DNA of 64,000 bases from Adineta ricciae (taxonomy: Eukaryota; Rotifera; Eurotatoria; Adinetida; Adinetidae), in the NCBI GenBank assembly GCA_905250025.1, contig CAJNOJ010000128.1:186001-250000 (forward strand). Direction: 5' to 3'. This document shows, piece by piece, positions 1 through 64,000 of the stretch. The notes under the pieces are model-generated. The model was not told where the DNA came from. It saw only the letters and a program-made list of their open reading frames with translations, and did no database searches. How positions within the stretch are numbered: the stretch's first letter is position 1; each line of letters starts with the position of its first letter. Both the position numbers and the translations under genes were made by a program.

Positions 1-14
1 AAAAAAGTACTCAC

Positions 15-396
15 CTTTCGAATGAACACCAAGTCGATAAGATCCGAATGTATGTACACCTCCTCCGACTGCATCGGCAATTTCTGATGGTACGTTTTTC
101 GCAATCGAAACATTACGAATCCATTTCCGTACTAACGCATCTAGTTTTGCCATGACTTCGACTCGATGTGATAATTCTGCATCAGATTCAAAATAATTAT
201 AGGAACGTAATGTTTCTTCTAAACTGTCTGTTGCTATACAATCCGATGGATCAGGACCTTTCACTGATACTGGTGGAGTTATTCCATAGGAGCGAACTGG
301 TGTTGGACTATTGTTATCATTTCCAGAAGGATTGTTCGATGCGGACGACTTCATTGTTGTCGTAGTTGTTTGACGAACAGTAACGAGTGTTGACAT
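15..396 (-). CDS. PAPOLA: Poly(A) polymerase, first coding exon (partial gene)
   Basis: This exon encodes the N-terminus of nuclear poly(A) polymerase, the enzyme that adds poly(A) tails to cleaved pre-mRNA. After a Ser/Thr/Asn-rich leader it reads RSYGITPPVS, then KLDALVRKWIRNVS, and finally GGGVHTFGSYRLGVHSKG. This matches the vertebrate PAPOLA order, ending just before the catalytic DxD metal site. The GS.RLG motif is the start of the nucleotidyltransferase fold. The exon ends at 15 with a strong donor (AAAG|GTGAGT), so the catalytic Asp residues and the rest of the gene lie outside the window. The start is the ATG at 396; a second in-frame Met follows 14 codons later. The gene is divergent from the Ena/VASP gene. 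The identity is firm although only 127 codons are visible. Confidence 0.93.
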
Positions 397-1413
397 ATTC
401 CAAATTTATAACATAGCAAGCATTAAGGAGTGAATTTATTCACTAGTATTAACAATATCCCATTATTGTTCTACAATGATGAAATATCTACGTTAATAAG
501 CACAAGATATAACGACAAATCAGCGACTTTTCCCTTCCGTCATTTTCTCGTATTTCAGTCCGTGACTCGACATTGTACGAACCAATCAGATTCACTCGTC
601 CGACCTCTATATGTATCGTGGTAACACACCTATGCATATTTATTGTTCAATGTGAAGAAGAAATGAAAAATTGCTGGAAAAAGTTTTTCTCACAAATTCA
701 AGTTTTTTCTCGAGCACAAAAACAATTGAAAACAACTTAAATAAAATAAATAAACTGGTCATGTCATTATACAGATAGTTTATTGAACATAAGGACACGC
801 AGACAGATGTTCAGTTAATCTGATTAATTGACAATTCTTCTTTTTTCCTTTCAGATGATTGAACAGCGCACAGAAAAAGTTGTGTGCCAAGCCAAATTTC
901 ATTCTCTCAATGAATGGTAATGGAAATGACAGACAATCATTTCGTGTCATTTCATCAATGATTTGTTCTATTCTAGAATCTCAATGAAAATTCGTGCTAT
1001 TTACATCTATTTCGTTTTTGAAGGTAAATGACTCGTTGTACTTATTTTTACTTCTCACTCAAGTATTTTATGATCACTTGACAGTCGAAAACAACAGTCC
1101 TCTCATCAATCATCTCGCCACTGAGATAGAATTTTCTCCAGATTATGTTTCGTCTTTGAAAATTTCATACGTAAAAAGAGAAACGCTGTTGTGTATGACT
1201 CATGAACATGTGTGCAAACGCGTTACCTAGCCGAATAGAAATAGGTCTGACGAATAGCAACAAGTTTTTTTTTCGTGCAGAACCGATCAATTTTATGTTT
1301 TGATGAATAAGTCCGGAAAGTATGGTACAAATAGCGAAGTTTTATCGCGTAGTACGAAACAGAAAGAAAAACGCCGACGACAAAAATAGTAGATACAAAT
1401 AGATATTATAAAA
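397..1413. promoter_or_regulatory. Divergent intergenic region PAPOLA / Ena-VASP
   Basis: About 1 kb separates the starts of two divergently transcribed genes, so it probably holds both promoters and 5' UTRs. I see no convincing gene: the small ORFs at 430-624 and 994-1230 are AT-rich, match no family I know and lack splice context. An in-frame TAG at 1390 lies just upstream of the Ena/VASP ATG. Confidence 0.5.
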
Positions 1414-3345
1414 ATGCATACATTTAATCGATTGCGTTCAAAAATTCATCATGAATCTTCTCATCCGTCGAGAACCACACCAGCGTCATTATCAACAAAA
1501 TTAACAACACATTTCATTCCTTCAGCAACTGCCGATTCTGCTAATACTACACCTACTCAATCTATTAGCATCTCAGCACCTATTATTAATTCGAAAGACA
1601 AGGTTATAATTATCGACAAAGATCAGACAAATAAGAGTCGTAATGAAGAGCAGATATCAGTTGTAGACGACGACAACATCGAAGAACAACTAATCTCATC
1701 AGAAGAAACAGAAAAAATGTCTGGTGAATGTACACATCTTGATGATCAGGTAGATTAGAAANTGCAGCTTCATCATCAAATTTAAGAATTCTTCCGAAGG
1801 TACAACTGATAAGACACTTGTCAACACTAATCTAATACATAAACGAAAGATGACATCAATGAACTATATATTTCTTTTTATTTCTCTATCTGTTAGCCCG
1901 TATCGTCCACATCAACATTAAGTAATTCATCATCGTCATCAATACAGAATATCGAAGTCACGTCAATAATGGTAGGTGCTAGTACGCGCGAAGAAGTTTT
2001 AACAAATTGTAAAGCAACAGCAATGATTTACAATGATGCACAAAAGAAATGGATACATTGTGCATCGAATGGACCAGCGAAAATTCAGATCCTGTTTACA
2101 CCAGACACACAAACATATCGTATAGTGGGCCGGCAAATTCAAGATCACGAAGTTGTTCTAAATCATTTAATAAACAAAGGGATTAAATATAATCAAGCAA
2201 CACCTACGTTCCATCAATGGCGTGATCAATCATCTGTTTATGGTCTTAACTTTGCCTCGAAACTCGATGCGCAAGAATTTGGTACAACTATGACGAAAAT
2301 TCTTGAAAGTGTCAATGGCTCTACTAATCTATCTTCTCATACCAATACTAATGGCGGAGTTACTCTTCCATCGTCGACACAACAGAATAATAATAACACA
2401 AACAGCACATCGACATATAAACGTCAAACGAGCCAACCGTCTACAATTTCTTTTCCTCCTACAGCAACCACAGTATCCATCAATTCTACATCTTCTCCTT
2501 CTGTTACTGTATTCGATCCAACACAACAACAACAACAACATCCGCCACATCCACAGCAGCAGCAACAGTTACACTCGTCATCGTCTTACAATAATCAGTT
2601 GCGTCCGAGCTTGAACTCAATAAATTCGACATTAACGGGCCCCAGTAATAATAATAACAACAGCAACCACCACCACACTACGCAGCATACCCAACATCAA
2701 CAACCACCTGAAGAAGAAGAAACAAATTACGCACTTATTTCCGATTCGCTTTCATCCTACGGTGATAATTTAAACAATAAAAACAACAATATTCCACAAG
2801 CTCCACCTCTAAATCTTTCCATGTCTACCGGCAGTGCACCACCACCTGCTCCACCACCACCCCCACCAGCTGCCCCTCCTCCGCCCCCTCCAATGCCAAG
2901 TAACTTGGGAGCTGGTCAACCTTCTGCACCTTCACTTGTCCTTCCAACTTCAAACGGAAGCAATGGCACTAGTACACCACGCAAATCGAGCACCACGGCA
3001 CCACCGATGGATCTGATGTCTGAGATGGCAGCCAAATTTGCTCAACGACGTAAACAGGTCGATGAAGGAGAGAAACCAGATTCATCTAATGTAACCAATT
3101 CAGTTAAAGCATCTTCGAAAACAGTGCCTACTTCAACTCTACCTCCAACACCAGTTGCACCATTACAAACTTCACCACGCATTAATCGCAAAATGAGCGA
3201 GTCGCAGACAGGTCCACACATCACCGCTAACGATTTGGAAAAGTTAAAAACTGATATCCTGACTGAAATACGAAAGGATATCGAGAAGGCCAAACAAGAA
3301 ATTCTCACTGCTTTAGTCGATCGTCAGAAAACGATAAGAAAATAA
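1414..3345 (+). CDS. ena: Ena/VASP family actin regulator
   Basis: Ena/VASP proteins bind actin barbed ends and promote filament elongation at leading edges and adhesions. There are two exons (1414-1749 and 1897-3345), a phase-0 intron, and about 594 residues. The EVH1 domain (about residues 138-250) carries the hallmark KYNQATPTFHQWRD and VYGLNF blocks that bind FPPPP ligands. A Gln/Asn/His-rich linker follows. Then comes a profilin-binding proline tract (APPPAPPPPPPAAPPPPPPM) at 2836-2895 and an EVH2-type region: MDLMSEMAAKFAQRRKQV as the actin-binding block, and a C-terminal coiled coil (LEKLKTDILTEIRKDIEKAK) for tetramerisation. The oddity is an N-terminal Ser/Thr-rich extension of about 136 residues before EVH1; family members normally begin with EVH1. 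An in-frame Met at 1969 would give the usual short N-terminus. One ambiguous base (N) sits in the intron at 1762. Confidence 0.93.
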
Positions 3346-4027
3346 ATCACATTTCAACCGATACCAAACACAGGATTAAAAAAAAGCTTTTCTTTTGCTA
3401 CGCTTTCTATTGCTATTTTTCTATTATATATACATGCACATATATTATTGTTGTTTATCTTTGTGTATGTTTATTTCAAATTAACTTTTTTTTCATGTTG
3501 TCTTTGTGAGCATTTGAGATAAAACATCAGTGTATAATTTACAAATATGCTTTAATAGTGGTGAACAAATATTTTCTCTTCTTATTTGCTTTTCAAAACG
3601 TGCTGTTCGTGTTTTATGAAGAAATATATATACATCGAAGAATAAAGAACCACGACGCTATTATGTGGAATAAAGATCATGCTTTTCTTCTTGTTTTCTG
3701 TCAGATAATTTATACGTATATATATATATCCTACTGTTCCATGTATTCATTATCTGGTTAGCTTGGTTTTTTTGCTTCCTTTTTATTTATTACTCGTCGC
3801 ATAAGACAACAAATTGTCCTTTGTCTTCTGATTGATTTTCTTTCTTCTCTTTTCTGACATTTAATACTGCGTTGCATGTTGTATATGACAGAGCGTTTGT
3901 TTTTTAATTCGCTGTGAAATTAAAAAAATAATCTCGAGATTCCTATGCATCCGTACCGGGAAGCTTTTCTCGAGTCATTGTTTTTTAAAAATATTTATTC
4001 ATTTTGTTTCAGTATAAAATTCATGTC
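3346..4027. other. Gap: Ena/VASP 3' UTR and RGS 5' flank
   Basis: AT-rich, no gene seen. AATAAA poly(A) signals for Ena/VASP lie at 3641-3646 and 3669-3674. A 3' splice acceptor (TTGTTTCAG) ends at 4012, 15 nt before the RGS start codon, so the RGS mRNA has either an upstream non-coding exon or a trans-spliced leader. Confidence 0.5.
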
Positions 4028-6379
4028 ATGGAAGTGACGAATAATGTACAACGAAAAGGTCTGCCGCGTTCACTTCAATTCCAACGAATGGAACGGATCG
4101 TTAAAGCCATGCAACATCCGACGGCAGGAGTACCCGTACGTAGCCAAAAGTTATTTCTGACGACAGTACCGAACGCTTTCACTGGTACTGACGTAACTGA
4201 ATGGATTATGGAAAAATTAAATGTCAAAGATTCCGGTAAGTCAACGCATTCGAGTGGAGGAAACCAGGTAATGTTTGCCTTTTTAGCTGAAGCACTTCAT
4301 TTGGCTTCATTATTGTGTTATTATGGATACTTTTTCCATATAACAACAAACGGGGCCGTGCAAATAAAAGATGATAATGAATTATTTCGCTTTCAAGCAC
4401 CTTATTATTGGGTTTCGACTAATTGGACAACAGGAAATATTGAATACGGTTCGTTGGAAAGAATGATCGAGGTTATATAGACACGCGTTTTCTGTCATTT
4501 TTAGCGATTTATTTATTGAAACGAACGTTACGAAATCGTCAACGACATGGTCTTGAAGAGCACGAAATGGTTTGTTGATGATTTCATTTGGAAATCTAAT
4601 CTTTTTCTTATTCTGTTTAGCATGCGTTAGACGATCTGAAGAAACGATTAATTCAACAGTGGGATTTTGTAACCATGCAAGCTGAAGCTCAATTTCGGTA
4701 AGAAAACCAATAGAGAGTGATTTTGTTTCTCAAAATTCACTTGTTGCTTCGTGTAGTGTTTTGAAAGATCGTAAGAAAACCGATAAAACGATTATCGACA
4801 GTCAAGAACGAGCGTTCTGGCGCGTGATGCGTCCATCGGTGAGTCTATCGAGTTAATCAAGCAAGTTGAATATTGTATTTTTCTAGCCTGATGAAGCATC
4901 CGTTCTCGAAATGGATATACGAAATGATTTATACACGCATCGTCCGATGAAACGTGATGAAGTCCTAAAACGTCGTGTAAGTTAAATGATTACATTTCTC
5001 CATTACATCAATCATCATACGAGAAGTGTTTATCTAACTGACATGCTATTTTTCAGCTAGAATATCTCCAACAGGCGTTGACCAATCGAGTTCGCACAAA
5101 ATCTTCGCAAACGCATCAAAGGTTTTTTTTTTCTCATTGTTTATACCTATGCATAAAACTGCCCATCGATCGATGTTGCCTTTTTCATCGCTGTTTTTCC
5201 TCGATGTTACCTACCTAATTGCTTTGTGTGATTAGAATTTTTGTTTCGAATGGATCCATTGACTTTCATTTCTATATTTTCAGTTTATGTGCGCATTCTG
5301 AATTACTCAGTGATTATGACCCATTCCTCGGTCATTGTCTACCTTCAAATCCTTGGCTTACATCGGATACAACTCGATGGGATCTGACACAACCTTTGTA
5401 AATAATTCATTCTGTCTGATTCGTTTGTTAGTATTTTGGCGTGTGGTTTTTGTAGAGTTGATAATCCTACTCAGCTTCGTGTTCGTCGATGGTCATTTGG
5501 TTGTAAAGAGCTTCTATCCGATCCGACGGGTGTTCGTGAATTTATGAAATTTTGTGAAGCTGATTTTTCCACCGAAAGCTTAAATTTCTATCTCCATGTT
5601 CAAGCACTACGAAATTGTCCATTATCTCAAATAAAACAAAAGGCCGAACTCGTCTATCGGTGAGTGAAGTGTTATACATTAGAATGAAATGTGTATCGTC
5701 TTGTTCCTTTTCTAGAGAACATTTGGCACCGAATGCTCCTCAAGAAGTTAATATCAACGATATGATACGAACAAAAATCATCAAACAATTAGATAATCCA
5801 ACTCGGTAAATAATGCAGCATGTCTTTTGTTAATTGATGCATCTCGGAATACACTTGTAGTGAAATCTTTTTCGAAGCTGAGAAACATATCATTGAACTA
5901 ATCAAGAAAAACAGCTATCCACGTTTTATCCAATCCGAAGTCTATCGAAGTCAGATGCAAAATGCACCCAATCCATTGCCGAAGAAACCGTAAGAGAACT
6001 TTCTAGTTCTCATACCAACCGAGCTGATTAACATGCAATTTCTCTATTTAGTGGAATATTCCATTTTGTCAAAGATAATTATTTCCGAACGTCGGAAAGT
6101 AGCAGTGATGATGAATATGATTCGGATGACTCTGCTCATAAAAGTGATAATCCTGCTGCTAATACTCTGAGTAAATCGCAACCGTTAGTTGGCACACTAG
6201 TCAATACAACAGCGGTAGCAACAGCCGTTGTCGCGGCAACTTCTGCATCGATCCAGGCGTTGGGCAATGACGGTAAAAGGTAAAGACAAATGATTGATCA
6301 ATATGTTACTTCTACCATGCTGAAAACATTTTCAATTTCGTTTAGACTTTCTCTACGCAATCAACCCGGATCGAAATAA
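4028..6379 (+). CDS. RGS7: R7-family regulator of G-protein signalling (RGS6/7-like)
   Basis: R7 RGS proteins accelerate GTP hydrolysis by Gi/o alpha subunits and work as obligate dimers with G-beta-5, mainly in neurons. Twelve exons keep phase throughout and encode 532 residues. Order: DEP domain near the N-terminus (FTGTDVTEWIMEKL, then ALHLASLLCYYGYFFHI); DHEX-type helices (QAEAQFRVLKDRKK, SQERAFWRVMRPS); a GGL domain ending in DYDPFLGHCLPSNPWL, where the Asn-Pro-Trp is the G-beta-5 contact motif; and the RGS box from RVRRWSFGCKELLSDP through FMKFCEADFSTESLNFYL to SYPRFIQSEVY. The start is the first Met after the acceptor at 4012. Beyond the RGS box is an extra acidic, Ser-rich tail (SSSDDEYDSDDS) of about 80 residues. 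It could equally be named RGS6, since one invertebrate gene often stands for both. Confidence 0.95.
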
Positions 6380-6743
6380 TATTGATACAGGCTTCGCTTT
6401 GCTCGTTTTGTTTCACATACAATGCAATACTTTAGACAGATTTTGTACGGCATCGTTCTGATCAACCAATCAACTCATTTTCTGAAATCAACTGATTATA
6501 ACGATGAAAATTCCGAGATATCTCTTATTTTCCTAATATTTGTCTACTTATTATTCAAACTCGATGTCTTTTTCTTTTCATTAGCATTTTGTCTGTAAAT
6601 GTCTCTATGCCTTCTTGTTGATATGTGTGTACGTGTCGCGGTCATCATTATTCTTCTTCGTATTTTTGGTTAATATTATTGATCAAAAAAAAAGTCTAAT
6701 CACTCGATGATATTTTTTACTATAAGATTATTGAATATTTCAG
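6380..6743. other. Gap: RGS 3' UTR and next promoter
   Basis: AT-rich spacer of about 360 nt. An acceptor-like TATTTCAG ends directly before the next start codon at 6744, suggesting a 5' UTR intron or trans-splicing. No ORF worth annotating. Confidence 0.45.
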
Positions 6744-7456
6744 ATGGAGACTACGAGACTTCCTTCTTCTGCAACTGTAATAATCCAAGGCGAAGGAGCA
6801 GATGTGAACTTGAAAATCAATAAAACTGTTTTTCGTTTGGGATGGTTTTCATTCATTTGTGGTGCTTGTGCGTTTCTTACACACTACATTTCATTGGATC
6901 ATCTGGAGAATTTCTCGCCATTCAATGCAGGTCTTATTGCCGGATTTTTTCTGATGATTGCGGGCTTAGCATCGATTGCAGCTGGATATCATGAGACATC
7001 ATATAAATATTACCTTCATGCTCAAATTTGGTCATTTATTGTCGATCTTCTCTTGGCGCCTGGTCTGATCATTGTAGCGATAAGCGCGCTGATTATAGAC
7101 AGTCAAGATATTCAACCTCTCTGCCGAGCGGAAGGTGAATCCGAATTGAACATTCTATGTATCAAGGAAATGAACTTGTATGACTTAAGTCGCATATTGA
7201 ATATAATTCAATTAGCTATTGGTGCTGTATGTTTTGTTACTCATATCATTCTTCTATCGAATCAAAGACGAATGCTTGAGCGAATGATAATTGCTGAGAA
7301 TGGTGTTGCGAAAGAAGTAGTTATGTACGCTCAACCTACGAGTAAGAACAAGTTATCCAATTAACAAGATTATTTCTCTCGTGTTATTTTGCTTTAGATC
7401 AAACGATATATTATGCTGATTCGCCGCCGAAATACGAAGATCTTCCATTATCTTAA
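6744..7456 (+). CDS. Four-pass membrane protein with PPxY tail, unknown function
   Basis: Two exons (6744-7341 and 7398-7456) encode 218 residues. Four hydrophobic segments are visible: LGWFSFICGACAFLTHYI; NAGLIAGFFLMIAGLASIAAGY; WSFIVDLLLAPGLIIVAISALII; and LNIIQLAIGAVCFVTHIILL. The loop between TM3 and TM4 has two Cys (QPLCRAE and NILCIKE) that could form a disulfide. Exon 2 supplies a C-terminal tail with SPPKYEDLPLS; PPKY is a PPxY motif, the usual ligand of WW-domain (Nedd4-type) ubiquitin ligases. The topology recalls MS4A/TMEM-type tetraspan proteins, but I do not recognise a named family. Without the second exon the frame reads into a different tail (SKNKLSN), so intron retention would remove the PPxY motif. 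A poly(A) signal is at 7554-7559. Confidence 0.8.
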
Positions 7457-7937
7457 AACATTCCGCATAAGCATGCTATTCTATTTCTGTAGAGCTAATG
7501 GTACTCATTTAATAGATATATGTTTTTAACGTAGCTGTAGTTTGTCAAATAGCAATAAATACTCAGGGGATACACATTTTAATTATAAAAAGGAATAAAT
7601 GAACGATAATCAACTAACGACATCTGTCGAAATTTCAAATCTTTTTCCTGGTGGTCAATTATACAAAACAAATTTCCAGTTATGACGTCATGTTTATTAA
7701 AATATATCATGGTTACGAGGAGATTTTCTTTTATTAGAAAAACTCACCATAACCTTCTAATAACCTCTATCTGATCTAAATGTTCTCATGGCCGGATAAC
7801 AATGGCGATTCAAAGAAAGACATAACTATTCGACACGTTTTTGTTGTTGTTTTTCATAAAATATTCCACTGATATTCGTCGAAAAAAACAATTCGTTTTC
7901 ATATTTTATTCAGATACAATCGGACGAATTCATAACC
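7457..7937. other. Gap between tetraspan gene and first DPY30 copy
   Basis: 3' UTR with AATAAA at 7554-7559, then an AT-rich spacer. An acceptor TTTTATTCAG ends at about 7912, 26 nt upstream of the DPY30 ATG, marking a 5' UTR intron or trans-splice site. Confidence 0.45.
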
Positions 7938-8246
7938 ATGTCGGATACACCTGTTGAAAATCAATCAGATGCCATAGACAAAGCACCATCAAATGAAGCT
8001 ATGGACCAACAGCAAACTGAACCGGCAGTAAACAAGGTTAACGATGAAACGTCGACTAAAGAAGATTCTAATTCAACGAAACAGAAGCCAGATGTTTCAA
8101 CGTTGCCTACGCGTGCTTATCTTGATCAAACAGTCGTTCCTATACTTCTCCAAGGTATGTCACAAATAGCTCGTGAACGTCCAGCGAAACCAATCGAACA
8201 ATTGGCTTTATATTTACAACAAAATAAGGAAAAATACGGTGAATAA
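7938..8246 (+). CDS. DPY30: DPY30-domain protein, copy 1
   Basis: DPY30 is the small dimeric subunit of COMPASS/MLL H3K4 methyltransferase complexes; its C-terminal helices form a four-helix bundle that captures the ASH2L tail. The ORF is 102 residues, close to the roughly 100 residues of animal DPY30. An acidic, low-complexity N-terminus is followed by [20 protein letters not shown] and [20 protein letters not shown], the diagnostic DPY30 helices. The coding part has no intron. It lies 271 nt upstream of a second copy on the same strand. Tandem AATAAA signals lie at about 8253-8262. DPY30 motifs also occur in radial-spoke and adenylate-kinase proteins, but the size and simple layout favour the chromatin subunit. 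Confidence 0.92.
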
Positions 8247-8516
8247 CTAAGAAATAAATAAACAAGAATAACATGGCATATTTGTTCTGTATGCAATTAT
8301 ATTGATATTGTTTTAGTTCAATACTAATTCTATAACGTATCTCTTCTGTCGTTCATTATCGCTTATACATATATAAATTACTCATGATTGGTTCTGTTTC
8401 TTTTTGCAACAGATATATGATTTGATTTTTACTATAAGGAAAAAGCAATTTGTTTTCGCGCCACATTATTTTTTAGATTTCTTTCCTACGCGCATTTATA
8501 ACTACGAAATATAAAC

Positions 8517-8873
8517 ATGTCGGACGCTACAGGGGACAATCCAGCACCAACCAGTGGTGAATCGACTGAGAAAGCCGCACCAGCATCATCGGAACAAATG
8601 GAAGCTCAACCAGCAACTGATTCAGGTGAACAACAATCGAATGAGAAACAAGCGGATACAAGCAAGGAAAATGCCAACAATTCGCAGCAACAACAAACAG
8701 GCGAAAAGACGAAACCCGACTTATCGACATTACCAACACGGGCCTATCTGGATCAAACTGTTGTTCCTATTCTTCTTCAAGCAATGTCTCAACTTGCTAA
8801 AGAACGACCTGCTAAACCAATTAGTTTTCTTGCCGAATATTTACTTAATCATAAAGAGAAATACAATGAATAA
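8517..8873 (+). CDS. DPY30: DPY30-domain protein, copy 2 (tandem paralog)
   Basis: This second DPY30 copy has 118 residues and the same plan: a long Glu/Gln/Ser-rich N-terminus, then [20 protein letters not shown] and [20 protein letters not shown]. The helical core is nearly identical to copy 1. Differences cluster in the last helix ([11 protein letters not shown] versus [11 protein letters not shown]), the surface expected to affect partner choice, and in the N-terminus. Start context (AACATGTCGGA) resembles that of copy 1 (ACCATGTCGGA). It is probably a local duplication that has diverged at synonymous sites, not a recent copy. The coding part is intronless. Confidence 0.92.
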
Positions 8874-10038
8874 AAAAAAAGTCTAGAGAACGACATAATA
8901 TTCGATTCACCCATGTTTTTTTTTCTCTCTTTCTTTCTTCGTCACTGTTAATCGAACGATTTTTATGATTATTCATTAACTATCTTTGTCTCTTTCTTCT
9001 TCTTCTTCTTCTTCTTCTACTACTATTACTCTTGTCTTTATTTGTTGTGTTTCTAAAACATTAGTCTTCTGTTCTTGTTGATTGTAGTGATGATGTTGTT
9101 GTTGTTACAAAAAAAAACAGCAAAGAGAGAAAAAAATACAAGAAGAAACAAAAGTCAATATGATTTGATTAATAATATTAAACGAAAATATGCTCAGTTA
9201 TCATCTACTTCGAGGATGTCATTTCTAACTAATATAGATTCACAATGTTTTACATGTGAGTTCAGTCAAAAGTAATTAAGTCTATTTTTATACGCAAACT
9301 TCGATAAATATGTAGAAAAGGACTTTTTCATGTCACTTGCCATCATTAAAATTAGAATCGTACGAATCTCTCGAGTTGACACTTCTAAATAGAGACGAGT
9401 ATTTCGATGTCGACGAATGCTCTCAAATTGAATGAATGACGTAGATAATGAATCAATTCCAAGGAGAAAACTTTCTTTGGATTTACATTTTTATTATTCT
9501 ATTGAAAGATCGTCATCAGCCACTTTCATTCCACGATTGTTGAATCTTGTCAGAATTTTATATGACATACATGCTATTCTCATTTATATTCGGCAAGCTC
9601 TCCGAGGAAACACTGTCATTGCCCTTTGTTTTGTTTTTGCTATTATTATTCATCTTTTTAACAAGCGTGCAAAACGATGGCGAAAAAAAGAAGTTCTGTG
9701 TTTGAAAAAACTTAACTTGAAATCTTTCTTTCTATTTATGTTGAATCATTCGAACAGAACAACAAGTATGACGAAAGAAAAAGAAAAATACACTGATACA
9801 AAGATTAACTGAGTATTCATTTGAACAGCTAGAAAGAACGAATAAAAAGTGAACAAATTCACACTGTACAGTTCGCAATTTTACATATGTATAACGTAAG
9901 AGAAGAGTTTTCTACAGTGTAATTATGTTGGAGAGAGAAGAATTGGGAAATTATTGAATTTCATGATTAATGACGGGGGACGGAATGAAAAGAACAAATT
10001 TGTAAAGAAAGCATTCACACACAGATGAATATTATCAT
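8874..10038. other. Convergent 3' region DPY30 / Rap1GAP
   Basis: About 1.2 kb between converging genes. It contains a (TCT)n microsatellite at about 8995-9018 and several A/T runs. ORFs at 9075-9275 and 9432-9812 exist on the plus strand, but they are AT-driven, with no recognisable domain or splice partners, so I do not call a gene. Confidence 0.4.
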
Positions 10039-13000
10039 TTATGGACTATCTCGATCGATAGCATTTTGTTGTTGCATTAATTGCAGTTCTAAGCGTCGTA
10101 GAGCATTCGAATGAATTTGATCCATTTGAGCGATTCTATTCGAATGTTGTTGTTGCAAAGCAAGAACACATTTGATTAATTCTAATGAAAAATCGGAAGA
10201 TGCAATGGATATCAAGTAAATAGCGTTGATCTTACCCTCTTTTGATGATGCTTGGAGATCTTCAGGTATTAATTGCACGTGATTATCATTATCAGTATCC
10301 TCTGATGAAAATTTATGATTGAAACTGAACGATGTGTTTAACATCGATGTCGATTGAGAGGAAGAATCAACGTTAGGACTTAATTCAGTTGTTGGAGATG
10401 ATAGAAAACCATTCGAAGGTCCAGGCGTCCATGGAGAAGACGGACAAGTTGCTGGTGATAATAACTTGCTGTTAAAACGTGAGCTAAATTCAAAATAACA
10501 TGAAAAAAGTCGTGCATAGAAACGACAGAGCCGTACCTGGACGATGAATCGAGATTTTCTGGATCAGCTAGAGATCGATTGGTCATTGATTTATCAATTC
10601 GTGGACTGTTATTCTACAAAACGATTGAATACATATTTACTAATCGCAATTGAAAGGCAAAAAGATCGATTACTTTCGACGATGAAAAAAACAAAGCCAT
10701 TTTTCCACTACCATTTCCATTACTTGTTCCATGACCGTTCGTTGTGATTGACTCTCGTGATGCACTTCGTCGTAAGTCCATCGTCATCGAACGTGTTTTC
10801 GTTCGTGCATCGTTCGAAGGTGGTGTAGTAACGATGATTGTTGTTGCAGGAGATGATGCTGGATTTTGCACACGTAGTTTCGGTGCAATGAATCGACGTC
10901 GAACGGAACCGAGCAGTGAACTATCACCATGCCGATCTGGTGTTTTCAAAGTGTTATTTTGTGTTTCTTCACGTTGATGTTGCTGTTGTTCAAGTTCACA
11001 TTCATGTTTATATTGACTATGTAACATGACAAAGTTCATCAATGGTCGATTGTTATCATGTAATGTACGATATAAGTTTTCGAACAGAGTCATCTTTGTT
11101 CGTTCCTATAAAAGCAAAACTGTATATTCTGAACAAATCAGATCGAATTAATTTTACTTGATATTTTTGAAATGTACTAGCACGACACGACGCCATTTCA
11201 GCATTGATTAATTTCGTTAATATCCATTGCTTGAAGATCTGATCGCAGTGGAACGATGTGGAAAGATTCGAGTTTGGTCCGAAGGGTGGGACACTATCCC
11301 GATGAATAACTGAAACTTTGAATTCATTGCCTGTTGAGTCTAATGGCGTAACAACGAGATAAACATGGAGAAATTGCGATGCGATACATTCGGGATTGAA
11401 TAATGTTTCGGTTTCTTGAAAGACAATGGCAACGATATCATTGCCAATATGACGCTTTCGTTCTAGTTGCTGTCGTTCACTTTTCGAATGTGGTAGCAAT
11501 GTACTAACATGAAACATAATTTCATGATCATGAAATTGTTCGTAGACTGACTCCACTCCTGTCTGATCACATTTGACATCCAAACCACCACGAAATCTAG
11601 AAGAAAAGCTCGATGATAAATAATTAATTGAATGCTCGATTGAATTCACCCTCGGAAATCTTTTAGTTTCACGCGTGTTCCAATTAAATTTAAGAATTTA
11701 TCCATGGCTACACTGTGCGTTTCATTACTGAAGATATCTTCTTCACTCAATTGATTTTCACGTTGATAGATGATTCCAAATTTATGCTGATTCGATACAT
11801 GTGATTCATCATATTTTAATAATAAATCATGTGCCTAGAAAAGAAACGAGAAGAGTGCGAATTGGAAATTCAATCAATTTTTATATTTACTCCATCGCAT
11901 AGCACCGGATCGAAATATTCGACATCATTGATAGCACATTGTTCACATATACGATGTAAAATATCACTTGGAGCCATTGATGATGGGATATCAGTGAACG
12001 ATTCAATCAGAGTCCGTTGTCGCGTTCTGAAAACAATCGATAGATGAGTTCGGACTGAAAAGTTCGAATATGTTAACAACTACCTAACAATTGACATTAC
12101 AGATCGTTGTTTATTCTGATCAATAGAATGTTTATATGAAATAATAACATGTCCTTGACTTTCACTCGTGCCATACCAATTAAAATGTTCCTAGTAAAAA
12201 GGAATTTATCATCATAATTAGAAAACGATTGTTTACATACAGTTGATTCGAACTGCTGTCGATAGATTAACGGTTTATCATCAATTTCTAATTGTGGTAA
12301 ACATTCATCAACACTTGTTCGCGTGGAAATCGAATTCATGTTAGAACTTTCATAACACCAAGTGAAATCATTGATTGATTTCGTATAAGGAATCGACATA
12401 GCACTGCCATTGAAGACTGTTCGATGTGATGAAGGTGATTCAACCATACCATTTGTACTGATATTGGATAGTGGATCGAACAAGCCCTAGGAAACGAAAC
12501 GAAACGATTGAAGAATGTTGATGTATTCATTGGATATGATTGACTTACTAATCGATCGACCGTTGTTGAAGGTGCCGTTGAAATACGCTAGAAAGAAAAA
12601 GAAAAAAAAAAGAATTAGTCGATGTATTTAGGATAAACATATATTTGTATGTCGACGTTTAGTGTTTTAGTCAAGGCAAGCACGTACAAAGTAATTGTTA
12701 CTACGAATATTCAATAATGGTGATAAATTGATCATCCGATGAGTAAATATCGGTGACATCGATGATAATTTCTCATCTGAATCCATGTTTAGATGAAGTT
12801 CGGTGGTGACTGCTCGCTCGCGTCGACGCATGACGACGATTAAGTTTTAAGAAGATAAGATATCTTGTGAATGAGAAGGAAATATATCTCTTCGAACGAA
12901 GATCAAGTTAGATGCAATAAGTTTGTTATTATTTTTATTATTTCTTTCGGCACAATAACAAATAACTATCGACGACAGTCAAGAGACAAAAGCGAAGAAA

Positions 13001-16000
13001 ATTTTCTTCTCTCTTTCCCTTTCTCGATGTCGAATAGTAGAGAGAGAGAGAGAGAGAGCGCGTGATGGGCGGTACGAGCGAGCGTTCTACTGGTGTATAT
13101 CGCTTGTCGGATGACGGGAAAATATCTATCTGCTCGTCTCTTCTTTTTTTTTCTTCTTCATCTAATACAAGCATATTTCTATCTTTCTCGTCGCGTGTTT
13201 TTGTTCATCAGCATCATCATCGCGAGCTTTTTCTTGTTTTGTTCGGTTCTTTTTTCCTATTTCCCGTTCTCATTTATATGACAGTAACGTCAATGAAAAC
13301 AGATATAACTAAGTCAGTCATATAAGCCAAAAGACAAAAGATGAAAGAAAGAGAAAATAAATAGAATTCCGACATGGGTAACATCTCGTTGCCAGCCATT
13401 TGACTCGATGGCGCAATCATCTATGGCAACATCTGAGTGAAAGCTGACAAATACAGAACATTCATGGAGTTAAATGAATAAAAAAAATGGCAGCAAATGA
13501 TGATGATGTAATGATCGTAATTGTTTTAGGAAAGGGAAAAAACCAATTAGGTTAACATCAATGGTATTAGATGACAAAGCAGGAGTTAGATATCAACGAG
13601 GGTACATGAGAATCGCATACCTGTAAGAAGCTGAAGACGCTATGTTTACGTAGCTAGAGAGAAAAGAAGCTTTTGTTGTTGATATTGTTCGAATTGTTTG
13701 CATTTCATTTTGGATTAATAATGAAGTGAGAAGGGAGAAGGAAAAACAAAAAGGAAATCTCCACATACTCGAGGTTCTTGTTTAGTCGATTGTGTAGAAT
13801 TATTAACACCGATTGAATCCGATGCTGTGCCCATTAAATTTACCAAACTAGTACTAATCTAAATGGAATCGATAAAAGGTTGTTATTTTGGATGTATGTT
13901 TATATAGATAAAAAAAAGAAGAAAACCCTAATCTTCAAATATAAAAAACCTACCGTTTGAGCCAGATAAAGTGTTGGTTTGACTAGTTGGGACACAACAA
14001 AACTCATCTCTCTTTCTCCTTTTTTCTTTCTCGAATGAATTCAATTTGACACGCAAGTGAGATTAGAAAGTAATAGGCTCTATACTATCTGTATGTCTAT
14101 ACATGCACACAAGTAGGAGAGAGAGAAAGAGGGAGCGAAGAGAAAACGAAAAATAACGATATGCTTGATCTGATGCGCCGTGTACTACACAAATCGATCA
14201 TGAAACTGTTCAAATAACACTTGAGTCAGTCACACAATATCGTCAAGAAAGAACGTATGTTTATCTGTCTCAATATGTACGTATATTCTATGTGTCTATC
14301 GAACACTTTCAAATAAATAAAAAAAAAGAGAGACTTCGACGTGTATAAATATAGTGACATAGGTAGATAATCATCTAACGATTGCATGCTACATATTCGT
14401 TTTCTCACCTCTTTACTAGGTAAAACACGCGGAGGTAGAATTGATGATGATGAAGTTGTTATTGGAGAGGTTTCATTGACATTGTTCGCTGTTAATTGTG
14501 TTGAAGATTGATTGAATGCAGTTGAATTTAATATTGCTGATGATGTTTGAGCACTGTTCTTTTTATCCAACGGTTTCCGTGGTGGTAGAGCTGGTGGAAT
14601 GTCATGACTAGGCGATTGGATGGATAAAAGTGCGGGACGATTGGGTTGTTTATGAGTTGAAGAGGATTTTGCCGATGCGTTGCGTTGTTCATCTTTGTAT
14701 GTAAGATTTGAATCATTGATGGATTTGACATGATTGGAATTCCGACCGGGTTTGCGTCTAAATTAGAAGTAGAAAGAAAAACATGAGTTTATCATGCAAA
14801 AGAATAACAACTCTCGATTTCATTAGTCATGTTTGCTTTTGATAATTGAATAGATCATCGCAAATCGTTAAATGTCACATATTTTTCTGTACGTAGAGTA
14901 AAAATATGAATTGAACTTTTAATAGGATTGACCCTAATGTCATTTTCTTTTGTTATACCCAGAAAAAAGAAATGACCTGAAACACTGTGCGGCTTAACAC
15001 GGATTGGAGATCTACGATGTTGATCTTCTTTATTTGATTGAGTGTCAATATCAATTATGATCTTTCGAAGAGGAAATTCAATCGAACGAATGTTGTATAA
15101 ATTCAACAAAGTTCTCAAGTAGAACTAATCTATTCTGTATTATGTCTCAAGTGTATGTCAAATAGCACGAGACAGAAACCTTCGAATAGTCATCGACAAC
15201 AATGAAGGTAATATTACTTATTTCTAACACTTTCACTATTGTTTGTTTTATTGATGACGGTAATTATCATCAACATTGTTGTATACCTGATGTTGAAAGA
15301 CGAGAGAAATTGCATGTGTAGGGGTGTTTTCAGTTTAAAAGCTGAAGAAGATGATGATGATGATGAATGTTGATCAGGAAATAAGAAAAATACCAAGTAG
15401 ATGTAGTCGACACGTCACAATCTCGTCAATATTATCATTAATATTATTATTGTTCGTCGTCTTCAGTAAAAGAAATGTTCGTCTAGAATTACTGTAGATA
15501 CTCCTACACATTCACGCACACACACACATCCTTCGTATATGCCAAGATACGATCGATGTGAAATTAAAAATCACTTTTCTCCTCTCCATCCCTTTCTATT
15601 CACAAGTTGGATGTAAAGAATGGTGAATAAGAGTATAAAAAAAGAAAGAGGGAATCGAGCAACAGATGTTAAAACATGAAGAATCGAATGTGAACTCGTT
15701 ATCGTACCTGAATAACAACATCTGTCCCTCGCCAAGATCAATACTTAATCAGCATTGAAATACAAATATACAAGAAGAAATCAAATCAACTTCGAAACAC
15801 GTACCTTCGGCGGAATGAATTCAACATCGTCGCTTAAGATATTTGTTAGTATAGAAAAAGAAGCAGAAGAAATGTTGTCATACACTCGTCGTTGCTTTTT
15901 TTGTAATATTGAGAAAATATAATCGATCGTAAATGTTCGTCTTCCTGTATGTTTCGTGTGTGATGACTTATCGTCATTATATATATATATAGAAGATGAT

Positions 16001-17348
16001 TCAAACTAATTGTTGGCAGAGCGGGGGTTGATATATAGAAATGCACTGCGATGACGAAGAAAATTGAGGACTGCTAGAATACGTGTACGTGTGAATGAGT
16101 ATAGATGTTTGCGCCAATGCCACTTTCTCTTCTCGCTTACTTTTCTATCACTCTTCTTAGAATACCTTTGACCGACAACGTTCTCCTCTCAAATTTTTTT
16201 TTTGTTTCAAACACAAAAAAATATGCGAAGAGAAAGCACGACGACAGTAGGTCAATACATATAAGTATGTGTGCTTTCTCTTACCGTTTCTCTCCTTATT
16301 CAAATGAAATTTTTTCGTTAGTTCTCTTTTCTCTTCTGTCGATGATAATTCAAGGAGGTACCACCGTCCACCTGTACAATAATGCTATTATTGTCGCCCG
16401 ATGGGGACAGAAGGGAAAGAAGAAAAAGAATCAACGCTGAACTTGACATTTCGTTCAGAATATATATATATACATAAACGAATGAAAAGAAAGATACAAA
16501 CCTCACTATAATCAAAAGATTTATTTTGCCAATTATCAAAGAATTACTCGATATCTTCGACATATAAAACCCTACACTATGAACCATATGAAATGACCTC
16601 TACTGCTACTAGGGTATGTATTAATCTTAAACTATGATCAGATGTGGTTCATTTATAATAACGAATAGAACATGGTTCAAGACACTCACTCTTCGTCCAT
16701 TTTAGTTTTTTGTTCAAAAAAAATTTCTCCTCTCGCTATGGCAATGTTCTCTTTTTTTTCTGAAGCGTCGAGGAAAACTAGCAGTATCATTGCCTTTTCT
16801 GACGTTATTATATTATTCACATGAGCATGGTAAATATTTGTCGACAAAGATCATAGTTAATGGCAGAAAAATAAATCACAATGTCTTTCTGACTCGCACG
16901 CAGAATAGTCATAAATCTAGTTGAAATCAAGCGATTTACTTGTCGATGGCAAATATTCATAAAAAGATCAATCCAGACACACCTCCTGTCATGTCGTTCG
17001 AGAACTTATAGAAAATATGCTGTATGTCTAGCAACATTGAACGTTAATGTTACATATAATTAATTCAAGGCTGTCTCGTTTCTTTTGCATATGTTAAACA
17101 AGAAAGACGAGAGAAAAATAAACGCAACGAAATCATTTTTGACATTTTACATACCTTGCTGAAGCACATGACGTCAGCTGACGTATAGAATTTCTTAAAC
17201 CGGAAGACATCGAACGAGTATTATTACCAGTCGATTGATTTCTCAAGTATTGTTTTTCATCGTCATCATTATCATCATCGTCGTCGTCGTTTCGAATGTA
17301 TTTTACTGTTTTGTACCGATGATTTTCGGAATGAAGAGGCGTTTGCAT
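10039..17348 (-). CDS. RAP1GAP: Rap1 GTPase-activating protein with multiple first exons
   Basis: RapGAPs switch off Rap1 using an Asn thumb. The longest model has 13 exons and 923 residues: 17348-17155, 14757-14409, 13858-13769, 13653-13621, 12587-12549, 12486-12241, 12190-12084, 12026-11891, 11834-11650, 11596-11158, 11105-10674, 10613-10537, 10483-10039. Family markers are YRQQFESTEHFNWYG, HKFGIIYQRENQLSEEDIFS, DFRGFRGGLDV, the DHEIMFHVSTLLP block, and RKRHIGNDIVAIVFQE, which holds the catalytic Asn (HIGND). PPALPPRKP upstream is an SH3-type ligand. The C-terminus is Ser-rich and ends in a Gln-rich helix. I could not find an N-terminal GoLoco motif like that of vertebrate RAP1GAP. Several alternative first exons are listed separately. 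Catalytic-domain identity is firm; the 5' exons rest on splice sites and phase. Confidence 0.9.
12688..12831 (-). other. Rap1GAP alternative first exon F
   Basis: Encodes 48 residues from MRRRERAVTTELHLN to LLNIRSNNYF and ends TTT|GTACGT in phase 0, fitting the exon at 12587. This gives the shortest isoform, lacking the proline-rich region. Confidence 0.5.
13954..14007 (-). other. Rap1GAP alternative first exon E
   Basis: Encodes MSFVVSQLVKPTLYLAQT and ends ACG|GTAGGT in phase 0, which fits the phase-0 acceptor of the exon at 13858. Upstream of the ATG is purine-rich sequence with no acceptor, as expected for a first exon. Confidence 0.5.
15287..15396 (-). other. Rap1GAP alternative first exon D
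   Basis: Encodes MVFFLFPDQH, a Ser run from a (GAT)n tract, then HMQFLSSFNI, ending ATCAG|GTATAC in phase 2 into the common exon at 14757. A shorter version may begin at the internal Met. Confidence 0.4.
15708..15721 (-). other. Rap1GAP alternative first exon C
   Basis: A 14-nt candidate (MLLF plus two bases) ending TTCAG|GTACGA in phase 2, compatible with the acceptor at 14757. So short that chance cannot be excluded. Confidence 0.3.
15805..15827 (-). other. Rap1GAP alternative first exon B
   Basis: A 23-nt exon: ATG followed by LNSFRR, ending CGAAG|GTACGT in phase 2, compatible with the common exon at 14757. It is recognised only by start codon, donor and phase. Confidence 0.45.
17155..17348 (-). 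other. Rap1GAP alternative first exon A
   Basis: Begins at ATG 17348 (or an internal Met near 17212), runs through an Asp-rich stretch and RNSIRQLTSCASA, and ends AAG|GTATGT in phase 2. That matches the acceptor of the common exon at 14757. Confidence 0.55.
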
Positions 17349-19636
17349 GATCTATTTCTTATCGGCGATCAAATGTTCGTAGGTCGCATAATTGTAATCA
17401 TCTTGAAGAAGAAAAAAGAGAAAGAACTCGCATTAGGATTAAAACTAACAAGGACGGGTCAGTTCACGGTCAAAGAAAAACACGCGAAAGGTAAGTCGAA
17501 ACGAAATAAAAGAAGGAAAGGAAAGAACAAGGGGATGTACAAACTTTCTTTTCAATAAGTAAAGCAATGAGAGGGACATTTCGTTCATTAACCTTGAAGA
17601 TTATATTTACTCGACGTGTAGTTCGATATAGAACAGCTTACCTACATCAATGAAGACATATTAGTAAGCGCCTTGATGATCGATGAGACAAACTGTGAGT
17701 CACAAAGAAAGAAAGGAGATGAATAACAGCATCACCTTCTTCAAATTCCTTTTGAAATCAAATCTGAAAGGTCATTTTTTTTCTCTGCAAGATAAGAGCC
17801 TTACTACTAAGGTATATATTCTGAAGAGGATTTTTTATAATAAAAAAATCCCGGAGAGAACAAGCAAAATAGAAGGATGTTGTTTTTTATCATTTCCTAC
17901 TTTAAAAAAATGCGTAATAACTAAGAACGACTGAATGTTTGTGATTGAGTCGAAATAGAGAAATGAATGAGAAAAAAAGCTCCGAACAAAAATAGTATGT
18001 ATGTGTATATGCACACACGTGTATGCATAAAAAAAAAGAATGAAAGAACACGATAAATGACAACGACGTGTCATTGGTAGTGCTGCCGAACTTATTTCGA
18101 TTCATGCATGCTGAAAGTCGATGATTTCATTCGACTAAATACGATGTTGCTCACTTCATATTCTTGCGGATGTTCTCAAAAGTTGATGATTTTTTGTTCT
18201 TCTTCTTCTTCATCTTTTTATTCAGTATTTCAAAGATAAGATCATTACGTCCATTTTTTTTTCTCTCTATCAGAATGATGATAATGATGGTTTGACAGTC
18301 GACCTTACAGACTAAGAATACGGACACACACATACTAAACGCTCACACAAATTAAGCCATGCACGATCGAACTAATGAGTTCATACGTTATAAAACGGAA
18401 GAAAATCGAAGATTATACGAAGGTAATTTTGCTTTGTAACGCTAGACGTTGTAAAAGTTTTCTGTAAAAAAGATATCTGATATTCACTTACAAAAAAATC
18501 CTTGAACTATTTGTTGTCTTATCAAGAAAAAACCGAACTGTCTTTCCTCGACCTAATATATGCAAATAAGATCTGTTGATTATTTACTGTTTGAAAACAA
18601 TTGCCTGAAATAACTGATTATTCAAATTCATATTGACACCAAGTAAAAGATGAGAAATATTCGTCAAAATTCGAACGAACCATTGAAACAAACGCGTGTT
18701 TTACAATTCATAGATAAGTAACCTCTGCTAAGCAAAACAAAGAAAAGAAAAATGTTGATTTATAGCCAAAGCTGATGTTAATAATATAGAATCTCTGAAA
18801 CAAGAATACTGCGTTATTGTTGATGAAAATCATGATTGTTTCGGGGTATGAAATCCCGCCGTAGTCAAGAAGGTTTAATCAGTGAAAGCGAGTGAAGTTC
18901 ACGTCTGATAAACATATGCTGCTGTCAGCTGAGGAATAGTGTCAAATAACTTTAGACAAGCATTAGCAGAAAGTTGAACTAGGTTTTTTTCCTTATATTA
19001 AGGAGTTAACGTCAGTTTTATCTTTACTTACCAAGATAAACAACATTCTGTCGTAAAGGAAAAAGAATGCAAATGTTTTAGACTGATTATTAATGGTTTT
19101 TCTTAGCAAAAATGTGAACAAACACATAATCGTTCGACAAAATACGCTTGACATTCGGCGAGTCGTTTTACTTAATTGTCAGTTTCACGCATCTTTCCAC
19201 ATACGCATTCGTCGTTAAACACTACTTTCCCTTCAGTCAAAAGGAAGTGTCGAGATATGTTTAGTTTTACAATACAGTGTAAAGTTTATTAATATGAAGA
19301 TTACTTTCGCACACTCAGCTTCGCTTTCTGCAAAGAAGTCCTAAATGAACATGTAGGAGCGACATCTATATCAAATCGATTGGAGAGTAACGCGCAACTT
19401 TTAATGGTTGATTCTCGTTAGACAAAGAGCACAATAGAGAGAAAGACTGAACACAAAGAACCTTTCAAACAAAAACGAAACAAAAAAATACGAATAATTG
19501 TCTGAAAAAGAACGGTGACATTCATTCCAATTGTTTCAGATCATTGGTATCAGGTCAAACAATCGTGTTTTGATTCAAATTGTTTTGAAACTCCGTTAAT
19601 ATCTCGTTTACCGTTGCTTTTGTTACGGTATTCACA
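17349..19636. other. Divergent intergenic region Rap1GAP / TOP2
   Basis: About 2.3 kb between two divergent genes; ORFs here are AT-rich noise. The only structured stretch I see is at 18842-18913, listed separately. The rest is A/T-rich with short microsatellites, presumably promoters and 5' UTR introns. Confidence 0.4.
18842..18990 (+). other. Possible small structured RNA (two hairpins and T-run)
   Basis: Hairpin 1 (18842-18858) has a 5-bp CGGGG/TCCCG stem around a 7-nt loop. Hairpin 2 pairs GTTTAATCAG (873-882 of the 18 kb block) with CTGATAAAC (905-913): nine pairs plus one bulge. A run of seven T follows at 18984-18990, as for a Pol III stop. No known RNA family is recognised, and T-runs are common in such AT-rich DNA. 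Confidence 0.2.
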
Positions 19637-22600
19637 ATGAACAAGTCCATAAGTGACGCACCGAATAAAAATGAAGAAACGTATCAACTTCTTGAACAAC
19701 TCGATCATATCCTCAAACGTCCGGAAACGTACATCGGTTCGAATCGGCCATGCCGAGAGGTAAAAATAGTTTCGAATTTAAATCACCGTCGTTACGCTTG
19801 TCTTTTCTCTGTAGGAAATGTGGATTGTGGATGAATCAAACATAGAAGGTCCAAAAATTGTTAAAAAGGAAATTACATATGTACCCGGTCTTTACAAGAT
19901 TTTCGATGAAATTCTCGGTAAGTAGAAGCGATTTACATTGCCGTCAAAATAATCATTTCTAAAACGGAACTATTTAGTTAATGCTGCGGATAATAAACAA
20001 CGTGACAAAACGATGACATCCATTGAAGTTGATATTAATCAGTAAGTTCAGATAGGATTGTAAACGACTTCATCGATAAAATCATGTACTTTTTTTCTAG
20101 AGAGAAAGGCGAAATCAAAATTTGCAACGATGGTCGTGGTATTCCTGTCCGTAAATGGGCTCAAGATGAATCGATCTATATTCCAACTCTAATATTTGGC
20201 AAACTTCTTACATCCGATAACTTCAATGATGATCAAAAGCGTATTACAGGTATGGATTTCTCGACTGAATGCGATCCTTTCAATCTCTTGAACTTTTTCT
20301 ATTTAGGTGGTCGGAATGGTTATGGTGCAAAAGTAACCAATATTTTCAGTAAAAAATTTACTGTGGAAACATGTTCGAAAGAATTCAAGAAATTATTCAA
20401 ACAGGTATGTTTTTCCATTACATTTTTGATACGGAGTAGTCAGATTGTTTATATTCATAGACTTGGACGAATAATATGCGTGATCCTCAGGATGCGATTA
20501 TCTCGAAAGCTGAAAGTTCCAAGGAATTCACTCGTGTTTCATTCATTCCTGACTTGAAACGATTTCAAATGGATGCGCTAGATGATGATCATGTTGCTCT
20601 CTTCAAACGTCGCGCATACGATGTTGCCGTGTCAACTGGTTGTAAGGTAACACTCAACGGCACTCGTATTCCTGTTAAGAATATGAAAGATTACATGTTG
20701 ATGTATGTCGATGCCGAAGAGAAAGAAGTTGTCTATAAGAAAGTGAATGACCGATGGGAAGTTGGTGTCGCTAAGAATGATTATAGTCATGGCTTTAATC
20801 AAGTTAGTTTTGTTAACTCAATTTTGACATCCGATGGTGGAAAACATGTTGATTACATCACGGAACAAATTTGCCCGAAGCTTGTGGAACATATTAAAAA
20901 GAAAAGCAAAGCTGCTGGCGAAAATCTCAAACCAATGCAAGTAAAAAATCATCTGTTTTTATTTGTTAACTGTCTGATCGAAAATCCTGAATTCGAATCT
21001 CAAGCAAAGAAACAATTAGCAACTGAAAAGAAGAACTTCGGCTCGACTTGTGCATTGAAAAGCGATGAAAATTTCTTCAAAGATGTTATTAAGAAAACTG
21101 GCATCGTCGAGTCGGTCATTAATTGGCTCGAACACAAACAGGATGCCAAATTACATAAACAAAGTGGTTCGAAAACATCGAAACTGAAAGGTATTCCGAA
21201 ATTAGATGATGCGAATGATGCAGGAACGAAAAATTCCATGTATTGCACGTTAATTGTTACCGAAGGAGATTCAGCTAAGGCACTTGCCGTCGCTGGTCTC
21301 GGAGTGATCGGTCGCGATCGGTATGGTGTTTATCCATTGAAAGGTAAATTGCTAAATGTACGAGAAGCAACCACGAAGAAAATGACGGAAAACAGCGAAA
21401 TCTCACAATTAGTTAAAATCCTCGGCTTGAACTATGGAGAAAAATATGTGAATAAGAGCGATCTGTCCAAACTACGTTATGGTAAACTGATGATTATGGC
21501 CGATCAAGATCAAGATGGTAGTCATATCAAAGGTTTAGTCATCAACTTTATTCACTGTAAATGGCCCAATCTACTTAAACATGATTACGTTGAAGTTTTT
21601 ATTACACCAATTCTTAAAGTAGGATAATGGTTTGACAGGATTGTTCTATGTTACGACATTTTCTGTATTTTCAGGTTTCCAAAGGTTCTGAAATGTTTTC
21701 GTTTTATTCCATGCCAGAATTCGAACAATGGCAAGCAGCGACACCAGACTGGCAGAAATGGAAATGTAAATACTACAAAGGTTTAGGTACATCAACAGCC
21801 AAGGAAGCGAAAGAATACTTCTCAAACATGGATCGTCATCGGATTATATTCAAATATGAATCTGCTAGAGATGATCTCGCTATACAATTAGCCTTCAATA
21901 GTGCATTGAGTGATGATCGAAAAGATTGGATTAAATGGCATACGGAAGACGTCAATCAACGTCGAGAACAAAATCTACCGATCGACTATTTATATAAAAA
22001 AGATACAAAACAAATTAATTTTAATGATTTTGTTAATAAAGAGCTTGTTCTCTTCTCCAAATCAAGCACCGAACGTGCTATTCCGAATATCATGGTAAAC
22101 TACGAACATTTGATATTGAGGGAAAGGTGTACATCTGTTTTCTTCTAGGACGGTCTCAAACCAGGTCAACGAAAAATCATGTTTGTTTGTTTTACAAAGA
22201 ATTTAGTCCGAGAAATTAAAGTCGCCCAATTAGGCGGTAAAGTCGCTGAAAATTCTGCCTATCATCACGGTGAACAATCGTTAACAAATACAATCGTTGG
22301 TCTCGCTCAAAATTTTGTTGGTTCAAATAACATCAATTTCCTTGTACCTGCTGGTCAGTTTGGTACGCGATTGCATGGTGGTGGCGATGCTGCTTCAGCA
22401 CGTTACATTTTCACTCGGTTGAGGTAAATCCCAGATAACGTTGTCTTCCTTTCCACAAATGCAATTTTTTCTTCTGTTTAGTCCACTTGCTTTGTCGTTA
22501 TTCATCAAAAGTGACGAACCTCTGTTAACCTATTTGAACGAAGATGGTATGAGTATCGAACCTGAATGGTATTGTCCGATCATTCCAACTGTTCTTGTCA

Positions 22601-25350
22601 ATGGTGCACATGGTGTTGGTACGGGTTATTCAACAGATGTTCCATCGTACAATCCATTGACATTGAGTAATAATCTAAAATATTATATTCGACAAGAACG
22701 CGAACGACAACGACAATTGAATAATCCATCATCAGAGCCACGAAAATATTCCGATGTCATTACTTTGAAGGAATTGATTCCATGGTATAAGAATTTCACT
22801 GGTGAAATACAATTATTAGAAAACGATCGTACACGTGGTGTGATCAATGGCGTTTGCGCTAAGCTTGATCAATCATCGATTGAAATAACTGATCTACCTG
22901 TTGGAACATGGACGCAAAATTACAAAGAAACGGTTCTCGAAGCTATGCTTCATCCTAAACGAAATGACATTCAACCATCAATTCTCGATTATAAAGGTAT
23001 GTTTTGCTCTTTGATCTCTTCAAAAACGAAGCTTCTCTGTTAAATTAGAGTATCACACGGACACAACTGTTCGTTTTGTTATTAAATTAACTCATGATCA
23101 ATTGGCGAAATTTACCGAAGCTGGCTTACACAAGAGTTTCCGTTTACAAGATACATTCAAATTAACCAACATGGTTCTCTTCGATCATAACGGTATACTT
23201 CGTCGATATAAAACTCCCGAAGAAATCGTTGAAGAATTCTTTGCCGTTCGCTTGAAAATGTACGTGAAACGAAAAGAATTTATGATTGGAACATTGCAAT
23301 CCCAGTCTTCGAAATTGGACAATATCGCTAGATTTATCAAGGAAAAAATTGAAAATGTTGTCAGCGTTGAAAACAAGAAGATTAGTGCAGTCATCGATAT
23401 GCTCATAGAGAGAAAATACGACCGTGACCCGGAACGAATCTGGCGCGAAGAAGCGAAGAAGAAGGTGAGTTATTCAATTAGAAAAAAAACATTGGCAATT
23501 ACGTGAATTTCAGTTTGCCATTGAACTTTCGACACATACGGTTCATGAAGATAGTGATCAGTTAGCTGATCTGCAAAGGAAACAAGAAGACGAAGATGGC
23601 GATGATCAAGATTATGATGGTGCGAGTGAGAAAAAGAAAGCTAAAGCAAGTTCATCAACAACGAATCGTGTTGATACAAGTTATTACGATTATTTGATCA
23701 ACATGTCATTAAGAAATCTTACAAAAGAACGTCGAGAAGAAATACTCAAAGAACAAAAAGAAAAACGCGATAAACTGGAAGCATTACAAAAGAAATCACC
23801 CGAAGATCTATATGAAGATGATTTGATAAACTTTGAAGCTGAATACCAGAAAGTACGTGATTAATCATCTGCTGATGAGAATAGGGAAAAGCATATCTTG
23901 TGATGTTTAGACGATTGAAAAAGAACGTGCGGATGAAATGTCGGATGTTGCTCATCCAACTACCAAAAAAGGAGCTGGTGGAGCTAAAGATCGTAAGCGG
24001 TTAACAGCGAAACCACAACGTGCTGAAACCAAACCAGCACCACACGGTCAACGTATCACACCAGTAGTTGATCCGGCGTTAATTAAGCGAGTCAACGAAG
24101 AAATTGCTAAGCGTGCTAAAGTGAGTTTTCCTCGGAACAATTAACGTAGAAAACCAAAGTTCGTTTGTATGTGTCGTTTAGGAAGAAAAGGCTATTGAAG
24201 ATAAAAAGACAATTATTGAATTTCTTGTTAAAGAAGGTGTTACTAATGAAGAAATAGCTAGCATTATGCAAATGCGTTGTCGCGATAAGAAGAAGATTCC
24301 CGGCGCGACAGGTTTGTTGATATATCTGATGAATTTTTCATACCTTTTCGGTATCGTTGTTTAGATAAGAAGTCGGGTGAGGGTAAAGAAAAGAAATTAA
24401 ACGGCACGATCGACGAACACGATGAAAACAGCAATGCATCGATGATGTCCGTTAATGGTAATGACAATTCAGGTGTTGTCAAAGAAGAAATCTCACCAAA
24501 ACGCAACGCACAGCGTACAGCGAAAGAAAAAGTCAGCAAATATGGTGGTGGCGACAATGACGACGAAGAAGATGAAAGTATTATCCGTGGTATGGATGTC
24601 GATGATGACACCGAATCAGAGTATATGGGTAGTGATTCGGAAACAGAAAAGAAAATTAAGAAAACAAGCAGCAAACCTAAACAACCAAGGAAACCGAAAT
24701 CAGGTAAATTGAATCATTAGCAAGGAAAACAAATTTCCGTTCATTTGTCTTTCTCATTCAGCTACTAGTTCATCGCCGGCAAAGACGAAGGTAAATTGAA
24801 TTGAGAAAATGGAAATTGAACGAATTTTCTTGTGTTGTTGTGTTTTTTTAAAGGCGCCTGCTAAGAAGGCTGAAACAAACGGCGCGCCAGAAACAACTAA
24901 AAAGGTAGACGATGAAGATGATGGCTCGTCAAAGTCGAAAGCAAAAAAGCCTCGCGTATATTAAACCTAAATTTGAATGATACAAAAAAAACATCAGTTT
25001 CTTTTCATTTTCAAGACTAAAAAGGAACCTGCATCAACACCAAAGAAAGAGACCGTCAAAAAAGAACCAAAAAAAGCAGTTAAACGACCGAAACCAGATG
25101 TAAATCTATCTTACCTGCTTGTCAAATCAGAAACATTTCATTCCTATTTCTTTTCAGGACAGCGACGAAGATGATGTTCCGATTTTATCGAATACCTCAA
25201 CTCCTGTGAAAAAGGTACGATCATCTTTTTAGCTTCCAGTTCTTCTCACTTCGTTTCTTTCTCCTTTAGATCCGTGCTCAACGTGGCGGTGCCACGAAGA
25301 AGAGTTATCACTTTTCCGATGAAGATGATGATGACGAAGATTATGCTTAG
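19637..25350 (+). CDS. TOP2: DNA topoisomerase II
   Basis: Type IIA topoisomerase passes one duplex through a transient double-strand break, resolving catenanes and supercoils in the nucleus. Nineteen exons keep phase throughout and give 1563 residues, normal for animal TOP2. The GHKL ATPase domain shows NAADNKQRDK, CNDGRGIPV and GGRNGYGAKV. TOPRIM follows with EGDSAKALAVAGLGVIGRDR, PLKGKLLNVRE and the metal motif DQDQDGSHIKGL. The cleavage core has the active-site Tyr in SARYIFTRL, after GQFGTRLHGGGDAAS. A coiled coil (KERREEILKEQKEKRDKLEA) and a Lys/Glu/Asp-rich tail rich in candidate nuclear localisation signals end the protein (SDEDDDDEDYA). In the ATP-sensing QTK loop, human Gln-Thr-Lys appears as SQAKKQL, so Lys is kept but Thr is Ala. 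Poly(A) signal at 25519-25524. Certain identification. Confidence 0.98.
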
Positions 25351-25660
25351 ATGTTAATCATTTATTTTTCTACATATCATCAAGTTTTTATCATTGTGTC
25401 GAGTAACTTGAAGAAGAAATGTAATTTCTTATTTTGTATACATACAATAATTCACTCTGTGTTGTTTCGTCACTAGAACTTAATAGATGTTGTTTGTATG
25501 TTCCCATTGTATGACAATAATAAAAACGAAATGCGATGCGACAGAACAAAAAAAAACCAAGACAAATTTCTATTTTATAAACAAAATCAGAACGAGATCA
25601 GAAAAAAAAACGAAAATGACTTGTTTCGTGTGATTTTCCTTTTTCGTAAAGAGAAAATTT
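25351..25660. other. Convergent 3' region TOP2 / K2P channel
   Basis: About 310 nt holding both 3' UTRs, with the TOP2 AATAAA at 25519-25524. The ORF at 25498-25767 overlaps the antisense end of the channel gene and is noise. Confidence 0.5.
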
Positions 25661-28600
25661 TTATACAGATAAACGTTTCAGATCAGTTCGATACGGAGTC
25701 GATTCGAGATCTTGACGAAAACGAGTTAACATCGTTTGTAATCTCGTCGAAGATAGAACATTGTTAGTATCATTCGTACTATTCACTTGACTTGTGTGAC
25801 CTTGCGAAGTAGACTTAGGTATGTGCGACGTGACGGCCGGCGATCGCCAACGCGCTACCGGAGAATTGTTTACAGATGTTTTATCTGTGAAGTTCGTTGT
25901 TATTGGAGAAAATTTCGTTGGAGTTTGTAGATTATAATCAGTGTTGGACGGTTTACCCATAGATAATGCTCGTCGAACGATCATTGAATCGAAGCGTTGC
26001 ATCGGGACGAGATGTGTCACTTTTCCAGGCATACGACGCACTGTGTATTTTTTCCGTTCTTTCTTTTTCCGTTTGAAACACGCGAAACAGTGACATGGTT
26101 CAGATTCGGCTGGTGTGAGTTCAGTTGATAAGTACTCGAGATGTTCAGGAGACGGGTATGGAATGAGAGTACCTAAAAGAAACAAGTACAAGATGAGAAA
26201 CGAAAATGGGATTGCTTTAGCTTGACTCAGACCATTTGGACTAATTAAATCACTATCAAAATGAAGAGAATTTCGTGCCACTGCTGATTGAATTTCTTCT
26301 CGACGTTCGTCTTCAGTGTTCATTGTTAAGAATCTGAGAACTAAGAGATTCATCGATGATGCAACGACAGTTAAACCAAATAGAATAAATGTCATTGACA
26401 AAACAACATAGAATACATTCGTATTTAACGCTTCATTTGTTTGCAAAGCAACAAAATCACCAAAACCTAATAGAAAAATTCAATTTCCTCATTCATATTC
26501 GGTTCCCAGAGGGGACAAAGAAAGCGAGTTTTTACCAATCGTTGTTAATGTTATAAAACAATAATAAACACAATTAAAATAATCCCAAGATTCGTAATGA
26601 TGAAACATCGCCGCACCGCCTGTGACAACGCCGACTGCAATCACAGTTCCGACAATAACAAGTTCAGTTTGAGTTGATTCACAGTGTCGCAACTTAACAC
26701 ACTTCTTAATTCGCTGAATACACCAGCTAGAGAAATTATTCAGACGTTCACCCACCGATTGAAACATAACTAAACATAGTGGTATTCCGATGACAGCGTA
26801 AAGCATACAAAACGATTTGCCCCAATCTATGAAAGAAAAAAAACAAGTCATCTTTTGTTGCTTTCGAGCAATGCTTTTACTTGTTGTGGGACAGGAGTGA
26901 CCATAGCCTAGAATGAGAAATGCAAACTAAACATAAGCCGTTTTTCCTCCTATACATTCAAATGAAAGATTAAAACACTTTTGTAGTTAATTCTGATCGA
27001 CCTATATCCTTAAGTTTTTGAAGAAAAACAAATGACGCAAGGCGAGGCATATGATTTTTAGTTTTAATCGCATTTCTAAACAATATGAACATGCGAAGAT
27101 TTATGAACAATAAATATTTCATCGGCAAGAGTAGCTCGAGTTTTTTTCTTTTTGCTTAGCATGTGACGGGAAAAAGCAACTAACACATTCAGTCAGTCAG
27201 TCAATCATTGTCCCTTATCAATACGATATGAAGATTTATGCATTGGACTTGATCGAAAACTTCTTCATCTATTTTTCTATCATAACAAAATCAAATCAAT
27301 GACAGATATTGACAGGATCGAATTAGTAAACATTGCCTGTCATTATGAAAGATAAAATCTGTTATTTGATCTGTTCGAGTTCGAGATTTTCTTCGAGAAA
27401 AGCAACGCCGAATTTATAATGAATAAGTTATTCTTGATCGACAACGAATAACACGTATCAAACTTTACAAAAAGCGAATTCGTATCTTTCAAAAAATCCC
27501 ACAGATCAAAAGATAGTAACAATCAAAGAATGGTTTTGATCTTCTATTGAAGCTAATACCTTGGCTTGTATGAATATCTATATTTGCTCTGACATGACAT
27601 TCCTCCATTGACGTCATTGAGAACGGTCGTATTCTATCCTATGATTTTGACAATCATATTTCTCTCGCTTTTCTATTAGCGGGCAAATACACTTGTATGA
27701 CAGGACGTACTCTACGAAGTCTAATGACTCGAACGGCATGAGTAGGAAAGATATCGAGTCTTTCTCTGATGACAGACAGAACGGAAAGAAGAAGAAGAAA
27801 AGAAGAAGAAATTTTCGTGGGCATGTGTATGATGAAGATTAGCGAACATCAGTGAAATTCTACTTTCCTTTCGTTCAGCGGCTTTTTCTCTTCTTTTGTA
27901 TGTTCCAAACTAGCAAAATCTGATAATCAATTGTCAAGCTAGTAACTAACAGTAGGAGTGCGTCAAAATAATTGAAGGGAGAATAGAGACGTCAAAGCAA
28001 AGAAGCAAATCGAGGCCAGATGCAATGCATATTGTAATCGATTGGTGTCTACATTTTCAACAATGACAAAGAAAGAACAATTATCATTTCAGGCCTTAAC
28101 AAATAAATAGATTTTTAACACATGAATATATAACGAAATATTTTCATAAGTAAAGAGACAGACATACAGACAGAAGCAAACCTACTCGACTTGTGAATTG
28201 TCTTAATTGACACGCAATGGCTAACTTTTTATGTTTATTTCTTTTTTAGTCTCATTAAAAGTCACTTATATCAACTGAAACTAGATAAAGTCAGAACTAA
28301 ACGTGGTTGTACGTTCGACTATTTGATATCGTTTCTCATATTCACTCACCGATCGTTGTGATGACAGTAAGTGAGAAGAAGAATGCTCCAGGAAATTTCC
28401 ATTGTGCACCGGCTTTGTGTGGTTGATACTTAATGACAATATCTTCGAGTTCAATATATTCGATTCGAGATATATTATATGAGATGAGCATGTTTTCTTC
28501 GGCCGCTTGATACTGTTTGCGCAAGAAATCTTCTGTGTTCGATTCAAGCGCGTCGAAGATGGCCGCACCAACCAGCAAATAGCTGAAACGAGAAGTGAAT

Positions 28601-28684
28601 AGTTGTGAAAATCGATTTTGGGGAATCTGAGTACCTGAACGTCGAGACGATAAGTGTTAAGGTACGAACGTTCTGCTTTTTCAT
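25661..28684 (-). CDS. KCNK3: TASK-type two-pore-domain potassium channel
   Basis: K2P channels carry the background K+ leak; TASK members are closed by external acid and by Gq signalling. Five exons (28684-28635, 28582-28350, 26907-26881, 26826-26536, 26466-25661) give 468 residues. The N-terminus MKKQNVRTLTLIVSTFSYLL is typical of TASK, followed by VGAAIFDALES. Pore 1 is VITTIGYGHS; the His after GYG is the TASK proton sensor. Pore 2 is FITLTTIGFGDFVALQ. After TM4 comes VLRFLTMNTEDERR, matching the TASK signature VLRFMTMNAEDEKR. NISR in the extracellular cap is an N-glycosylation sequon. The cytosolic tail has a Cys/basic patch (CHCFACFKRKKKERKK). Exon 3 is only 27 nt and intron 2 is about 1.44 kb, very long for this window. 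It could equally be called KCNK9. Confidence 0.96.
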
Positions 28685-29310
28685 GCTCGCATCATCAACG
28701 CACCGACTCGGCCAGCATTAAACTTCCGGCGAGAACGTGCGTTTGATATTATGCTTATTTGTTGATCACCGGGTTAATTTGCTAATATTTGTGTCTGTTA
28801 TGATTTCTGTCTTTCGAGATGTAATAAATACAATATAAAAAAATGCCTAAAAATAGTAGTTCGTTATTATTGTTGGACAAGAGTGAGTGAATAGATGAAG
28901 CAATGTCAACAATTGAGTTCAATGATGATAGAAATAATTTCGACATATATATATATATATATTTCTATATCTGTGCGAGTTAGTCGTAGTAGCGGAGAAC
29001 GAACATGAACAGTGATAGTGGTGGTGGTAGTAGTAGTAGTAGTAAACTCAGTATTGTCGGAATGATCACAGAAAGAAGAAAAGGAGAAGAAGAAACAACA
29101 CACATGACAAACGACAACAAGTTGAAGCAATACGAGAAAGAAATCGACATTGCGATCATGGCCAACAACGATAGGATGCAATGACATAAGTCTCTATCGA
29201 GAGAATCTGTAACGCATGAGAGAAAGAGACAGAAAGCTAAATGGTATTTGACAGGTTTCGTCGTGTTTTGATGTATTAGAGATTTGTGAATTTCTACATG
29301 TATATGCGAG

Positions 29311-29344
29311 GATAGATATAGATAGATAGATAGATAGACAGATA
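29311..29344. repeat. (GATA)n microsatellite
   Basis: Imperfect tandem GATA/GATAGATA units read directly in the sequence, within the K2P/RBR gap. Confidence 0.9.
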
Positions 29345-29700
29345 TATGTGTTCAAAATATTGGTGATGGTAGTAGAACAAAGTTAGTCAAAATGAGACAT
29401 AGAGGAATAACGACCATTGGCGGAGGAGGGTAGAGAAAGAACGAAGGATCTGGCACGTATGCACACATACGGAGCGAGAACGAACAGTCGGCTGTTTTAT
29501 TTTTTTTTGGAAATAGTGTCGAACCAGCAAGAAAAAGAAGCAACAGCGCATAGAAACCTTCTTCATTCTTTTTTTGCCTATTCTTCATCTCTTTCTCGTC
29601 GCGCTTTCTCTCTCTGCGTGTCTCTCTCTCTCTCTCATCTTTCCTTCGTGTCGTTTCCATAATATCTTAGATAGGCAACGCGCACAACAAAAAATAGAAG

Positions 29701-29795
29701 GATGATGATGATGATGATGGCAGCAGCAATGACGCTGTTGTTGATGACAGCAGGGCAAACCAGTAACAATGATGATGATGATAATGATGATGATG
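29701..29795. repeat. (GAT)n microsatellite pair
   Basis: Two GAT-rich tracts (29701-29719 and 29769-29795) around a short CAGCAGCAA/TTGTTGATG spacer. Direct reading; no coding potential argued. Confidence 0.85.
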
Positions 29796-30223
29796 TAAAG
29801 CGCATCTCAAACTATGTAAGAGCATTTGCACATTGATTGACGAATATATTCACATACATATATCCGTGCATGTTCTTGTTCCATGTTCCGTTGTATCGAG
29901 AAGAGAAAATTATAAAGATGATTTTCAGATCAGTTCAATTTTTTGTTCTAATTTCATGTGTTTTCTCTTTATTAGATGTGCGCGCGTCTCGAGTTGGTTT
30001 GTAGCCGATCGAACGCAAGCAAATAAGCAAGCGAGAAAACACATAGACAAACGCTTGCGGACATTCTAGTTTATTCAATTCCTTTCCTATTCCACATATA
30101 CTATTGCTTATTTTTCTTCTCAATCGAAGCACATACACGAGATAGTCAAGAACGAGACGAAAAAGCTCCTTGTGCACAAACATAGAGTTGTCAAAAGAAG
30201 CCTCGATGTCAATATAGTGAAAA

Positions 30224-30245
30224 AGAGAGAGAGAGAGAGAGAGAG
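30224..30245. repeat. (GA)n microsatellite
   Basis: About 11 uninterrupted GA units. Similar GA/CT tracts occur at 13039-13058, 29621-29636, 38609-38626 and 62922-62947, mostly upstream or downstream of genes. Confidence 0.9.
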
Positions 30246-31578
30246 TATGGGAATCAATAGATTGATAGATTGATGGCTGAAGCTCCGAACGGACGTTTAT
30301 TGTCATGTTAAACGATTTTTAAGAGAAAGACGAAACTTATATAAGCAGGAGGTACTTGAAAGTCGTCTGTAACGATATATACATCATTCCTCCTTCATGT
30401 CTCCCGCTTACAATATACAGCTGTTACGATTTCATGTCACCAGAAAGATTTTCTCTGTCTCCATACATCCATTAATAACTTTCAAATCAATGGCAAAACC
30501 ATTACATAATAGCCCAATGCATTCCAATGTCCTAAAATAGCACATGATTTTTTTTCTTCAACGACGAAACCTGATCGAAGGATTGAATATCAGTTGTATA
30601 GTATCAATATTTAACAAGTGAGAAAAATTACAGAGTAAATACATTAGAGAATATACATATATATATATATTGTCTCTATTATAGCGCTCATGCGCATAAC
30701 AATCAATTAGATTTGCCTCTACGTCTCTACGCATTAACGACAATTTGTCTCCTACTATCTTTCCTCGAATAATTCATTGAAATGAAAAAAGCAATTTCTT
30801 TTTTTGTCTTCAATCACAAAATCTATTATTTAGGTCTGTAGATTTCTTATTATTCGATGATGTGTCTCTATGAGACGAACGTCGACAATCAGTTTTCTTC
30901 TTTCTTCAACTGTCTCAGTGAGTCGTCGATCTTCATTAGGCATCTTATCGACGACGATGAGGGTGATCCTCACGGCAATACGACCGATGTTTCGAGAGGA
31001 AATCATATTTTGTAATGACCTACATGTTTTCAATCGATGCACTGATGATCAAAAGGAGAAATACAAACTTTCGAACGAATGATTTGTCAAATAAAAGTCA
31101 TGTGGGAAAAAAGTAACTGACAAGGTGCGAGAGAGAGAGAGTTATGCGATATCAAAGTCATATTTAACGTCAATATCATGAAAATGTGCGAATCCGTTGC
31201 GATATCAATGAAAGTAATTTATTGGAAGTCAATATAATGCTAATTTGGACGGCCATTACGATGCATTTATTCAGGATAAAACATACTATCGGATCCTTTC
31301 TTCCCAGTTTTGCTTTTCTTCTATTTTGTCGTTCTTATGTGTTATTCTTCCTGTGATGTTCGCTGTTTTATTTTTTTTTTATTCCGAACTATAGCGCGAG
31401 CACTCTCCCTTCTGTTTTCTTATCCCTACCTTCAATAACTGCGTCGTAATATTTTCACATGATAGGTAAACGTGTAACAACGTGAAGAAAGAGAAAAAGG
31501 AAATGTGTGAGATGAATGCTGTTTTTCCTGGTAAAAAATTTCAAACGAACATCTTTTGTCTGTCTGTGCATTTTGTAG

Positions 31579-33084
31579 ATGAATGCGACCAATACTCAAG
31601 TGCAATCCAATCGACGTTTACAGACATGGCCGTTTCAAAGACGCAACGCTATTTTCATCGGACATACGCGCAGTGATACAAATCATGAAATGAATGAGTC
31701 GGAGCTTAATTTAGCACGCCATGGTTCACTGAAATCGATTTTCATGACAGATTCATCGAAAACAATCCAGACCAGTGAGCATAATCTGGCAGTACATCTG
31801 ACAACAACAGCCATGAATACAAGGTAACTGGAAAGAGGATTAATTATGAGAGTGTCAAAGTTCTGAAGTCATATGTTGATGGAATAAACATGAAATAAGA
31901 CTAGTTTTCTTTTTACTCTTTGAGATCATGGTCAAATAGAATACTTGCAAGTGAAGATATAGAGCTTTTTCTTCTTCTTCTTCCAATCGACACGTAAAGA
32001 AGAATAAACATAGAAATTTTAATTAAGATTTCCTCTTTATCTGATGAAGTGGAACTGTGGAGTATTAGTTCTTTCAGAAATTCTTCAAATAGAAAGGATA
32101 TGCTCAATTGTAATGAAATTTTTTGTGATAAGATGATCTATTGATAGATCTTCCTTATTTAGGAATGTTCAAACAACAAGTTTCGTCAAGATCTCGCCAC
32201 CGATGAATGCCGTAGAGGATTGTCCAATTTGCTGTGATAGTTTTTTGTTCAGTGATCTCAAACAAATGCCATGTTGCTCAGTTAGAATTTGTTCCATTTG
32301 TCTCATAACTCATACAATAACCAATATCAACAACGGCAAAGTTCATATCGAATGTCCAGCATGCTCCGAACAGATGAATTCTTCCACGATTTTATATAAT
32401 AGCGAACTGCCTGTTCATCTACGAGAACGGTATCAACATATTTTAGCACAAGATCTATCAGAACAGCAGAATACGTGCATTAAGCTATGTCCACATTGTA
32501 ATTACATCACTGTTATCGACGAGCAGCATCGGAAAAAGTACGGTAAACGATCCCGAAGGTCATCTGAACGATGGGTACACTGTGAACAATGTGGCAAGGA
32601 TTGGTGTTGGCCATGCTATGCACCCTCACACGCCAATGAAACCTGTCGACAATTCAAGAAAAACCATACTCATGTCGATATATGGGCGCGAGCACGTCGT
32701 CCAGATAATAAAAACCAACGAAATGCTCAACGTTGTCCGAAATGTTCGATTTATATCGAGAAGATCGATGGCTGTGATCATATGCAGTGTATGAAATGCA
32801 ATTCGAAATTCTGTTATCGTTGTGGTTGTCGTATGCGCTTGCCATTTTATATAGGTCACGATGCGAAATATTCGATATTTGGTTGTAAGTACAAACTTTG
32901 GCCAGATCGTCCATTGCTACGCTGGCTTGTGCGAGGCTCAATCTTTGGAAGTATAATTTTATCCAGTCCAATTGTCATTGGAGCATTGATCGCTTTAATT
33001 GCGATTGGCATTCCAACAATTTTGATTATCGGTTGTTTTTCTTTGCCTGTATTTTTGTGTTTGGAATGTCGAAAACGCACGTAG
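31579..33084 (+). CDS. RNF217: RBR-type E3 ubiquitin ligase with C-terminal membrane segments
   Basis: RBR ligases take ubiquitin from E2 onto a catalytic Cys in RING2 before passing it to substrate. Two exons (31579-31823, 32163-33084) encode 388 residues. RING1 spans EDCPICCDSFLF to HIECPACSEQM; the IBR follows with CPHCNYI, WVHCEQCGKDWCWPCY and THVDIWARAR. RING2 is QRCPKCSIYIEKIDGCDHMQ with CMKCNSKFCYRCG after it; the Cys in DGCDHM is the expected catalytic residue. A hydrophobic hairpin near the C-terminus (ILSSPIVIGALIALIAIGI and TILIIGCFSLPVFLCL) should anchor it in a membrane. This layout fits RNF217-like proteins; RNF19 is an alternative. The start codon lies directly after an acceptor (GTAG|ATG), so nearly all the 5' UTR must come from an upstream exon or a trans-spliced leader. 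Poly(A) signal at 33202-33207. Confidence 0.88.
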
Positions 33085-33758
33085 ATATCCTTTGTAGAAT
33101 CTGTCTTTCGTGTAAATTACAGAGGTCTTATATTTTTTTTGTATATAGAACTATGTGAAGTCAAAGAAATTGGAACTTTCGTTTTGAATCTATTTTATGA
33201 CAATAAAGAAAGAAAAAAAAAGTGATTGAATGGAGTTGTACTGAGAAATTGTGTACAGAAAAAAACCTGTTACGAATACGTAACAGCTCATTTATGTGAA
33301 TTATTTTAGTCATGCTCGAAAAAGGAGTATCCTGTATGTGCTATAGGTTGATTGATTAATTTCAAAGATGAATATCGCGATTACAGGTAAATATCTGTCC
33401 ATTTATTTTGAATTAGATGAAAACGTGAATCAAAACTATTTTAATTTCGTCTTTTGAATTGAACATAAACAATCATCTTGCGTTGTTGATTAAGAACATT
33501 TATCATTGTCGAAGTCGTGTCTAGTGCAGACCTCTCGATATGCATATTCTGGAAGGAAACTTTCGAACTATTCTGATTGGTTATCGGTCTTATCTAATTA
33601 CTGCACAGTTTAAAAAGAGAAAAAGAAAAGTATATAAATATGTTTTTGGCATGCATCATATTTTGTATGTCAGGATAGTATTGTTTTCACATTTTGAAAA
33701 ACGTCAAATTCGGAACAGAATTTTTCCAATAGATAGTTTGTTGTAGATGCGCTAATGG
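33085..33758. other. Gap: RBR 3' UTR and ENTPD promoter
   Basis: AATAAA at 33202-33207 ends the RBR gene. The small ORF at 33540-33746 shows no domain. A palindrome-like CTGTTACGAATACGTAACAG lies at about 33268-33287, possibly a hairpin in the downstream flank. Confidence 0.4.
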
Positions 33759-36303
33759 ATGACGTCGTTGAAGCTACATTCATGCAATCCGGGTTATTTG
33801 GTGATGACGATAGCATTTCTATTCAGCTGTTTTATAGTCTGGTTAATGCTAAGTCGTGTATGTTTGCAAATTTGGATTTTCTCCTACAATTTTATATGTA
33901 TTATTGATATTCATAGGCTAATTCTACTGCAATTGAAAGTATCGATAGTAAATCTATAATTAAAACTCAAGAAATTCTCAAACGCGGTGATGCTGGCGGT
34001 GTTTATGTACCAAGAAGAATTGGCAATAAAGATCCGAATTTGCATTATGGAATCGTGATTGATTGTGGAAGTAGCGGCTCGAGACTTTATATCTACGTTT
34101 GGCCAGAACATTCTGGAAGAGAAAATGAATTGTTACAGATAAAACAGTTACTCGACAGTAATGGTAGACCAGTTGTGAAGAAAATCGAGCCAGGTTTTTA
34201 ACTTAAGTTTTTATCTATTAACAAAAGTGAAGTAATTGTTGTTTCGTTAGGTCTTTCATCCATGGCCGATACGCCAGAGAATGCGACGGAATATCTCAAA
34301 GCATTACTCGGTGAGTTGCTTTGTTGTCGAAATTGATGATTTATTCATGAGTTTATTCAGATTTTGCTGTAACAACTGTACCACCCGATAAACATCGTGA
34401 CACTCCATGTATGTGTATATTGAGTTGATGATTTGATGACTTTGATATTCTTTGCGATCTAGTGTATATCCTTGCTACAGCTGGTCTTCGATTTTTAAGC
34501 AAAGAGTAAGTCTAATTAATGAAGACGTTCTGATAATTAGGCGAATTTTGCCGTTTTCAGACGACAGCAAAAATTACTCGAAGATCTCTCCCATGATATT
34601 GATCGAGATTATTCTTTTCAACTCGAAAAGACTCATATTCAAGTTATTCCAGGCAAATTAGAAGGAATCTACAGTTGGATAGCTATTAATTATGTTCTCG
34701 GACGCTTTCAAAATAATAATACCGCTGAATCAAGTAAGGAATTCAGCTCGTTGATTATCATTTTTCACTTACTGAATATTTAGTATCAGTCAGCGACGGG
34801 AAATCGATATCTGTATCGACAAAACGACCGTCCACTGTCGGTATTCTTGATATGGGTGGTGCATCAGCACAAATAGCTTGTAAGAAAACACTCCAATATG
34901 ATAATCATCTATTGTTTTTCTTGTTCTATTCTAGTCGAAGTCTCACCTGATGTAAGTTTTGATGAATGACTTGCGAAAAGCATCCTATCCATTTTGTTTA
35001 TAGACACCGATAGAAGGTGAAGAAGTAGCGGAATTTTCTTTAGGTTACGACGAACATCAAGAAATGTTTAAATATAAAATCTATGTCACCACGTATCTCG
35101 GTTACGGAGCAAATAAAGCGTTTGATAAGTACATCGATCGTATTATATCCTTATCTCTCAAGTAAATCAGTTCGATTTGATCAAGACGCATTACTGTTAA
35201 GTATTTTGACTATTTCAGATCTTCAACATCGACATCATCACACGTTCTAATCGATAATGCTGATTGTCTACCTCGAGGTTATTCAGCGAATTATACACGC
35301 GATAATAAAACGATAACAATGATTGGTGAAGGAGATTTTACCAATTGTGCGAAACATTTAGTCACATTATTGAATTTAAACGCAACATGTAAACGAAAAC
35401 CATGTTCACTGAATGGCATCTATCAACCGACTATCAATTATGATTCACAAGATTTCTATGGGTTTTCTGAGTTTTGGTACACAATGGAAGGTTTGAATAA
35501 GAAATGAAATGAAACATGTTAAATGAGAGTTTGAATTGTTTCTTGAAGATATTTTGAAGATGGGTGGCCCATACGGTCGACTGTCATTTTTGAATGCATC
35601 AATCGTAAGTGATGACAAATAGCTGCAAACTTGAAATAATGTTTCATTTTTTTCTCAGAATTATTGTAATTCAAACTGGAGTGATATTCGACAATGGTAT
35701 AATAATAAACAATTTCCTAAAGCTGATCTAAATCGTTTATTGTAAGAGAGTTAGTTTTGATTGTCATCATTTAAATCTTCCATTTAGATTACAATGCTTT
35801 AAATCTGCTTGGTTGTATGCATTTCTTCATGATGGTCTCAGATTTCCGGTTAACTACCAACGTTTACGTTCAGCTTCATTGGTAAATAACAACGACGTTC
35901 AATGGACATTAGGAGCAATTCTTTATAAAACACGTTTTCTTCCATTGAGGTTTGTTGCGAAACCGATTGAATTAGTTTTGAGAATATATCGTGTTTCTAC
36001 TCTAGAGCAATCAATCAAGTTAAACGAACAATACATTATCGACAATCACACACAGATTCGACTGCTATGATCATCTTGATGTGTGCCATGCTATTCTTAT
36101 GTATAATGATCTTCTATCGACAAATGATCCGTGCTAAGATTAGATCTGTTCTCTTCCGACGAACTGGTCTTCATTCGTCATCATCAAGTAGTAATTTCAA
36201 TCAACGTTATTCATTACTGACATCAATTGTTATCGATGACTCGTCGTATAACAACGGAAAAACATCAGCGTCGTCATATAATGGACGTCTGAGAGGCATT
36301 TGA
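33759..36303 (+). CDS. ENTPD4: Ectonucleoside triphosphate diphosphohydrolase, ENTPD4/7 type
   Basis: ENTPD4/7 are Golgi or endolysosomal apyrases that hydrolyse nucleoside di/triphosphates such as UDP released by glycosyltransferases. Fourteen exons give 613 residues, about the size of human ENTPD4. An N-terminal signal anchor (YLVMTIAFLFSCFIVWLML) precedes the apyrase conserved regions: ACR1 IDCGSSGSRLYIYVWP; ACR2 YILATAGLRFL; ACR3 GKLEGIYSWIAINYVLGR; ACR4 VGILDMGGASAQIA; and ACR5 around FYGFSEFWYTM. VQWTLGAILYKTRFLPLR and a second TM (MIILMCAMLFLCIMIFY) end the protein, as in ENTPD4/7. The exon at 34935-34951 is only 17 nt. Lumen-side Cys and Asn-X-Ser/Thr sites (YSANYTRDN, LNLNATCKR) fit a secretory-pathway enzyme. 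Poly(A) signal at 36409-36414. Confidence 0.95.
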
Positions 36304-37162
36304 AGAAGGTATCATGATGCTGTCTTACTGATGTTTTCTACCAATGTGTTTTTTTTTCGTTTCTATGTATTTCTTATCTGGGGGCATGTTATGCGATTGT
36401 TAGGACAAAATAAAATATTTTCTTTTCTTTATTACTTCATTAGAGTATAGATGTAGTCTAAAAATGTTCGACTCATTTGTCCTGAATCAACAGGAAATTT
36501 TTAAGAGTTGACAAGATGAAAACGATCATTAAAGTCTTTTTTTGTCAAATCAACAACAAAAATATCGAATTATGTACATATTTTCTTTTCATTCGATCGA
36601 AAAGAAATGTTCTCTTAGCGAATCTGTTCGTTTCGAACAACACAACAAATTCTCTTAGATGTAAATATGTACTCAGATCAAATCTCGTTGACAATGTTAA
36701 CGAAAAGAGATCTCTTTTCGAGTAAAATAAACACAGATCGAAGCTTCTTTTTCTTGTTGACTTATAAGCGACAAAGAACCTTCTTTTTTTTAATAATCAA
36801 AAGAAACCACTGATTTTCTTGGATGAATATCGAATTATGTTTCTTTCAAGGTTAGCTGCTTCTATAATTAATTTCATTCTCATGTTTAAGGAGACTATTA
36901 GTTTTATACGACATGCGAAAGAATGTTCGAGACATATAAATCCTCTGTTTACACTCTTGTCTTTCCACAAGAAATTCTGCTGTTCGTACACAATTTGCAA
37001 ACATCAGATCATCAATCTTTAAAGTATGAATTCAAATAAGAAAAGACAAAAAACGAAATCGAAACATAGTACAAGCAAAAAAATGAAGATGAAAATCTTT
37101 TTTTTTTGTCTAGTTCAAAGAAGAAAACACGAGCGTACAAGAAGAGAGATGATCAACTCGTT
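36304..37162. other. Convergent 3' region ENTPD / CIMAP1
   Basis: Poly(A) signal for ENTPD at 36409-36414; otherwise A/T-rich. The ORFs at 36516-36725 and 36819-37022 have no family features. Confidence 0.45.
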
Positions 37163-38103
37163 TCATTCTTTGACTTCAACAATCAATGGTGCTTCGTACA
37201 TAGAATGACGAATGCCGAATGAATAGCCAGGTGCTTGTTGTTTATGAAGCCAAACTTTTTCGGGCGAATATTTGCCTGGTCCTGGTTTCTGTGTCGAATC
37301 ACCGGGCATTTCATTTCGTGCAATCATGCTATAATGTGGTGGTTCTTGTTTATATATACCCGGCTTAGTTACATTGTAAGCACCTGAAGGAAAAAAAGAG
37401 ATTGTGAGAAGTTCTTTTCTTCGAAAAAAAGAAAACTAATGTTTACCAGGACCAGGTGTTCGCTGCAAGTCTTCATCGAAACCGCCTCGTTTACTTCGTC
37501 CAGTCATGGAATAGACAGGTGCTTGCTTCTTGGCACTTTGTACGGTTTTACCAAGCATTCCTGGTAAACCATAAGCATTTGGTGCTGAAAACAAAGACGA
37601 AAAACTCGATGTATATTCATCGGGAAGAAAAACGGTAATCTTACCGGGTGTATTATCAAGTCCATATGCCTTATGACGAGTACCAAAAGAATAGGCAGGT
37701 GGTGATTGAAAGACAGTCTTCATTGGTCCCTTATCTTCAGGTTTATAGGCACCGGGTCCTATAGAAGAAGATAGTATTGCTTTGCTAACGGATTGAATCG
37801 CGTTTGCTTACCAGGACAACGATCGCCTTTCAGATCACCACGTCGAGAGTAGAGAGAATATTGTGGCGTACCATCCTTACCAGTCCGAGATATTCTTGGA
37901 TTGGGGAAGTAACATGGCCCAGGCGAAGACTCATCTTTATACTTTCCATGTCTGAGACCAAAAGAATACGCTGGTTGTTTGTTGTGAACTGATCGTGGAT
38001 CATGAAAGTTATTTCCGACTAAGCCTGGCAAGAGATAGACCGGACCCGGCGTTGAATGCATGGCCGAAATCGGACCGCGTGGTTTAGTCTCTGTCCACAC
38101 CAT
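37163..38103 (-). CDS. CIMAP1A: Outer dense fibre protein 3 / ciliary microtubule-associated protein
   Basis: ODF3/CIMAP1 proteins are SHIPPO-repeat proteins of sperm tails and motile cilia. Four exons (38103-37812, 37758-37645, 37584-37447, 37383-37163) encode 254 residues, close to mammalian ODF3. Repeated PGP motifs occur throughout (STPGPVYLLPG, SSPGPCYFPNPRISRTGKDG, TPGPGAYNV, KPGPGKYSPEKV), interleaved with AYSFG or YSMTGRS segments. KPRGPISAMHSTPGP at the N-terminus and SFGIRHSMYEAPLIVEV at the C-terminus match the ODF3 ends. Several introns fall in the PG codons (CCT G|GT), as if the repeat units were exons. An acceptor upstream of the ATG (38119/38120) indicates a 5' UTR intron. It sits beside the axonemal gene ODAD2. 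Confidence 0.95.
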
Positions 38104-39234
38104 TGTTCTGACTGAATCTAGAAGAAACGTTCGATTCACAAAAATTGTCTCGATATCAATAGAAACTCAATCAATTTAAAATCCATACGAATGAAACTGT
38201 TTTTACACACGTACATTCTCTTCAACATGAATGATTTATATATAAACTCGACTTTACTTCTGTTTCGTTTGTTGCCAACGGATATCGACAACAGACAGTA
38301 AGCGCCTTGACGTCCGTGACAACAATCGATTAATGGAAAAACTTTCTGACTCTCAATTTTCTTTTACTACTTCTCTTCTCTTCACATCAGATGTCGAATG
38401 CAGAGAGAGAGAGATGAGGGAAGGAGGGGGAAAAGAAGAACAAATTTTCAAAATCAATCAATAAAACATACGCATGCATCAGTAGCGCTCTATTGCTTCG
38501 TATTTTTATGGTTTCCTTAGTGTTGACAAAGTCTTTCTTCCCAAAAGCCAATGGATTAATTGTGTGGTCTATTGCTACTTCATGTTTATTTGACAATGTA
38601 AAAAAAACGAGAGAGAGAGAGAGAGAGGGAAAGAGATGGAGGAGAAAAAGTCTCCTTCTTTTACGGTTGTTATTGTTGTTATGGTTGTCAATTTTTTAAC
38701 TTGATTTCTTCTTCTGACTATTTTTCTTTTTATACGTACGAAACAACTGCAATAGTTGTGTCATGATCGACGTCAAGAAAGTCAAATGACTACAAATGTA
38801 AATAGAAATATTTTTTATTATGAAAATGTAAATTTTTTTTCTCTCAGCTTAAAGTGCTCGTCAGAATTTTCTCGTCAGAAATCGGTCCGTTTCACCTCAC
38901 TGATGTGTTTCTAAAAAAAAACGAGAACATGTAGAAAACTATCTAATGAATGTTCTTAACGAATCCTCGACGAAATAAGAAAAATTATTGAATTTGCTAT
39001 TTTAATAATGAAGGACATAACCTTGCTGAGAAGATTGTGATACTATTTATCCTGGAATGACCTTCAGTTTAAAAGACTTTTTTCACTGTATTCACTTGCG
39101 ACTATTGTTTGATTATATTTTCTCCATGAGATTTCTAAGTATATATTCAAATAAGAGGCTTATCTTTCAATAGGTTAGAAACGAAAAAGATTTATTAAAG
39201 TCAATGCATAAAAAAGTCGAAATTTGATTGTTTT
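38104..39234. other. Gap: CIMAP1 promoter and ODAD2 3' flank
   Basis: About 1.1 kb. Contains a (GA)n tract at 38609-38626 and an isolated GTTGCC (RFX half-site-like) near 38273, with no second half in correct spacing. No gene seen. Confidence 0.4.
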
Positions 39235-41944
39235 TCAACCGTTTCGTGATTTCTCATTTGCCAAAGCTAAGCGACGAATGTATGAAATGCAAATCGCGGC
39301 ATTTTCTTGGAGAACTTCGTCTTTCGAACCGACCATTTCCATTAATAACTAAAATGAAAGGAACAGACTTGCACTACTCCAGACCCCTCATGTTCACAAA
39401 CGTACTCGTACAACGCCAGCCTCGTGCATTGTAACACAATTCATGGGATTCTTCGATAGCTGATGTAATGCTTTCGCGGTTGATCGATGAACGTTCGGAT
39501 CGGATGATTTCAAATATTTGACCAGCGGCGCAACGGCTTCGTTGTCACCAAAAGTTTGACGATTATTTCCCCATTTACAACATTCGGCTATGGCTTCGGC
39601 CAAGTAACGACGAAGAATATCTTCATTCTGTGAGACAAACAAATCTTTCATATGAATCTAATGTCAAACTACGGAGTCTTCGTACTCGTGTCACCAAATT
39701 CGATAGAAGTTTAACAACGCCATGATCGGTAATAACGGCGAGATTCTCTTCATCTCTCGCGATTTCAGCAATGGCCGCACAAACACTGGCGAGTACTTCG
39801 ACATCCTTTGATTTCAACAGCGATACGATCAGTTCAAGACCACCGACGAAACTTCGAACCATTTCACCAGAATCTTTGATATTTTTAACACATGGAGATA
39901 TCGCCCATGATGCTGCCGCTTGTACCCGAGGATTGGGATTTTTCAACAACGACCATAACAAACGAACACCGTCCAATCGATCAATCATTCTAAATGTCAA
40001 TACGATAGTGCTACTTACAACAACCGAGAGCTCTCTTCTTACGCAATGCTTTCAGGCTCTTCACTACACTGTCGTAGTGCATGACATGTATTGACCAGTA
40101 AACCTTGATTTGTTCCAGTTAATAAATTGACTAAGAAGGAAATTCCATTTGCTTTTCGAATTAAAGTTCGATTGTCGGCTTCCTTAGCACATTCAGCTAT
40201 AGCGCCAACGACGTTCACTAATACTTCTTCGGGTTGATTGTTCAGCATTTGTACGAGGGTATCCAAGGTGCGAAATTGTTGAAATTGAGCAATATTCTAA
40301 TCGACCAGTAGGAAAACAATTACGTTTAAGATGATAGAGAAAAATTTCACCTCGCGAGAAATTGCACATTTCCAAATCGCACCTGTTGCTGCTGCTAGCA
40401 ATGCTTTATTATCTGTTTGTTGTAGAAGATCATGTAAGGGGCGAAGTCCCATATGTTTGCGTACTAAAGCACGTATTTCTTTATCTTCGGCACACTAGAG
40501 ATCAATCGTATAGCAATGAGTAGAACAATTTTCTACTTTACCTTGAAAATCGCACTGGCACAATGTTTCTGCAGTTCAGCATTGTTACTCTGTAAATTTT
40601 TCACTAGATCTGGAATCATTCCTCGTATGGCTGTTCGATACACAGGCTAGACAAAAAGTGCAACCATTTTCTCATCTTTTCTTATGAACAGAATCGAGAG
40701 TATAAACTTTACATCAACAGCACATTCTTCAATAATACCGCCGACGGGTATGAGCATTGTTTCATTGGAACTTTTGAGTAATTTTGCCAAAAGAGGAATC
40801 ACACCGGCACGTTCCATTGCTTGTTTGTTCCGATCAGATCGACTTAAACTCCAAAGTGCTAATGCACCCGCACGAGCGACTTCGACATTCTTGGCAATGT
40901 CATTTTGCGAATAATGCGTCATTGATCCGTACGCATTCGGAGAAGCAGTTTCTAGGAGACCAACCTAGATTTAGATTTGAAAACTAATGATGCTCATCAG
41001 AATGACAATTCTTACTAAACGCTTGATTCCACCGTTCTGTCGAACGACTTTCCGAGCGCGTTTGAACTTAGCCACATGAGCTAAAATACGTTCAATTCGC
41101 GTGTAATCTTATTCAATGCGAATCTTACCAATATTTTCAGCAGCAAGACATTTCAATTCTTTTTCTGGTTCGTCGAGTAATGCAATCATCGTTTGCAATC
41201 CACCAAGATCTGCGATATTTCTCCGAATCGTCGGATTTTTCGAAATCTCTTTTAGAATATGTAATGAACCGATCTAAAACATAAGAAAATCTTCTATTAC
41301 AATCTTTCGAAACATCTTATGGATGGACCTACTTTGCAGTCCAAATTGTCGGTTTCCAGTAAATTCGCAAGCACTTCCAATCCACCGGCATCTCGTATAG
41401 CTAGTTGACATATATCCATTGACAAATTGAAATCTCGAATCGATGACAACGCAATGACGGTTGCCGTTGGATTTCCGCCTTTTAGATATTTGACTAATCG
41501 TTGAATTTGCCAATATTCCGATGGTAAATCAGTTTGATCTTGTCGTGTACGATCTAGTAACTGATCATCTTGTTCATCATCATCTTCACTCGATTCGCCA
41601 AATTCAGAATTTCCATATACATCACGTCGACTGCGATCGGTGTGATAAGTGCCAACACGAGTGTGGACTCGTCGTTCAGAAATACCACCGCGTGATAAAG
41701 TAGTGTTCTCTTTTCGTAATTTACTTCGACTAATTTTATGAGAGAGAAATAAAACCAAGGTTATTTATTGAAAAACAAGAGAGAAAATCATCGTACTCTG
41801 TAACTAATGTATCCCAATCGCGTGAGGATAGCAAGAGTTTCGATCGGCTTTTATTCGCATTGGAATTATCTATTAAAAACATCTTAGGTTACAAACAAAA
41901 ACACTAGAAAATCAATTGTTACCTGCGGCTGCTATCGATGACAT
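39235..41944 (-). CDS. ODAD2: Outer dynein arm docking complex subunit 2 (ARMC4)
   Basis: ODAD2/ARMC4 anchors outer dynein arms to axonemal doublets; its loss causes primary ciliary dyskinesia in vertebrates. Twelve exons keep phase to give 698 residues made mostly of armadillo repeats. Diagnostic blocks are [129 protein letters not shown] and [16 protein letters not shown] at the end. The last exon (39348-39235) is recovered by the phase-0 acceptor TTTTAG|TTATTAATGG. The vertebrate protein is about 1040 residues; this model lacks most of the N-terminal half, keeping a short acidic leader ([12 protein letters not shown]). It starts at ATG 41944, head-to-head with the CCDC92-like gene. Confidence 0.96.
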
Positions 41945-42859
41945 TGTTTCTTTTTTTCTTTCTGTTGATTTTGCAATCTAAATTGCTTGTTGTTACTCGT
42001 CTGAAGAGAATCTGACACCATCAATTCGTCCTTGCTTGTAGTGTCACTAGGCAACTTGACTTCTCTGACTTCAAACAATGAAATTGATATTTTTTCCTAT
42101 AATTCCAACGGGAAAAATGTTCAAGTGGTTTACTAATTCTTTCATTTCCGCATCTACTCGAAAATTGATGTGTTTTGCGAGGTAACTCTTAGCAGTAATG
42201 CACTTTAATTCATTTCCGCTGTTGCTAAGCAACGGAGAGCAAGTATAGATGTAAAAGAATAGTGTAACTACTTCAAACAGACAACACACACGATTCATAT
42301 CGATGTATGTTCATTGAATCATAGTTATCTTCTGATAAAAAAAAACGAACGAGATCAAAAAAGGCGATCTTTTCGCTTCTTCATAAAGAAAAACATTGCA
42401 TTTGAATAAACAGTGAATGGTTTCTCATTTGATCTGTTAAAAGTATCAAGTGATGAATTTACTACTTGATAGTTTCACCTTGCTAAGTAATCGATCGATT
42501 TCATGGGCGCATACAAGGTCAACAAGTCCGTCGATGCCATCATGAATCACATCAAAGACTTTTTTCTCAATCGTTAAAGATCAGTAAACGACTGAACAGT
42601 TGTAAATCGAAATGCTTTGATCAGATTTCATCGATTCAAAACGAACTTTCCGATTGGATTGCGAATAATGTTTAAGATAGCTGAATTCTCTCTCGAATAT
42701 AATACGTGATGTAACGCACATTTATTAGATGTATGTAACATTCTGTCGAACATTTGGCAGATTCTGTTTTTTTATCATTAGTTTGCTTTTCTATGTGTTT
42801 TGTTGTTGATTTATTGTTCGAGTTTAGACATAGTTGCCTCTTTCGCACAGATTTCATCG
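41945..42859. promoter_or_regulatory. Bidirectional promoter region ODAD2 / CCDC92-like
   Basis: A 915-nt divergent spacer between two cilia-linked genes. It holds an X-box-like palindrome at 42221-42233 and a weaker one at 42041-42055. An acceptor (GCACAG) ends at 42850, ten bases upstream of the CCDC92 ATG. Confidence 0.55.
42221..42233. promoter_or_regulatory. RFX X-box-like site
   Basis: GTTGCTAAGCAAC reads as GTTGCT, one spacer base, AGCAAC. Against the RFX consensus GTNRCC-N(0-3)-RGYAAC it mismatches at one position only. RFX factors drive ciliary genes through such sites in animals. It is 277 nt from the ODAD2 start and about 630 nt from the CCDC92 start; introns upstream may bring it nearer to the real transcription starts. 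Confidence 0.5.
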
Positions 42860-43766
42860 ATGTCTGACATTACATATCCATCAATGGATACGAATAATCT
42901 CGCACAATGTCTTCTACGTGCAGAGAAATCGATCGAATTTCTTCAGAATCAACATTCAGCAACATTAGCAGATCTCCATCAAGAATTGAATAAATGGCAA
43001 CGAAAGTACAACGGTAAAGTTTTAATCAAAGGAATTTCGCCAACAGTCTTCTCTTCTCTCACATTCAGATCTTACGTTTCAATTCACTCTGAATAACACA
43101 GAGATTAATTCACATAACGAAAGTGAGTTCGAACTGTTTTCAAGTGTCTTCGACGTACCAATTTGTTATCTTTTAGACAAAGCGCGTTCTGCTATTGAAC
43201 AATTAGAGAATGAGTTGTTACGAAGTCGAAATCGCGTCAAAACTCTACATCGAGTTGTAGAAGAAAAAGAGAAACTTATTAATGATTACAGAAATCGTTT
43301 GCAAATGCTTGAAAAAAAGCAAGCATTAGAATCGTATAAGCAACGTTCAGCATCAAGCACACGAATAAGTCATCATTCCGCTCGCGATAAACAAGAACAT
43401 ATATGCCATTGTATACGTCTCGGTCAGCTGATTTTACCGAATAAACCCAAAGCATTTAAAAACATCGATGAACAACGAAATGTTGTCAGTCCCACGCGTT
43501 CATCATCGGTTACTAATCGAACGAATTCGAACCATGAGAGAACAAAAACTTTATATATTGGTCAACGTTCATCCCTGTTACAGCCAATAGATAGACAAAC
43601 ATTGCCAAAACAACAACGGTATTCGTTTGCTACCCCGAATGGAAATACCGCAACGACTAAAATCGTCGCGTCGCGATCAACAATGAAATTCTCTACTATT
43701 CTTCCACCTATTACAAATAAGAAAGTGCCACTCAAAGCAACATTATCTTGTGAAGGCGAAGCCTAA
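42860..43766 (+). CDS. CCDC92: CCDC92-like coiled-coil protein
   Basis: CCDC92 is a coiled-coil protein reported at centrioles and cilia. Three exons (42860-43013, 43069-43122, 43177-43766) encode 265 residues. The N-terminus LAQCLLRAEKSIEFLQNQHS and ATLADLHQELNKWQRKYND, followed by LTFQFTLN, matches the CCDC92 start (RSAEKNITFLQREHANTL..LH.EI). A second coiled coil is visible (AIEQLENELLRSRNRVKTLH). The tail is Ser/Thr/Arg-rich and ends ILPPITNKKVPLKATLS; human CCDC92 has a related VIPPI motif. CCDC74 is related and cannot be ruled out. Its head-to-head pairing with ODAD2 supports a ciliary role. Confidence 0.85.
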
Positions 43767-44133
43767 ATATTGTATGTTTTGATTATTCTTTTTTTGTCTT
43801 GCATATATAAAGTATGAAATTTAACACGTGATTGAGGGTGATACTAAAGACGATTGACCTAATCTCGGTTACAAATCATCATTATGACATCTTCACTCAC
43901 GGTCAACCCATTTCCTTGCTCTTCATCTCTTGTATTCGTACTTGTTCCCATATGAATGTGTTCTTTGTTTAGAAGATTCCTACCATCCTTTTTCCTTTGG
44001 CATTCTTCAAGCTCTGTTTTTTTTTATATCAAAGTAAACGCGATGAAACCACAGAGAACGAACATAGAAGAAAAGTGAGAATATGTTCTGCCGCACAATA
44101 GAACCAAACTCAAGCAATGCCATATTACATACT
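43767..44133. other. Convergent 3' region CCDC92 / KY-domain gene
   Basis: About 370 nt, AT-rich, no gene seen. Confidence 0.4.
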
Positions 44134-45858
44134 TTATTTTTTGGACGATGACTGTGTCTCAAAAACGCACAGTAATAAATCAGGATTGTCCTTCCAAGAA
44201 CCTAGAACAGAAACATCTCCTCGTACACGTATTGTTTTCTTTACAATATAATTCCTATATTCATTCGAGTCAAGTTCAGTCGTGCTATCACCATTACGAA
44301 TCTTGACTTGAAGCGCGCCGGGTACTTTCATATGTATACGCACATCTTTATCGCGTGGTAATGAGCGTTGCAATGGTTCAATAAGAATACATTGATGATC
44401 TTCGAACGCTTGATGCACCATAGGAATTTCAATCAATTGAGTTCCATTCGATTCTGGTACACGTATACTTATTGCTGCACGATGTGTTGTTTCCTTTGCC
44501 GTTTTTGCATAAATAGTCAATTCATATGGACGATCTTTTTTCGGTGGTGCTACATAACAATTGTATAAAGTATGGTCCATAATATCACGTTGACACAATG
44601 TATGCAATCGTCGAGAACATTCCTCCCCATCGACAAGTAATTTTGCATATAAATGAGCAGGTTCAGGTGTTCGTATTGAAATTGTGAATAAATATTGGTC
44701 GGATGGTTTAGATTTCAGTGATAATGATGATTGCCTAAGAGTATGTGAAGGTGGATTGGATCTCATATTTGGTAAACTATGTATTGTATTACTAGCAACA
44801 ACTTCATTATTGCTTTGTGTGTGATGAGATACGATGTCAGTAATAGATTCATCAGATGTTGTTCTCTGCTGATTGAGTACATCAACAATTGTTCTTTTAA
44901 TCAGATCAACTGACGCGGGTTGTTGATGTTCAATAATTTGGGTGAGAGCTTGTTTTTGTTCATTGAATAATCGATGTAGTATTGCATCATCAGTGTGTTT
45001 TTTAACTTTGATATCCTCTTCAAGTTTTTGGAAATGAGCAGTTTGCGCTTCTTTAATCGAATTGATTTCTGTCAAGGTTGATTGTAAAGAGTCTTCTTTT
45101 TTCGCTGTGATTGTCTGTATTTCCTGTTCAATTGCTCGTAATAGATTAAGCTGAAGTTCTTGGTGAGATTGTGATGTTTGTTGTTGAGATTCTAATGTGT
45201 CAATTAATGTTTGTTTCAACATATGAATCGATGAAATTGTTGTACCAACGAATTGCTCGTAAGCTTTTGTTAAAACTTTATTGTGCTCTTCGAGTAAACG
45301 GAGAGTGTCTGCTTTGTGTTCTTCGTTGATTGTTTGAATGACATTTCGCCTGTCCTCCTTAATGGATTTGATTAATACTTTATTTTTTACATTGATTTGT
45401 TTCCGAAATGACGCAAGAAGCATTTGCCGCTCACTTCTCAATGCTTTATTGAATGTCTCTCTCATTATTTCAGGGTTTATTTCAGCCGATTTCGGTGATT
45501 CAGTTCGTGCACGTGAAGATGGAGCTTTACCTTTCTTTGATTCATTAAAATTAGTTGTTCCTTCATCAACTGTTGTTGTTGTTTTTCTGTAATGAGCTGT
45601 TACTGGACGATGTCGATGAAATTTAGTTTGTTCAGTTGTTCTAGCTAATCGTTTAACTAATAGAGGTCTTCCTGATGCATCATGCGTCGGCTCATGTTGA
45701 CCATTGTCACAATTGAATATATAATACGTATTTTTATATGTTGGACGATCTTTTCGGACACCCAGAACATGGTAGGTCGACGAGCCAATTTGGAACGTAT
45801 GAGTAATGTCGAAAAAGCTGTTGTCTTGTGTCATAATATTACAATGATTTCCTTGCAT
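44134..45858 (-). CDS. Coiled-coil protein with C-terminal KY-type domains, intronless
   Basis: A single 574-residue ORF with no intron, unlike its neighbours. The N-terminal 75 residues look like a small beta-rich module (FFDITHTFQIGSSTYHVLGV, YYIFNCDNGQHEP). A long charged alpha-helical region follows, about residues 130-320, with heptad-like Leu/Ile spacing (RSERQMLLASFRKQINVKNK, LLRAIEQEIQTITAKKEDSL). The C-terminal about 200 residues resemble the Ig-like modules after the transglutaminase core in kyphoscoliosis peptidase (KY) relatives: AHLYAKLLVDGEE, NCYVAPPKKDRPYELTIYAK, CILIEPLQRSLPRDKDVRI and HMKVPGALQVKI. No Cys-His-Asp transglutaminase core is present, so catalysis is unlikely and a scaffold role is inferred. 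The family assignment is by pattern only. Confidence 0.8.
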   Translation of the reverse strand: MQGNHCNIMTQDNSFFDITHTFQIGSSTYHVLGVRKDRPTYKNTYYIFNCDNGQHEPTHDASGRPLLVKRLARTTEQTKFHRHRPVTAHYRKTTTTVDEGTTNFNESKKGKAPSSRARTESPKSAEINPEIMRETFNKALRSERQMLLASFRKQINVKNKVLIKSIKEDRRNVIQTINEEHKADTLRLLEEHNKVLTKAYEQFVGTTISSIHMLKQTLIDTLESQQQTSQSHQELQLNLLRAIEQEIQTITAKKEDSLQSTLTEINSIKEAQTAHFQKLEEDIKVKKHTDDAILHRLFNEQKQALTQIIEHQQPASVDLIKRTIVDVLNQQRTTSDESITDIVSHHTQSNNEVVASNTIHSLPNMRSNPPSHTLRQSSLSLKSKPSDQYLFTISIRTPEPAHLYAKLLVDGEECSRRLHTLCQRDIMDHTLYNCYVAPPKKDRPYELTIYAKTAKETTHRAAISIRVPESNGTQLIEIPMVHQAFEDHQCILIEPLQRSLPRDKDVRIHMKVPGALQVKIRNGDSTTELDSNEYRNYIVKKTIRVRGDVSVLGSWKDNPDLLLCVFETQSSSKK

Positions 45859-47181
45859 GTTTGCCGATATGAATCAAATATTCTCTACTCAGAAAATCTG
45901 TTATCAATCTTGTTTGATACTCTTATCTAAAAGGAAAAAATTTGTTCTCTTTTTCTGGTCAAATCTTCATGTAGAACGAAGATAGAAGTAGTCAAATGTC
46001 ATTTCCTAGTAACAGCAAAAACAAACTTCATTCCTGACGAGTCGTTGGAGAAGAAATGACACGGTATCGTTAAGAACCAGTTTTTTTCCTCTATTTCTCT
46101 ATTAAGCAAATGAGAACTTCAAAGAAAGACGATGTTTCGGATCTTATTACATACTTCGACATTTTCTACTCAAATTTATCAACAAGTAAATCTTCATATG
46201 AATATACAGAGTGCGAATTTCAACTTCGGATTGAGAAGACGTCATGCGACTTACATGTTCTTGCTTTTTATCGAATATACGAAGTCACATCATAGATATT
46301 TATTAAAAAGAAAATCACATTCTCTTTCAGATACCTTCGTTAACAACCTGAGATGTTAACCGAACCAAACGAACAGTCAGTACATATCGTGTTTGAGAAA
46401 ACTAAGAAAACGAAAGTATCAAAGAAACCTTGTTAAATCGAATCGGCTGAGAAAAGATCGTTGTCATCCGTTTACACTGCGGAAAATAGATGAATGTAAG
46501 TCATGCAGATACACGAGAATAGAAAAAGAAAGTCATTACTATCTAGAAATAAAAAGGAATGAAGAAGGTTTGTTACTATGTAAAAAAATGCTTGTAAGTA
46601 AACGGAAGAAGGGCCGAGACACATCATTTTTATCAACTAAGTTACAACATAACATCTGCCTTCTCAACATTGTCAAACATTTCTAAGCAACCAAGAATAT
46701 TCACCAATGAAAGAAATTGTTCCATCAGAAAACGATAATTGTCGATGAATTGTCCTTGTCAAATATAACCTAATCATACTCATATTTAGTCAACTATCTA
46801 AACGAAAACATATATTTCAATATTTACTTCTCATCCAGCAGCTAACATTTCTTTCTTTCAAACACGATCAACAAAACTCTCATATCTGACGTATCTCTCG
46901 TCATTGTTTATTGTTATTGTACATTACATCAATGGATGATGAGATGGCAATGATCTAATCTAGATTTCTTACGAACATTCCTGTAAATTATGATCATTTG
47001 ATATGCTGTGTAAATGCATCTTGCAAAAAAACATTTCATCGTTCTCAATCACGAATACTTGACTATGACATTTGCTTATCAAAGCGATGTGATACATCAT
47101 GTTCGACATTTACTCATAGCAAAGTTATAATTTCGTTCGAAAAAAAAGACGATGTGTTTTTGTTTTATAAAACAAAGTCAA
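45859..47181. other. Gap upstream of KY-domain gene
   Basis: About 1.3 kb. ORFs at 46110-46359 and 46393-46686 are Lys/Arg-rich but show no domain or credible splice partners. No RNA gene seen. Confidence 0.4.
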
Positions 47182-47809
47182 TCAAGCACGATTACGTTCA
47201 TGTAGATCGATGAGAATAACTATAGCAAGATAGCCGAATTGTTTTTCTTGATCATTAATCGTCACATGATAAGTTGAATTTGATTTAGAAAACGAATCGA
47301 TGACTTGAAATAATGTTTCGGGGCATTGCAATGCTGGATATTGAGAATTACTCGGTTCTATCGTGTCGATAATTGCTAGTCGACGATCTTTTAAATCACT
47401 ACTTCTAACTTTATATAATTTTCGTCCGATGATAATTGTGTAAAGATAGTTGTTGTAACTGCATAGTTCGTAGGTTAATTCACCGAAAAGAACTTTCTCG
47501 TCAGTGTTGGCATCGTTCGTGTATATCAAGTAATGTTTTGAGTTGGACGGATCGGATTCCACAGAACAGGATTCCGGTGAGAAGCGTTTCGATAGAGGTT
47601 TTGTTATTTTGATTCTAATAGGAAGATAAACAGCAAGGTATCGTTAGTTATACAACACGTAGAAGTGAGAAGAAAAATGCGAATTACTTGAATTGATCTT
47701 TATTTTCTTTTGAGGGCGATGCTTTGACCGTGCAGACAGTTTTGGCATTGCAGATAACTTCGAATTTCTCTTTGTTGAGTGAAAATTGTCGGGAGATTGT
47801 GTATTTCAT
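47182..47809 (-). CDS. Small two-exon protein of unknown function
   Basis: Exons 47809-47688 and 47614-47182 join in phase 2 and give 184 residues beginning MKYTISRQFSLNKEKFEVIC. The sequence alternates short hydrophobic strands with polar turns (HYLIYTNDANTDEKVLFGEL, YNNYLYTIIIGRKLYKVRS, YHVTINDQEKQFGYLAIVIL), as in an all-beta domain. The opening, with Phe-x-Val followed by CNAKTVCTVKA, is reminiscent of LURP-one/tubby-like folds, but this is only a resemblance. No signal peptide or membrane segment is seen. The intron is 73 nt with a normal donor and acceptor, so I believe the gene is real. Confidence 0.7.
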
Positions 47810-48631
47810 TTATTAATAATTGAGCAAACACTCGAGAAGAAAAAGTTTGTCTTGATGACTGGTTTTTATTGTTTTCTGATTAGTATCGTCAAACTTGTAA
47901 AAAAATGTGTGTTTCTTTCGTCCTGTTGAGTGTCTTGTGCTTACGAAATATTTTTGTTATGATCATGAATGATGAGAACGACACAGAAGAGGAGGAGAGA
48001 GACTCGTGTTGTTCTGCGCTAACGTTAACAAGCGGCAAATATTACTGATAGAAATAACGTTCTTTTTTCATTCGCCATTTGTAGATCTCATCTTCCTCAA
48101 TGATAAATATTTTTCCTCCGTTTCTTTTTCTCTTTTCTTTATCAATAGTTAAGGAAAACGTTGACCTAGCGAAAACGCACGGTGCACCAATTCGATCGCA
48201 GCGATTCTGCGTCAACAAATTGACAAATAAATGTAATCGACTATATACAAATTAGTATTCGAATAATAAAGTAGCAAATGTTGACACGCCTACTAGTGCT
48301 TTTCGTAGTCGCTATTATCAATACCAAAAACGACATTGGCCAAAGAATAATACATTATAAATTTCGCTTTTCTATAATGAGCTGTATGTACTAATCGAAA
48401 TCAAATGACGTTATTTATTCAACGTCCTCACAAGGTTACCTAAATTCGGTGTTTGTATTTATTTTGAATTGCAATTGAAAGAATAGATGAACTGCGGAAA
48501 ATGATTTTCGAGAAAATCGAACAGTAGAATACAGAGAAAAACGATTGTTCATATTCTGATGATCTAAATTTGTTTACAAGTAAATTCCATCACCATCTTC
48601 GATGCTAACTTGCTCGTTACAAAGAGAAGTT
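47810..48631. other. Gap between unknown gene and ARFGAP
   Basis: About 820 nt, AT-rich, no ORF or structured element that I can support. Confidence 0.4.
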
Positions 48632-51260
48632 TTACTTTTTCTATAAGAAATTATTCAAAAGACTTGAAGAGAAGATTTTTGTCAACTTACCTGCATGTTT
48701 GACATCATATTACTGGCGAATGATGACAACTTTCCAGCTGCTTTTGAGACGCCATCTTTGAAATCTGCTGTCATTGTTGTTAGATCGACTCCCTGATAAC
48801 CCGACGAACTCAGCTTTCGACTAGGATTACCGAAGTATTCTTCACTGGAAATACTCGTATTTCCTTGAAAGCGTGTGCTAACGTTGGACCGATCATTCTA
48901 CGAAAAAATCTTTTCCTTGTTGGCAAAAACGAACATTGTTTGTGAAAGCAAAACAAAATAAGTTTATTATTTAAATTTGGAAGTTAAAAGCTCGATCGGC
49001 GCGCTAGAAGTTTTGTTTAGATGAGCACATGCACATTATTTTTGTTGAAGAAAAAACATGAATTAGCAAGAGTAGAAAATAAGAGAATGTCTGTTTTCCA
49101 GTTGTCGTTAGATGGATGCACATGCAGCAAAATAAGATGAGTATGATATGTAGATTTTATCCATATGTAATGGTTACATACGTACATCCGAATCTCTGTT
49201 AAAGAATTGATCGCTTGATATGGCTTTAGCGTTAGAAAAACGTTTCTGAGTATCGCCTGCAGATGATGCATTGTAAGATGTTGATGATTTAGAAGATGAT
49301 CTAGAGCAAAGTGAATTGAAACTATCTGGTTTCGTGAGCATGCTGTCAACTTACCCGTAAGCATCACTGTTAGCCGTCGAACTGTTATAATTTGACCCTG
49401 AAGATTTGTTACTTCCACTTGATCCGTAATCTTTGTTCGTTGATTTTTTATCAATAACTTCCCAATCAGCACTGAATGAATCCATAGGTTTCGCAGATGA
49501 TTTTGGTTTGAAGAAATCATCATCTAATCTAGATGGGAAGAGAACAATTATGGATAGAAATGTGCGAATTCAAATAGCAATTATGGTTAACTCAGAACGA
49601 AATTCGTCTTTTATCGTATGAAACACCTTTTCCCTACTGTCGAATGAATAGCAATATTAATTTTAGTACATGCATATCTCGTATTAGTAATTGAAGTACT
49701 TTGATGGATTCTCATCATCATCTCCCGATAATTGTCTATCATTACTAAATATCATCTGAAATATTAAATTGAACATTTGCGCTTGTTCGACTCACTTCGA
49801 TCGACTGCTAAAGCCAGCTGGTTCAAAATCATCGAAAAAATCGCGATTTCTTGGTGCTAATGACACATTTCTGGTTGTTGTGACACCTTCTTGTTGAATC
49901 GTTTGCATATCTGTCATCGCACTATGGCTAACGCCACTACAACATCAATTTTTGAAAATATTCGTTAAATATTAATTTTCAACTACCTTCGAGCGCCAAA
50001 ACCCATCCCAAGACGTTCCATTTGTTCGGCTTTCTTTGGATTTGATTGTTTTAGTTTCGCTTCTTCTATTTCACGTTGTTTATTCATATCTTGATATGCA
50101 AATTTCAGATTCGCCCTAATAATAATCGAATTGACAACGATCTTTGTTCGAATGATATTCATCTTACATTTGTTTTTCCATTTGTTTTTCGTGTTCTTCA
50201 CGATTTTTTATCTCTAGTTGAGCACGTTCTTCCCGATATTTTTCTTGTTCTTGAACGTTACGTTCAATTTCTTTGAAATCAGTCGAAACCTTTTGTGCGC
50301 CAAAGCCCTTCTGAAAACAAATACATTCTGGAAATATAGATTTCATCATTTATTTATCGGTTCAAATCACCTTTTTAGTTGTTGGTGCACGACGTTGACC
50401 AATAGTGGACTTTTTGGGATCAAAAACCTTTGCCGATTCATCGTTATTAAATGCGTTAGGATCAACTGAAGGTCCTTCAGCTTGTTGTTCAGCTTAACAG
50501 AAGACAAGAACTGAACAATGAGAGATCAATGAATAAATAACGTACTTTTATCAAGATTTTGATCATTTGAACGTAAAGATGTACTAACATTCTCCTCCCA
50601 ACCTGATCTAGTCGATGTTTGAGAATGTTCATGGAAGAAATCTTCGTCTTTCCTTTCACTGGTTGATTGACGACGTTCATTTTTGTTTCCATCATCAAGA
50701 AAAAGCTTGAAAAAGATTTGTCAAATGAAATCATTTGCGATATGTAACAACGAAATACTTTAGTTCCATATTGTTTCATCGCTTTTGTTGCTAATTGATG
50801 AAGTTTCTCACGGTAAAGTTGTGCTGCACGACTATTGTATTTCTGTTGAATATCTTTTGTTTGACATCCATGTTGTTGAAAGAATGCTTCCTAAACGAAA
50901 TATATGTTTCAATCAATTATCAACACTAGCATATGGTTTAGTTACAGCATTTGCATTGCCACCGACTTGCATAGCCCTAAAGAATTGAATAATAAAGAAT
51001 GGTGTTCAGTCCAATGAAACATACCGAAGTTGAAGCCAAGCCCAACTTGTATCAAGATTGATCGAACGAATGAAGGATAAATGCACACCAAGCCCACGAT
51101 GTCTTGCTGAACAATCGATACAAAGAAATACACCGTATGTGATGGATGCCCATGTCGGATTCTTTGCTTCGCAATCAAAACAAACTTTATTTGCTGAGAT
51201 CGTTTTCAATCGTTTAAAGATAGCGTCAATATCTGATTTTGTTGGCTCTTCCATTTCCAT
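48632..51260 (-). CDS. ARFGAP3: ADP-ribosylation factor GTPase-activating protein, ARFGAP2/3 type
   Basis: ARFGAP2/3 stimulate GTP hydrolysis on Arf1 and take part in COPI coat function at the Golgi. Thirteen exons keep phase and give 547 residues. The ArfGAP zinc finger is [20 protein letters not shown] with [20 protein letters not shown] (CX2CX16CX2C and the catalytic Arg), then [38 protein letters not shown], a long basic/acidic helix, [20 protein letters not shown] and [12 protein letters not shown] correspond to the conserved BoCCS/GRM regions of ARFGAP2/3. [20 protein letters not shown] near the end matches the family's amphipathic C-terminus. The final exon (48632-48640) holds only Lys-Lys-stop. 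At 49744 the acceptor TTTAG|TAATG was preferred over the upstream TTTCAG|ATG because only it keeps the frame. Confidence 0.95.
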
Positions 51261-52603
51261 AGGTTATTATCAGATGAGTTTATCTACAGTTGAGAGAAAT
51301 CTTTTAACCTTGATCACCCTTAACTATGCGTAGTTTTTTGACAATAAAAGCAAATAAATCAGTTTGCTCACTACTGAGTAATGTGAGTAACAACGATCGA
51401 TTGATACTATTCGCTCACTATTCTTTTAATCAAATCTCTCGATGGATGTCGCTTATGTTTGCTCCGTATACGAGTCACAATGAGTAGTTGAATAATTTCA
51501 TCGACCTTTTCGTTTCTGTTTAATCTCATGTATTTGAGTGAGGTGAACACAAGTGATGAAACGATCCTATCGTCAGACCTAATGATTCCACCAGTTCATA
51601 CAGAGTAAGATAGATACGCAATAACACAATTCGTTTTGACTACGAGAATTGGATAATGAACTTGATTCTATTGCAAGACCAATCCTTTCCACGAATCTAC
51701 CCTAGTGCGAACCAGGATGGACAATCAGCCTACAAATGAGATAGGATCATATCTCGAAGTATATTTTCTACGAATTTTCTCATCAAATTTTTCGTGAAAA
51801 GCAAGACACTTATTGTTCAATGCTTCAAATGGGTTGTTCTAAATAACTCTGGCAATCAGCAAAAAAGAAATTTGCCTTTGGCTACTTAATTCTCTATTTA
51901 TTTTAATCAGTGAATATTAAGAGTGATTATCGAGTTCGCGAGATAGTTTTCGACGCAAAAATTCAATGATCATAACAAAATGTTCCACATTTATGAACCT
52001 GTCTTACATAAAATACAAATTATCTTTGTTTTGTACCATGAGATGTACTAGTCTGAACCTAGCATTGACTTTCTTAACTATTTCAATGAAAATAAGGAAA
52101 AGAAAGCATTTTCATCTTTCTTCTTTAGGATCTGAACTATTATAGAGATCAAACGCTTCATTGTTGTCGGAAACTGGCCTAGTTTTCCAAAACCTATTCA
52201 GTCAAAATGCCCGTGGTTCATATCGTAAATATGGTATGTTTCACTTACTGAATAAATGAACATCGTACTGCGACATCTAGTTGACCATGTTATTTGTTAT
52301 CAAATTACCCTGTTCGGAACAAGTACAGAACAAACGTAAACGAAAGGAAGTAAGGAAAAAGAAACGTTCTCTTCTCAGAGCTGAACAACGTCAACAATCT
52401 GTGGCTGGGTGAGACACACATCTCTGAGTCATGTTCTTTACTGATTGCGCAATTTTCTGATAAGTTGCTTTTGCATCTGACTCATGTTGTACGTTATATA
52501 AACTGTAGTCTTTTGGCATTTTTTCACACTTTCGACTAAAAATAGAAGGGAATTTGACACATTTTCGTATCTTTCACTTTTATCTTAATAAAACTCGAAA
52601 ATA
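51261..52603. other. Divergent intergenic region ARFGAP / NUP98
   Basis: About 1.3 kb. A short basic ORF from ATG 52287 (41 codons, KRKRKEVRKKKRS) ends at a GGGTGAGA donor-like site but joins nothing I can follow. Otherwise no gene is seen. Confidence 0.4.
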
Positions 52604-55386
52604 ATGTTCTCATTTCATCCGACAACCACAGCTGCTACTACATCCGCTTCAATGTTTACATTTTCTCGTCCGATTACATCACAAGCATCAAATATACCAC
52701 TGTTTCAATTTGGTGGTAGTGGCGCACAGGGTGGTGCGACTGTCTCACCATTTGCCCCTCTTCCAGCAACGAATCAACCTGCTAACAACGCAAATTCAAG
52801 TATGGAAAACGTAGAGGATCTCATTGCTTAACTATAAGATTTCTTTTCTATTTCAGATGCTACTGGCTTGTTCCAGTTCGTAAGCGGTCAATGCGCACCG
52901 GCAGCACAAGTACCAAATTATTTTTTCACAAATCAAACAGGCACAACAATTAAATTCATTCCAGTAGCTTCACAAGGTAAACTTCATACCATACATTTTT
53001 TAAATAATCCATTTCGATTTTTTAGAGACTGAATATGTGCGTAAAACTAAGAAAATTGTAACTTCGGATGTAAAATATCAGTGCATATGTAATATAAAAG
53101 AGTATTCGAGTAAATCGATGGATGAGCTTCGATTAGAAGATTATCAATCAAATCGAAAGCTCCCCTCAGGTAATGCCTTGTTTTTCCCGTCTGAAAAATC
53201 ATCCATTAATACTAAAGTCTCTTATTCTTTTAGCGTCGACCTCGGTTGCCTCAAATACATTGATCTTCAATGTCAATCCTCCAATTACAACCGCAGCGAA
53301 ACCATTTAGTACTGCGACTACGACCAATAATATTTTCAATCCATCGGTGTCAACTGTAGCGAACCCTTTCAGTGTTGCGACTCCGACCAGTAATATTTTC
53401 AATCCATCGGTGTCAACTGTAGCGAACCCTTTCAGTACTGCGACTACGACCAGTAATATTTTCAATCCATCGGTGTCAACTGCAGCGAGCCCTTTCAGTA
53501 CTGCGACTACGACCAGTAATATTTTCAATCCATCGGTGTCAACTGTAGCGAACCCTTTCAGTGTTGCGACTACGACCAGTAATATTTTCAATCCATCGGT
53601 GTCAACTGTAGCGAACCCTTTCAGTACTGCGACTACGACCAGTAATATTTTCAATCCATCGGTGTCAACTGCAGCGAGCCCTTTCAGTACTGCGACTACG
53701 ACCAGTAATATTTTCAATCCATCGGTGTCAACTGTAGCGAACCCTTTCAGAACTGCGACTACGACCAGTAATATTTTCAATCCAGCAATGTCAACTACAC
53801 CAATAACGACATTTCCGTGGTTAAAAAATGCTAGTTTAACACCAACTGCTCCAAATCTTAACCCATTCGGCATACAACCCGTAACTACAGGAGCTCCAAT
53901 GGCAACGGCATCATCAACGCATCCATTTACTACTACGCCAGCTACAACATCCAGTGTTTTCACAGTTCCGTCAATATTTCCTGGTTTTCGTACACCTACC
54001 ATATCGACGGTCAGTACGATCCCTTCAACTAATATCTCTCAGTCGTATACTGCACCGTTTCAATTCTCGCAAAGTTCATCGATTCTTAATCAACCATCAG
54101 TAATTCAATCAATATCTGTAACACAAACTCCGGCAATTGTGCCATCATCAATATCTTCAACGGCGGCATCAGAAACAGCTGCAATGAGTCAGCAACAGTT
54201 TCTTACCAAACTACTTCTCGATCCATACGGTAATCGTGGACGAAAAGAGTTTATCAATGCGGAATCAACCTCCTCGCCTAAGACATCCATTGTTGATTCA
54301 ACTTTACATACAACGGTGTCGGCATCGACACCGATACCAGTTGTTCTTCCGGTCCATTCGAATTTCCAAAGAACGACTGCTCCACATTCATCAATTAACT
54401 TAGATTTCAAACTAAAACCTACTTCGTCAGTTTCAACATCACATGAAGATACGCAGTCACTCAATCAACAATCTAAATCGACGACAGAACCAAGTAAAAG
54501 TACACTGTCGGGGGGTTTTACTGACGAAGAAGAGGTTGTTTTACTTACTCGTACGAAACTATCCAAATTACATTTGTTAAATAGTACAATGAATCAGCCA
54601 AATACACTTCATTCACTGTATCCCCGACGAAGTTTAGCTGAATTGGAATCATTAACAAAATTATCGCGACTATCACCTCCAATTTCGACACCTTCCGAAC
54701 AGACTGTTTTGCCAAAATCAGTCTCTCCAAACTTGGAACCTCAACCGAATATTGACCTGTCATCGTTCCGTTTACCAATCTTAACTCGTTTGAATTATTA
54801 TATGAAACCGGATCTAGCCGAATTAGAAACACTATTTAATGATAAAGGTCAATGTTTGGTCAAACAATTCACTGTTGGAAACGACAAGTATGGTTCAGTG
54901 ACATTTTATGGACAAATTAACGTTGCTGGACTTAATCTTGATGAAATAAGTAAGTTAATCTTTGCGAAAAACAATTTTACACCAACATATATCTTCTATT
55001 CATTCTCATTCTAGTTCAAATCAATCACCAAGAAGTTATTGTTTATCCCGATGATATAAGAAAACCAGCCGTCGGTGAAGAATTGAATCGTTCTGCTCGT
55101 ATTACATTATTTGACGTCTATCCAATCGATCGAGCAACACGATCAAAAATAAGCGATATTGAACGAATCAGAGCGATGAATTACAGTGATCATTTACGTG
55201 AAACCACCGGAAAGTTCGATGGAGAATTCATCAACTACGATCCCATCGATGGATCGTGGACATTCATGGTATGAAAACTTCAATATTGCAGTGAAAGTTA
55301 ATCTATACATGTTCTTCATTTCTTTATAGGTAAAACATTTTACTCGTTACGGTATCGATGAGAACGAAAAGTATACGAACCTCTAA
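52604..55386 (+). CDS. NUP98: NUP98-type nucleoporin, FG-poor, without Nup96
   Basis: NUP98 lines the nuclear pore, binds the mRNA-export factor RAE1 and forms the FG permeability barrier. Six exons (52604-52799, 52857-52976, 53026-53169, 53234-54949, 55015-55268, 55330-55386) give 828 residues. A GLEBS-type RAE1-binding motif is clear (YQCICNIKEYSSKSMDELRL, then EDYQSNRK). The C-terminal autoproteolytic domain is complete (TRLNYYMKPDLAELETLFND, QFTVGNDKYGSVTFYGQINV, EVIVYPDDIRKPAVGEELNR, GSWTFMVKHFTRYG). The protein stops 13 residues after the expected HF|T cleavage point, so no Nup96 half is fused. Oddities: Thr replaces Ser at the scissile site, and the FG region is replaced by a 21-residue repeat lacking FG. 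I can find only two FG dipeptides in total (FQFGG, NPFGIQ). Confidence 0.92.
53302..53805 (+). repeat. 63-bp tandem repeat in NUP98, eight units
   Basis: Eight in-frame 63-bp units encode variants of PFSTATTTSNIFNPSVSTVAN. Units differ mainly at ST/SV after PF and VAN/AAS at the end. From unit 2 on, a three-unit pattern (VAN, AAS, VAN) recurs, indicating a 189-bp higher-order unit. The first and last units are the most divergent, as expected for array edges. Near-identity at nucleotide level points to recent expansion or homogenisation. Confidence 0.95.
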
Positions 55387-57364
55387 TTCTTTTAAGTTAG
55401 AAGCCGATAGGACGAATGACATCTCGTACTTAAAATATTGCTTTACTTTTTCTTGAATAAATTTCTTTGCAAAGACACGGTTTTTCAGAATTAGACAAGA
55501 GAGTAGTATACCCTGTAGAAGATTAGCTGTGAGTAGATCATACGTATAGATGATTTCAGAAGTAGATTTCATTTATCAGTTTCGAGTCAATCGCTTCTCT
55601 TTTTATTGACTAATCCATAGTCATATATCGTTCGAATCGTTGTTACTGAGCTTAGTGACAGATTAATTAATCATATTTATTCAGCAATAGAACTATTTTT
55701 AATTGTCATTGAAAACGACATGTCTATTGTATTGTAGAATATCAATGTGTAAATGAGGACAGAAAATGTGATATAAATCGAATGATTTGAACAAAAATGG
55801 TAAGTAATTATTTGTCATATTCAATCTATTTTAGCAACGACTTGCAAATCCCAAGTGATTATTTGGGTGTTAGAACTTCATTTACATATTTATTGACGAC
55901 TGATCAAATAACAATAATACGTCAGATGTTTTTGTCGATGAACTTCAACAGATAAAGTTGATGTTAACCGATTCTTTAATCTGTTCGATTGCAATTCGAA
56001 TCGACGAATGAACAATATCAGGTAAGTGAATTCATCTCACGATTAACTGAGTTCACTGATCCGTAAGTAATTTTCTGACTTGTACAACATATGTTTCTCT
56101 ATTACCAATTCTGTTTCATTAACTATTTCTTATAGATAATAGCTCGGAGATATTTTCATTGTCGAATTCATTTCGAACAACCTCATTTGAGTTGTTGTTT
56201 TTGTTGTCCGATATGATGGAAATGATTGCTGGACAATCACGGAGATGTTTATGATAGGAATCAGTTTTTCATACTGAATCGTTCATGTTAATGAACTCGG
56301 TACTTATGCCATTGGCCATAGCAGAAAAAGTTTCGTAATTTAGTTCCTTCAATCTTTTGTTTCATCGAATCAATTCATTGTCAAGTGTCTCTTTACGTTT
56401 TTTGCAAGAAATCAATGCCACATTGTTTCTATGGCGTATGCGAAAACAGATTTTTCATCATCGATTCTTTTTCAGTCAGTGAACGCGGTGAAAAGTTCAT
56501 GTTCGTAAGTACAAACTCTCAGCTTCTACAATGTTCGATGTTGTCTTCTGTATGATATTAATAAATGACTCGATTTGAAATGTTCATCAAAAACAATCTA
56601 TGCTCTTCTCTTTATTCCACTCGATGACTGAAAGAGATCTTTGTCTGAAAAAATTCTAATTAAGAACAAAGGAAAAAAGAAGTCAACATATGTCGTTCTT
56701 TCTCGTGCTATTCATAAGTACGGATTGACTGGTGATGGTCGATGATATTGATTCTTAACTGACATGTTCGTACTGATTGTCAGTTGATGATTTCTTTGTT
56801 CAAATTCTGATGACTTGTCATTGACAAATAATCCATGGACAGGCGACCAACCTTCTCATCGTGGCGCGAAGAAAGGCAAAAAAAAACTGTCATTACTTTA
56901 GTTTTTTTCCTCTCTTCTCTTCTTCCCTATTGATCTTAAAGGAACTATCGAAGATTGCTATTAATTCTCTTCCTTTATCGAAGAGAGAAAAATGCATTAG
57001 TCGATCCCGTTCTGCTTTTTCTTTCCTTTTCTGTTTCTCTGACTCCCGACTATCTACTTTTAGATAATGATAGAAGAAGCCATACTATGATTCCAATCGA
57101 CAAACGAGTGTGCACACTAGTACAACTAATAGAATACATAACGATAGAAGAGCGCCAATGATGACGATGATGATTGATCGATATTATAGAGAAGCAATGT
57201 TGTTTTTTGCTTCTGCTACTACTAGTTTGCGTCATTGACCTGCATGTGCGACGACAGATCTATGTATCGCCATTAGCCAAACTCGAATTCATTCGAGATG
57301 AACTAAGTAAGTCGAAGATTGATGAAATGCATGGTTTGCTCATGAATGTTTTCTTAGAAATCGA
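55387..57364. other. Gap: NUP98 3' UTR and RAPGEF1 5' flank
   Basis: About 2 kb. No Nup96 domain follows. The plus ORF at 57174-57536 overlaps the first RAPGEF1 exon in another frame; part of it (KLEFIRDELSKSKIDEM) might belong to an upstream 5' exon, but I cannot place the splice sites with confidence. Confidence 0.4.
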
Positions 57365-60300
57365 ATGGCTTTCTCTCGACATTCACTTCGACGTGTTCTT
57401 GGTGATATGGTTCATCGTCAGAATCCAAAAGCTGATTCTCTCAATACCACTCCTCCTGAACATGACAAAAATCTGCATAAATCACAAAAGAAAATCGATC
57501 GAAATTCAATTATCAGCAATGGTTCTTTATCGGTAAGAATGATGTTCTTTTTTGCTTGTTCGTGTAAATAAACAATGATTATCTGTTAGTTACCTCAGAC
57601 AAGTTATGAACGATTACATAAAAACGAACAAGAAGTATGCAAATCATTGAATTATCTTGATCAAGTCTTGACACATAACAAACTGGAGATTCTTCCGAGC
57701 ATCGTTACATCGCTAATTGAGAACATTTTCGACATTGAAAGTGTATTGAAAGGTATATTTGAACATGAATCTGCAACATTCAGGTAAATTAACATTGAAG
57801 CATTACCATCAGTTGAACGTATTTCAATGAATTTAGAGCACATCTACTCAATGACGTCTATTCTCTCCTCGCAGATCTAATCGACTGGTCTGATCGATTC
57901 CTTCTGGCCAAATCAATAAATCCCGATGAAAAATACAAAAAACTAACTCGTGATCTTATCCAAGCGATCAAAGTAGGCGGAAACGAACTAAATCACGATC
58001 CTCTTCTCTTCTTCCTGTAGAATTGCATTTTATTTGCTAATGATGCATCTTCAATTCAAAGCGCAGAGACACGTTCTGGTTCGATACAAAGTTTTCACTC
58101 ATCGAACAGGTACATTTCGTTTTCTCTATCGATTATTTCATCGAATTCTTCGTATGTTTAGTTATAATGATGAATCCGCACCTGTCCTTCCTCCAAAACG
58201 CGACAAACCTTCGATCAATTCTTCCACAACCATTGTCTCCAATCGAATACGACCTAACGGTAGTACAAATTCCGTTCCGAGAAAGATCCACCCAGATAAA
58301 GATAACGATCAATGTATACAACTTATTGTCGATGATATCAATCAGATCGTCGAGAAATACACACGTGAATTAGATGATGCGATACGTACGAAAACTACGG
58401 CTCGTTCCCCTTCAGCTGAACAACTATTCGATCAGAATTGTTCGATAACAATGACAGCACCTTGCCATCAACATCCTCAAAATGCTGATACATTATACGA
58501 AACTCAAGTTTCGAAAATCATCAAAAGCACAGTAACGAAAACGACAGTTAAAAATGGCCATGAGATAATTGATCAAAAACAATCATGTCAGCTTTATAAC
58601 GAAACCGATTGTTCGATTCAGTCGCCCAATGGAACTTTCCAAACGCAAAAATTTACATTCATCAATCGAGAAAAGATCAACAACGAAGACGAACAGCAGA
58701 AATCATTCGTCACATCTCAAAATCGACAGTTAAATCTCGCCAAAGCCGAAGACGGCAGTAATGAACCACCACCGTTACCGCCCAAACGAAAGACAGGTTA
58801 TTACTTCCTCTCTAACATCGGAAACGGACGTAGAAAATTGCTTTTTCTTTCAACTAGTTGAGTTCTACTTGATTGGATTAAAACTCGGAAACAGTTCTTC
58901 ACCATTTTCTTTTTCCTGTTCCGTTTTTTAGCTCGAGCGTACATGTCCCTATTTGATCGGTATGATCAACATGTCGCGGAAAATTTCCTTCGTGATACGT
59001 GTTCCGTACCAACACCTCAACGACGGTTTGAAGACTTATTCGAACAAATGCAAGAACACTTCCAACAGATGCAAATCTTTCCCAATTTGGATGAATCGCT
59101 GAGAATAAAACTGAAAAACACCGACAAATCCAGTGACTCCGTAAGTTATAGATGGACCCGATATTCTCGTCAATAAATTGCCATTCATTTAGCTGAAAGA
59201 CATGGACGAATCATTTACATGTAAAAATCCATTGAAAATTGACTATCACAGTGATCTTTTCCTGGAAAATATTTCCCATTTACTTGTCTTTAATCTGGTA
59301 AGTGTGATGGGTTTCGTTTGCATAACTCCGTAGGCATATCTTACTCTAGAACGAAAATCCGTCATTACGCGGTGGTTCTATCGATGCGTTGATCATCCGA
59401 GCAACATCTCCCGATAAAAAAGGTTCGATTTTACTTACTGAAATCGTCGATTGTGTGATGTTGATGATGTATTCTGTAGATTTCGTTTATCAAGAAGCGT
59501 TTCTAACTACCTATCGTACATTTGTCTCTCCGAGTGATTTAGTTGAAAAATTAATTCAACGTTATACGTTCTTTTCCCAATTTGAAACGAAGAAGAAGAT
59601 ATCGCGATATGCGTTTTCACTTCTCATTCGAGTCATCGATGAAATCGAGTAACATACACCATGTTTATTTTTCCGAGAATTCACTCACAATTTCATGTAT
59701 TTAGTAACGAACTAACGGAAGATTTAATGGAATCTCTTTCGAATTTTGTTACGAATCTAATTCGTCAAGGTGAACTTCAACTAGGGAAACTTCTACGACG
59801 GAAATCTCTCGAACGTTTTACAAAATTCCCGCCATCATCGGAACAAACTCCGCAAGATATTCTCATTATACAAAACTCAATTTCTTCCAAACGAGCGACG
59901 TTACTTGATTTTCACGCCAGTGATATTAGTGAACAATTAACTCTACTGGATTCAGAATTATTTCTCAAAATCCAACTATCTGAAATCTTATACATGTCAA
60001 TTGAAAAAGGAGAAGAATATTCACCGAATTTAGCCGCTTTCACCGAACATTTCAACAATATCTCCTATTGGTGAGATGTTCGAATGGTTGGAATCCATAG
60101 ATCTTTCATTCATTTCTTGCAGGGTCCGATCACGAATCCTCGAACAAAACTCGCAGAAACAACGTGAAATTCATTTTGAAAAGTTCTTGAAAATATTAAA
60201 AGTAAGAATACGATACTTTCAATGAAGCGAGAGATTGACTTAACCTAGCTAATATATAGCCAGACAGTAGACTGGATTTGTTATGGCTCGACTACTCTCT

Positions 60301-61018
60301 TGCGTTACTACATAAATAAATCAGGTTTCGCTTATGAGAGTATTAGACATTGCCTTGAAGAACACGTTGTAATCGTAAGACATGTCGTCTGTTTAGCATT
60401 TACGGCGATTAAATAACTTCAATTCATATTTGGCCATACTCTCCGCTTTGGATTGTGGCCCGTTAAAACGATTGCATTGGTCGAAGAGTATTATTGACGT
60501 AAGAAACTTCTTCTCTCAATATTTCATTTTTACATTCGTTCATGTAGTCAATATCAGAACACGCCGGACTTATTGACAGCACTGGATCATTTAAAAACTA
60601 CCGCGAAGCATTGAATGCATCGGTTGGACAACCGTGTATACCTTACATGTAAGTCAATCGACTAGATGTTATAGTTTTCAGTACGCAGTTTTCTAGTGGA
60701 TTGATTCTGTCGGATTTAACCTTTGTTCATATTGGTAATACGGATTATTTGCCGGATGGTCGAACAGTTAATTTTTGGAAACGGTGGCAACAATTTACTA
60801 TTTTACATAAACTTCGTTACTGTCGAAAATGGTAATTGTTCATGAAAAGTTCTGCCGATGAAAATCTCGTTGTTATCTGTTTTAGGGAACATAAATTCAT
60901 TCGTAACGATCGTATATTGTATTTTTTTAATAACTTCGATGATTATATGAATGAAGATGCACAATGGATTCAATCAGAGAAAATCAAGCCCCGACAAAAA
61001 TCTAATCCATATGCTTAG
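57365..61018 (+). CDS. RAPGEF1: Rap guanine nucleotide exchange factor 1 (C3G)
   Basis: C3G loads GTP on Rap1 downstream of Crk adaptors at adhesions and growth-factor receptors. Fourteen exons keep phase and give 913 residues. Crk-SH3 ligands of the C3G type are present: APVLPPKRDKP and EPPPLPPKRKT. The REM (RasGEF-N) domain contains DFVYQEAFLTTYRTFVSPSD. The CDC25 catalytic domain shows HASDISEQLTLLDSELFLKI, NLAAFTEHFNNISYWVRSRI, HLRRLNNFNSYLAILSALDC and PCIPYIGLILSDLTFVHIGN, ending IQSEKIKPRQKSNPYA. The order and the end match vertebrate RAPGEF1, which is somewhat longer at the N-terminus. The start at 57365 follows an acceptor-like TTTTCTTAG, so further upstream exons are possible. Poly(A) signal at 61236-61241. 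The opposing enzyme Rap1GAP is encoded in the same window. Confidence 0.95.
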
Positions 61019-61235
61019 GAATCGAGTTGAGATGGTTTTGTCTATCTGTCAGATATTTTCTCTTCGTTACAGTGACAACAAAACTAAACACGAAACATCG
61101 TCGTTGATCTATTTGTGTCTATCATAGCTTTTCAGTCCCTTCCGAATTCAATCTTTTAAAACAGACTATTCTGTGTATCATTGTTGTTTTCTTTTTTGTT
61201 GGATTTTACATATTTTATTGAACTTAGAAACGAAT

Positions 61236-61241
61236 AATAAA
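61236..61241 (+). terminator. Poly(A) signal of RAPGEF1
   Basis: AATAAA about 220 nt after the stop codon and only about 40 nt before the start codon of the next gene on the same strand, an unusually tight spacing. Confidence 0.6.
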
Positions 61242-61279
61242 ATGAGGTGTTTTCTTCTATTGATCAGATTGAAGTTCGA

Positions 61280-62216
61280 ATGAAAGCAACGAAATTAACA
61301 AACGTGTGTTTGTATAGATTATTGTCACTATCAACTTGCAGATTCGATGTACGTTCCGCAATATTGGCGCGTGATCTTACTAAAAGTTTTGTTTCTGTTA
61401 TTGTTTAGAAAAAAACGGCGGCATCGAAGGATTTACTTGCAGAGTATGAAAAGAAACGGGATTTTAAGAAAACAAATGAACCTAAACCAACAGAAGCTCA
61501 GCCTGAAATGAATCAACATCGATTTGTTGTACAGGAGCATCACGCCTCGATGTTACATTTTGATTTTCGACTTGAATTAAACGGTGTTATGAAAAGGTAC
61601 ATTTGAAATTTCTGCTTCACGAACAATAACTTTCATACATGTCTTTTGCAGCTGGTAGGTCGATAGAACGATGGAAGATTATTATTAAACTATGATTTAC
61701 ACAGGTCAGTGCCGAAAGGACCAAGTTTAAATCCTCGAGATAAACGTCTAGCAATTATGGTTGAAGATCATCCAATTGAGTATATGAATTTTCAAGGAAC
61801 TATTCCAAACGGAGAATATGGCGCAGGTTTGTTAAAACTCAACATAATCCGTAATGCAAAATTTCCTTCTGATAGGCGAAGTACGAACGTGGGATATTGG
61901 AACATATGAGTCGTTGGATGACAATGATGATATGAATGCGGGTATTGATAAAGGCAAATTAACCTTTCGACTTCATGGCAAGAAATTGAAAGGCGAATTT
62001 CACATGGTTCGTTCGCGATTCGGCAAAACTCAACGAGATAATCAATGGTTGTTGATGAAAACGAACGATCAATTTGCTGATGAACATTTTGTACTCGATC
62101 GTATCCTTGATTATGGTTCACGACGAGATCTGCAAACAGCAAAGATTACTACTGGAAGTGAAAAATGTCCACAAGCTACATCCGCATTGCCCAAGCGAAC
62201 GAAAAGAAAGTCATAA
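61280..62216 (+). CDS. Stand-alone ligase D 3'-phosphoesterase (LigD PE) domain protein
   Basis: The PE domain of bacterial/archaeal NHEJ ligase D trims 3' ends by removing a terminal ribonucleoside and 3'-phosphate, leaving a ligatable 3'-OH. Five exons (61280-61348, 61409-61596, 61652-61654, 61705-61826, 61876-62216) give 240 residues. Motifs: [60 protein letters not shown] then GAGEVRTWD, and C-terminal [20 protein letters not shown] and NQWLLMK. His67, His73, Asp75, Arg77, His109 and Tyr113 have the same spacing as the Pseudomonas LigD catalytic set (H42, H48, D50, R52, H84, Y88), so it should be active. No ligase or polymerase domain is attached. The first 23 residues ([20 protein letters not shown]) look like a mitochondrial presequence, though this exon is less certain. 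A basic tail (PKRTKRKS) could be nuclear. An in-frame stop near 61237 precedes the ATG. Poly(A) signal at 62264-62269. Confidence 0.93.
61652..61654 (+). other. Inferred 3-nt microexon (CTG) in the LigD PE gene
   Basis: CTTTTGCAG|CTG|GTAGGT: an acceptor and a donor enclose three bases. Joined to AAAAG upstream and GTCAGTG downstream it gives Lys-Ser-Trp-Ser-Val-Pro-Lys, the conserved PE motif. Flanking introns of 55 and 50 nt are normal for this genome. Skipping it keeps the frame but yields Lys-Arg-Ser-Val-Pro-Lys, losing the Trp. Confidence 0.75.
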
Positions 62217-62921
62217 ATAGTTGTATAGGCGTCATATTAAGCAATCATAGGTTTGTTGCACGTAATAAACGACTTATACTACTCTCGATCATTTTCCTTT
62301 CGAGTCTAATTTGATTATCCGAAAGGTTGTGAAAGTATGTTCATTGTTAGTGTATATTTGGCAATAAGGATACGCAAAGAAATACTCAAAAGCAAGCACG
62401 ACAATTGAGAAATAACCAAAGAAACGAGATGAATGAGAGAAAGAAGTGTCAAACAGTACGAGAAATGAAGAAATGAACAGTTAACAGATCAATGGACGAA
62501 AAAAGAGAATGAGAGCAAATGAAACATGATTTTTCTACTAGACGTATGTAATGAAAGAAACATTTTGTACAAACGAGAGAAGAAAAAAAACCGAAAACAA
62601 GAATAATTCATATTCAATCAAACAGATTTATACATCATGTCAATTCCAATTGGTAAAAATAATGCGTGAACAACAACAAATAACAACAATCATACAATGT
62701 ATTGCTGGCTCATCGATGTAAGATTGCACAACGAAGCGCATGCGCAAGAGTATATGTATATATGAAAAGAAAACAAAAGAAAAAAAATACTGTCGTATCC
62801 TATCTTAATATTCATTTCTAGTTGCACATTATGATCATGTTTACAGAAAGAAAAATACAGGTAAATACTAAAAAAAAACGAAAGAAACACAAGTTGTAAG
62901 ATTGGTCATGTATGTATAGAT

Positions 62922-62952
<31 letters not shown>

Positions 62953-63029
62953 ACAAGAGAAAGGTTTGGGAGAAGGCACCGATAAGTAAATCATAGTGTG
63001 CAGAAAAGAAATATTCACAAGAAATCGAT
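62217..63029. other. Convergent 3' region LigD PE / bHLH gene
   Basis: AATAAA at 62264-62269 for the PE gene. A/G-rich sequence follows with a (GA)n tract at 62922-62947, probably in the long 3' UTR of the bHLH gene. No gene seen. Confidence 0.45.
62922..62947. repeat. (GA)n microsatellite
   Basis: About 13 uninterrupted GA units, 80 nt beyond the bHLH stop codon on its transcribed strand (read as CT). Confidence 0.9.
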
Positions 63030-64000
63030 TTATTGCTGCCAATATGATGGTGGGATCGATGGATGCATTTGTTCCATGAAATTTGCTCCATCAATCGACG
63101 AAGATTCTGTTGGCATTAAGATTTGAGCTTGAGAAGTCATTAGGTTCATATTTCCATTATGATCTTCAGATTTTTCTTCTTCACGACGACGTAAACATGC
63201 AGCTTTTGGATTCAGGTTTCGTTCTAAAACACAAGAGTTCTCATTTCAAACAACGAACCTATCCTGATCACTTCCTCTTACCTCGAACTTGTTGTTCAAG
63301 TGTTGTGATCAAATTAACTGCTTGTTGAAGTACACCCAGTTTAGTAACTGGTTTATCATTTCGCATATGAATGGCACACATACGGCCGAGTTCTTTAAAT
63401 GCATCGTTGATGTCTCGAACACGTAATCTAAAATCATATTGATGAAGATTTTCCCTCGAAACAGAAATCGGTTCATACGTACCGTTCGCGAGCGTTATTT
63501 GCTGCGCGTCGATCTTTCTCCCGACGTTCGCGTTCTTCAGGTGTTTCATTTGGATCAATACTCTCTTCCGACGGTGGTCCACCACGCATGTACGATAAAT
63601 TTAAATGACTATTTGGACTTAATGTCAATGAACTTCAATAGACAAGAGAAACAATCAAATCGATGAGCATAAAACTTCATTTGTCCTTACTTTCGTAATT
63701 TTGTTGACGAGGACGATATTGGTCCTGCATGTGTTCCACTCGCACCACCAACAGCAATTGTCAATGGTGCCGCATTCTCTTCTGATATATCATGTCGAAG
63801 ATTGAAGTCGTTTAGTTTACCTGTAGTTATTTGAGTCGCACCATTGGTTGCTGGCGGTTTATTCTCAACGTTAACTTTAACTTTGTCAAGACATTCAAGC
63901 TTCAAATCTGGATTCATCGATGTATGGTTGGCATCATTCGATGATGTCGATGAAGATGAAGATGCTGGATTGCCATCTGAAATTGTATCTATGAGAGCAC
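63030..64000 (-). CDS. TCF4: Class I bHLH E-protein (TCF4/TCF12/daughterless), 3' part
   Basis: E-proteins are ubiquitous bHLH factors that dimerise with tissue-specific bHLH partners on E-boxes (CANNTG). The 3' exons are 63030-63223, 63282-63427, 63483-63632 and 63691 to the window edge (possible acceptor near 63978). The basic region is [19 protein letters not shown], split by the intron in the Arg codon; the HLH follows with [20 protein letters not shown] and [40 protein letters not shown] is the invariant E-protein extension after helix 2. The tail ends PPSYWQQ. The upstream exon is a low-complexity region with no recognised activation domain. The N-terminal part, including AD1/AD2, is outside the window. 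Which vertebrate paralog it equals cannot be decided; invertebrates usually have one. Confidence 0.95.

Follow-up and report, generated by a model that had tools for sequence, protein, structure and literature searches.

Bdelloid rotifers survive massive DNA breakage. The 3'-phosphoesterase (PE) domain of LigD works in two steps: loss of a 3'-terminal nucleoside yields a 3'-phosphate, and hydrolysis of the latter gives a 3'-OH. This chemistry and the active-site residues of the Pseudomonas aeruginosa domain, including Ser61, are taken from PMC8656161. Bacterial-type PE proteins of stand-alone length are found as well (P0012, P0014, Kapabacteria P0021 and Bacteroidota P0121). A bdelloid DNA ligase E, AvLigE, is a horizontally acquired repair ligase reported to be helpful against DNA breakage (PMC10665377). 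Plants have exons as small as 1 to 15 nt, which annotation commonly misses and which alter the protein (PMC8831610).

The gene described here resembles the P. aeruginosa LigD PE domain (3N9B / 2LJ6) in its full-length domain and in the spacing of its catalytic and phosphate-binding residues. It differs in being unfused to ligase or polymerase, in carrying spliceosomal introns, a pair of which would surround a 3-nt exon, and in having an N-terminal extension. The stand-alone-length bacterial-type proteins are alike in length, domain content and basic tail and lie nearest in the tree; P0012, P0014 and P0021 begin just ahead of the domain, without the rotifer's 23-residue extension. AvLigE (PMC10665377) and the rotifer PE are both bacterial-type repair genes retained by bdelloids, but AvLigE is an end-sealing enzyme of a family other than PE. 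A second acquired repair step, 3'-end healing, beside LigE would suggest piecemeal uptake of bacterial end repair. The putative rotifer microexon is, like the plant microexons of PMC8831610, tiny, overlooked by annotation and protein-changing. Unlike them, it lies in an animal gene of apparently bacterial origin and would contribute to active-site codons. Such an exon shows the extent of remodelling open to a foreign intronless gene.

Eukaryotic PE domains (PMC8656161) and the automatic UniRef naming of bdelloid members as 'DNA ligase D 3'-phosphoesterase domain-containing' were already known; the putative 3-nt microexon is new. The words 'LigD' and 'phosphoesterase' were absent from the main texts of PMC6264785, PMC10665377, PMC12220480, PMC13407396 and PMC10809525. 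Literature on the sequence, origin or microexon of a bdelloid PE gene was not found beyond a mention of 'Ligase D' in PMC10809525, with subscription papers and supplements lying outside the scope of the search.

The window is a 64,000-nt stretch of contig C128 (positions 186001-250000) of the 130-Mb Adineta ricciae genome. A five-exon PE gene with an intact frame was located at window positions 61280-62216 (+). Once joined, the exons gave an open frame of 723 nt that codes for 240 aa and ends in a stop; between them lay four introns of 60, 55, 50 and 49 nt, all GT-AG. An earlier sequence-only reading had placed the gene at 61280..62216 with four host-type introns, and this structure was reproduced. 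The features of the locus were as follows.

59643..61018, + strand: upstream neighbour, RasGEF-domain gene (its 3' part), with the stop codon at 61018; Pfam RasGEF 1.9e-9
61280..61348, + strand: exon 1, 69 nt, phase 0 end; 23-residue N-terminal extension
61349..61408, + strand: intron 1, 60 nt, GTACGT...TTGTTTAG; equal length in the C41 copy
61409..61596, + strand: exon 2, PE domain start; P. aeruginosa LigD (PaLigD) positions Arg14, Glu21, Gln40, His42, His48, Asp50 and Arg52
61597..61651, + strand: intron 2, 55 nt, GTACAT...TTTTGCAG
61652..61654, + strand: exon 3, putative 3-nt microexon of sequence CTG; supplies the last base of AG|C (Ser86, PaLigD Ser61) and the first two of TG|G (Trp87, position 62)
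61655..61704, + strand: intron 3, 50 nt, GTAGGT...TTACACAG
61705..61826, + strand: exon 4, PE domain; Glu107, His109 and Tyr113 (PaLigD Glu82, His84 and Tyr88)
61827..61875, + strand: intron 4, 49 nt, GTTTGT...TCTGATAG
61876..62216, + strand: exon 5, remaining PE domain followed by the C-terminal tail, which is basic and changes fast, and the stop
63271..63600, - strand: downstream neighbour, bHLH exon of an E-protein gene (TCF4/E2A-type); matches E2-alpha / Transcription factor 4 at about 2e-16

A shorter exon 1 that uses a donor at 61304 and gives 225 aa also left the frame open, but was rejected in favour of the longer version found in A. vaga, in five of seven Rotaria records and in P0008. 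The long exon 1 together with the CTG exon gave the residue numbering proposed earlier (H67, H73, D75, R77, H109, Y113). Under the short exon 1 these residues would run from H52 to Y98, and omission of CTG would shift H109 and Y113 by one; the earlier numbering thus implies the 3-nt exon, although the microexon went unremarked there.

The spliced protein with the microexon matched TIGR02777 (LigD_PE_dom) at 222 bits against a cut-off of 144, over positions 1-156 of 156, and the public model P0001 matched PF13298 at 130.6 bits against a cut-off of 31.1, over positions 1-107 of 107. These full-length matches above curated cut-offs bear out the assignment to the Pfam LigD_N-type PE domain. Solved LigD PE domains were also matched (2lj6 at 6.8e-50, 3n9b at 2.7e-44). 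All six metal and phosphate ligands of the P. aeruginosa enzyme (His42, His48, Asp50, Arg52, His84 and Tyr88) were present in the spliced protein at the spacing of Pseudomonas LigD, as had been claimed, and each was invariant in 291 non-bdelloid relatives (an aligned count that includes nine loci missed by motif and read by eye). The accessory residues Gln40, Ser61, Arg14, Glu21 and Glu82 were all present, Ser61 conditionally on splicing of the microexon. PMC8656161 prints Arg15; by our own count both the structure sequence and the rotifer protein have Asp after Arg14. A full LigD with PE, ligase and polymerase parts was not found, LigD_N being the sole Pfam match of P0001. By its predicted product the window gene is one for a stand-alone LigD-type 3'-phosphoesterase. 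Its presence in an animal, as first proposed, agrees with the introns, the metazoan neighbours and the two haplotype copies.

The PE gene lies between two metazoan genes, as the sequence-only reading had it, with a RasGEF gene (+) on one side and an E-protein bHLH gene (-) on the other. The downstream gene is of the E-protein (TCF4/E2A) type; the upstream name RAPGEF1 was not established, this gene being of the RasGEF family with Son of sevenless as its best PDB names. Elsewhere in the window, positions 53137-55011 (+) hold a frame with many similar repeats (by eye) and a terminal Nup98-96 autopeptidase domain, a Nup98-like nucleoporin.

A second intact PE copy was present on contig C41, to which the last 8.0 kb of the window aligned end to end at 94.6% identity. 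Synonymous divergence between the two copies was 0.19 (dS); in A. ricciae, according to PMC5916493, homologs have a mean KS of 0.14 and ohnologs one of 1.27. The copies were therefore taken as one locus on two homologous haplotypes, and the alternative of two old paralogues was rejected. Between the C128 and C41 copies, residues 58-213 carried 15 synonymous and six non-synonymous changes (dN/dS 0.09; small numbers, but a clear contrast with the tail), whereas dN/dS was 1.27 in the tail from residue 214 to the end (window 62133-62213). The PE domain is under purifying selection. The unconstrained C-terminal tail is still basic, as are, by eye, the tails of several bacterial-type relatives. Contamination is unlikely because the gene sits between the RasGEF and E-protein bHLH genes, and the introns and two haplotype copies also stand against it. 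The view of the gene as domesticated is upheld by these same features, by the purifying selection and by its occurrence in three bdelloid genera.

Exon 2 and exon 4 are separated by 108 bases. Removal of these as one intron keeps the frame and gives Lys-Arg-Ser, whereas removal of two introns (55 and 50 nt) around CTG gives Lys-Ser-Trp-Ser, the bacterial pattern. Lys-Arg-Ser was found in the public models of A. ricciae, A. steineri and Rotaria, and Lys-Arg-Cys in the A. vaga model. Addition of the microexon raised the profile score by 15 bits, from 207 to 222. Serine at position 61 was found in 291 of 291 non-bdelloid relatives and tryptophan at position 62 in 290 of 291. Thirteen records were bdelloid or bdelloid-like. 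Ten of these (P0001-P0007 and P0009-P0011, Rotaria sp. Silwood1 accounting for four) had arginine in place of Ser-Trp; of the other three, P0008 and P0027 carried Ser-Trp and P0019 was truncated. P0008, whose frame runs unbroken along a contig of 1234 nt, has both Ser-Trp and the N-terminal extension, and was placed with bdelloids by the tree. It is probably a spliced transcript.

It would follow from the public models that the real bdelloid protein has Lys-Arg-Ser and no Ser-Trp, with a single 108-nt intron and a CTG that arose by chance. This reading draws on the in-frame Lys-Arg of the ten records, but is very improbable in our judgement given the invariance of the serine and near-invariance of the tryptophan among the relatives, together with Ser-Trp in P0008 and P0027. 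Chance was assessed with dinucleotide-shuffled introns, of which 0.43% contained AG[CT]TGGT and 1 in 20,000 contained it with a polypyrimidine tract and donor. Both haplotypes have the CTG arrangement, and none of the 11 differences in the block fell in a 33-base core including CTG (Fisher p 0.017, for a core whose limits were fixed post hoc with both haplotype sequences already seen). At 55 and 50 nt, the two introns also lie near the median of 55 printed in PMC5916493, in the column whose mean of 104 bp is given for A. ricciae, which speaks against a single 108-nt intron.

Exon 3 thus seems to be a 3-nt microexon encoding part of the active site, and the arginine records are probably a systematic misannotation in which predictors skipped the 3-nt exon. 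Because the models of Adineta and Rotaria uniformly show arginine, the microexon may well be older than the split between these genera. An annotated protein ordered for assay may be a damaged enzyme, the active-site serine probably being missing in ten of the 13 records.

PE relatives were found by protein search (best 120) in Adineta ricciae, A. steineri, A. vaga, four Rotaria names and Didymodactylos. Three protein searches were run, with the rotifer protein, P0012 and the Didymodactylos protein as queries. The 8000 candidates sharing most words were scored in the first two and all 2259 candidates in the Didymodactylos search. To be admitted, a protein had to measure between 0.55 and 1.75 times its query in length, which kept full LigD out; full-length LigD entered the trees solely via bacterial loci (best 80 of 581). 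Some of the short PE proteins may be fragments. Within some genera of the Bacteroidota, for example Chryseobacterium and Flavobacterium, the PE frame was about 200 aa in some genomes and about 850 aa (LigD length) in others (loci L005-L084, judged by length alone).

A tree was made from 89 hand-picked rows: nine were bdelloid, 27 came from the 71 parsed loci and the remaining 53 were other proteins. P0020, P0154 and P0161 fell out. The nine bdelloid rows formed one group (100/91), sister to P0012/P0014 (97/91). The adjoining group had 28 members, PE proteins of stand-alone length with Kapabacteria and Bacteroidota names among them, and full-length LigD rows lay elsewhere. A quick tree of 176 rows omitted 11 protein rows that lacked the motif or were too short, the near copies P0003-P0005, the truncated P0019 and nine of the 80 loci (missed by motif). 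It kept the bdelloids together at 96 SH-aLRT and gave the P0012/P0014 link 36. A different bacterial sister was not rejected by the AU test (p 0.24). In these trees, sampled without fungi, the bdelloids grouped among bacterial-type PE proteins, in line with the earlier claim of horizontal transfer; the AU tests leave alternatives for the sister group and for the number of transfers.

A separate acquisition of the Didymodactylos gene, apart from that of the Adineta/Rotaria lineage, appears rather unlikely. P0027, the Didymodactylos protein, has a long branch, a public model without the N-terminal extension, and P0012 and P0014 as its best database matches; its exclusion from the bdelloid group was not rejected either (AU p 0.43). 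Both free trees nevertheless united it with the other bdelloids, at 100/91 and at 96 SH-aLRT.

A fungus or other eukaryote, itself supplied by bacteria, could also have been the donor, and PE domains do occur in eukaryotic proteomes according to the review PMC8656161. Among organism-named rows, a minority of those in the best 120 of each of the three protein searches, one of which scored all 2259 candidates, there was no eukaryote other than bdelloids, and the nearest tree rows were bacterial-type proteins (in a tree without fungal sequences); an intermediate eukaryote is accordingly improbable. The fungal donor offered in the sequence-only reading as an alternative gained no support, with no named fungus in those best 120 rows of searches that did not target fungi. 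Horizontal acquisition itself accords with the grouping with bacterial-type PE proteins, the metazoan-flanked integration and the spread over three bdelloid genera. Transfer of the bdelloid PE gene from a bacterium is well supported, and the donor gene was probably a stand-alone PE, a preference set partly by the length limits of the protein searches.

N-terminal extensions similar to that of exon 1 were found in A. vaga P0011, in five of seven Rotaria records and in P0008. Four models lacked them, namely P0005, P0007 (A. steineri), P0010 and P0027, which represent A. steineri, Didymodactylos and two Rotaria. The enzyme could be mitochondrial, exon 1 being a targeting presequence gained after transfer. 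We hold this to be possible though doubtful. The 23 residues occupy their own exon with a phase 0 end, and acidic residues are few in the first 26 positions (0-1 in six extension-bearing models against 2-4 in four bacterial-type relatives). Against a presequence, helical amphipathicity of the extension in the six models was not higher than in shuffles (z -1.5 to 0.6), the extension is missing from the four models named above, and the basic tail would suit the nucleus too.

We consider it likely, as one joint explanation, that a stand-alone PE of bacterial origin gained introns and a microexon and serves in 3'-end healing. Frame, family, catalytic residues, gene structure, copies, selection and relatives are evident in the sequence; the donor, microexon splicing, catalysis, partners and use after drying or radiation we infer. 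An ancestor of the sampled bdelloids would have taken the PE gene from a bacterium, probably in stand-alone form. Four short spliceosomal introns would then have entered the transferred gene, one pair leaving the 3-nt microexon in active-site codons, and a separate exon would have added the N-terminal extension. The metal-dependent enzyme, whose predicted 3'-ribonuclease and 3'-phosphatase activities would require Mn, would probably strip 3'-terminal ribonucleosides and 3'-phosphates from broken DNA; the residues listed in PMC8656161 are kept, including Arg14, Glu21 and Glu82 of the second step. The resulting 3'-OH ends could be joined by host polymerases and ligases, with the PE acting as a free-standing end-cleaner. 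This role is proposed because no LigD polymerase domain was found and Ku-type and PNK3P domains are present. LigD_Prim-Pol gave no match in the A. ricciae genome in an exon-by-exon search, by which a split gene could be missed (control: 2 of 14 genomes), and the same genome gave six Ku-type and four PNK3P-type 3'-phosphatase domain matches. The 3'-phosphatase role of the PE may be redundant with the PNK3P-type domains.

A splicing switch may be imagined in addition, inclusion of CTG giving Ser-Trp and its skipping giving an in-frame Arg protein that could bind ends without healing them, while the N-terminus would direct the protein to mitochondria, so that bacterial-type end healing would serve organelle or nuclear DNA after drying or irradiation. 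We regard this as a long shot.

In PMC10809525, an A. vaga 'Ligase D in NHEJ' is over-expressed after X-rays, and after Fe-ion irradiation the change is significant at 8 h but was not yet so at 2.5 h. Annotation often gives short bacterial PE proteins the name LigD, and a LigD polymerase part was not found in the sister species A. ricciae; the published 'Ligase D' (PMC10809525) is therefore probably the bdelloid PE gene, in A. vaga I4U23_006552 (P0011).

Two of the PNK3P domains of A. ricciae lie about 6.6 kb apart on contig C247 (142405-142845 and 148982-149413, +), in open frames of 1098 and 914 aa. Frames of 1098 and 914 aa are unusually long for a PNK3P domain.
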